Shown here in pieces: positions 1 through 37,007 of a DNA stretch of 37,007 bases. The stretch is from positions 9,712 to 46,718 of the forward strand of contig JAJXTI010000003.1 of NCBI GenBank assembly GCA_021783915.1. Reading direction: 5' to 3'. The position numbers were made by a program, and so were the translations under genes. The notes beneath the pieces are model-generated. The model saw only the letters and a program-made list of their open reading frames with translations. It did not search any database and had not been told where the DNA came from. How positions within the stretch are numbered: position 1 is the stretch's first letter; every line of letters begins with the position of its first letter. This DNA is from a bacterium. Lineage in GTDB: Bacteria > Omnitrophota > Gorgyraeia > Zapsychrales > Fredricksoniimonadaceae.

Positions 1-1
1 A

Positions 2-739
2 CGTTGTTCTTTTATGACCAATGAAACTGTTTTTATCGACAAGGCGCTTATCCCCCATCATTTGAACTTTGGTAATTTCGCCGTTGCGTGGACAAAAGGT
101 AATTTCGCCGTCTATTTTTTAAATAGCGTTATTTACACGGTGTGTGTCGTTACGGGAATTGTCTTCATTTCATCCCTGGCCGCGTTTGCTTTTTCTCGGT
201 TAAAATTTCCCGGTAAAAACATCATTTTTTATATGTTTGTGGGGGCGATGATGATCCCTTTGCCGGGTTCCTTTGTGGCCCTGTTCGTACTCGTGACTAA
301 ACTGCATTTGGTCAATACCCGTTTCGGCTATATTCTATGCATGATCAATGTCGGGCTTTCCATGAGTATTTTATTATTGAAGACTTTTTTTGATAAAATG
401 CCCCCTGAGCTTGAAGATGCCGCTCGTATCGACGGTTGCGGTAAGTTGGGAATTTGGTGGAACATGGCCATGCCCTTTGCTCGTCCGGCCATTGCGGTCA
501 TCGTGATTTTTAATTCACTTAACGTATGGAATGAGTATATTTTGGCTATGTTACTTTTGGAAGATACTAAATTGATGCCCTTGCAAAGAGGCCTTGTGGT
601 CTTTCAGGGGGCCAACAGTACTGATTATCCGGTTCTGATGGCAGGCCTAACGATGGCAGCTATACCTATCATTTTGATATGCCTGGCCATGCAGAAATAT
701 ATTGTCAAAGGCCTTTCTTCAGGAGAAGTGGTAGGATGA
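2..739 (+). CDS. Carbohydrate ABC transporter permease, MalG type (5' end outside window)
   Basis: Inner-membrane permease subunit of a binding-protein-dependent sugar importer (MalG/UgpE-like, BPD_transp_1 fold). The reading frame is open back to the first bases, so the first ATG at 14 is probably internal: 245 codons are visible against the usual 270-280 residues. The cytoplasmic EAA loop that docks on the ATPase is clear as ELEDAARIDGCGKLGIWW followed by MPFARPAI. About five hydrophobic segments are visible, and the C-terminal KGLSSGEVVG resembles the KGLTAGAVKG-type tail of the family. The stop overlaps the next start as ATGA, so transporter and glycoside hydrolase are probably co-translated. 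The substrate cannot be read from this subunit. The partner permease, binding protein and ATPase are not in the window. Confidence 0.9.
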   Translation, partial: RCSFMTNETVFIDKALIPHHLNFGNFAVAWTKGNFAVYFLNSVIYTVCVVTGIVFISSLAAFAFSRLKFPGKNIIFYMFVGAMMIPLPGSFVALFVLVTKLHLVNTRFGYILCMINVGLSMSILLLKTFFDKMPPELEDAARIDGCGKLGIWWNMAMPFARPAIAVIVIFNSLNVWNEYILAMLLLEDTKLMPLQRGLVVFQGANSTDYPVLMAGLTMAAIPIILICLAMQKYIVKGLSSGEVVG

Positions 740-3099
740 TGCAAAACCCCCCCATAATGGTAGACAACTTGACAAGGTTGAAGCAATTGGGCTTTTTGCG
801 CGTTTACGTTATTTTATTTGTTTTTTTATTTTTGGGAGCGTCGTACGTACAAGCACAGGATTTTGTTTCCGATCAGGCAAGTTCAAAGAGGGATTCCTCC
901 GAAATTGTTCGTTTATCATGGAAAGCCTCCAGGTCTGGAGATCTCAAGACACTCTCCAGCTTGACTGACGAAATAATTAAGACCTATGGAGATAGGGCCA
1001 AGGCTTTGGCTTCCGAATTAAGCAATTTCCCCCCTCGTAACAAGATTAGCCATTATAAAATCATGTGTGATGTGGCTACTGCTTTGTTTATTAAGGCCGA
1101 GGCTTTAATGCATCAAGGGAAAAAAGAAGAGGCGATCAAGGAGTTTAAGAGTATTATTGCCCAATATCCCGGGTCCCAGTGTTTCGACCCCAGCCGGGGT
1201 GCTTATTGGTCGGTGGCGGAAAAGTCACAGGCCAGTATTGATGTCATGTTAGGAGTTACCGGTCCAATAAAAGAAACTGTTGATTTGAGACCACAAACTA
1301 TGCCTACTTTGGCTTTTCCTGGTAAAGAAAAAGAGGTGGATTACACTAAGTATGGCAATTTTCTTAATGTAGGAACCAGGGATTATCATTATCAAATTAC
1401 CGACCGAAAAGGGCTCATCGCCGCTTTAGGTGAGGGTATTTATCCTAATATATCAGATGTTTATGAAGATCCACAATATAAGAAAGCATTGAAAGAAGGG
1501 CGTTTAAAGGGAAGTCACTGGGATTTTATTAACACCCCAGACTTGCAAGCTGCTTTATATAAATGGATTACTGCCCCTGAGTCTTGGGGGGTACGTTTGT
1601 TTTATATGGGTATTGTTTTTGAAAAGGCCAAAATGTATTATGAGGCCATTAAATGTTACCATGCGGCCATTGTGCAATTTCCAGGGACTTTAGCTTGGAC
1701 GTATTGGCATACACCGTGGTTCCCATCTCAGGCCGCGATTGCTAAAATCCATTACATCATTCGCACACACCCTGAACTTAAACTAGAATTTAAAGGGGCA
1801 AAAATTAAAATTCTCAATTTTTTTGATAATGACCCTTCCAATAAAATTCCAGTTACAAATCCAGGAGAAATCCGACAGCTTGATAGTGTTGAACTTGCCA
1901 AGGAAGCTTCAGATGTAGAAAAACAAAAGAATCTTTTAGGAGAACCAGTTAAAAGTTTAGGGCATGGGGTTGTCCATTTTGTCAAATATGCCAACGGCCA
2001 TTGGCAGCTTATTGTCGATAATAAACCTTTTCTCATTAAAGGCGTTACTTATACGCCGACGAAGGTCGGACAAAGTCCCGATGATGGTACGTTGGCTAAT
2101 TGGATGGATGACGACCCTAATCCTGCCTATACGGCTTGGGTCGATAAAAATGGTAACGGTAAACAGGACCCTGATGAACCTAACGTGGGTGATTTTACTC
2201 TTATGAAGGAAATGGGAGTAAACACCCTTCGTATTTACTATAATCCTATTAAACCTAAAAAAGAATTTTTAAGAAAAATGTATAAAGATTATGGTTTTAT
2301 GGTTTTAATGGGCAATCTTATTGGTAAGTATGCGGTTGGTTCCGGCGCTTCCTGGTCAGATGGGACCGATTATGAGAACCCTGAGCAACAGAAAAATATG
2401 ATGGAGTCTGTCAAGCGTATGGTCATGGAATTTAAAGATGAACCTTATATTTTGATGTGGCTGTTAGGTAATGAAAATAATTATGGGGTGGCATCCAATG
2501 CTGATAAAAAGCCTGATGCTTATTATAAATTTGTTAATGATGTCGCCAAAATGATTAAATCGATTGATCCAAACCACCCCGTTGCTATTTGTAATGGGGA
2601 CACTTTATTTTTAGATAAATTTGCTAAATATGCACCTGATGTGGATGCGTATGGTGCCAATGTTTATCGTGGGGATTATGGATTTGGTTCTTTTTGGCAG
2701 GAAGTGGCGGAATTGACAGATAAACCGGCTTTTATTACTGAATATGGGGCCCCATCTTACAGTGGGCCTGGTATGAGCACGCAAGAAGCCCAGGACGCAC
2801 AGGCTGCTTATCATAAAGGTAACTGGTTGGACATACTTTACAATAGTGCAGGCTACGCCAACGGAGAAGGTAACGCCGTTGGTGGAGTTGCTTTTGAGTG
2901 GTTAGATGAGTGGTGGAAGAATTATGAGCCTGCAATTCATAATACTAATGTTGATGTAGTGGGTCCTTTTGCTGGCGGTTATTATTATGAGGAATGGTTT
3001 GGTTTATTTGGCCAGGGAGACGGTAGGGATAGCCCATACTTGCGCGAACCCAGGAAAGTATATTATACTTATAAAGAACTCTGGAACTCCAAGGAGTAG
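736..3099 (+). CDS. Secreted clan GH-A glycoside hydrolase with N-terminal helical repeat module
   Basis: Probable extracytoplasmic glycoside hydrolase or transglycosidase (787 aa). The start at 736 is chosen for the ATGA overlap with the permease and an AGGAG at 721; an in-frame ATG at 679 lies inside the permease gene. A hydrophobic segment around residues 23-38 ending in VQAQ looks like a signal peptide. Residues about 54-171 form a helical TPR-like module also found in the next gene. Residues about 430-760 look like a (beta/alpha)8 barrel of the GH2/GH5/GH72 kind: GNE with candidate acid/base E580, and FITEYGAPS with candidate nucleophile E669. A Ca-binding-type loop DKNGNGKQDPDE occupies 470-481. 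The C-terminus contains WLDEWWKNYEP. The exact GH family and substrate cannot be fixed by eye. The operon context suggests that released sugars feed the adjacent importer. Confidence 0.82.
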   Translation: MMQNPPIMVDNLTRLKQLGFLRVYVILFVFLFLGASYVQAQDFVSDQASSKRDSSEIVRLSWKASRSGDLKTLSSLTDEIIKTYGDRAKALASELSNFPPRNKISHYKIMCDVATALFIKAEALMHQGKKEEAIKEFKSIIAQYPGSQCFDPSRGAYWSVAEKSQASIDVMLGVTGPIKETVDLRPQTMPTLAFPGKEKEVDYTKYGNFLNVGTRDYHYQITDRKGLIAALGEGIYPNISDVYEDPQYKKALKEGRLKGSHWDFINTPDLQAALYKWITAPESWGVRLFYMGIVFEKAKMYYEAIKCYHAAIVQFPGTLAWTYWHTPWFPSQAAIAKIHYIIRTHPELKLEFKGAKIKILNFFDNDPSNKIPVTNPGEIRQLDSVELAKEASDVEKQKNLLGEPVKSLGHGVVHFVKYANGHWQLIVDNKPFLIKGVTYTPTKVGQSPDDGTLANWMDDDPNPAYTAWVDKNGNGKQDPDEPNVGDFTLMKEMGVNTLRIYYNPIKPKKEFLRKMYKDYGFMVLMGNLIGKYAVGSGASWSDGTDYENPEQQKNMMESVKRMVMEFKDEPYILMWLLGNENNYGVASNADKKPDAYYKFVNDVAKMIKSIDPNHPVAICNGDTLFLDKFAKYAPDVDAYGANVYRGDYGFGSFWQEVAELTDKPAFITEYGAPSYSGPGMSTQEAQDAQAAYHKGNWLDILYNSAGYANGEGNAVGGVAFEWLDEWWKNYEPAIHNTNVDVVGPFAGGYYYEEWFGLFGQGDGRDSPYLREPRKVYYTYKELWNSKE

Positions 3100-3163
3100 T
3101 CTTTTTTTCTTGTCTAGAGGGGACATAAATTTGTTTAACATAATTAGTTCAAGGGAGGTTCGT

Positions 3164-4150
3164 ATGAAGAAGTTGTTAGGATTTTTTTTGATTTTAGTGA
3201 TGACCCCTGTGGTTTATGCTGAGGACAATGTCCAACCAGAAGCACAGGCCAGTACCCAAGTGCAGGTTGCACAACCGTTGCCGGCAGATCAGCCGCAAGT
3301 ACAGGGAGATCAGTCTTCAGGTCCGTCAGACCAGCCTCAAGCGCAAGGACCGAAAGCCCAAGCGTACAATTTTGGGGACTATCGTTCCTCAACTTTAGTA
3401 TCGAAAGCATGGGGTGCTCTTGATAAAAATGACATTGAAGCGGTCTTAGCTTACACTAACAAATGTATCGAGCTTTACGCTGAAAAAGCCCGACAAATGC
3501 AAACCAGTCTTAAGGATTATGTTACGGGAAGCAATGATGATATCTTTAAATATTGGGCTCTTAATGATGTGGCGACTAGTTACTATATTCAAGGAGAAGC
3601 CTATCGTAAAGCCAATATGAAAGATGAAAGTAAAGAAGCTTTTAATAAACTCATTAAAGATTTTTCTTTTGGTCAATGCTGGGACATCAAAGGCTGGTTC
3701 TGGAAACCGGCTGAAGCGGCCAAAGAAAAATTGGCCATGATCAAATCCGGGGTCAACATTGATTTCGGTGATTATTCTTCTAGCCAATTAGTACAAAAAG
3801 CCTGGGCAGCCTTGGCCGCCAATGATTTAAATGCGGTGATTGCCTATGTCAATAAAACTACGGATCTTTATTCTGCTAAAGCCAAAGAAATGCAGGCTTC
3901 TTTGAAAGAATATCCTTGGGAATCCAAAGAAAAAACGATGAGCTACTGGGCTCTTAATGATGTGGGGACGGCCCTTTTTATCCTAGGTGAAGCCTACCGT
4001 AACGCCGGTAATAAAGGAGAAGCTGCTAAAGCCTATAAGCAACTGATCGACCAGTATTTTTATGCTCAATGTTGGGATCCACAAGGTTGGTTCTGGAAAC
4101 CTGCAGAAGCTGCTCAACAAAAATTGGGTGAAATGGAAAACGCCACCTAA
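3164..4150 (+). CDS. Secreted protein with two copies of a ~128-aa helical module
   Basis: No named family recognised. The start at 3164 has GGGAGG ten bases upstream and gives a good signal peptide (MKKLLGFFLILVMTPVVYA, then EDN); the same frame is open further upstream, but that part overlaps the hydrolase gene. Residues about 22-66 are a Pro/Gln-rich linker. Two modules follow, roughly 69-198 and 199-328, each with an FGDY-SS start, a central YWALNDV, a TPR-like GEAYR helix pair and a closing QCWD-GWFWKPAEAA. Both resemble residues 54-171 of the preceding hydrolase. Repeated helical modules with conserved Trp/Tyr suggest binding to a partner or glycan at the cell surface; this is inference. 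The gene ends just before a strong hairpin at 4174-4218. Confidence 0.8.
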   Translation: MKKLLGFFLILVMTPVVYAEDNVQPEAQASTQVQVAQPLPADQPQVQGDQSSGPSDQPQAQGPKAQAYNFGDYRSSTLVSKAWGALDKNDIEAVLAYTNKCIELYAEKARQMQTSLKDYVTGSNDDIFKYWALNDVATSYYIQGEAYRKANMKDESKEAFNKLIKDFSFGQCWDIKGWFWKPAEAAKEKLAMIKSGVNIDFGDYSSSQLVQKAWAALAANDLNAVIAYVNKTTDLYSAKAKEMQASLKEYPWESKEKTMSYWALNDVGTALFILGEAYRNAGNKGEAAKAYKQLIDQYFYAQCWDPQGWFWKPAEAAQQKLGEMENAT

Positions 4151-4173
4151 TTTAATTATTTATCTTTTTAATG

Positions 4174-4218
4174 TTTTGATCTCTTTACCCCCAATCTGTT
4201 GGGGTAAAGAGATCAAAA
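4174..4218. terminator. Strong bidirectional-looking terminator hairpin
   Basis: A perfect 18-bp stem (arms 4174-4191 and 4201-4218) encloses a 9-nt loop. The left arm begins with TTTT and the right arm ends with AAAA, so the structure reads as an A/U-flanked terminator on either strand. Further T-rich sequence follows at 4221-4236. It separates the repeat-module gene from the next small exported protein. Confidence 0.8.
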
Positions 4219-4237
4219 GAGTTTTAGAAGTTTTTCT

Positions 4238-4840
4238 ATGAAATTTATTTATTTTTTATTTTGTGCATTTTTTGTCGTGCCGGTTTTAGCTCAGGCCCAA
4301 ACTAACGAAAATAAACCCTTTCCGAAATTTATCGTCTACCAAGATAAAGGGTCCCTTAATCGTTATACTCCTTCAGGTTACATGCCTACAGGAGAGTGTA
4401 TTAAAATGAATGACGGCTGGCAACAGGATTGTCACGAAGGTAAGACCTGTATTAAAGTCATATACGACGTAACTTGTTCTGCCAAAAGTCGACATTGGGC
4501 AGGGGTCTATTGGCTTAATCCTGCAGATAATTGGGGAGACAAAAAAGGCGGTTATAATTTGACTGGCGCTACAAAATTAGTTTTTTGGGCCAAGGGAGAA
4601 AAAGGCGGTGAACAGATTGCCGAATTTAAAGTTGGAGGGGTAGGACAAAATCAAGACTATCCCGACTCAGATACGGCATCCATTGGTCCAGTCATCCTTT
4701 CTAAAAATTGGCGGAAATATTCTATCGACTTGCGTGGCAAAGATTTATCTTATATTAGTGGTGGTTTTGCATGGATAGCCAATGTGGATAACAATCCTGA
4801 TTCCTGCACCTTTTTTCTCGACGACATTCATTTTGAATAG
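4238..4840 (+). CDS. Exported beta-sandwich protein, CBM-like
   Basis: A 200-aa protein with an N-terminal signal peptide (MKFIYFLFCAFFVVPVLAQA, then QTNE). The mature part is beta-rich and aromatic: GVYWLNPADNWG, TKLVFWAKGEKGG, WRKYSIDLRGKDLS and a final FFLDDIHFE. That end, an Asp-Asp pair on the last strand, is typical of galactose-binding-like jelly-roll domains and carbohydrate-binding modules. There are four Cys residues in the first half (about 47, 58, 64, 74) and one near the end, so disulfides in an oxidising compartment are possible. No catalytic motif is seen. Next to a glycoside hydrolase and a sugar importer, a glycan-binding role is the most economical guess. The ribosome site is weak. 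Confidence 0.7.
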   Translation: MKFIYFLFCAFFVVPVLAQAQTNENKPFPKFIVYQDKGSLNRYTPSGYMPTGECIKMNDGWQQDCHEGKTCIKVIYDVTCSAKSRHWAGVYWLNPADNWGDKKGGYNLTGATKLVFWAKGEKGGEQIAEFKVGGVGQNQDYPDSDTASIGPVILSKNWRKYSIDLRGKDLSYISGGFAWIANVDNNPDSCTFFLDDIHFE

Positions 4841-4865
4841 ACTCTTAAGAAAATCATAAAATTTC

Positions 4866-4894
4866 TTGTGTTGCTTTAATACCTTTGTTATATT
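4866..4894 (+). promoter_or_regulatory. Candidate sigma70-type promoter for the coiled-coil/LacI pair
   Basis: TTGTGT at 4866-4871, 17-nt spacer, TATATT at 4889-4894. A predicted start near 4901 leaves about 27 nt of leader with a good GGAGG at 4919-4923 before the ATG at 4928. The -35 match is only partial. Confidence 0.4.
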
Positions 4895-4927
4895 TAATAT
4901 TAAATAAAACCTTTTTTTGGAGGCGTT

Positions 4928-6256
4928 ATGTCCCAAGCAATCCAGCGTGGTATTATAATTTTAACGGTTCTGTTAGTGGCTGCTATTGGGATTGCTGTGT
5001 TTGCCCTATATCAAAAGAAAGTGATTGAAGAAAGAAATTTAAGCCTCCAAGATGAACTTACCGATGTGAAAGGTAAACAAGAAAAAGCTCTTGCCGATTC
5101 TAAGAAATATCAACAAGACATTGCTGATCTGAAGAAGAGTCTTACGGATAAAGGTAGGGAAAATGACCAATTACAAAGTTCTTTGGACGATTTAAAAAAG
5201 AAAGCGGATGATTTAACAAGTCAAATCAATCAAGCCAATCAAGAACGTGATGATTGGAAGAATCGTCTGGAGACAGTTCGTAAAGAACGTGACCAGTTGA
5301 TGACCAAATTGCAACATCAACCTGTGAAAATTGTTTACAAGGAGAAACCTGTTCAGCTAAAATCTGAAGATACGTCTTTAACTTCCGTTGTGCCTGCTGC
5401 TACTCCAGCAACAGGGGATCCGTATTGGGCTGGTATTCTTAAACAAAAGGCCGAACTCGAAGTACAATTAGATAAAGCCAAATCAGACTTGGATGCTGCT
5501 GGTTTACAGGTCGCTGACTTAAGGAAACAAAATTCTGATTTACAACTCCAAATCAAAAGTTTGAATAATGATAAATTAGAGGTGGAACGTCGTTTGACTA
5601 ATGAAAAGAAAATGATGGCTGATAATTTCGATAAAGAAATACAAGACTTGCAACGTAAAGTGAAAGATGGAGACGATTTAGCTAGTAATTTATCTATGGA
5701 AGCGGCCCGCGCCCGGTCAGATCAAAAAGTTGCCAATGATTTTGTAACTAAGGTCAAAGAGGACAACAATCAGTTACAGTCTGATGTAAGACAGTTGGTA
5801 TCGACCAAACTTGCGCTTGAAAAAACAGTAGCACGTTTGAAACAAGAAAAAGATGATATGAGTAAAAAACTGGCAGATACAGAAGGGGTCATACAAGATC
5901 GTATTAATGAAATTTGGCAGATTAAACAAAATCTTGATCAAAAGATTTCTCAAATTAAACAAGTCAAAAACAATAAAGAAATAGAGTTGCCTCCGATTGT
6001 TGTCAACGCTTCAGGTAATGACCAATCTCAAACTCAAGCCCGGGCCCATAAGATCATTAGCATTAACGAGAAAAATAATTTTGTAATCATTGACTGGGGT
6101 GAAGCTCAAGGCAGCAGCATAGGACGAGTTCTCAAAGTTTATCGTGATGGTAGTGAAATTGCCCTTCTACAGGTAATTCAAGTGCGTCGCGACATTTCCG
6201 CAGCTGATATTAAGGATCAAAAGGCCAAGTTACAAATTGGCGACCAGGTTCGATGA
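4928..6256 (+). CDS. Membrane-anchored long coiled-coil protein
   Basis: 442 aa, family not recognised. One N-terminal transmembrane helix (about residues 8-28) is followed by long heptad-rich, charged coiled coil to about residue 345, interrupted near 140-165 by a Pro/Thr-containing stretch. The last ~85 residues are a small beta-rich domain (KIISINEKNNFVIIDWG, SIGRVLKVYRDG, LQIGDQVR) that looks like a short beta-barrel. The topology suggests a periplasmic spacer or scaffold anchored in the inner membrane. The ribosome site GGAGG is strong. The stop overlaps the LacI-type gene by ATGA, so the regulator depends on translation of this gene. A role in organising envelope polysaccharide handling is inference from context only. 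Confidence 0.72.
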   Translation: MSQAIQRGIIILTVLLVAAIGIAVFALYQKKVIEERNLSLQDELTDVKGKQEKALADSKKYQQDIADLKKSLTDKGRENDQLQSSLDDLKKKADDLTSQINQANQERDDWKNRLETVRKERDQLMTKLQHQPVKIVYKEKPVQLKSEDTSLTSVVPAATPATGDPYWAGILKQKAELEVQLDKAKSDLDAAGLQVADLRKQNSDLQLQIKSLNNDKLEVERRLTNEKKMMADNFDKEIQDLQRKVKDGDDLASNLSMEAARARSDQKVANDFVTKVKEDNNQLQSDVRQLVSTKLALEKTVARLKQEKDDMSKKLADTEGVIQDRINEIWQIKQNLDQKISQIKQVKNNKEIELPPIVVNASGNDQSQTQARAHKIISINEKNNFVIIDWGEAQGSSIGRVLKVYRDGSEIALLQVIQVRRDISAADIKDQKAKLQIGDQVR

Positions 6257-7263
6257 AAGCTTCCAAGAAAGTCAGCATTACTGATGTAGCCCAAAAGGCC
6301 AATGTATCAATCACTACTGTTTCTCGCGTTATCAATAAAGTTCCTACCGTTGATAAGAAAATAGTCGCGAGAGTCGAAGAAGCGATTGCTGCATTGAAAT
6401 TCAGGCCTAACCCTACAGCTCAGCGTTTAGCTAGAGGGGGCATGGGTACTGCAGTAGGGTTTGTTATCCCAGGATTTCCGGGTATTTTCCATTCTTTTTA
6501 TGCCGTAGAGTTGATGCGCGGGATCGGCCATGGTTGTGAGACTTCCCACCTGGATTTAATTTTTTACATCACTGACGGGAAAAATCCTTTACGTTCAAGC
6601 TACGCTGGCGGGCTTATTTTTGCAGACATTATTGAAAATCGTTCCCAGGTGGAGGATGCTTTATCCGATGGCACGCCATGTTTGGTTATTAATCATTTGG
6701 TCAAAGATTTAGGAGTCAGTTATATTGCTGTTGATAATGTTAAAGGAGGCATGATTGCTGCGGAGTATTTGATTAGTTTAGGCCATAAACGTGTTGCCAC
6801 AGTTACCGGCAATATGCAAACACAAGCTGGCATGGACAGATATGAAGGATTTCAAAAGACCTTGATGAAAAACGGTATTGCTTTTGAACCGGAGTATTTT
6901 TATAAAGGGGATTATTCCAGACGATCTGCAAGGGACGCTGCCGGGCACTTTTTTTCTTTAGATAATCCACCCACTGCCATTTTTGCCGCTAGCGACGATA
7001 TGGCCTTGGAAATCATATCAGTGGCCCATGAAAATGGTATAAAAGTCCCTGAGGATATTTCTGTTATCGGGTTTGATGATAACCCTGCCGGTATTTTTGG
7101 TGCGGTGGCCCTAACGACAATAAAACAACCTTTGTTTGCCATGGGGGAAGAAGCAGTCAACATTATTTATGAAATTATGCAAGGCAAGCTAACTGGTTTA
7201 GTCCAGAAAGTTCTGGAACCCAATTTAATCATCCGCGAATCCTGTGCCCCTCCATCTTCATAA
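6253..7263 (+). CDS. LacI-family transcriptional regulator
   Basis: 336 aa, normal length for the family. The N-terminal helix-turn-helix is textbook: VSITDVAQKANVSITTVSR, then INKVPTVDKKIVARVEEAI and the hinge segment NPTAQRLARGG. The rest is a periplasmic-binding-protein-like effector domain with GLIFADII, YIAVDNVKGG, LGHKRVATVTG and the late landmark FAASDDMALEII...ISVIGFDDNP. It likely controls the upstream sugar uptake and degradation genes in response to a sugar. I found no convincing LacI-type palindromic operator in the window. It has no ribosome site of its own beyond the ATGA coupling to the coiled-coil gene. Confidence 0.93.
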   Translation: MKASKKVSITDVAQKANVSITTVSRVINKVPTVDKKIVARVEEAIAALKFRPNPTAQRLARGGMGTAVGFVIPGFPGIFHSFYAVELMRGIGHGCETSHLDLIFYITDGKNPLRSSYAGGLIFADIIENRSQVEDALSDGTPCLVINHLVKDLGVSYIAVDNVKGGMIAAEYLISLGHKRVATVTGNMQTQAGMDRYEGFQKTLMKNGIAFEPEYFYKGDYSRRSARDAAGHFFSLDNPPTAIFAASDDMALEIISVAHENGIKVPEDISVIGFDDNPAGIFGAVALTTIKQPLFAMGEEAVNIIYEIMQGKLTGLVQKVLEPNLIIRESCAPPSS

Positions 7264-7287
7264 ATCTTTCTATCGACGCGTAAACAT

Positions 7288-7316
7288 TTGACAATTCAAC
7301 ACTTTCGTTGTAAATT
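7288..7316 (+). promoter_or_regulatory. Promoter of mnmG with almost no 5' leader
   Basis: TTGACA (7288-7293, perfect -35), 17-nt spacer, TAAATT (7311-7316). Only nine bases separate the -10 box from the mnmG ATG at 7326. A start 6-8 nt after the -10 would leave a leader of about 0-4 nt, and no Shine-Dalgarno is present. Confidence 0.65.
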
Positions 7317-7325
7317 CTTTCGTCT

Positions 7326-9197
7326 ATGAATTCTTTTGATTGCGTCATTATAGGTGGCGGACACGCCGGGGTTGAAGCTGCTTTGGCCAGTGCGCGTATG
7401 GGGGCTAAGACGCTCATGGTGACCTTGTCTTTTGAAACTATTGGCCAGATGAGCTGCAACCCTGCGATTGGCGGGGTAGGCAAGGGCCAATTGGTCAAAG
7501 AAATCGATGCTTTAGGAGGTGAAATGGGCCTTGCGGCTGACCGTACAGGCATTCAATTTCGCCAACTCAATGCTTCTAAAGGCCAAGCTGTTCGTTCTTC
7601 CCGCTGCCAAAGCGACCGCAAACAATATAAATTGTATATGCAGTCAGTGGTGCGCCAACAATCGAATTTATATATTAAAGAAGATAAGGTTCGAGAGATT
7701 TTAGTTGCCTGTGGGCATGTAGCAGGCATCAAAACAGCCGATGGAAACGCCATTGCTACAAAAGCTTTAGTTATCACCACAGGAACATTTTTAAACGGTC
7801 GTATACATATGGGCACTCACATTACCCCTGGCGGTCGTATTGGCGAACAGGCTTCCAACCGCCTAGCTGATTCTATACGTGCTTTGGGTTTTACCGTACG
7901 TATGTTTAAGACCGGGACACCTCCTCGATTAGACGGACGTACCATTGATTTTACGGATTTAGAACGACAGGACTCCGATAATCCACTGGTACCGTTTTCT
8001 TTTCGCACAGCTTTTATTCCCAAAGAACAAAAATTACTACCATGCCATATCACACGCACGACCAAAAAGACCCACGATATTATTCGTGCCAATTTTCACC
8101 TCTCGCCTATGTATTCAGGTCAGATTCAGGCTACCGGCGTGCGTTATTGTCCCTCTATCGAGGATAAATTAAAGAAATTTGCCGATAAGGACACTCATCA
8201 TGTTTTTCTGGAACCAGAAGGGCTGGGGACTTTTGAATATTACCCTAATGGGATCTCAACCGGCTTACCAGCGCATGTGCAAGAGGCGATGGTGCATTCT
8301 ATCCCAGGTCTGGAGAAAGCAATTATTGTCCGTCCTGGCTATTCCATTGAGCATGGTGTTATTGATGCGACAGATTTAAAATCCACCCTTGAAGCGAAGA
8401 AAGTCAAAGGTCTGTTTATGGCCGGACAAATCAATGGGACAACCGGTTATGAAGAGGCTGGGGCTCAAGGGCTCGTGGCTGGAATCAATGCGGCACTTTC
8501 TGCCAAAGACAAGGAGCCGTTTGTTTTGGGACGGCAATCGTATGTTGGCGTGCTGATAGATGATTTAGTTACTAAAGGCACTGAAGAACCTTATCGCATG
8601 TTCACCTCGCGTGTAGAGTATCGTTTAATTGTACGCGAAGATAATGCAGATAAGCGTTTGTCTGGGTTGGGCCATCGGCTGGGGTTGCTTTGCGATGAGG
8701 ACTATATGAAAGTCCAAAGTAAATATGAAATGATTGAGCGTGAGATTGAACACTTGCGTCATACGAAAATCAATCCCGGCACGGAATTAGATAAAATTTT
8801 GGAAGAGAATGATTCAAGCCCTTTGCGTCAGCCGACAAGTTTATATGAACTTTTAAAGAGACCGCAGGTCAGTTACCAGATGATTGCTTCTTTTGACGGT
8901 ACGTTAAAAGACCAAGGCCCACAGGTGATAGCTCAGGTTGAATACGAGATAAAGTATGAAGGCTTTATCAACCGTCAGAATAAAGATGTAGAGAAATTCA
9001 AGCACATCGAGCATATCCGGATCCCACAGACAATGAATTTTGACCAAATTCCAGGGCTTTCTAAAGAAAGTTGTGAAAAATTTAAGAAATTCTCGCCGAT
9101 GACCTTAGGCCAGGCTAACCGTATTTCAGGAGTGACCCCGGCGGCGATCACGTTAATGATGGTTTATTTGAGAAAATCAAAGGAGGCAGATAAATGA
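7326..9197 (+). CDS. mnmG: tRNA uridine-5-carboxymethylaminomethyl modification enzyme MnmG (GidA)
   Basis: FAD-dependent partner of MnmE that installs the (carboxymethyl)aminomethyl group on the wobble uridine U34 of certain tRNAs. 623 aa, the usual length. The N-terminal dinucleotide fold has GGGHAG at residues 10-15. Family landmarks follow: [23 protein letters not shown] with the conserved Cys, [32 protein letters not shown], and [15 protein letters not shown]. The SSRCQSDR segment deviates from the common A-RAQADR form but keeps its spacing. The start is supported by the tight upstream promoter and by homology beginning at the first residues. The stop overlaps cysK by ATGA. MnmE is not in the window. 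Confidence 0.97.
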
Positions 9198-10126
9198 GAA
9201 TCGCAAACGACATCACAGAGTTAATCGGCAATACGCCACTAGTTAAAATCAACAAAGTCACCAAAGATTGCCAAGCGACCATTGTCGGTAAATTGGAATT
9301 TTATAATCCACTGGGTTCGGTCAAAGACCGCATTGGTTTTAATATGATCAGGGCTGCCGAGAAGACGGGAAAAATCAAGAAGGATACGGTTATCGTTGAG
9401 CCGACTTCCGGCAACACCGGTATTGCTTTGGCTTTTGTTTGCGCCGTCAAAGGGTATAAACTGCTTTTGACCATGCCTGAGACGATGTCTTTGGAACGAC
9501 GGGCTCTTTTAAAAGCTTTAGGGGCTGAACTAATTCTGACTCCAGGACCGGAAGGAATGAAGGGGGCCATCAAAAAAGCTAAAGAATTGTCTGAGAGTGA
9601 TGCTAAATATTTTATGCCTCAGCAATTCGACAATCCGGCAAATCCGGAGATTCACCGTCTGACTACAGCTGAGGAAATTTGGCGTGATACCGATGGGAAA
9701 GTTGATGTCTTTATCTCAGGGGTAGGTACTGGCGGGACCATCACAGGTGTGGCCCAAGTCATTAAATCTCGTAAACCTTCTTTTAAGGCCATTGCTATTG
9801 AGCCTAAGGGTTCACCTGTTCTGTCCGGTGGCCAACCTGGCCCTCATAAAATTCAAGGGCTTGGCGCTGGTTTTATTCCTAGTATCGTAGATATGAAACT
9901 CATTGATGAGGTCGTTCAGGTAGATAATGACGAGGCTTTTGCTATGGCCAAACGTTTGATTCGGGAGGAAGGTATCCTCTGTGGTATTTCCTCAGGGGCT
10001 GCCGTCCACGCCGCTATCCAAGTAGGCAAACGCCCTGAGAACAAAGGTAAATTAATTGTGGCCATCCTTCCATCGACTGGCGAACGTTATTTATCCACTG
10101 ATTTGTTCGCTGAATACAGAAGTTAA
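9194..10126 (+). CDS. cysK: Cysteine synthase (O-acetylserine sulfhydrylase), PLP-dependent
   Basis: Makes L-cysteine from O-acetylserine and sulfide. 310 aa, typical of CysK. The PLP lysine is K44 in [11 protein letters not shown]; the substrate loop TSGNTG is at 71-76; the phosphate-binding [10 protein letters not shown] follows; and ISSGAA lies near the C-terminus. AGGAGG sits just upstream of the ATG, which overlaps the mnmG stop. The nearby thi genes also need sulfur, which may be relevant, but they are on the other strand. CysM-like or cystathionine beta-synthase-like specificity cannot be excluded by eye. Confidence 0.95.
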
Positions 10127-10138
10127 TCTATTGTTGGT

Positions 10139-10167
10139 CCCCCTGTCTTACTTAGGCGAGACGGGGG
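10139..10167 (+). other. GC-rich hairpin after cysK overlapping the next ribosome site
   Basis: Arms 10139-10148 and 10159-10167 pair over nine base pairs with one bulged base (T10144), closing a 10-nt loop. No T-run follows, so it is not a classic terminator. The right arm contains GGGGG, which continues as AG at 10168-10169 and is the only Shine-Dalgarno candidate for the ATG at 10175. Confidence 0.55.
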
Positions 10168-10174
10168 AGTTCAT

Positions 10175-11674
10175 ATGCTTGCCCATTGGTTATTCCCATT
10201 TACAACTGATTCCGTTATTTATGTCAGCACCGCCGAGAATATCAGCCATTTCAAAGGGCTAGTCTTTAGCAATTTTTTCGTGCAACCAGCAATTCCAGAT
10301 AGCCTGCCAACTATTTTTGAACCACCCGGCTATCCCATTCTTATTGCGGCACTTAAATTTTTTGGAATCAATGCGTACACAGCCAGTCTTGTTTGGCCAC
10401 GAATAGGGTTCTTATTTTTACCATTCCTGTTTTTTATAGTCTTTAGGAAATTGATGCCCTCTATTGTGGCTTGGGTGGCTTCATTTGTGTGCACATTTAT
10501 GTTTCCTGTTGTCAAGTGTTCACTTATGGCCTGGACAGATGTACCGTATTTATGTTTTAGCTTAATAAGCTTGGCCATGGTATTTCATATCATCGAAAAG
10601 AGGACCAAGGTCCCAATTTTTTTTATTTTTTTGACGGGGATTATTACCGGGTATGCATTTCTTATTAGGTATGTTGGTCTGCCCCTGAATTTAAGCATCG
10701 GTATAGGTTTGATAGGGGCTTTTGTCATCGGGCTGATAAATTTTAAAGATTTCCTAACAACAACAGCTGTGTATGTCCTGGGGGTTTTCTTGGTCGTTGC
10801 TCCCTATGTCATTCGCAATTTAATTGTTTTCGGAAGAATACAGCCTCTTTCGATGCGGCCTTCCAAGATTTCTTTGCAGGTCAGTCTACATGATTACTTC
10901 CGAAGCTTGGCGGAGATGGTTTTTACAAACCGTATTTTTGAAGGCGTAGTTTTTATCCTTATGGCGGGGCTGATAGCAGGTTTTGTTCTTTTTGCCTGGA
11001 ATACAGTCAAACACGAGAAAACCGTCTTTATTTATGCGCTCATCCTTTTGGTCTATTTTGTCCTTGATTCTGTCTTTCTCATTGGCTTTAAAACAATCTA
11101 TTTGACTCCGGAATCTATCGATGAGCGTTTTCTTATCCAGCTGGCTTGGATTTTTATGGGAGGCCTGGTATATGCTGTTCATGCCGTACTTAAAAGATTA
11201 AATGCGTTTGTTGCTTTAGATATTAAATCCATTACAGCCCTTATCCTTTTTGCGTTTGTTCTGGTACAGGTTTTCCCGGCGGTCGATTTTTATTACACTC
11301 AAAAGACAATCAAGAAAGTATCAGAGAAAATAGAGCAGTATGCTCCTCTTGTGCAAAGATTACCTAAGGATTGTGTGATCGTTTCAAATGTAGCTGAAAT
11401 AACCTACTATTTTGCGAAACGCAATGTGCGTATGTTGGGCAATTATACCCCTTATGGTTTGCTTAAGGTTTTTGGGACCAAAAGGAGATTTGTTGTCTTT
11501 ATTATTAAAGAAGACGAATTCTTAAGCCCAGCTTGGGAATATCCAAGAATGTGGCAGAACCCGCAAGGGTATTACAAGTTTTTTTCTGATAAAAATGTAG
11601 ATTTGTTTATACCTCTCCCTTTAGGGTATATTTTAAGAGGGGCAGGTCATGTGCCTGTGATCATCGAGCCGTGA
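10175..11674 (+). CDS. Membrane glycosyltransferase, PMT/ArnT (GT39/GT83)-like
   Basis: 499-aa integral membrane protein with roughly 10-12 hydrophobic segments, the GT-C fold pattern. The N-terminal external loop has the acidic TTDSVIYVSTAEN and FEPPGYPILIAALKFFG, matching the E-PPGYP-type motif after TM1 of dolichyl/undecaprenyl-phosphate-sugar-dependent transferases. The C-terminal third is a mostly soluble extracytoplasmic region. It should transfer a sugar from a lipid-phosphate donor to lipid, protein or glycan on the outer face of the inner membrane; the acceptor is unknown. The start at 10175 follows a GGGGGAG that is buried in the hairpin at 10139-10167. A 21-codon reading frame overlaps its stop. 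Confidence 0.82.
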   Translation: MLAHWLFPFTTDSVIYVSTAENISHFKGLVFSNFFVQPAIPDSLPTIFEPPGYPILIAALKFFGINAYTASLVWPRIGFLFLPFLFFIVFRKLMPSIVAWVASFVCTFMFPVVKCSLMAWTDVPYLCFSLISLAMVFHIIEKRTKVPIFFIFLTGIITGYAFLIRYVGLPLNLSIGIGLIGAFVIGLINFKDFLTTTAVYVLGVFLVVAPYVIRNLIVFGRIQPLSMRPSKISLQVSLHDYFRSLAEMVFTNRIFEGVVFILMAGLIAGFVLFAWNTVKHEKTVFIYALILLVYFVLDSVFLIGFKTIYLTPESIDERFLIQLAWIFMGGLVYAVHAVLKRLNAFVALDIKSITALILFAFVLVQVFPAVDFYYTQKTIKKVSEKIEQYAPLVQRLPKDCVIVSNVAEITYYFAKRNVRMLGNYTPYGLLKVFGTKRRFVVFIIKEDEFLSPAWEYPRMWQNPQGYYKFFSDKNVDLFIPLPLGYILRGAGHVPVIIEP

Positions 11675-11736
11675 ACCTGCCGATTTTAAGCGAACTGCAG
11701 CAGAAATTACAAGCTCCCGTGCCTGCCATGACCTAA
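11671..11736 (+). other. Possible 21-codon ORF or gene remnant
   Basis: A GTG overlapping the glycosyltransferase stop (GTGA) opens a short frame reading VNLPILSELQQKLQAPVPAM plus T before TAA. The coupling-type overlap is what real downstream genes in this window show, but the frame stops after 21 codons, just before the convergent thiF end. It may be a decayed start of a lost gene, or chance. Confidence 0.2.
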
Positions 11737-11738
11737 CT

Positions 11739-12353
11739 TTAAGAAATTTTGATTCCTAGAGTAACATCCAGCACGACCTCCGCCATCATGGCAGCACAGG
11801 CAGTCACACGGGGGGCCATAGGAGGGTGTCCCTGGTGGGAGTCGGTGGTACGGTCACCGCAAATATACACATTGCCTACTTTTTTAACCGACATGGGTTC
11901 TTTTTGGGTCAACCCTGCCATGCCAACGCCGCTTATAATAATAGAAAAGCGCGGGGCGTAGTACTGCACGAAGCGATATTTCCAATCCACAATATCGAAA
12001 GCTTCCACAATAAAGTCATAGCCCTTAAAGAATTGCCCCCCCTTTGCTTCATTCCATTGGGTTTGGTGGATGAGGACATCAGCATCGGGATTGATATCTA
12101 AGAGGCGTTTTTTGGTGACCTCGACCTTGGGTAAACCTACTTCATTGCCAAAGTACTGCTGGCGGTTTAAATTGGATGCATCAATCACGTCCTGGTCGAT
12201 GATTTCTAAATGTTTAAATCCAGTGCGTACGAGCATCATGGCGCAGTTAGACCCCAACCCTCCGGCCCCACCAATACCAATTTTCTTGGATTGGATGAGG
12301 GAGAGTTGTTCGGGTTTGAGGTAGCGTAAAAGGCCTTGTTCTAAAATATTCAT
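11739..12353 (-). CDS. thiF: Sulfur carrier protein ThiS adenylyltransferase, short ThiF
   Basis: E1-like enzyme that adenylates the ThiS C-terminus with ATP before sulfur transfer. 204 aa, the short form seen in anaerobes with thiS-thiG-thiH-thiF clusters, rather than the ~250-aa E. coli form. The nucleotide loop is GIGGAGGLGSN (26-36). The E1 landmarks DQDVIDASNLNRQQYF and VGLPKVEVTKKRL and the late GDRTTDSHQG follow. The zinc-binding CxxC pairs of the long form are not apparent. The gene starts inside the thiH stop (ATGA overlap), last in the operon. MoeB-like activity is less likely given the neighbours. Confidence 0.92.
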   Translation of the reverse strand: MNILEQGLLRYLKPEQLSLIQSKKIGIGGAGGLGSNCAMMLVRTGFKHLEIIDQDVIDASNLNRQQYFGNEVGLPKVEVTKKRLLDINPDADVLIHQTQWNEAKGGQFFKGYDFIVEAFDIVDWKYRFVQYYAPRFSIIISGVGMAGLTQKEPMSVKKVGNVYICGDRTTDSHQGHPPMAPRVTACAAMMAEVVLDVTLGIKIS

Positions 12354-13369
12354 GCAGTATTTTCAATTCTTCGCCAGTCGGTAAAGACGGGGTCGAAGTC
12401 TTTGGATTTTAAAAGCGCAATTATCTCGGCCACCGAACGTTCGTCTTTGATGTCGAATTGAGGATCCTGCTCTTGTTCAGATAACAGGGCATAGCCTCCA
12501 ACGGATGTGTTCGACCCTGCCGACATGCGGGTGACGGCAATTTCCAACAAATGATCGCGTAATTCCGGCGTCTCGCGGGTGGAGAGATTTATCCCTACGC
12601 GCGGAAAAAGAACACGTGTTAAGGCGATAATTTTAGTCAAAGCAATATCATCCACATCGCAATGGGCGAATTCTTGTGTCTTAATAGTACGTAAACGGGG
12701 GAAGGACACGCTATATTCAACGCCTGGATAATTTTTTTCCATTTCCCGCAAATGGGTGTATAGTTCAAGCAAATCTTCAGCGATATTACTTAAGCCCAAA
12801 AGGATTCCCAGAGAGATCTGACGCATGCCTCCCTCCGCTGCACGTACAGAAGTTTTTCGACGGAAATCATAGTCTTTCTTGTGGCCGGACAAATGCACTT
12901 GAGCGTAGCGTGTACGATCATAGGTTTCTTGGTAGATGGTGATTCCATCCACACCGGCGAAAAAAAGTTCTTTATATTCCTGTATGCGCATGGGATGCAC
13001 TTCCAGAGAGATGCCTTGAAAGTATTCTGAAGCGATCCGTGCCGCTTCTTTCAGATATTCCATAGGAGTATGTTGATAAGATTCACCGGTTAACATCAAA
13101 AGGTTACGGATACCTTGTTTGTAGATGACTTGCATTTCTTTGCGGTATTGTTCAGGCGTTAACTTTATCCGTTGGATTTTATTATGGCTGTGAAACCCGC
13201 AATAGGTACAATGGCTGCTGCAGAAATTAGATAGATACACCGGTGCGTAAAGCACGATGGCTCGACCGAAGTATTGGCGGGTTATACGTGCAGCCTCTTG
13301 GGCCAATTCTTCTAGTGATTCTGATCTAGAATCATTTAATATGTCTTTAATTTTTTGCAGGGATATCAT
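12350..13369 (-). CDS. thiH: 2-iminoacetate synthase ThiH (radical SAM tyrosine lyase)
   Basis: Cleaves L-tyrosine to dehydroglycine (2-iminoacetate) and p-cresol for thiazole formation under anoxic conditions. 339 aa, slightly shorter than the ~370-aa enterobacterial protein at the N-terminus. The radical SAM cluster motif C50-x3-C54-x2-C57 reads [11 protein letters not shown]. Other ThiH landmarks are YAPVYLSN before it, [18 protein letters not shown] and [10 protein letters not shown]. It overlaps the thiG end by 23 nt and the thiF start by 4 nt. Use of ThiH rather than the oxygen-dependent glycine oxidase ThiO fits an anaerobic or microaerobic organism. Confidence 0.95.
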
Positions 13370-14132
13370 ATAAAAATCCCGTCAGCGGGGAAGAGGGGGT
13401 TGCTAAATTCTTTTGACCTGACAGTTGGCTTAAATAAGCCAGATGCCCGGCCTCGACCGCCCACGCGAATGCTTTGGCCAAAAGGGCCGGATTTCCGGCG
13501 GTGGCGACCGCAGTATTTGCCAATACAGCATCAGCACCCGATTCCATTGCTTCGGCCGCTTGTGAAGGAGCGCCGATGCCCGCATCGACGACAACAGGCA
13601 AATCAATTTCATCGATAAGGATTTTAATAAATTCGCGCGTTTTCAGACCTCGGTTACTTCCGATTAATGAACCGAGAGGCATGATAGTGGCGGCCCCGGC
13701 TTTCATCAAAGCTTGTGCTGCGTAAAGATCTGGGTACATGTAAGGCAACACCACAAAACCTTCCGCGGCCAAAATTTCAGTGGCTTTGATGGTTTCAGCG
13801 TTGTCCGGCAACAGATATTTACTATCATTGATGACTTCAATTTTGACCCAATTGCCGTGGCCGGAAGCTTTGGCCAAGCTGGCAATGCGCACGGCCTCTT
13901 GGGCGTTACGCGCACCGGAGGTGTTAGTCAAAAGTGTGACATTTTTAGGAATATAATCAACAATATTATCCTCGTGATGTTCCAGGTCAATACGGCGTAA
14001 GGCCACGGTAACAATTTCTACACCCGAGGCTTCGATGGAGTCTTTCAAGTCTTTTTTGTTTTTGAATTTTCCGGTACCCAGGAAAAAACGACTTTTGAAT
14101 TGTTTGCCAGCGATCATTAAAGAAGAGTCCAT
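13347..14132 (-). CDS. thiG: Thiazole synthase ThiG
   Basis: TIM-barrel enzyme that condenses deoxyxylulose 5-phosphate, dehydroglycine and ThiS-thiocarboxylate sulfur into the thiazole phosphate moiety. 261 aa, normal length. The Schiff-base lysine is K97 in GNWVKIEVI. Other landmarks are LGTGKF at the start, [38 protein letters not shown] and [22 protein letters not shown] (phosphate-binding end). It starts two bases after thiS and overlaps thiH, consistent with one transcript. Confidence 0.97.
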
Positions 14133-14134
14133 TA

Positions 14135-14335
14135 TTAACCGCCTCCGACAAAGGCGACCAGTTCAATTTGATCCCCCTCTTTGATGCTCGTATGGTTCCA
14201 GTCATTGGAGGTAATGATATGACCGTTGACTTCCGTGATGATATTCTTGGGTTGTTTACAAAACTGGGAGACAATATCCGATAAACAAGAACTGTTGGTC
14301 AGTTCTTTCATTGTTCCATTGATCGTGACTTTCAT
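14135..14335 (-). CDS. thiS: Sulfur carrier protein ThiS
   Basis: Ubiquitin-like sulfur carrier of thiazole biosynthesis. 66 aa, ending in the obligatory Gly-Gly (VAFVGGG), where ThiF adenylates and a thiocarboxylate forms. The first strand [12 protein letters not shown] and the late [14 protein letters not shown] are diagnostic. An AAGGAGAAGG ribosome site lies just upstream of its ATG. First gene of the minus-strand thi operon. Confidence 0.95.
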
Positions 14336-14407
14336 AGGATCCTTCTCCTTAATTTTTAGGATACAGCAGTTTGCCGTAATACGGTATGTAGAGCTTTTAG
14401 AGTGTCC

Positions 14408-14436
14408 ATTTTAGTGTATTTGTTTTAAAAAATCAA
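14408..14436 (-). promoter_or_regulatory. Promoter of the thiSGHF operon
   Basis: On the minus strand: TTGATT (14436-14431), 17-nt spacer, TAAAAT (14413-14408). The predicted leader is about 65 nt and can fold a 7-bp hairpin (one G-U pair, 3-nt loop) around 14354-14370. There is no recognisable TPP riboswitch between this promoter and thiS. The rest of the intergenic region (14437-14560) is AT-rich with no coding signal that I can see. Confidence 0.55.
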
Positions 14437-14560
14437 ATGTCGTGTGAGAGGTAAAATTTCATAAAATTATTACTTTATATGATTTTATTTGTTATAAAAT
14501 ACAACCGTTTACTAAGTTAAGCGCTGGATAAAAAATACTTTTATTTTGTAGGGCTTTTTG

Positions 14561-14566
14561 TATAAT
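14561..14566 (+). promoter_or_regulatory. -10 box upstream of the AdoMetDC-like leader
   Basis: Perfect TATAAT; the -35 region is poor (near 14538-14543). An AAAATA-CTTT-TATTTT inverted repeat at 14532-14547 covers the -35 position and could be an operator, though AT-rich chance is as likely. A start near 14573 would give a leader of about 125 nt. Confidence 0.45.
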
Positions 14567-14580
14567 ATATCGTTTTTTCA

Positions 14581-14600
14581 TGGTTCGACAAAGCTCACCA
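14581..14600. repeat. Short dispersed-repeat-like palindrome (TTCGACA-AGCTCA type)
   Basis: A 20-bp element whose ends TGGT/ACCA pair and whose core TTCGACAAAGCTCA resembles a short intergenic palindrome that I recall from many unrelated bacterial genomes. Only one copy lies in this window. It forms the 5' end of the leader RNA of the AdoMetDC-like gene. Confidence 0.35.
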
Positions 14601-14682
14601 CTGCGTCTGGGCGTTGGACCATATAGGGATGCAGTTAACAATCCAAGGGCCGTAAAGGTTCCTTCGCCAGAGTGAGGCTGGC
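14592..14682 (+). ncRNA. Structured leader RNA upstream of the AdoMetDC-like gene
   Basis: Two helices are complementary and contiguous on their 3' side: 14592-14598 with 14672-14679 (one bulge), and 14606-14613 with 14665-14671 (one bulge), separated by a 7-nt bulge on the 5' side. A third helix is 14614-14618 with 14642-14646. A competing hairpin, 14666-14670 with 14678-14682, would break the first two and sits just before the purine-rich ribosome site at 14683-14692. The layout suggests a switchable leader. It matches no riboswitch class I know. An 8-codon frame at 14629-14655 has no usable ribosome site. Confidence 0.4.
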
Positions 14683-14698
14683 AGAAAAGAGAGCGTAG

Positions 14699-15121
14699 AT
14701 GAGCAAAGCTGGGGTATTCGGGTATGAATTATTGTTAGACCTCTATGATTGTAAACCCGGTGTGTGTGATGATTTGACCCTGTGCTACAATTTTCTCGAT
14801 GAAATCGTAGGATTCTTAGGGATGGAGAAACAAGCTCCTCCGTCAATATTTAAAAGCGACGGTGTGCGTTTCCCGGACAAAGCTGGCCTCTCAGGATGGG
14901 TACCTTTAATTGAAAGTTCCATAGTTATCCATACATTGACCCCTAAAGACTTCATCACCGTAGACATTTATTGCTGCCGTGCCTTTAGTAATAAAAAAGC
15001 AGAGGAGTTTTGCCGCCGGTTCTTTTCTCCTAAACGTGTGGAAGCGCAGTTTGTCGAACGCGGAATGAACTATTATGCGCAAGAAAATGCAGCGACTCAG
15101 AAAGAATTAGTACATAAATAG
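14699..15121 (+). CDS. speD: S-adenosylmethionine decarboxylase-family proenzyme (SpeD/SpeH-like)
   Basis: 140-aa member of the pyruvoyl-dependent AdoMet decarboxylase family, which self-cleaves at an internal serine to form its cofactor. Aligning by eye with the short bacterial enzyme (Thermotoga type) at a constant offset of ten keeps every key position: S65 (GLSG), cleavage pair E72-S73, H78 (VIHT) and C93 (VDIYCC). The His after the cleavage Ser is replaced by Ser, and the usual WPE following IHT is LTPKD, so it is a divergent member. An in-frame TAG directly precedes the ATG, fixing the start. No spermidine synthase is adjacent. Some SpeD homologues decarboxylate arginine or ornithine instead, so the substrate is open. 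Confidence 0.8.
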   Translation: MSKAGVFGYELLLDLYDCKPGVCDDLTLCYNFLDEIVGFLGMEKQAPPSIFKSDGVRFPDKAGLSGWVPLIESSIVIHTLTPKDFITVDIYCCRAFSNKKAEEFCRRFFSPKRVEAQFVERGMNYYAQENAATQKELVHK

Positions 15122-15146
15122 CTCTATTTTATAGAGAGGGAGTTTA

Positions 15147-15182
15147 AGAGGGGGATTGTTTTACAACGATCCCCCTTTGATT
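15147..15182 (+). terminator. Rho-independent terminator after the AdoMetDC-like gene
   Basis: A stem of 12-14 bp (15147-15160 with 15165-15178, with G-U pairs) and a 4-nt loop TTAC, followed by T-rich sequence (TTGATTTTAATT). The leuS promoter's -35 box begins on its distal edge. Confidence 0.8.
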
Positions 15183-15206
15183 TTAATTCGTTTCTTTAAG
15201 TAAAAT
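15177..15206 (+). promoter_or_regulatory. Promoter of leuS
   Basis: TTGATT (15177-15182), 18-nt spacer, TAAAAT (15201-15206). The same hexamers are used by the thi promoter. The predicted leader is about 27 nt, with GAAGGG at 15223-15228 as the ribosome site. No T-box features are present. Confidence 0.55.
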
Positions 15207-15239
15207 CACTTCTGAACAAAGCGAAGGGTTTCCTCAAAT

Positions 15240-17810
15240 ATGCCTTATACAACCAACGATATCAAATCTATTGAAGCCAAGTGGCAAGAGTACTGGGATA
15301 GACACCAGACCTTCAGGGTGGAAGCTGACAGTACAAAAAAGAAATATTATGTGCTGGAGATGTTTCCTTACCCATCGGGAAAGATTCACATGGGTCATGT
15401 GCGCAACTACACCATCGGTGACGTGATTGCCCGTTACAAAATAATGCAAGGCTTTAATGTTTTACACCCGATCGGCTACGATGCTTTTGGCCAACCGGCG
15501 GAAAATGCCGCTATCAAACATAAAACCGACCCAGGGGAATGGACCTATCGCTGCATCGACCAGATGCATGAAGAATTAAAACGCATGGGCTTTTCCTATG
15601 ATTGGGATCGCGAGATTTCTACTTGCGACAGTGAATATTACAAATGGAACCAGTGGGTTTTTTTGAAGATGTTTGAGCGCGGTCTGGCATATAAGAAAAC
15701 TTCCTCGGTCAATTGGTGTCCTAGTTGCCAGACGACTTTGGCCAATGAAGAAGTCATCGATGGTACTTGTTGGCGTTGTAAATCCCTAGTGGTACAGAAA
15801 GATTTGGAACAGTGGTATTTGAAAATCACGCATTATGCCGAAAGCCTTTTGAAAGATTTAAAGCAGCTTCAAGACTGGCCGTCTCGCGTACGGATCATGC
15901 AACAGAACTGGATAGGCAAAAGTTTCGGTATGGAAATTTATTTTAAGGTCAAAGATAGTCAAGAGGTGATTACTGTTTTTACCACACGTCCCGATACTAT
16001 TTTCGGCGCCACTTATGTAGTACTGGCCCCCGAGCATCCATTGGTAAAGAAATGGGTTTCAGGTATTAAAGAAGAAAAAGATGTTTTGGCTTTCATTGAG
16101 AAAACGGCCAATAAAAGTAAGAGCCTTCGCATGTCCGGCGACCAGCGCAAAGAAGGAGTTTTTATAGGCCGCCATGCGATCAACCCCGTCAATGGTGAGA
16201 CAATCCCTATTTTTATAGGTGACTATGTTTTAATGGAATACGGGACAGGGGCCATTATGGCGGTGCCTACCAACGACCAGCGCGATTTCGAATTTGCCCG
16301 TCAATATCATCTGCCCATGCGTATTGTCATCCAAGACCCTAAAAATCTTAAAATCAACATTGAACAAATGGCTGAAGCTTACGAAGGCACAGGGGTCTTG
16401 GTGAATTCCAAACAGTTCGATGGTATCAATAACGAAGAAGCTAAAGAAAAGATTGCCCAGTGGATGCAAAAAGAGCATATGGGTAAAATCAGTGTGCATT
16501 GGCGTTTGCGTGATTGGCTAATTTCCCGTCAACGTTATTGGGGAACGCCGATACCTGTTATTTATTGTGAATCCTGCGGTGCAGTTCCGGTTCCGTATGA
16601 CCAATTACCTGTCCATCTACCTAAAAATGTGGAAATTACCGGCCAGGGTGGAAGCCCGTTAAATCGTATCGAAACATTTGTAGAAACAATCTGTCCTAAG
16701 TGTTTTAAACCTGCCCGTCGGGAGACTGATACCATGGCAACTTTCTTTGATTCATCATGGTATTTCTTACGGTTTTGTTCGGCACATAATAATAAAGAAA
16801 TTTTTAAAAAACAAGAGGCCAAATACTGGATGGAAGTGGACCAGTATATCGGCGGCATTGAACATGCGATTTTGCATTTATTGTATTCGCGTTTTTTTAC
16901 CAAATTCTTCAAAGATTTAGGTCTGGTTGATTTTAACGAACCGTTTAAGCGTCTTTTGACCCAAGGCATGGTTCTTAAGGACGGGGAAGTGATGTCTAAA
17001 TCCCGCGGCAATACTGTGGATCCTGATGAGGTCTTAAGTAAATACGGGGCCGATACCTTGCGTTTGTTTATTTTGTTTGCCGCACCTCCAGAAGACCAGC
17101 TAGAATGGAACAGCGATGGATTAGAAGGTGCGTGGAAATTCTTAAATCGTATTTATCAAATGGTAGATAAGCCTATAGGAACTGATGTCGTTCAAAGCGA
17201 ACGTACTATTGAAAATATACGAAATGAGCTATCAAATTACATTTTGAATATCTCTGAGATGGATGATAATGATAAAGGACTCGAACGTGCAAGAAATTTA
17301 GCGATAAAACAAATTACCCAATCCTTTGAAGAAGGCTATAAGTTTAATACGGCCATTAGCCAGATCATGATTTTAGCTAATGCCATTGATAAATATACTT
17401 TTCATATGAGAGTTGCTATGGAAGGGGGGAGCCCTTCAGAAAGATTCCTAGTTTTTCGTAGAAAATTATTCTTACAAACTCGATCTATAGAAACTTTGAT
17501 TTTATTACTTGCCCCTTTCACCCCACATTTATGCGAAGAGCTTTGGCAGATGATAGGAAAGAAAGACTCCACCGTCTGCAAGGTTGCCTGGCCCAAATTT
17601 GATGCAGCGGCCCTTAAACAGACCGAAGTGATTTATGCCGTTCAGATTAACGGTAAGATCCGTGGCCAATTCACTGCCCCTGTCACAGCTAGTCAAGAAC
17701 AACTGTGTGAACTTTGCATGACAGACACTAACGTTACCCGTTATTTGCAAGGGGCTACAATAAAAAAATTCATTGTCGTTCCCAATAAATTGGTTAGTAT
17801 AGTTGTTTAA
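15240..17810 (+). CDS. leuS: Leucyl-tRNA synthetase
   Basis: Class I aminoacyl-tRNA synthetase charging tRNA-Leu. 856 aa, normal for bacterial LeuRS. The HIGH signature is HMGH at 50-53 within PYPSGKIHMGHVRNYTIGD; the KMSKS loop is VMSKS at 584-588. A first Cys cluster WCPSCQTTLANEE...TCWRCKS and a second CESCGAVPV...CPKC are the usual zinc-binding inserts. The CP1 editing domain is present (FTTRPDTIFGATYVVLAPEH, YGTGAIMAVP). The C-terminal anticodon-binding and KIRGQ-type end (QINGKIRGQF) are intact. It has its own promoter and is preceded by a terminator. Confidence 0.98.
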   Translation: MPYTTNDIKSIEAKWQEYWDRHQTFRVEADSTKKKYYVLEMFPYPSGKIHMGHVRNYTIGDVIARYKIMQGFNVLHPIGYDAFGQPAENAAIKHKTDPGEWTYRCIDQMHEELKRMGFSYDWDREISTCDSEYYKWNQWVFLKMFERGLAYKKTSSVNWCPSCQTTLANEEVIDGTCWRCKSLVVQKDLEQWYLKITHYAESLLKDLKQLQDWPSRVRIMQQNWIGKSFGMEIYFKVKDSQEVITVFTTRPDTIFGATYVVLAPEHPLVKKWVSGIKEEKDVLAFIEKTANKSKSLRMSGDQRKEGVFIGRHAINPVNGETIPIFIGDYVLMEYGTGAIMAVPTNDQRDFEFARQYHLPMRIVIQDPKNLKINIEQMAEAYEGTGVLVNSKQFDGINNEEAKEKIAQWMQKEHMGKISVHWRLRDWLISRQRYWGTPIPVIYCESCGAVPVPYDQLPVHLPKNVEITGQGGSPLNRIETFVETICPKCFKPARRETDTMATFFDSSWYFLRFCSAHNNKEIFKKQEAKYWMEVDQYIGGIEHAILHLLYSRFFTKFFKDLGLVDFNEPFKRLLTQGMVLKDGEVMSKSRGNTVDPDEVLSKYGADTLRLFILFAAPPEDQLEWNSDGLEGAWKFLNRIYQMVDKPIGTDVVQSERTIENIRNELSNYILNISEMDDNDKGLERARNLAIKQITQSFEEGYKFNTAISQIMILANAIDKYTFHMRVAMEGGSPSERFLVFRRKLFLQTRSIETLILLLAPFTPHLCEELWQMIGKKDSTVCKVAWPKFDAAALKQTEVIYAVQINGKIRGQFTAPVTASQEQLCELCMTDTNVTRYLQGATIKKFIVVPNKLVSIVV

Positions 17811-17838
17811 GGAAGCCCCGCTTTAGCGGGATTCATTT

Positions 17839-19125
17839 ATGCGATTCTATGCAGACCTTCACATCCATTCTAAATACTCCCGTGCAACGGCTAAAAATCT
17901 TGATTTAGAAAACCTTTATCTTTGGGCTCAATATAAAGGAATACAGGTTGTTGGTACCGGTGATTTTGTTCATCCCGTTTGGATGAAAGAACTCGAGGAG
18001 AAATTAGAGCCTGCCGAAGAAGGTCTATTTAAACTCAAAGATAAATATGCCAAGCCTATTGACGCTCAAGTGCCGAAGGCCTGTTACGGTAGCGTACGTT
18101 TTATGCTCACGGTCGAGATTTCCAATATTTATAAACGCCTGGACAAAGTCCGTAAGGTCCATAATTTGATTTGGTCCCCGTCGTTTGCAGCGGCCAAGAA
18201 GGTGCAGGCCAAACTGGGTGGCATCGGCAATATTAAAAGCGATGGGCGACCGATTTTGGGATTGGATTCTAGGGATCTTTTGGAAATCACCCTTGAGGCC
18301 GATAAAAAAAATATTTTTGTGCCTGCCCACATATGGACGCCATGGTTCTCGGCTTTGGGATCTATGGGAGGGTTTGACCGCATGGAAGATTGTTTTGCAG
18401 ATTTAACGGACCATATTTTTGCCGTCGAAACTGGCCTATCATCGGATCCTTTAATGAACTGGCGTTTAAAGCAATTGGATCCTTTTATTCTGGTTTCGAA
18501 TTCCGATGCACATTCGCCTTCAAAATTAGGCCGCGAAGCCAATATTTTTGATACCGATCTTTCCTATCCGGCTATTTATAGGGCATTATCTGATAGCAGA
18601 GATAACGGCTTGTTGGGCACCGTGGAATTCTTCCCAGAAGAAGGTAAATATCATTATGACGGCCATAGGCTTTGTCATGTACGCTGGCATCCCCAACAGA
18701 CCATAGAAAATAATGGTTTGTGTTCGGTGTGCGGTAAGCCTGTGACCGTAGGGGTCATGGCCCGTGTAGCAGAATTGGCTGACCGGAAAGAAGGGGAAAA
18801 AAGTAAACGGCATCGTCCTTATTGGAACACAGTGCCATTGCCTGAGGTGATTGGTGAAGCCAAGGGCGTAGGCCCTGCCAGCAAAGCCGTTCAGGAAGCT
18901 TACATGAACATGCTGGCCAAAATAGGCAGTGAATTTTATATCCTTCTGGATGCCCCCATAGATAAAATTCGCCGAAACGCCGGAGAGATGATTGCCGAAG
19001 GAATAAGCCGTATGCGCAAGGGCAAGGTCAAAATTGCCGCCGGTTATGATGGGGAATACGGCACCGTTGAGATTTTTAAAGAGGGTGAACGGGACAAAAT
19101 CGAGAAGCAGTTAGCCTTATTTTAG
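17839..19125 (+). CDS. PHP-domain protein (TIGR00375-like), putative metal-dependent phosphoesterase
   Basis: 428 aa. The N-terminus has the PHP metal motif DLHIHSKYSRA (H8, H10), then VGTGDFVHP, and later SNSDAHSPSKLGREAN, which contributes further metal ligands. A Cys/His segment follows (CHVRWHPQQT...GLCSVCGKPVTVG), probably a zinc ribbon. The C-terminus, VGPASKAVQEAY...FYILLDAP...IAEGISRMRKGKV, is characteristic of a family often encoded with, or fused to, UvrD-type helicases, and here the helicase starts 2 nt after its stop. A DNA-repair or nuclease role is inferred. A small hairpin (17817-17830) lies between a distant AAGGAAG and the ATG. Confidence 0.85.
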   Translation: MRFYADLHIHSKYSRATAKNLDLENLYLWAQYKGIQVVGTGDFVHPVWMKELEEKLEPAEEGLFKLKDKYAKPIDAQVPKACYGSVRFMLTVEISNIYKRLDKVRKVHNLIWSPSFAAAKKVQAKLGGIGNIKSDGRPILGLDSRDLLEITLEADKKNIFVPAHIWTPWFSALGSMGGFDRMEDCFADLTDHIFAVETGLSSDPLMNWRLKQLDPFILVSNSDAHSPSKLGREANIFDTDLSYPAIYRALSDSRDNGLLGTVEFFPEEGKYHYDGHRLCHVRWHPQQTIENNGLCSVCGKPVTVGVMARVAELADRKEGEKSKRHRPYWNTVPLPEVIGEAKGVGPASKAVQEAYMNMLAKIGSEFYILLDAPIDKIRRNAGEMIAEGISRMRKGKVKIAAGYDGEYGTVEIFKEGERDKIEKQLALF

Positions 19126-19127
19126 TT

Positions 19128-20693
19128 ATGAATAAACCCGCTGATCTTAATGAAGCACAGTGGCAGGCGGTCTCCCACGAAGGTTCTCATTTAATCATCG
19201 TCGCCGGCCCTGGAACCGGTAAAACGCATACTTTAATCCACCGCATCATCCGTACTCTTAAAACCTTAGAGCAGGATCAAAGAATTTTAGCCATTACTTT
19301 TACCAATAAAGCTGCGCACCAAATGCGTGAGCGTCTGGAAGCTAAAGTGCCGCAATTGTGGCGTCGTGTGACCGTGGGAACATTTCACTGGTTTGCCCTA
19401 AGCCTTTTACGTGAATTTAGCGAATATACACCTTTACCTAAAGATTTCCAAATCGCCCTACCCGAAGACATCCAAGGTTTTATGGGGGAGATTTTCTCAG
19501 AAAAAAGTCCTGTCCAACATAAGCAAGTCCTGGAGGAAATATCTTTGATCAAATCTACCAGACTTGTCGTTGATGCGGATGACAATTATCAAAAGTATCA
19601 TCGTTTTCTACGCGCTAAAGGGCTTATTGATTTTGATGACATCTTACGGGAGGCTTTTATTCTTCTAGAAAATGAAGATATCTCTTTCAAAGTGCGTCAA
19701 CGGTATCGTTATTTATTTGTGGATGAGTATCAGGATATCAATTTGGTTCAAAACGCCTTGCTTAAGATTTTGACCCAAGAGGGTGTTTTATTAACGGCCA
19801 TCGGAGATCCCAATCAATCCATTTACGGCTTTCGGGGCAGCCAGGTCAAATTGTTTCATCGTTTTATCGATGATTTCCTTGGGAGTGTCAAACTTTCTTT
19901 AACGGAGAATTACCGTTCAACGGTCAATTTATTATCGGCCAGTTCTCAGGTCATTAGTAAAGATTGTGGGCATGAAGTCCCCCAGGCAACAGCCAAAATT
20001 TATGATCAAGGAAAACTCGTGATTCATGAGGCCGCGACTGACCGGGCCGAGGCTGAGTTTGTGGCCCATCAAATTGAACAGTTGGTTGGCGGTATCAGTA
20101 TGTTTTCGCAGGATTCCCATAGAGTGGAGACTTATCGTAAAGCCCAGCGTAGTTTTGGAGATATCGCTGTTTTGTATCGGCTTAACGCACAAAAAAATGT
20201 CATCATTGAAGCGTTGGAACATTTGGGGATTCCTTATACCGTTTCATCTAAACCAAAGGTAAAAAAGGAAGATTTGAAAGAATTGAGACAAGATGAAAAA
20301 GACGAGATTTTATTACAGCAGTTTGAAGAAACGTTGTCTTATAACATCGAAAAAGTGTCCTTGTCGACCTTGCATGCCGCTAAAGGCTTGGAATTTCATG
20401 TCGTTTTTATCATAGGTTGTGAGGCCAAACTCCTACCACTGGATTTAGCGGACATGAAAGGAGATCCTCAGGAGGAACGCAGATTGTTTTATGTAGGGAT
20501 GACGCGTGCCAAAGAACATTTATATTTGACGCGTGCCGGTCGCAGGCAACTTTTCGGGCAGACTTTTTTTAATCCTCCTTCGATATTTTGGGAGGATATT
20601 GAAGAAGACTTGAAAGCGTACGAAAACTCTAAATTGCACCGAAGATTATCTAAAGGAAAAGAAGCCGAAAAACAGCAATTGAAATTATTTTAA
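19128..20693 (+). CDS. Compact UvrD/Rep-family superfamily 1 DNA helicase
   Basis: 521 aa, well below the 650-730 of UvrD, Rep or PcrA. SF1A motifs are intact: the Q-motif region LNEAQWQAV; Walker A AGPGTGKTHT (G27-T33); motif Ia ILAITFTNKAA; VTVGTFH; Walker B LFVDEYQDIN; motif III AIGDPNQSIYGFRGS; motif IV ENYRST; motif V VSLSTLHAAKGLEFHVVFI; motif VI RRLFYVGMTRAKEHLYLT. Between IAVLYRLNAQ...LGIPYTV and motif V only about 40 residues remain where canonical enzymes carry the ~200-residue 2B subdomain. Adjacent to the PHP protein and probably co-translated with it; the two may act together on DNA. Confidence 0.9.
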   Translation: MNKPADLNEAQWQAVSHEGSHLIIVAGPGTGKTHTLIHRIIRTLKTLEQDQRILAITFTNKAAHQMRERLEAKVPQLWRRVTVGTFHWFALSLLREFSEYTPLPKDFQIALPEDIQGFMGEIFSEKSPVQHKQVLEEISLIKSTRLVVDADDNYQKYHRFLRAKGLIDFDDILREAFILLENEDISFKVRQRYRYLFVDEYQDINLVQNALLKILTQEGVLLTAIGDPNQSIYGFRGSQVKLFHRFIDDFLGSVKLSLTENYRSTVNLLSASSQVISKDCGHEVPQATAKIYDQGKLVIHEAATDRAEAEFVAHQIEQLVGGISMFSQDSHRVETYRKAQRSFGDIAVLYRLNAQKNVIIEALEHLGIPYTVSSKPKVKKEDLKELRQDEKDEILLQQFEETLSYNIEKVSLSTLHAAKGLEFHVVFIIGCEAKLLPLDLADMKGDPQEERRLFYVGMTRAKEHLYLTRAGRRQLFGQTFFNPPSIFWEDIEEDLKAYENSKLHRRLSKGKEAEKQQLKLF

Positions 20694-20707
20694 CCAGTGC
20701 ATGGCTT

Positions 20708-21616
20708 ATGGAACACAATGGATATAATCTGTATAGGGACCGCTTCTCACGCAGCATACGCGGCGTCTTGATCGGCCTTGTCTGCAACGTGGTTCTGGCC
20801 GCTGTCAAGACCATTGTCGGTATCATAGGGCATTCTTATGCCTTGATTGCAGATGGTATCGAATCGATCATGGATATTTTTTCATCAGCGATAGTTTTAG
20901 GCGGCATAAAGATCGGCTCCATCCCTGCAGATGAAAACCATCCTTATGGCCATGGTAGAGCTGAATCTTTGGCCGCGATGATTGTTTCATTGGCCCTTTT
21001 AATGGTCGCAGCGGGGATTGCTGTTGAAAGTGTCCGCGAAATCTTTAACCCCCATCACATGCCTGCAGCGTTTACACTGGTCGTTTTGGTTATTGTTGTT
21101 TTTATTAAGGAAACTTTGTTTCGTTTTCTTTTTTCCGTTGGGAGAGATGTCGACAGCCTTTCAGTCAAGACGGACGCATGGCACCATAGATCCGACGCGT
21201 TGACCTCTATAGCTGCGTTCATAGGTATTTCCATGGCGTTAATAGGCGGTAAAGGTTACGAGTGTGCTGATGATTGGGCAGCCTTGGCTGCCAGTACTAT
21301 CCTCGCTTTTAACGGGAGTATATTGTTAAAAAAGGCCGTTGCTGAAATTATGGACCATGCGCCCAATCCACGAACAGAAGAGGCCGTCCGTGCCATTGCT
21401 TCCCAGGTTTCCGGGGTCGTCACCATTGAAAAATGCAGGGTGCGCAAAAGTGGACTGCAGTTATTTGTCGATATTCATGTGGAAGTCAATGCCAACATGC
21501 AGGTCATTGAAGCCCACGGTATTGCTCATCGTGTCAAAGATGCTTTGATGTTGTCCTCTTTTGGGGTGGCAGATGTTCTGGTTCACATTGAACCGGCTTT
21601 AAGCGATAAACATTGA
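20708..21616 (+). CDS. Cation diffusion facilitator family transporter
   Basis: 302 aa, FieF/ZitB-like divalent metal efflux protein of the inner membrane. Six hydrophobic segments. The TM2 metal site reads ALIADGIESIMDIFSS; the loop HPYGHGRAESLAAM is diagnostic; TM5 has DAWHHRSDALTS. The cytoplasmic C-terminal domain (RAIASQVSGVVTIEKCRVRKSG...FVDIHVEVNANM...VADVLVHIEP) is complete. The metal (Zn, Fe, Mn or Co) cannot be told from sequence alone. There is no clear ribosome site, and the gene follows the helicase by 14 nt. Confidence 0.93.
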   Translation: MEHNGYNLYRDRFSRSIRGVLIGLVCNVVLAAVKTIVGIIGHSYALIADGIESIMDIFSSAIVLGGIKIGSIPADENHPYGHGRAESLAAMIVSLALLMVAAGIAVESVREIFNPHHMPAAFTLVVLVIVVFIKETLFRFLFSVGRDVDSLSVKTDAWHHRSDALTSIAAFIGISMALIGGKGYECADDWAALAASTILAFNGSILLKKAVAEIMDHAPNPRTEEAVRAIASQVSGVVTIEKCRVRKSGLQLFVDIHVEVNANMQVIEAHGIAHRVKDALMLSSFGVADVLVHIEPALSDKH

Positions 21617-21648
21617 ACCCTTGAATTCTTTTGATAAAATAGATTTCA

Positions 21649-21678
21649 TTGTTAAGTCATTTCCCATGGCTTTATAAA
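21649..21678 (+). promoter_or_regulatory. Candidate promoter for comEA-comEC
   Basis: TTGTTA (21649-21654), 18-nt spacer, TATAAA (21673-21678). It lies about 30 nt upstream of the GTG at 21708. Confidence 0.45.
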
Positions 21679-21707
21679 TAACAATTCCCCTACGTTTAAT
21701 TCTAAAA

Positions 21708-22043
21708 GTGTTTTGTTGGACACCTCAAGAAAAGTCTGTTGTCAGAGGTCTTTGTATCATTATTTTTGCCGGTACATTGATCAACATTGGGCTTCAAAGA
21801 AATCTTTGTATTTTTGACTGGCTCCATACAGCCCAAAAGAAATCTCTGGCAACAGCTATCAACATTAACCGTGCCAGCATTGATGACCTGCTGAAGGTCC
21901 CGGGTATCGGACCTAAGACGGCTGAATATATTATGGCCTATCGTCACACACAAGGGGCCTTTATCAGCCTGGACCCTTTGCTTAAAGCCAAAGGCATGTC
22001 ACCTCAACGTTATGAACGTATTATCAAATATCTTAAAATTTAA
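21708..22043 (+). CDS. comEA: ComEA-like helix-hairpin-helix DNA-binding protein
   Basis: 111 aa from a GTG start. One N-terminal transmembrane segment (GLCIIIFAGTLINIGL) anchors a C-terminal double helix-hairpin-helix: INRASIDDLLKVPGIGPKTA and then LDPLLKAKGMSPQRYERI. In transformable bacteria ComEA binds incoming double-stranded DNA outside the membrane and hands it to ComEC, encoded immediately downstream with a 32-nt overlap. The order comEA-comEC supports the call. The GTG start is uncertain; no strong ribosome site is visible. Confidence 0.85.
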   Translation: MFCWTPQEKSVVRGLCIIIFAGTLINIGLQRNLCIFDWLHTAQKKSLATAININRASIDDLLKVPGIGPKTAEYIMAYRHTQGAFISLDPLLKAKGMSPQRYERIIKYLKI

Positions 22044-23568
22044 TCAATATACCCACCGTCCTTGTTTTTATTTAGGCCTTGCTATGGGCCTAGGTATTTT
22101 CTTGGGAAGATATGGACCATGGAGTTGGCCTGTTTGGAGTATCTTAAGCGGTGTTTTTATTATTTTGAGTTTACCGAGGACCAGGGTATCTGTTTTTTTG
22201 TTGTGCTTAAGTCTTGTTTGCTTAGGGGCTTTTTCTTACCAGAATGTTTATCTTTTACCCTCTGATCATATCGGTTTTCTTTCTTACAAAGACCAAAAGA
22301 AAACCAAAGCTATTGAAGGAACCATAGATTCCGATGTGCAGATAAAGCCGACGACATTCGGGACAAAACAAATGTTTGAACTTCAAATCATTCGAGTCAA
22401 TTTGAATGACAATTGGCATAAAGCCACAGGCAGGATATTGGTCAATTGTTATCAGCTTCAAAAGTTGGGCTATGGGGATCATGTGGTTCTGGAGGGGACT
22501 TTATACAAGGCCTTTAGCAGTCCTTTAAGTCGTTTTTCCTATCAACAGTACCTGGAAGACCACGGGTTATTCTTTATTTTTAGTGTGGGGAAGAGAAAGA
22601 CCATCAAAGTGCTTTCCTCCAATAACGGCCATAGCTGGCTTAGCTTTTCTTTTAAAATAAGACACAAATTTAAAACTATTTTAGCGCAGTATTTGGAACC
22701 TCAAGAAACAAGCATGATCCAAGCCATGGTTTTAGGGGACCGTTCTTTTTTAACAAAAGACATTTATGCGCTTTTTAGCAAGACCGGAACATCCCATATC
22801 CTGGCCATCAGCGGGATGAACATGACCCTGATAGCTTCTATTGTCCTATTTATTCTGAAAGTATTACGATTGCCTCGCAAGGGACAATTTGTTCTGGCCA
22901 GCTTGTTTTTATTTGCCTATGCGATTCTTAGCGGTTGGACAGCATCGGTGGTACGGTCAGTACTTATGGCCATTGTTATTTTAAGCAGCTTTTGTTTGGA
23001 ATACGAAGTGGACACAGCCAATTCTTTGGGATTCGCTGCTCTTATTTTGTTTTTATTAAATCCTTTGAACCTTTTCGATATAGGATTTCAATTATCTTTT
23101 ATTTGTGTGGCTATTATCATATATCTCAACGTTCTTTTGGGGCCCTTGCTCAATCAATTTATTAAGGCAAGAATCCTAAAGTATTTGGTACAGGCCTTGA
23201 GTGTATCCTTGGTAGCCTGGGTAGGCATCAGTGGCATAATAGTATACGAATATGACATCATCTCACCGGTTGCCATTATCGCCAATATTCCTATTGTTCC
23301 GTTAGCGGATTTAGTGATAGCCTTAAGTTTGGGACTAGTAGCTGTGGGGCTTTTTTGTCCATGGCTGGCAGTTGCCTTTGCCTGCACGCTTAAGGCAGTG
23401 TTTAATTTTACTTTGCTTTTAACTTCCTGGTTTGCTCAAATTCCATACGGATATTTTTATGTTCACCACTTAAACGGATGGTACATCTTTTTTTATTATT
23501 TAATTTTATTAGGTGGCATGGCCATTTTAAAAAAATGGTTAATTAAGCCAGGAGACTTTACAAGATAG
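22012..23568 (+). CDS. comEC: ComEC/Rec2-type DNA uptake channel lacking the C-terminal hydrolase domain
   Basis: 518 aa. An N-terminal membrane segment and OB-like DUF4131 region (AIEGTIDSDVQIKP...YGDHVVLEGTLYKAF) are followed by the Competence domain: QAMVLGDRSFLTKDIYALFSKTGTSHILAISGMNM, then many transmembrane helices with GWTASVVRSVLMA and LNPLNLFDIGFQLSF. The gene stops after the membrane domain; full-length ComEC (700-800 aa) continues with a metallo-beta-lactamase-like domain proposed to degrade the non-transported strand. Such short forms occur elsewhere. The start could be internal (an ATG lies at 22084), because 22012 overlaps comEA. Confidence 0.88.
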   Translation: MNVLSNILKFNQYTHRPCFYLGLAMGLGIFLGRYGPWSWPVWSILSGVFIILSLPRTRVSVFLLCLSLVCLGAFSYQNVYLLPSDHIGFLSYKDQKKTKAIEGTIDSDVQIKPTTFGTKQMFELQIIRVNLNDNWHKATGRILVNCYQLQKLGYGDHVVLEGTLYKAFSSPLSRFSYQQYLEDHGLFFIFSVGKRKTIKVLSSNNGHSWLSFSFKIRHKFKTILAQYLEPQETSMIQAMVLGDRSFLTKDIYALFSKTGTSHILAISGMNMTLIASIVLFILKVLRLPRKGQFVLASLFLFAYAILSGWTASVVRSVLMAIVILSSFCLEYEVDTANSLGFAALILFLLNPLNLFDIGFQLSFICVAIIIYLNVLLGPLLNQFIKARILKYLVQALSVSLVAWVGISGIIVYEYDIISPVAIIANIPIVPLADLVIALSLGLVAVGLFCPWLAVAFACTLKAVFNFTLLLTSWFAQIPYGYFYVHHLNGWYIFFYYLILLGGMAILKKWLIKPGDFTR

Positions 23569-23613
23569 AATTTTCTTGTTAAAGTTATACGTTTTTATAA
23601 GCACTCCTCTATT

Positions 23614-24759
23614 ATGAATCCAAAAGAAAAAGTCCATATCCGTATAGTCCCTTTTGAAGAAACATCCGTCCAGCGTAAATTTACAATCATCTTTTTGATC
23701 ATCTCGATTATTCCGATGGTACTACTTTATTATGTTTACCTAAAGAATACAGGGATTGGATACGTCAATATTCCCACCACGGGCTTTACAATTGCCATGA
23801 ATTTTATGGTTATCGGGGTCCTGGTCGGGTATTTCTTCATACGTTCTTTGTTAGTGAAAATCAATGATATTTCTAATAAAAACCGTAAAGCGATCGAACC
23901 ATTTTTAAGCCCGGAAGTCATCAATGAGCTTGGGCATGGAGAAAATGAAATAGTTGTTTTAGGACGTTCTTTCTCTGCTGTTATAAAACAGTTAGAAAAA
24001 GATATTAATGAATTACGAGAAAAGAATGAAAAACTCAAATCCTTAGACCAACTCAAGGATGATTTTGTTAGCAATGTTTCTCATGAATTACGTACCCCCT
24101 TAACTATTATCCAAGAGAGCATTTCCCAGGTTTCAGAGGGGATGTATGGTTCTCCTAATGAACAACAACTTAAATATTTAAATATGTCCCTGAAAAATGT
24201 CGAGCGGTTAAGGGAATTAATTGATAATTTATTGGATCTTTCCAAGATGGAAAAAGGGCGATTGGAGATTGTTAAGAAAAATGTAGACCTTGTAGAGATA
24301 GTCAAAGAAGTCATATCTGATTTTATGCCAAAAATTCAAAAAAAAGGTTTGGAAATAAGGTGTAATTGTCCAGCAAAAAAAGTAGAAGTGTTTGCGGACA
24401 AGGCAAAGATTATTCAGGTTTTATTTAATTTGCTCAGCAACGCGTGTAAATTTACCGATAAAGGCCACATTGAAATATCTGTAAAACAAACTGATAGGCT
24501 TGTAGAGTGTGGAGTTGCCGATACTGGCCTAGGCATTACCCCAGAAAATTTGCCTAATCTTTTTTCGAAATTTTATCAAGTTCGTCAACAGATCAGCCCT
24601 AAAGAAAAAGGGACGGGATTGGGCTTGGTTATTTGTAAAAATATTGTTGAATTGCACAACGGGAAGATTTTTGTGGAAAGCATAAAATCCAAGGGCACAA
24701 AATTCACATTTACTCTTCCTAAAGGGGACATAAATGAAGAAAATATTAATAGTCGATGA
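23614..24759 (+). CDS. Membrane sensor histidine kinase
   Basis: 381 aa. Two transmembrane helices (about 23-42 and 57-76) enclose only about 14 extracytoplasmic residues, so a large external sensor domain is absent. A linker with helical charged sequence leads to HisKA, with phospho-acceptor H157 in FVSNVSHELRTPL. The ATPase lobe has N-box NLLSNA (272-277), G1 DTGLGI (303-308) and G2 GTGLGL (333-338). It overlaps the downstream response regulator by 26 nt, so the two form a pair. No Shine-Dalgarno is visible before the ATG. The signal is unknown. The cognate output is a receiver without a DNA-binding domain. Confidence 0.93.
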   Translation: MNPKEKVHIRIVPFEETSVQRKFTIIFLIISIIPMVLLYYVYLKNTGIGYVNIPTTGFTIAMNFMVIGVLVGYFFIRSLLVKINDISNKNRKAIEPFLSPEVINELGHGENEIVVLGRSFSAVIKQLEKDINELREKNEKLKSLDQLKDDFVSNVSHELRTPLTIIQESISQVSEGMYGSPNEQQLKYLNMSLKNVERLRELIDNLLDLSKMEKGRLEIVKKNVDLVEIVKEVISDFMPKIQKKGLEIRCNCPAKKVEVFADKAKIIQVLFNLLSNACKFTDKGHIEISVKQTDRLVECGVADTGLGITPENLPNLFSKFYQVRQQISPKEKGTGLGLVICKNIVELHNGKIFVESIKSKGTKFTFTLPKGDINEENINSR

Positions 24760-25114
24760 TGACGTGGATATTATTGACTTGCTGGAACACAGATTGAAAA
24801 AGAGTAATTATGAAGTCATATTTTCTAGCGATGGAGATAAAGGGGTCAGAAAGGCCGTTGAACAAAAACCAGATTTAATCATTATGGATGTTATGATGCC
24901 AAATATGCCAGGAGGAGAAGCGGTAAAGCTTTTAAAATCAGTTGAGGTCACAAGAAATATCCCCGTTCTGTTTTTTACTTCTATTAATACATATTTGCCT
25001 AAAGGAACAGACCTCAACCAAATCAATGTGGATGGCCAACTTTACCCAGCTATCACTAAACCTTTTGAGCCAGCGAAGTTGTTAACAGTCATAAAAACAT
25101 TGATAGGGCAGTAG
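24734..25114 (+). CDS. Single-domain response regulator (CheY-like receiver)
   Basis: 126 aa, receiver domain only. Acidic pocket D8/D9, phospho-acceptor D52 in LIIMDVMMPNMPGG, switch Thr T82 in VLFFTS, and K109 in ITKPFEP are all present. No effector domain follows, so it must act by protein contact, as CheY/Spo0F-type regulators do, or in a phosphorelay. GGGGAC upstream of the ATG lies inside the kinase gene, which it overlaps. Directly downstream is the CIRCE-controlled hsp20 promoter, so it is the last gene of its transcript. Confidence 0.93.
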   Translation: MKKILIVDDDVDIIDLLEHRLKKSNYEVIFSSDGDKGVRKAVEQKPDLIIMDVMMPNMPGGEAVKLLKSVEVTRNIPVLFFTSINTYLPKGTDLNQINVDGQLYPAITKPFEPAKLLTVIKTLIGQ

Positions 25115-25146
25115 AAAAAATAGAATATTCGAGTAAAAATAGAGAC

Positions 25147-25174
25147 TTGACAAATTAAAAATTTGTGGTAAATT
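25147..25174 (+). promoter_or_regulatory. Promoter of the hsp20-clpB unit
   Basis: Perfect -35 TTGACA (25147-25152), 16-nt spacer, TAAATT (25169-25174). The -10 box runs into the first CIRCE operator, so HrcA binding would exclude RNA polymerase. Confidence 0.65.
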
Positions 25175-25199
25175 ATCACTCAGATTTAAAGAGTGCTAA
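25173..25199 (+). promoter_or_regulatory. CIRCE operator 1 (HrcA site)
   Basis: TTATCACTC, nine bases, GAGTGCTAA: one mismatch in 18 from the CIRCE consensus (TTAGCACTC-N9-GAGTGCTAA). It overlaps the -10 and transcription start region of the hsp20 promoter. Confidence 0.9.
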
Positions 25200-25236
25200 T
25201 AGTTTTCACCCGGGAGTTTATTCTTGGGTATCTTGG

Positions 25237-25270
25237 TGAGGATATGATTAGGAGAAATCCTCATTTTTTT
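25237..25270 (+). terminator. Leader terminator or attenuator between the two CIRCE sites
   Basis: Stem TGAGGAT/ATCCTCA (25237-25243 with 25257-25263), a 13-nt loop and a run of seven Ts (25264-25270). It would end transcripts from the first promoter before hsp20 unless antiterminated. A second promoter downstream (TTGGCA at 25269-25274 with a poor -10) is possible but weak. Confidence 0.5.
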
Positions 25271-25318
25271 GGCATGGGTATTAGCACTCTAGTTATTAGA
25301 GTGATAATTATTTCTTAA
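25244..25318 (+). CDS. Possible 24-aa hydrophobic leader peptide
   Basis: ATG after a GGTGAGG (25235-25241), reading MIRRNPHFFGMGISTLVIRV plus four residues before TAA: a basic start and a hydrophobic end. It overlaps both the leader terminator and CIRCE 2, so ribosomes on it could affect the hairpin. There is no homology evidence, and chance cannot be excluded. Confidence 0.2.
   Translation: MIRRNPHFFGMGISTLVIRVIIIS
25281..25307 (-). promoter_or_regulatory. CIRCE operator 2 (mirror-oriented)
   Basis: TTAGCACTC, nine bases, GAGTGATAA. Read on the minus strand, its arms are identical to those of CIRCE 1, including the single off-consensus base, while the spacer differs. It lies 81 nt after CIRCE 1 and 40 nt before the hsp20 start. 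Confidence 0.85.
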
Positions 25319-25347
25319 TAAACAACACTTTAAACAGGAGGTGGGTT

Positions 25348-25794
25348 ATGTCATTGATTCAATATCGTAAACACCAAATAGACCCATTACGGGAAATCTT
25401 GAATGATGAATTCTTTAGTCCATTTTTCCCTTTAGTGGGGAGATCGCTGGTAAGAAATGCTTCACAATGGTTCCCGGCTTTGGATGTCTTAGAAGAGAAA
25501 GAAAGCTATACCATTAAGGCTGATTTGCCAGGTATTAAAAAAGAGGATGTACGTGTTTCCTTTGAAAATGGCCTTTTGACCATTGAAGGTGAACGTAAAG
25601 AGGAAACGGAACAGAAGGATAAAAATTATCACCGCCTGGAGCGGACCTATGGCCATTTCGTACGTTCTTTTAATTTAGGTACAGGCGTAGATGCTAGTAA
25701 AATTCAGGCCAACTATAAAGATGGGGTCTTAGAGATAGTCGTAGCTAAATCCGAAAAGGCCAAACCCAAAGCCATTGATATTCAGGTTGGATAA
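25348..25794 (+). CDS. hsp20: Small heat-shock protein, Hsp20 family (cytoplasmic)
   Basis: 148-aa ATP-independent holding chaperone. The alpha-crystallin domain spans about residues 38-135: FPALDVLEEKESYTIKADLPG, VSFENGLLTIEGER, the RLERTYGHFVRSFNL strand and ANYKDGVLEIVVAK. The C-terminal AIDIQVG resembles the I-x-I/V assembly motif. A strong AGGAGG (25336-25341) sits 6 nt before the ATG. The promoter, two CIRCE operators and a leader hairpin upstream point to HrcA control. It is followed by clpB, its functional partner in rescuing aggregates. Confidence 0.96.
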   Translation: MSLIQYRKHQIDPLREILNDEFFSPFFPLVGRSLVRNASQWFPALDVLEEKESYTIKADLPGIKKEDVRVSFENGLLTIEGERKEETEQKDKNYHRLERTYGHFVRSFNLGTGVDASKIQANYKDGVLEIVVAKSEKAKPKAIDIQVG

Positions 25795-25806
25795 TGGGTA
25801 TTGTGT

Positions 25807-25835
25807 AGTAGGGGCGATTTATCATCGCCCCTACT
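25807..25835. repeat. Perfect palindrome between hsp20 and clpB (dispersed-repeat-like)
   Basis: Arms AGTAGGGGCGAT and ATCGCCCCTACT, 12 bp perfect, with a 5-nt loop. There is no T-run. The sequence resembles GTAGGGGCGA-type intergenic palindromes common in many bacteria. It could be a REP-like element, an RNA-processing hairpin or a partial terminator reducing clpB expression relative to hsp20. Confidence 0.6.
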
Positions 25836-25852
25836 GAAAGGAAATGGTATAA

Positions 25853-27976
25853 ATGCAATCGCAAGAGCAGAACATACAAAAACCTTTAGAAAAATTCGGT
25901 AAAGATTTAACAGATTTGGCCAGTAAAGGTAAGCTTGACCCCGTTATCGGGCGCGACGAAGAAATTCGCCGTGTTATTCAAGTGCTATCGCGCCGGACCA
26001 AGAATAATCCTGTTTTAATCGGCGAGCCGGGGGTTGGCAAAACGGCGATAGTCGAAGGTCTGGCGCAGCGGATTTTTTTAGGAGACGTTCCTGAAGGCCT
26101 TAAACACAAAAGGGTCGTTGTTTTGGACATGGGAGCTTTGGTGGCCGGAGCAAAATTCAGGGGAGAATTTGAGGATCGGCTTAAAAGTGTTTTAAAAGAG
26201 GTGGAGTCTAATGATGGAGCCATTATTTTATTCATTGATGAGCTACACACTATTGTCGGCGCAGGGCGGGCAGAGGGAAGTGTAGACGCCGCTAATTTAC
26301 TTAAACCCGCCCTAAGCCGTGGGATGTTGCGTTGCATTGGCGCAACCACATTGGATGAATACCGTCTGTATATTGAAAAAGATGCGGCCTTAGAAAGACG
26401 GTTTCAGCAGGTCATGGTCAATGAACCGACGGTGGAAGACACCATTGCCATTTTACGTGGCCTTAAGGAAAAATATGAGGTGCATCACGGCGTACGTATT
26501 CAAGACTCCGCAATTATTGCCGCGGCGGTAATGAGCCAGAGGTATATTACAGATCGTTTCTTACCGGACAAGGCCATTGACTTAATTGATGAGGCGGCTT
26601 CCCGATTGCGTATTGAAATCGATAGCATGCCTCAAGAGTTGGATCACAATGAACGAGAAATCCGCCGGCTTGAAATAGAACGACAGGCCCTTAAGAAGGA
26701 ACAGGATGTCTCCTCTAAAGAGCGTGTCAAGACAATCGAAGAAGAATTAGCAATTTTAAAGGAAGAAAATAAAAAGATGCGCATACGCTGGCAAAATGAA
26801 AAGGTGGTTATTGACCGGATCCGTACCATTAAAGCGGATATTGAAGAACGTAAAATTGAAGAGGCCAAGGCTGAGAAAGTGGGGGATTTGGATAAAGTCG
26901 CTCAAATCCGCTACGGTGTTCTGGTCCAGTTACAAAGGGAATTGGAAGTTAATAATAAAGAACTCTCCAAAGTACAAAAAAATGGAGCCATGCTTAAAGA
27001 GGAGATTGATGACCAGGACATTGCGGAAATTATTTCTAAGTGGACAAAAATTCCCTTGTCAAAATTGATGCAAGCAGAGACAGAAAAATTAGTATATATG
27101 GAAGAAGCCTTAAAGAAAAAGGTCGTTGGTCAGGACAAAGCCATTGAAGCGATTGCTTCTTGCATTCGCCGCTCTCGCACAGGTTTAAGCGACCCGCAGA
27201 GGCCCTTGGGTTCATTTATTTTTGTGGGGCCCACAGGGGTCGGTAAAACCGAGTTGGCCAAGGCCTTGGCTTGGTTTTTATTTGATGATGAAAGTGCCAT
27301 AGTACGTATTGATATGAGCGAATATATGGAAAAACACAGCACCTCGCGTCTTATTGGTGCCCCACCGGGTTATGTCGGTTATGATGAAGGAGGCCAGTTG
27401 ACCGAGGTGGTACGCCGTAAACCTTATGCGGTGGTACTTTTTGATGAAATAGAAAAAGCCCATCCGGATGTTTTTAACGTACTTTTACAACTGCTTGACG
27501 ACGGACACCTGACCGATTCCCAAGGCAGGGTCATTAATTTTAAGAATACAATTGTGATTATGACTTCCAATATTGGGACGGAACAGATAACGGATTTGAC
27601 GGATCAGCAGAAAATAGAAGACCATGTACAAAGGGCTTTGCGGGTGCATTTCCGCCCAGAATTCTTAAACCGTGTGGATGAGATAATCGTCTTTTCACGT
27701 TTGACAGAAGCCCAGATAAAGAAAATCGTTGATATTCAGTTAGGCATCTTGGCAAGCCGTTTAAATCAGAAAGAAATAACATTGGAGGTTTCCGAGCAGG
27801 CCAAACAATTCTTGGCCAGGCAGGGTTACGATCCTGTTTATGGGGCCAGGCCTTTAAAAAGGACGATTCAAACTTTGGTTCAAGACCCTATTGCCTTTCG
27901 CCTTTTGCAAGGAGAGATCAAAGAAGGCCAGAAGATTAAGGTGGATGCTCAAGGTGAGGGTCTAGTTATTGTATAA
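25853..27976 (+). CDS. clpB: ClpB disaggregase without the N-terminal domain
   Basis: Hexameric AAA+ protein that threads aggregated proteins through its pore together with DnaK/DnaJ/GrpE. 707 aa versus ~860: it starts directly before the first AAA+ module ([20 protein letters not shown]), so the Clp_N substrate-binding domain is missing, like the short isoform of E. coli ClpB, but here apparently the only product. Walker A1 GEPGVGKT (57-64), Walker B1 FIDE (127-130), a full coiled-coil M domain (about 257-375) that identifies ClpB rather than ClpC/A, Walker A2 GPTGVGKT (459-466) and pore loop GYVGY (506-510). AAAGGA precedes the ATG. No P-loop tripeptide for ClpP was noted. Confidence 0.95.
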
Positions 27977-27999
27977 GTGATAAAATCAGGAGGTGTCTT

Positions 28000-28629
28000 A
28001 TGCAAACGACAAAACTCAATCGAATCACTACTGTTTTTTTATTGACAGCCGGGATGGTTGTATTGATTCATGCCACTGCCAGGGCCAATGAAACACAGGA
28101 CTTGAAGAATCAGGTTCAGGCCCTACAGCAGAAGGTGGATCAATTGGAAAAACAACTGGCCAACCGGTCTTCGTCACAAGTTAATGCACAGCTTCCCAAT
28201 GCAGGATCTTTTTATGATCAGTGGGATCCCTTTGCCCAGATGCAAATGATGGAACACCAAATGGGGCATATGATGAAGGAGAACGCGGTGGATTTTAACC
28301 CGCGTGAGGACATCAAACAGATGCCCCATGCTTATATTGTCAGCATGGACATCCCCGGGATGCAAAAAGACAAAATTAACCTGGAAGTCAAAAATGGGGT
28401 ACTTGTTGTCTCTGGCCAGCGTGAGAGCGAAGTCAAAGAGCAAAGGCCAAATCAATACTATCGTCAGGAACGTTATTTTGGTAATTTTTTAAGGACCGTA
28501 CCGCTTCCTGATGATGCTAAGACGGATAATATCAATGCCCAGTATAAGGACGGTGTTTTAACTATTACGGTTCCGCGAACTAAAGTAGGAAACAAAGGTT
28601 CAGAAGGGCAAAAAATAACAATTCGTTAA
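28000..28629 (+). CDS. Exported Hsp20-family protein (signal peptide, coiled coil, alpha-crystallin domain)
   Basis: 209 aa. Residues 1-29 form a signal peptide with an ARA cleavage end (then NETQ), followed by a short coiled coil (about 33-57, QDLKNQVQALQQKVDQLEKQ), a Met/His-rich stretch (QMQMMEHQMGHMMKE) and an alpha-crystallin domain from about 95 (PHAYIVSMDIPGM, LEVKNGVLVVSGQRE, QYYRQERYFGNFLRTVPLP, AQYKDGVLTITVPR). The conserved GVL...A-YKDGVL...VPR pattern leaves little doubt about the fold. A strong AGGAGG precedes the start, 23 nt after clpB. Small heat-shock proteins are normally cytoplasmic; this one should hold unfolding proteins in the periplasm or outer envelope (inference). Confidence 0.9.
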   Translation: MQTTKLNRITTVFLLTAGMVVLIHATARANETQDLKNQVQALQQKVDQLEKQLANRSSSQVNAQLPNAGSFYDQWDPFAQMQMMEHQMGHMMKENAVDFNPREDIKQMPHAYIVSMDIPGMQKDKINLEVKNGVLVVSGQRESEVKEQRPNQYYRQERYFGNFLRTVPLPDDAKTDNINAQYKDGVLTITVPRTKVGNKGSEGQKITIR

Positions 28630-28630
28630 A

Positions 28631-28918
28631 AGTAGAAATATTTTTATTTTGACGAAAGGTATTGTTCCAAGCTAGATTGGTGACTGTGTATCGGTATTCA
28701 CTGCCGGTATACCGATACTTTTATGTTCCTGTGGGGCCATTTCTATGGCTATATCTTTGATCCAAAATGGATCCAGTCAGGGATCCACTTTAGCTTTGCT
28801 TGATCCTATTATGGCGGGCTCCCATCCATTAGCGGCCTTTATGATGGTTATTCTTGTTGGTATCTTTATTGATCATGTTTATGAAGACCTGGAATTGATG
28901 TACCCTTTGGTCAGATGA
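28631..28918 (+). pseudogene. Remnant of a CSCG-type permease (ArsP_1/DUF318, YraQ-like)
   Basis: One frame of this gap reads as a piece of a predicted membrane permease: AGIPILLCSCGAISMAISL, then IQNGSSQGSTLALL, ending EDLELMYPLVR and TGA. The family hallmark is a Cys-containing helix followed by K-G-S-GA-L-FL. Here it is preceded by an in-frame TAG (28673-28675), lacks a start and ribosome site, and covers fewer than 100 codons of a ~300-residue family. A 10-bp terminator stem (28688-28718) falls within it. Judged a decayed fragment; which member of the family it came from is unclear. Confidence 0.5.
28688..28722 (+). terminator. Terminator-like hairpin after the exported hsp20
   Basis: Perfect 10-bp stem GTATCGGTAT/ATACCGATAC (28688-28697, 28709-28718), 11-nt loop, then TTTT. 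It would end the hsp20-clpB-hsp20 transcript before the hrcA promoter. It lies in the sequence that also encodes the permease remnant. Confidence 0.55.
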
Positions 28919-29020
28919 GCCGTTGTCATCAATAAGAGTCACATCACAAACCGTAAGCCTGATGATTTGCCGTTGTTTTTCTGGAACATTGAATATTTGA
29001 CTTCTGAAACAAAAGAAGGA

Positions 29021-29048
29021 TTGACAAAAAAATAGGACATGTTATACT
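29021..29048 (+). promoter_or_regulatory. Promoter of the hrcA-grpE-dnaK-dnaJ operon
   Basis: TTGACA (29021-29026), 16-nt spacer, TATACT (29043-29048), immediately followed by a CIRCE element. The rest of 28919-29020 is noncoding-looking, although one frame stays open; nothing recognisable is in it. Confidence 0.75.
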
Positions 29049-29075
29049 TTAGCAGTCGTATATTTAGAGTGCTAA
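29049..29075 (+). promoter_or_regulatory. CIRCE operator 3 (HrcA site)
   Basis: TTAGCAGTC, nine bases, GAGTGCTAA: one mismatch from consensus. It starts at the base after the -10 box, as expected for HrcA autoregulation. Confidence 0.92.
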
Positions 29076-29123
29076 TCCCGGGGGCAGTACTTTTATGGAG
29101 GGTTTCACAGGGAGAAAAACAAT

Positions 29124-29849
29124 ATGGTTAAACAAACTGATTTACAACAACGTAAAGATTTAATTTTAGCCATAGTGGTCAATCAATACATCAAGACCAT
29201 TACTCCGATAGGTTCGCATTTTATCACTGAGGAATTTAGGCTGGATGTGTCACCGGCCACTGTGCGCAATATTTTAGCGGAACTAGAAGAGGAAGGTTAT
29301 TTGAGTCATCCGCATACCTCTGCTGGGCGCGTCCCTACCCAGCGTGGGTATCGCTATTATGTCGATCATCTGATGAATGAAATCCAGCTTTTAGAAGAAG
29401 AGAAGCGCCGCATTCAATTGGAATATAAAAGGCACGTGGATCAGTTAGAGATTTTGATGGAGAAAACCACTGAGGTGATCTCTGATTTGACTCATTATAC
29501 GAGTATTATTTCAGTGGATGGCTGGGACAGTAAAATTATTCTCAAAGGGACCAGCCATGTGGTCGGCTATCCTGAAAATACGAATATATTAAAAATACAG
29601 GCAATCTTAAGAATTCTCGAGGAGAAGGAGCGTTTGTTGGCCTTAATCAACCGTGACTTGAATCATAAAATCGAAATTTATATCGGTCATGAAATGGCAT
29701 TGAAAGAAATAGAAGGTTGCTCCTTGGCCGTGTCTAGTTTTGAAAAGGGTAGCTTAACCGGACGCATTGCGGTTTTGGGGCCAACACGCATGAATTACAA
29801 CCGTGTGGTCTCTGCCCTTGAGTATATCTCGGATTTATTTAGCCATTGA
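29124..29849 (+). CDS. hrcA: Heat-inducible transcription repressor HrcA, short form
   Basis: Repressor that binds CIRCE and is kept active by GroE chaperonins in studied bacteria. 241 aa, about 100 fewer than usual. The winged-helix domain (RKDLILAIVVNQYIKTITPIGSHF, DVSPATVRNILAELEEEGYLSHPHTSAGRVPT-type segment, GYRYYVDHLM) is complete. After DLTHYTSIIS the protein jumps almost directly to ILKGTSHVVGYPENTNI...LRILEEKERLLALI, GHEMALKEIEGCSLAVSSFE and a final GPTRMNYNRVVSALEYIS, so most of the central inserted dimerisation domain is gone while both ends are well conserved. The three CIRCE sites in the window are its obvious targets. Confidence 0.95.
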   Translation: MVKQTDLQQRKDLILAIVVNQYIKTITPIGSHFITEEFRLDVSPATVRNILAELEEEGYLSHPHTSAGRVPTQRGYRYYVDHLMNEIQLLEEEKRRIQLEYKRHVDQLEILMEKTTEVISDLTHYTSIISVDGWDSKIILKGTSHVVGYPENTNILKIQAILRILEEKERLLALINRDLNHKIEIYIGHEMALKEIEGCSLAVSSFEKGSLTGRIAVLGPTRMNYNRVVSALEYISDLFSH

Positions 29850-29872
29850 TGGAAAGGTTATAGATCAAGGTT

Positions 29873-30433
29873 ATGGACGAAAACGTTCAACAGCCTACAG
29901 AAGAAGTTTTGTCGCCTCAAGAAAACCAGCCTCAATTTTCACCGAGAATCGAGCAGGAGGTGCCACAGAAAGTTGATGTTTTTGACGGATTAAAAGGGCA
30001 GTTGGCGGCTGAAAAAGAAAAATATGTACGGCTTTTGGCCGAGTTTGACAATATGCGAAAGCGTCACCAGCGCGAGCGCGAAGATTTAATCAAGTATGCG
30101 CATGAAGAAGTCATCATTGAGTGCCTGAAACTTTATGATAACTTGGAACGTTCTTTGAATGCATTTAAAACCAAAGAAGGGGTAGATACAAATTTGGTCA
30201 AAGGCCTTGAGATGGTTTTTAACAACATGAAAGAGCTCATGAACAGGTACGACGTCAAATCCATTGAATCTGTCGGTAAACCGTTTGATCCCAATGCCCA
30301 AGAGGTCTTGATGCAGCAGGAAACAAAGGATTTTCTTGATGGGGTTGTGATGGAAGAATTTGAAAAAGGTTATACCTTAGGAGGACGGGTAGTACGTACG
30401 GCTAAGGTAAAGGTGGCAAAGAATAATACGTAA
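29873..30433 (+). CDS. grpE: Nucleotide exchange factor GrpE
   Basis: Dimeric cochaperone that releases ADP from DnaK. 186 aa, normal length. An acidic, disordered N-terminus leads to the long helix ([35 protein letters not shown]) and the four-helix/beta-wing region with [35 protein letters not shown] and the family-typical end [21 protein letters not shown]. It is 23 nt after hrcA, in the classical order hrcA-grpE-dnaK-dnaJ. Confidence 0.97.
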
Positions 30434-30467
30434 GGGCGTTGGTCCGCCCTTAAAGGAGGATACTATT

Positions 30468-32405
30468 ATGGCACGTGTTATAGGTATTGATTTAGGAACA
30501 TCGAATTCTGCGGCAGCAGCCATGGAAGGCGGCAGACCGGTGATTATCCCTTCAGCCGAAGGGGCTGGGGTTGCTTCAGGAAAAGCGTTCCCTTCATTTG
30601 TGGCTTTTACCAAGGATGGGCAATTACTCGTTGGAGAACCAGCTCGACGACAGGCGCCCATCAATTCCGAGGGCACCATCTATGCCTCCAAACGTAAAAT
30701 GGGCCTGGATTTTAAATTTAAAGTTTTTAGCAAAGAATACACGCCGCAACAAGTAGGTTCTTTTATTTTACAGAAAATCAAAAGCGACGCTGAGAAATTT
30801 TTAGGCGAGACAATAGAAGGTGCGGTCATTACCGTGCCGGCGTATTTTAATGACAATCAGCGCCAGGCAACCAAGGATGCGGGAGAAATCGCGGGTTTAA
30901 AAGTTTTGCGCATCATCAACGAACCTACGGCAGCGTGTTTGGCGTATGGTCTGGATAAAGCCGGTAAGGAACAAAAGATTATGGTGTTTGATCTCGGCGG
31001 AGGAACGCTGGACGTGACTATTTTGGAAATGGGCTGGGATGAAGCCCATAAGGCCGCTACATTTGAAGTGTTGGCTACATCAGGAGACAATCAATTAGGC
31101 GGTACCGATATGGACAATGCCTTGATTGATTATATCGTTGCTGAATTCAAAAAAGAAAGCGGCATTGATTTACGCAATGATAAAATGTCGTTCCAGCGTC
31201 TGCGTGAAGCAGCGGAGAAGGCCAAGGTGGAGCTGTCCAGCACTGTCTCCACAGAAGTTAATCTTCCTTATATCACCGCCGATGCCACGGGGCCTAAGCA
31301 TTTGAACATCAAAATTGACCGTGCTAAGCTCGAAAATTTAATTGCACCGTTGGTAGACCGTTGCCGTGGCCCGGTGCGTCAGGCTATTAAAGATGCGTCC
31401 TCTAAGCTGGGGGAGGAAGTCAAGATTGACCGTGTTGTTTTAGTCGGAGGCCCTACCCGTATGCCTGTTGTTCAGGCTTTTTTAGAAAAGGAAGTTGGTC
31501 AGAAAATCGAAGGCGGTATTGACCCCATGGAATGTGTGGCTTTAGGTGCCGCGATTCAGGCGGCCATTATTACTGGGGACGCCAAAGAAGTCCGTTTACT
31601 CGACGTTACACCTTTGTCGCTTGGCATCGAGACCATGGGAGGTGTGTTTACTAAATTGATTGATCGTAACACTACCATTCCGACAAAGAAAAGTCAGGTT
31701 TTTTCAACGGCGGAAGATAACCAACCCGCTGTGACGATCCGTGTTTTACAAGGCGAGCGCCAGATGGCTAATGATAATACGGAACTAGGCCGTTTTGACT
31801 TAGTAGGTATCCCACCGGCACCCCGTGGAGTTCCACAGGTGGAGGTGACTTTTGATATCGACACTAACGGTATCGTACATGTGGGGGCCAAAGATAAAGC
31901 GACCGGCAAAGAACAAAAAATTCAAATAACGGCCAAGACCAAATTATCTGATGACGAAATTCAGAAAATGGTCAAGGAAGCAGAGAAGTTTGCCGAAGAA
32001 GATAAAAAACGCCGTGACGAAGCTGAGCTTTTTAATCAAGGCAATGCCTTAGTGTATTCGACGGAAAAAGCGCTAAAAGATTATGGCGATAAAGCCCCCG
32101 CGTCTGATAAAGAAAACGTGGAGAAAGAATTGACGGCACTCAAGGATGCCATCAAGGATAAGAATCACGACAAAATTAAATCTTCGATGGAGTCATTGCA
32201 GAAAGTAAGCCATAAATTGGCCGAAGAAATGTATAAGGCCACATCTGCCCAAGGTCAAGCTGGTGCCGGCACTACAGGCGATGCAGGTGGACCGCAACAA
32301 CCTAATGATGCCGATGGCCAACAGCAACCATCGTCAGGGGATACGGGTACTAAGGGCAAGGATGATGTGATTGATGCGGATTTTAAGGCGACAGATAAAA
32401 AATGA
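30468..32405 (+). CDS. dnaK: Molecular chaperone DnaK (Hsp70)
   Basis: 645 aa. ATPase motifs: phosphate-1 [33 protein letters not shown], phosphate-2 [16 protein letters not shown] and the adenosine motif [11 protein letters not shown]. The substrate-binding domain begins after the linker [16 protein letters not shown] and contains [13 protein letters not shown]. The tail is Gly/Gln/Pro-rich and ends near [14 protein letters not shown], like the EEVVDADFEEV-type end of other DnaKs. The N-terminus has GTSNS instead of the common GTTNS, and a PSAEG form after the first strands that is more often seen outside Proteobacteria. A strong AAGGAGG precedes the ATG. The stop overlaps dnaJ by ATGA. Confidence 0.98.
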
Positions 32406-33535
32406 AGAAAGATTATTACGAAATTCTTGGTGTCACAAAAACGGCAAGCCTTGCGGATATAAAGAAGGCTTACCGTTCTTTGGCGCTTAAACATCATCCT
32501 GACCGCGTGGCCGTAGGTGAAAAAAAAGGAGCTGAGGAAAAGTTTAAAGAAATTTCCGAAGCCTATGGGGTTTTGTCTGACCCACAAAAACGACAAACGT
32601 ATGATCAATTTGGTCATCAGGGCATTGACCAGAATTATACGTCTGAAGATATTTTCCGCGGAGCTGATTTTTCCAGTATTTTCGAAGGGGCTGGGTTAGG
32701 AGACATTTTAGGCCGCATGTTCGGGGCAGAATTTGATGTTTTTGGCGGCGGTGGTGGCGGCCGTTCCAGCAGGCATTCACGAGGCAGAGACATTCAATAT
32801 GAAATTGAACTGCCCCTGGAAGAAGCTTTTTCAGGCGTTAAAAAAGACATTCGTGTGCCTCGTCACGAGTTTTGTAAACAGTGCAACGGCACAGGAGCTA
32901 AAAACGGGACGGCCTTAAAGACATGTCCCCAATGCCGTGGCCAGGGGCAAGTGGTGATGTCTTCCGGCTTCTTTCGCATGGCTCAAACCTGTGGGCATTG
33001 TCGCGGGACAGGAAAGGTCATTACGGAACAATGCCCTGAATGTTCCGGCCAGGGACTAAAGCGTGTGGTAAGGAACATTGAGGTCAATATTCCAGCCGGT
33101 GTAGATAATGATTCTCAGCTACGCGTGCGCGGTGAAGGTGAAATAGGCCAAGGCGGCAGCGGTGATCTTTATCTTTTTATCAGAGTCCGTGAACATGATG
33201 TTTACAAACGAGATGGCCAGGATTTGTACATGGATGTTCCTATGAGTTTTACCAAGACTGCTTTGGGAGGAGATATCCAAGTCAAGACCCTTAAGGAAAC
33301 GGTGGAGATGAAGATCCCTGCCGGTACCCAAGGTGGAAAAATGTTTAGGCTCAAGGGGCAAGGGATGCCTGGAGTACATGGCCAGACACCAGGAGACCTT
33401 TATGCACGAGCTATGATTGAAGTCCCCACCAGTTTGAATAGCCGCCAGCGAGAACTTCTGGAAGAATTTGCTAAAGAATCAGGGGAAACCACCAAGGGGT
33501 CATTTAAGGACCGGATTAAAAAAGCATTTAAGTAG
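32402..33535 (+). CDS. dnaJ: Molecular chaperone DnaJ (Hsp40, type I)
   Basis: Stimulates DnaK ATPase and delivers substrates. 377 aa. J domain 1-70 with HPD at 32-34 (LALKHHPDR). A Gly/Phe-rich region and a poly-Gly run (FGGGGGGR) follow; then four CxxCxGxG zinc-finger repeats ([32 protein letters not shown]); then the C-terminal beta-sandwich domains ([39 protein letters not shown]). The start overlaps the dnaK stop, so the two are translationally coupled. It should work with GrpE and ClpB of the same island. Confidence 0.98.
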
Positions 33536-33560
33536 GGGACCTGTACGGGAGGATTATTAT

Positions 33561-33830
33561 ATGCCAACTTACCAATATGAATGTGAAGCTTGTGGCCATG
33601 AGTTCGAGGCCTTGCAGTCCATGATCGAAGCTAAATTTAGAAAATGTCCTAAATGCAGTAAAAATAAATTAGCGCGTCTTATCGGAAGCGGTTCAGGCAT
33701 GATATTTAAAGGCCCAGGCTTTTATGCCACTGACTATAAGAAAAAAACGTCTTCTGATTCTAAAATCGAAGCCAAGCCTGTTCCAACCCCTGGCCCTTGC
33801 GGCAGCAGTTGTTCCTGCCATCCTCATTAA
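33561..33830 (+). CDS. FmdB-family zinc-ribbon protein
   Basis: 89 aa. The start at 33561 is chosen for GGGAGG ahead of it; the frame extends upstream inside dnaJ. One zinc ribbon C8-x2-C11...C29-x2-C32 (MPTYQYECEACGHEFEAL, FRKCPKCSKN) is followed by the family-typical LIGSGSGMIFKGPGFYATDY. The C-terminus is Pro/Ser/Cys-rich (PGPCGSSCSCHPH), as in many FmdB relatives. The family is regulatory by annotation, but its actual role is poorly known. It sits 25 nt after dnaJ and may belong to the heat-shock transcript. Confidence 0.9.
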   Translation: MPTYQYECEACGHEFEALQSMIEAKFRKCPKCSKNKLARLIGSGSGMIFKGPGFYATDYKKKTSSDSKIEAKPVPTPGPCGSSCSCHPH

Positions 33831-33930
33831 GTAATCAAATTTTAAGTTAAGACACAATAATTACAAATTACTGTAAATCAATAGGTTAAGGCAGTCATAA
33901 AATTTGCTTTTTTTAAAAAATATGTTACTC

Positions 33931-33960
33931 TTGCTTTAATTTGTAAAACCACCCTAAAAT
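33931..33960 (+). promoter_or_regulatory. Promoter of the phylum-specific exported protein
   Basis: TTGCTT (33931-33936), 18-nt spacer, TAAAAT (33955-33960). A start near 33967 gives about 27 nt of leader with TGGAG at 33979-33983 as ribosome site. Elsewhere in 33831-33993 I see only AT-rich sequence. Confidence 0.5.
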
Positions 33961-33993
33961 TGATCTTATTAGTTTTCTGGAGTTTGATTTACT

Positions 33994-36522
33994 ATGACAT
34001 TGCGGCAAATTTTTGTTATTGCGGCATTGGTTTCTTTTTCCCTGGGTAACCTGGACCCCGTACCTATGTCTTATGCTCAGGAAGCTGCTGATTTGCCTAT
34101 ACCCGGGGCCATGATTAACTTAAGCCCTGCTTTTGAACCCGTACTTATCAAAGGTTTGAAGATCCATCCTGAAAACCCTTTTGCTTTTGATTTTATTATT
34201 GATACAGGTAATACTAATTTAACTGCAAGCAATAGCAAAAAACATTTCCTTCAGGAAGAATCTATCAAGTTAATCAAATATTTCCTGGCTGCGATGACCA
34301 TACCTGAAAAAGATTTATGGGTAAATTTATCTCCTTATGAAAAAAAACATATGATAGCTTCTAATTTAGCGGAAACCAGGATGGGACGGGACATGCTGGC
34401 CCAGGACTATATTCTTAAACAATTGACGGCTTCATTGATTTACCCCGAAAAAAAACTTGGGAAAATCTTTTGGAATAAGATTTATACCAAAGCTCAGCAG
34501 TTATACGGAACGACCCAGATACCAGTCAATACATTTAACAAAGTATGGATAGTAGCGGATAGAGCAGACGTGTTTGAACAGGGTAATGTTGCTTATGTGG
34601 TAGGTGCGCATTTGAAGGTAATGTTGGAAGCAGATTACTTAGCGATGCATAAGGCAAATGTTTCCCAAGGCATCTTACGAAATCAAACGCAAAAGCAATC
34701 GGATGGAACAGAATTACCACGGGAGACTGATGTGCAGCAGATAGGTTCTCAAATGGTACGGGATCTCATCCTTCCTGAACTTGAGAAAGAAGTTAATACC
34801 GATAAAAATTTTGCCACCTTACGCCAGATGTTTTATTCCATGATCCTTGCCAGTTGGTACAAAATGGTGCTCAAAGATTCAATATTGACTCAGATTTATG
34901 CGAATCAATCAAAAGTTAAGATAGGTATTGGCCAGGACGATCCTCAAGCTAATGAAGAAATATTCGACCGATACCTAAAAGCATACAGAAAAGGGGTGTT
35001 TAATTACATCAAAGAAGATATTAATAAAGCGACAGGGCAGAATACTCCTAGAAAGTATTTTTCAGGTGGATTAGAAATTTTTCCTGGAGGAGATGCGGCA
35101 CAGGTCATCTATCGACACCAACCTTGGCGGACAGGGACGATAGTAGGAAGGGCTTTTGATGTAACGGTATTAGTGAAGGCTAAAACAGAAGCGGGTATGC
35201 AGGAAGACCACGCCATGATGAATGAGGGTGATTCAAGAGGGGATGGCGCAGGGGCTTTGTTAAGAGGTGAACGCAAAGAGGTCTACCTGGCCATTAATGA
35301 ATTGACCCAAGGAAATGCTCTTGTTGAAGTGACACGACCAGAGGTCAACGATATAGCCAGGAAATTAAAATTACCACCCAGTCGAATTATAGAGATTATG
35401 GAAAACACTTTAGGGTTATGGGGTACGGAGGCAGAGACCTGGGTGGGTTTTGATTCCAAGTTGACAGGCGGTATTCAATTCATACAAGATCTGCGCTGGG
35501 CAGAATTTCCAGGGCAGAAAGGTACACACATTGTTCCAGACCAAATTAAAGTAAGAACAGGAAATTTAGAATTTCAATTGGCATTACGCTGGCAAGGTGG
35601 ACAATTTAATCCTAGCGGTAAAGAAAACGAAGATTTGAGGTATTCCCTTACAAATCAAGATGAAGGTGTTATCTTGGGGCTGACGCGTGTAGAAAAGAAG
35701 GCCCAACAACGATGGGCATTTGATCTTACCCCTGAACAGCGTGGAGAAATGATAGATTATTTGAGAAGAAACCAACAATATGGGCGACAAGACAAGTCGA
35801 TGAACGCTCAATCATTAAGGCAGGAGGCTGCCCAAATTATCCAAATGGCTAAAACTAATTTTTTAAGCAAACCGGACGTTTTAGTCATAGGATCTGATAT
35901 TTTTTCATCAACGGCGCATATGATCGAAACGATTTATCAAAGAAAAGTTGTGCGGGTTCCTACTAATCAGGCCGCGTTAGCATTATTAAATGGTAGAGGA
36001 AAGGCCGCGGGGAAAATTGGTTTGGTTTTATCTGTCAATGCCTTTGACGAACAGGCTTTCGTTCAAAACATATATCAAAACCGTCTTTTAATACCTATTA
36101 TTATCGCACCTTCTTGGGAGGGGGATCAAGGGCCTGTTGGTGAGCTCCCTCCCAACGTATTGTTTACTCCATCAAGAGTGCTATGGAATAAAGTTGTTTC
36201 TAATATTTTAGATGGCACGATTATAGATAACAGACCTGAATTCAGATCTGCAGTAGCTGCTGTTACAACACAATTAAAACAGTTACCTTCTGTGGAGGGT
36301 TCTTCGATGGCAATGCCGGGAGGTATCGATCTTGACCGTAATAAAATGCAATTGAACACGCGCAAAGAAGAAGGTATTACAATGCACTTCGATGCCGCCA
36401 TGGTTGGGCGTATCAGGCGTGAGGGTTTTGATGGCTTGGAATTTCAAATACAATCTATTGTGCCTGTTACAGATTTGTCGCTGTTGCTCGGCACAACCCC
36501 TAAACAACACTTCAGGCATTGA
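33994..36522 (+). CDS. Large exported protein of an Omnitrophota-type family, function unknown
   Basis: 842 aa with an N-terminal signal peptide ending near MSYAQEA. The N-terminal half (about 40-380) contains a conserved block: PVLIKGLKIHPENPFAFDFI, LWVNLSPYEKKH, MGRDMLAQDYILKQLTASL, YPEKKLGKIFWNKIY, IPVNTFNKVWIV, LRQMFYSMILASWYKMVLKDS and PRKYFSGG. I know this combination from large Omnitrophota proteins. A middle part has a charged ~150-residue domain (VTRPEVNDIARKLKLPPS, LTPEQRGEMIDYLRR). A Rossmann-like part follows at about 605-760 (KPDVLVIGSDIFSS, AGKIGLVLSVNAFD). The end is PGGIDL (775-780)...FDGLEFQIQSIVPVTDL, then LLLGT, a terminal module recurrent in that family. No catalytic motif was recognised. 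Confidence 0.8.
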   Translation: MTLRQIFVIAALVSFSLGNLDPVPMSYAQEAADLPIPGAMINLSPAFEPVLIKGLKIHPENPFAFDFIIDTGNTNLTASNSKKHFLQEESIKLIKYFLAAMTIPEKDLWVNLSPYEKKHMIASNLAETRMGRDMLAQDYILKQLTASLIYPEKKLGKIFWNKIYTKAQQLYGTTQIPVNTFNKVWIVADRADVFEQGNVAYVVGAHLKVMLEADYLAMHKANVSQGILRNQTQKQSDGTELPRETDVQQIGSQMVRDLILPELEKEVNTDKNFATLRQMFYSMILASWYKMVLKDSILTQIYANQSKVKIGIGQDDPQANEEIFDRYLKAYRKGVFNYIKEDINKATGQNTPRKYFSGGLEIFPGGDAAQVIYRHQPWRTGTIVGRAFDVTVLVKAKTEAGMQEDHAMMNEGDSRGDGAGALLRGERKEVYLAINELTQGNALVEVTRPEVNDIARKLKLPPSRIIEIMENTLGLWGTEAETWVGFDSKLTGGIQFIQDLRWAEFPGQKGTHIVPDQIKVRTGNLEFQLALRWQGGQFNPSGKENEDLRYSLTNQDEGVILGLTRVEKKAQQRWAFDLTPEQRGEMIDYLRRNQQYGRQDKSMNAQSLRQEAAQIIQMAKTNFLSKPDVLVIGSDIFSSTAHMIETIYQRKVVRVPTNQAALALLNGRGKAAGKIGLVLSVNAFDEQAFVQNIYQNRLLIPIIIAPSWEGDQGPVGELPPNVLFTPSRVLWNKVVSNILDGTIIDNRPEFRSAVAAVTTQLKQLPSVEGSSMAMPGGIDLDRNKMQLNTRKEEGITMHFDAAMVGRIRREGFDGLEFQIQSIVPVTDLSLLLGTTPKQHFRH

Positions 36523-36554
36523 TTAAAATTTTGGTTTCCCTTTTGGGGTGATTC

Positions 36555-36563
36555 TGGTATTAT
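36555..36563 (+). promoter_or_regulatory. Extended -10 element before the DUF1015 gene
   Basis: TGGTATTAT (TGn plus TATTAT); no good -35 at normal spacing. It lies about 48 nt upstream of the GTG start at 36611. Confidence 0.35.
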
Positions 36564-36610
36564 GGCTGATATTTTTAAAATGTTAAAATTAGGTCAAAGA
36601 AAGATGGATC

Positions 36611-37007
36611 GTGGCTACGATTAAACCATTTAATGCTGTTTTTTATAATAAAGACAAGATAGATAACCTTTCATTGGTTATTTGCCCTCCTTATGACATT
36701 ATTTCCAAGGAGCAGCAGGAAGCCTATTATAAACAGCATCCGTTTAACTTTATCCGTTTGGAATTAGCCAAAGAAACTCCTAAAGATACTGCTAAAGACA
36801 ATAAATATACCCGTGCGAAAAAGACATATGAAGATTGGTTGGCCAAGGGCATCTTGAAGCAGGATGAAGCTTACTGTATCTATTTTTATAAACAGGATTA
36901 TACTTATTTTGGCCAGAAATATACCCGTACAGGTTTTTTAGCCCTCTTGAATCTCAATGAAGACGCTGGTGTTAAGATTTTGCCTCATGAGAACACTCAT
37001 TCGGCCG
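36611..37007 (+). CDS. DUF1015 family protein, 5' part (3' end outside window)
   Basis: From a GTG at 36611 the frame reads VATIKPFNAVFYNKDKIDN, LVICPPYDIISKEQQEAYY, FNFIRLELAKETPKD, then ARAKKTYEDWLAKGILKQDE, YCIYFYKQDYTYFGQKYTRTG and ILPHENTHSA at the window edge. The opening IKPF, the (A/C)PPYD(V/I)IS motif, the Y-A...WL-G-L segment and HE-T are the hallmarks of DUF1015 (PF06245), a ~400-residue family of unknown biochemical role. GTG is the only credible start: no in-frame ATG lies near, and a purine-rich AAAGAAAGA is just upstream. About 132 codons are visible. Confidence 0.88.
   Translation, partial: MATIKPFNAVFYNKDKIDNLSLVICPPYDIISKEQQEAYYKQHPFNFIRLELAKETPKDTAKDNKYTRAKKTYEDWLAKGILKQDEAYCIYFYKQDYTYFGQKYTRTGFLALLNLNEDAGVKILPHENTHSA

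Follow-up and report, generated by a model that had tools for sequence, protein, structure and literature searches.

A small heat-shock protein (sHsp) with a predicted signal peptide and a coiled coil ahead of its alpha-crystallin domain is encoded by the last gene of a heat-shock unit, ordered CIRCE-CIRCE-hsp20-clpB-hsp20SP, in the genome of a diderm Candidatus Omnitrophota. This protein, here called hsp20SP, was studied within a stretch of 37,007 nucleotides (the window), and its features are listed in the table. It is proposed, with a probability of roughly three in four, that hsp20SP is an exported, ATP-independent periplasmic holdase that is co-induced through HrcA with the cytoplasmic disaggregase system, and that holds envelope clients for refolding or for HtrA. 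The export and the co-regulation are supported by the sequence, from which we infer the location, the cleavage, the holdase activity, the hand-over of clients, and the binding and control by HrcA in the living cell.

The predicted exported Hsp20 and its heat-shock unit

The ATG at 28000 is a credible start codon, given the strong ribosome site AGGAGGTG in front of it; another in-frame ATG is found at residue 19. The putative signal peptide, MQTTKLNRITTVFLLTAGMVVLIHATARA, followed by NE, combines K5 and R8 in the n-region with a hydrophobic core free of charges and the residues A27-R28-A29. These n, h and c regions with AxA are those of Sec-exported substrates of signal peptidase I, as judged by a simple rule devised for this analysis (not SignalP), with composition-preserving shuffles and 13 ordinary Hsp20s from the same loci as controls. 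The host genome encodes signal peptidase I (PF10502, E=1.5e-53) as well as BamA/Omp85 (E=2.7e-71), so that an exported protein would have both a processing enzyme and a periplasm to enter. Further along the protein, the heptad pattern at residues 33–53, QDLKNQVQALQQKVDQLEKQL, was matched in quality by 0/200 shuffles, and the segment MQMMEHQMGHMM, around residues 80–93, is rich in Met and His.

The only Pfam matches of hsp20SP are HSP20, ArsA_HSP20 and a sub-threshold FKBP26_C; PF00011 (HSP20) covers residues 104–208 with E=1.6e-24, and the I-x-I tail of the Hsp20 family is present as I-T-I at 206–208. An AlphaFold model built with 14 sequences (mean pLDDT 74.7, about 90 across much of the domain) consists of one long N-terminal helix (4–56) and a beta sandwich. 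The fold search with this model retrieved solved sHsps, among them 3gla and, as the best match, wheat Hsp16.9 (1gme), which was also the top match in the sequence search. An alpha-crystallin domain behind a signal peptide and a short coiled coil, as an earlier sequence-only reading had described it, was thus confirmed. Only two Hsp20s were found in the host genome, which is ~89% complete, i.e., hsp20SP and the product of the leading gene of its unit (25348).

Table. Features of the window and of related loci, with the evidence for each
Feature	Position	Strand	Basis
Sigma-70-like promoter TTGACA-16-TAAATT, overlapping the first CIRCE	25147..25174	+	consensus match only
CIRCE element 1	25173..25199	+	1 mismatch of 18; 0 expected by chance
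CIRCE element 2	25281..25307	+	1 mismatch of 18; 0 expected by chance
hsp20, ordinary cytoplasmic type without signal peptide, 148 aa	25348..25794	+	PF00011 E=1.4e-28; fails signal-peptide rule
clpB without N-terminal domain, 707 aa	25853..27976	+	match to TIGR03346 begins only at model position 151
Ribosome-binding site AGGAGGTG of the exported Hsp20	27988..27995	+	precedes ATG 28000
hsp20SP, predicted exported small heat-shock protein, 209 aa	28000..28629	+	open reading frame and translation, Pfam, signal-peptide rule
Signal peptide, residues 1–29, predicted cleavage ARA/NE	28000..28086	+	sequence and own rule
Coiled coil, residues 33–53, perfect heptads	28096..28158	+	heptad scoring against shuffles
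DPFAQM helix, residues 77–95	28228..28284	+	alignment and structure model
Alpha-crystallin domain and C-terminal I-T-I motif, residues 104–208	28309..28623	+	Pfam, model, fold search
Terminator-like hairpin closing the unit	28686..28712	+	pattern match only
CIRCE element 3, upstream of hrcA	29049..29075	+	motif scan; 0 expected by chance
hrcA, repressor binding CIRCE, 241 aa	29124..29849	+	TIGR00331 E=9.5e-68, above cut-off
grpE, dnaK, dnaJ	29873..33535	+	assigned from the sequence; related loci have recognisable homologues next to hrcA
HtrA-alpha-crystallin fusions L248–L255	for example L030:1498-2769 and L105:382-1656	-	domain matches

The gap between clpB and hsp20SP is 23 nt long and contains no promoter- or terminator-like site, and the two CIRCE elements head the unit; the placement of the gene directly after clpB in a unit headed by CIRCE, previously noticed from the letters of the DNA, is confirmed. 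As in HrcA/CIRCE regulons, CIRCE is located at the promoter of the unit and HrcA is encoded in the genome, where only two CIRCE elements were found besides the three of the window, both of them beside a groES-type gene.

Several other aspects of the window were noted. A perfect hairpin without a T run, AGTAGGGGCGA...TCGCCCCTACT, is located at 25807–25835, between hsp20 and clpB, and could tune the transcript levels of clpB and hsp20SP. ClpB is full-length in relatives L034 and L045 but lacks the N-terminal domain in the window (25853–27976). The window HrcA (29124–29849) is about 100 residues below the usual 340, and the same length is found in close relatives. In relatives a neighbour gene is present, of which a search of the gap 28630–29049 revealed no remnant. 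Shortly 3' of the dnaJ unit, an 842-residue protein with a signal peptide is encoded at 33994–36522.

Conservation in relatives and surveys beyond the phylum

The signal peptide was followed in 21 sequences, made up of the window protein plus 20 orthologues, all from its own family and order and 23–53% identical to it. A charged and hydrophobic N-terminus was present in 18 of the 21, versus 1.9% of the shuffles, and it was accompanied by a cleavage site in 16, versus 0.9%; the rule was satisfied by none of the 13 ordinary Hsp20s from the same loci. At least one of the three sequences that fail the charged and hydrophobic rule does so as an artefact of the chosen start codon. The signal peptide is thus kept in orthologues down to 23% identity, a point on which the sequence-only reading had made its proposal depend. 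In 20/21 sequences the heptad pattern scored better than all or nearly all shuffles. The Met/His richness of the window protein is only partly kept in relatives, and the I-x-I motif is missing from the HtrA-linked subgroup. The alignment of all 21 rows diverged too much to be used in the scan of genome contigs, and one of 10 rows took its place; the genomes compared are mostly metagenome-assembled.

CIRCE was found upstream in 22 of the 36 related loci examined, which were chosen for having the gene and not at random, while the reversed motif, used as a control, gave 0 matches in related loci. The gene orders include CIRCE-hsp20-clpB-hsp20SP, CIRCE-hsp20-hsp20SP-clpB, CIRCE-hsp20-hsp20SP-hrcA and CIRCE-hsp20-hsp20-hsp20SP, and in locus L038 the exported gene directly follows a CIRCE at a distance of 59 nt. 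The order of the genes varies, and membership of a CIRCE unit is conserved, which lends sequence support to the earlier suggestion that HrcA may co-ordinate cytoplasmic and envelope proteostasis. In L040, L044, L048 and L104, the exported-type gene is found near a two-component pair instead. In L256 and L257, a signal peptide, a further domain of ~100 residues and an alpha-crystallin domain form one product encoded after CIRCE-hsp20-clpB.

Outside the phylum, no Hsp20 with a true signal peptide was found among the best-scoring proteins from 399 Pseudomonadota-centre and 199 Acidobacteriota-centre genomes, nor among the chosen longest frames; this survey covers best matches only, so that rare cases could be missed. 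Two signal-peptide Hsp20s flagged in it proved to be spurious upstream extensions. Of 1856 plasmid Hsp20 records, none aligned over 80% of the query, the listed matches spanning the alpha-crystallin domain alone, and no relative was found in the viral contigs searched. The claim that such a protein is unusual stands for bacteria at large but not within Omnitrophota, where membrane-inserted or exported Hsp20s are common and not unique. In the open literature, to which the search was confined, no periplasmic bacterial sHsp described as such was found, nor anything relevant on an HtrA with an Hsp20 domain; neither of two surveys of the sHsp family mentions a signal peptide or the periplasm. The closest that this literature comes to secretion is a predicted Geobacillus secretome that includes one Hsp20 (PMC6171300).

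Fusion and adjacency to HtrA

Matches of the profile with long open frames brought to light another arrangement. In eight Omnitrophota genomes, a signal-peptide-bearing HtrA protease, matched by the protease half of TIGR02037, has a C-terminal alpha-crystallin domain in the position where DegP has PDZ; in L030, for example, the matches are Trypsin_2 (E=8e-34) and HSP20 (E=4e-13). CIRCE also precedes one such fusion in a relative. In four further loci the exported Hsp20 adjoins a separate htrA gene, with a spacing of 18 nt in L261, an overlap in L052 and about 200 nt in L040 and L047; L052 has the full set CIRCE-hsp20-hsp20-hsp20SP-htrA. The fusion and adjacency give independent support for an envelope role. 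The repeated linkage points to HtrA as the partner of the exported Hsp20, and owing to the fusion, the finding as a whole is of greater interest than the hsp20SP gene alone. The fusion is absent from the window's own genome, where the single trypsin-like match lies on another contig. In the Auribacterota search group, a membrane segment, a PDZ domain, a zinc-ribbon-like stretch and an alpha-crystallin domain are combined in one protein (L219:1492-2658, minus strand).

A tree of the domain (116 sequences, in an alignment of only 107 columns) groups the HtrA fusions with 15 exported Hsp20s with a support of 100, and separates the exported from the cytoplasmic types with 3 changes over the 116 sequences; a single exported clade was not rejected (AU p=0.39).

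Alternative readings and the place of hsp20SP among known systems

It is known that some sHsps stabilise membranes, and an uncleaved membrane anchor is seen in L044 and in many relatives elsewhere in the phylum; in many relatives of other families, and in one Auribacterota protein, the hydrophobic segment has no AxA, and some of these segments are flanked by positive residues on both sides. These anchored relatives may face either side of the membrane. An automatic sorting of the relatives into cleaved and anchored forms proved unreliable, and for this reason no totals are given for them. If the N-terminus of hsp20SP were also an anchor, the protein would be a membrane-tethered Hsp20, with its domain periplasmic or possibly facing the cytoplasm, that guards the inner membrane. 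We consider this unlikely, since in the window protein and its closest relatives the hydrophobic stretch ends in AxA followed by acidic or polar residues, and since the HtrA fusions put the same domain with an exported protease.

The Met/His-rich segment of the window protein would also suit an exported protein with a different function, for instance in envelope structure or metal binding. Such a role seems very improbable, given that the Hsp20 core and the I-x-I tail are kept, that the gene stays in heat-shock units and is linked to HtrA, and that relatives retain this richness only in part. To our knowledge, nearly all bacteria studied keep their Hsp20s in the cytoplasm, and translation from the ATG at residue 19 or another downstream start would yield a cytoplasmic Hsp20 of the ordinary kind whose N-terminus is a coiled coil. 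Nevertheless, the ribosome site is correctly placed before ATG 28000 and the export signal is kept across distant orthologues; a downstream start, including one beyond residue 29 as the sequence-only reading had envisaged, was rejected on these grounds and, being largely refuted by conservation, retains hardly any probability.

With the Hsp20/alpha-crystallin sHsps (PF00011, with 1gme as the nearest solved structure) hsp20SP has in common the alpha-crystallin domain, the C-terminal I-x-I and an N-terminal helix before the domain; however, it has a signal peptide and a coiled coil instead of the usual short N-terminal arm, and it is predicted to be periplasmic. It belongs to this family, in which its predicted location and its architecture are new. 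The sHsps of organelles (plant ER, chloroplast and mitochondrial, and human intermembrane space) are likewise alpha-crystallin proteins outside the main cytosol, but they are eukaryotic and use other targeting routes. The mitochondrial intermembrane space, in which human sHsps occur (PMC10014586), is a compartment comparable to the periplasm, and according to sHSPdb (PMC4906601), the targeting of sHsps to organelles has so far been specific to plants, albeit with some exceptions.

Envelope quality control is shared with HtrA/DegP (TIGR02037), whose protease domain is fused or adjacent to Hsp20s of this type in relatives; no trypsin-like catalytic domain was found by Pfam in the window protein, in contrast with the fused proteins. 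Spy, Skp and SurA are ATP-independent periplasmic chaperones, but they belong to unrelated families and their own Pfam domains were not found in hsp20SP. As in known HrcA/CIRCE regulons, CIRCE precedes chaperone genes in the host, with hrcA-grpE-dnaK-dnaJ and groES among them; the difference is that an exported chaperone is included here and, in a relative, an HtrA-Hsp20 fusion.

In the mechanism that we propose, HrcA bound to CIRCE would repress hsp20SP along with its unit partners, the cytoplasmic hsp20 and clpB, and would likewise repress hrcA-grpE-dnaK-dnaJ and groESL, which belong to other units. Heat or another stress would inactivate HrcA and the hsp20-clpB-hsp20SP unit would be transcribed; Hsp20 and ClpB would work in the cytoplasm, while the third product would be carried across the inner membrane by the Sec pathway and cut by signal peptidase I after residue 29. 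The N-terminal coiled coil and the alpha-crystallin domain would then assemble hsp20SP into a holdase that, being ATP-free, suits the periplasm, and that would keep heat-damaged envelope proteins soluble until their refolding or their degradation by HtrA-type proteases. Neither ClpB nor DnaK can work in the periplasm, so that the clients there must refold unaided or be degraded. Under HrcA/CIRCE control of these units, one cytoplasmic sensor would raise the chaperones on both sides of the membrane.

The prevailing view is that bacterial periplasms handle misfolded proteins by means of Spy, Skp, SurA and DegP, without sHsps. A wider proposal, which in our judgement could go either way, is that an envelope branch of the sHsps evolved in Omnitrophota and Auribacterota, composed of exported Hsp20s, membrane-anchored Hsp20s and HtrAs in which an alpha-crystallin domain replaces PDZ, often under the cytoplasmic HrcA/CIRCE sensor, so that periplasmic holding and degrading would form one physically coupled system timed by HrcA. 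An exported Hsp20 that is conserved, tied to HtrA through gene order and fusion and included in the HrcA regulon would imply that alpha-crystallin chaperones serve bacterial envelopes too, that HrcA can co-ordinate the two compartments with no need for a dedicated sensor of envelope stress, and that a chaperone and a protease can be joined in one polypeptide; as a system, it is directly testable and has its parallel in the sHsps found in the mitochondrial intermembrane space.
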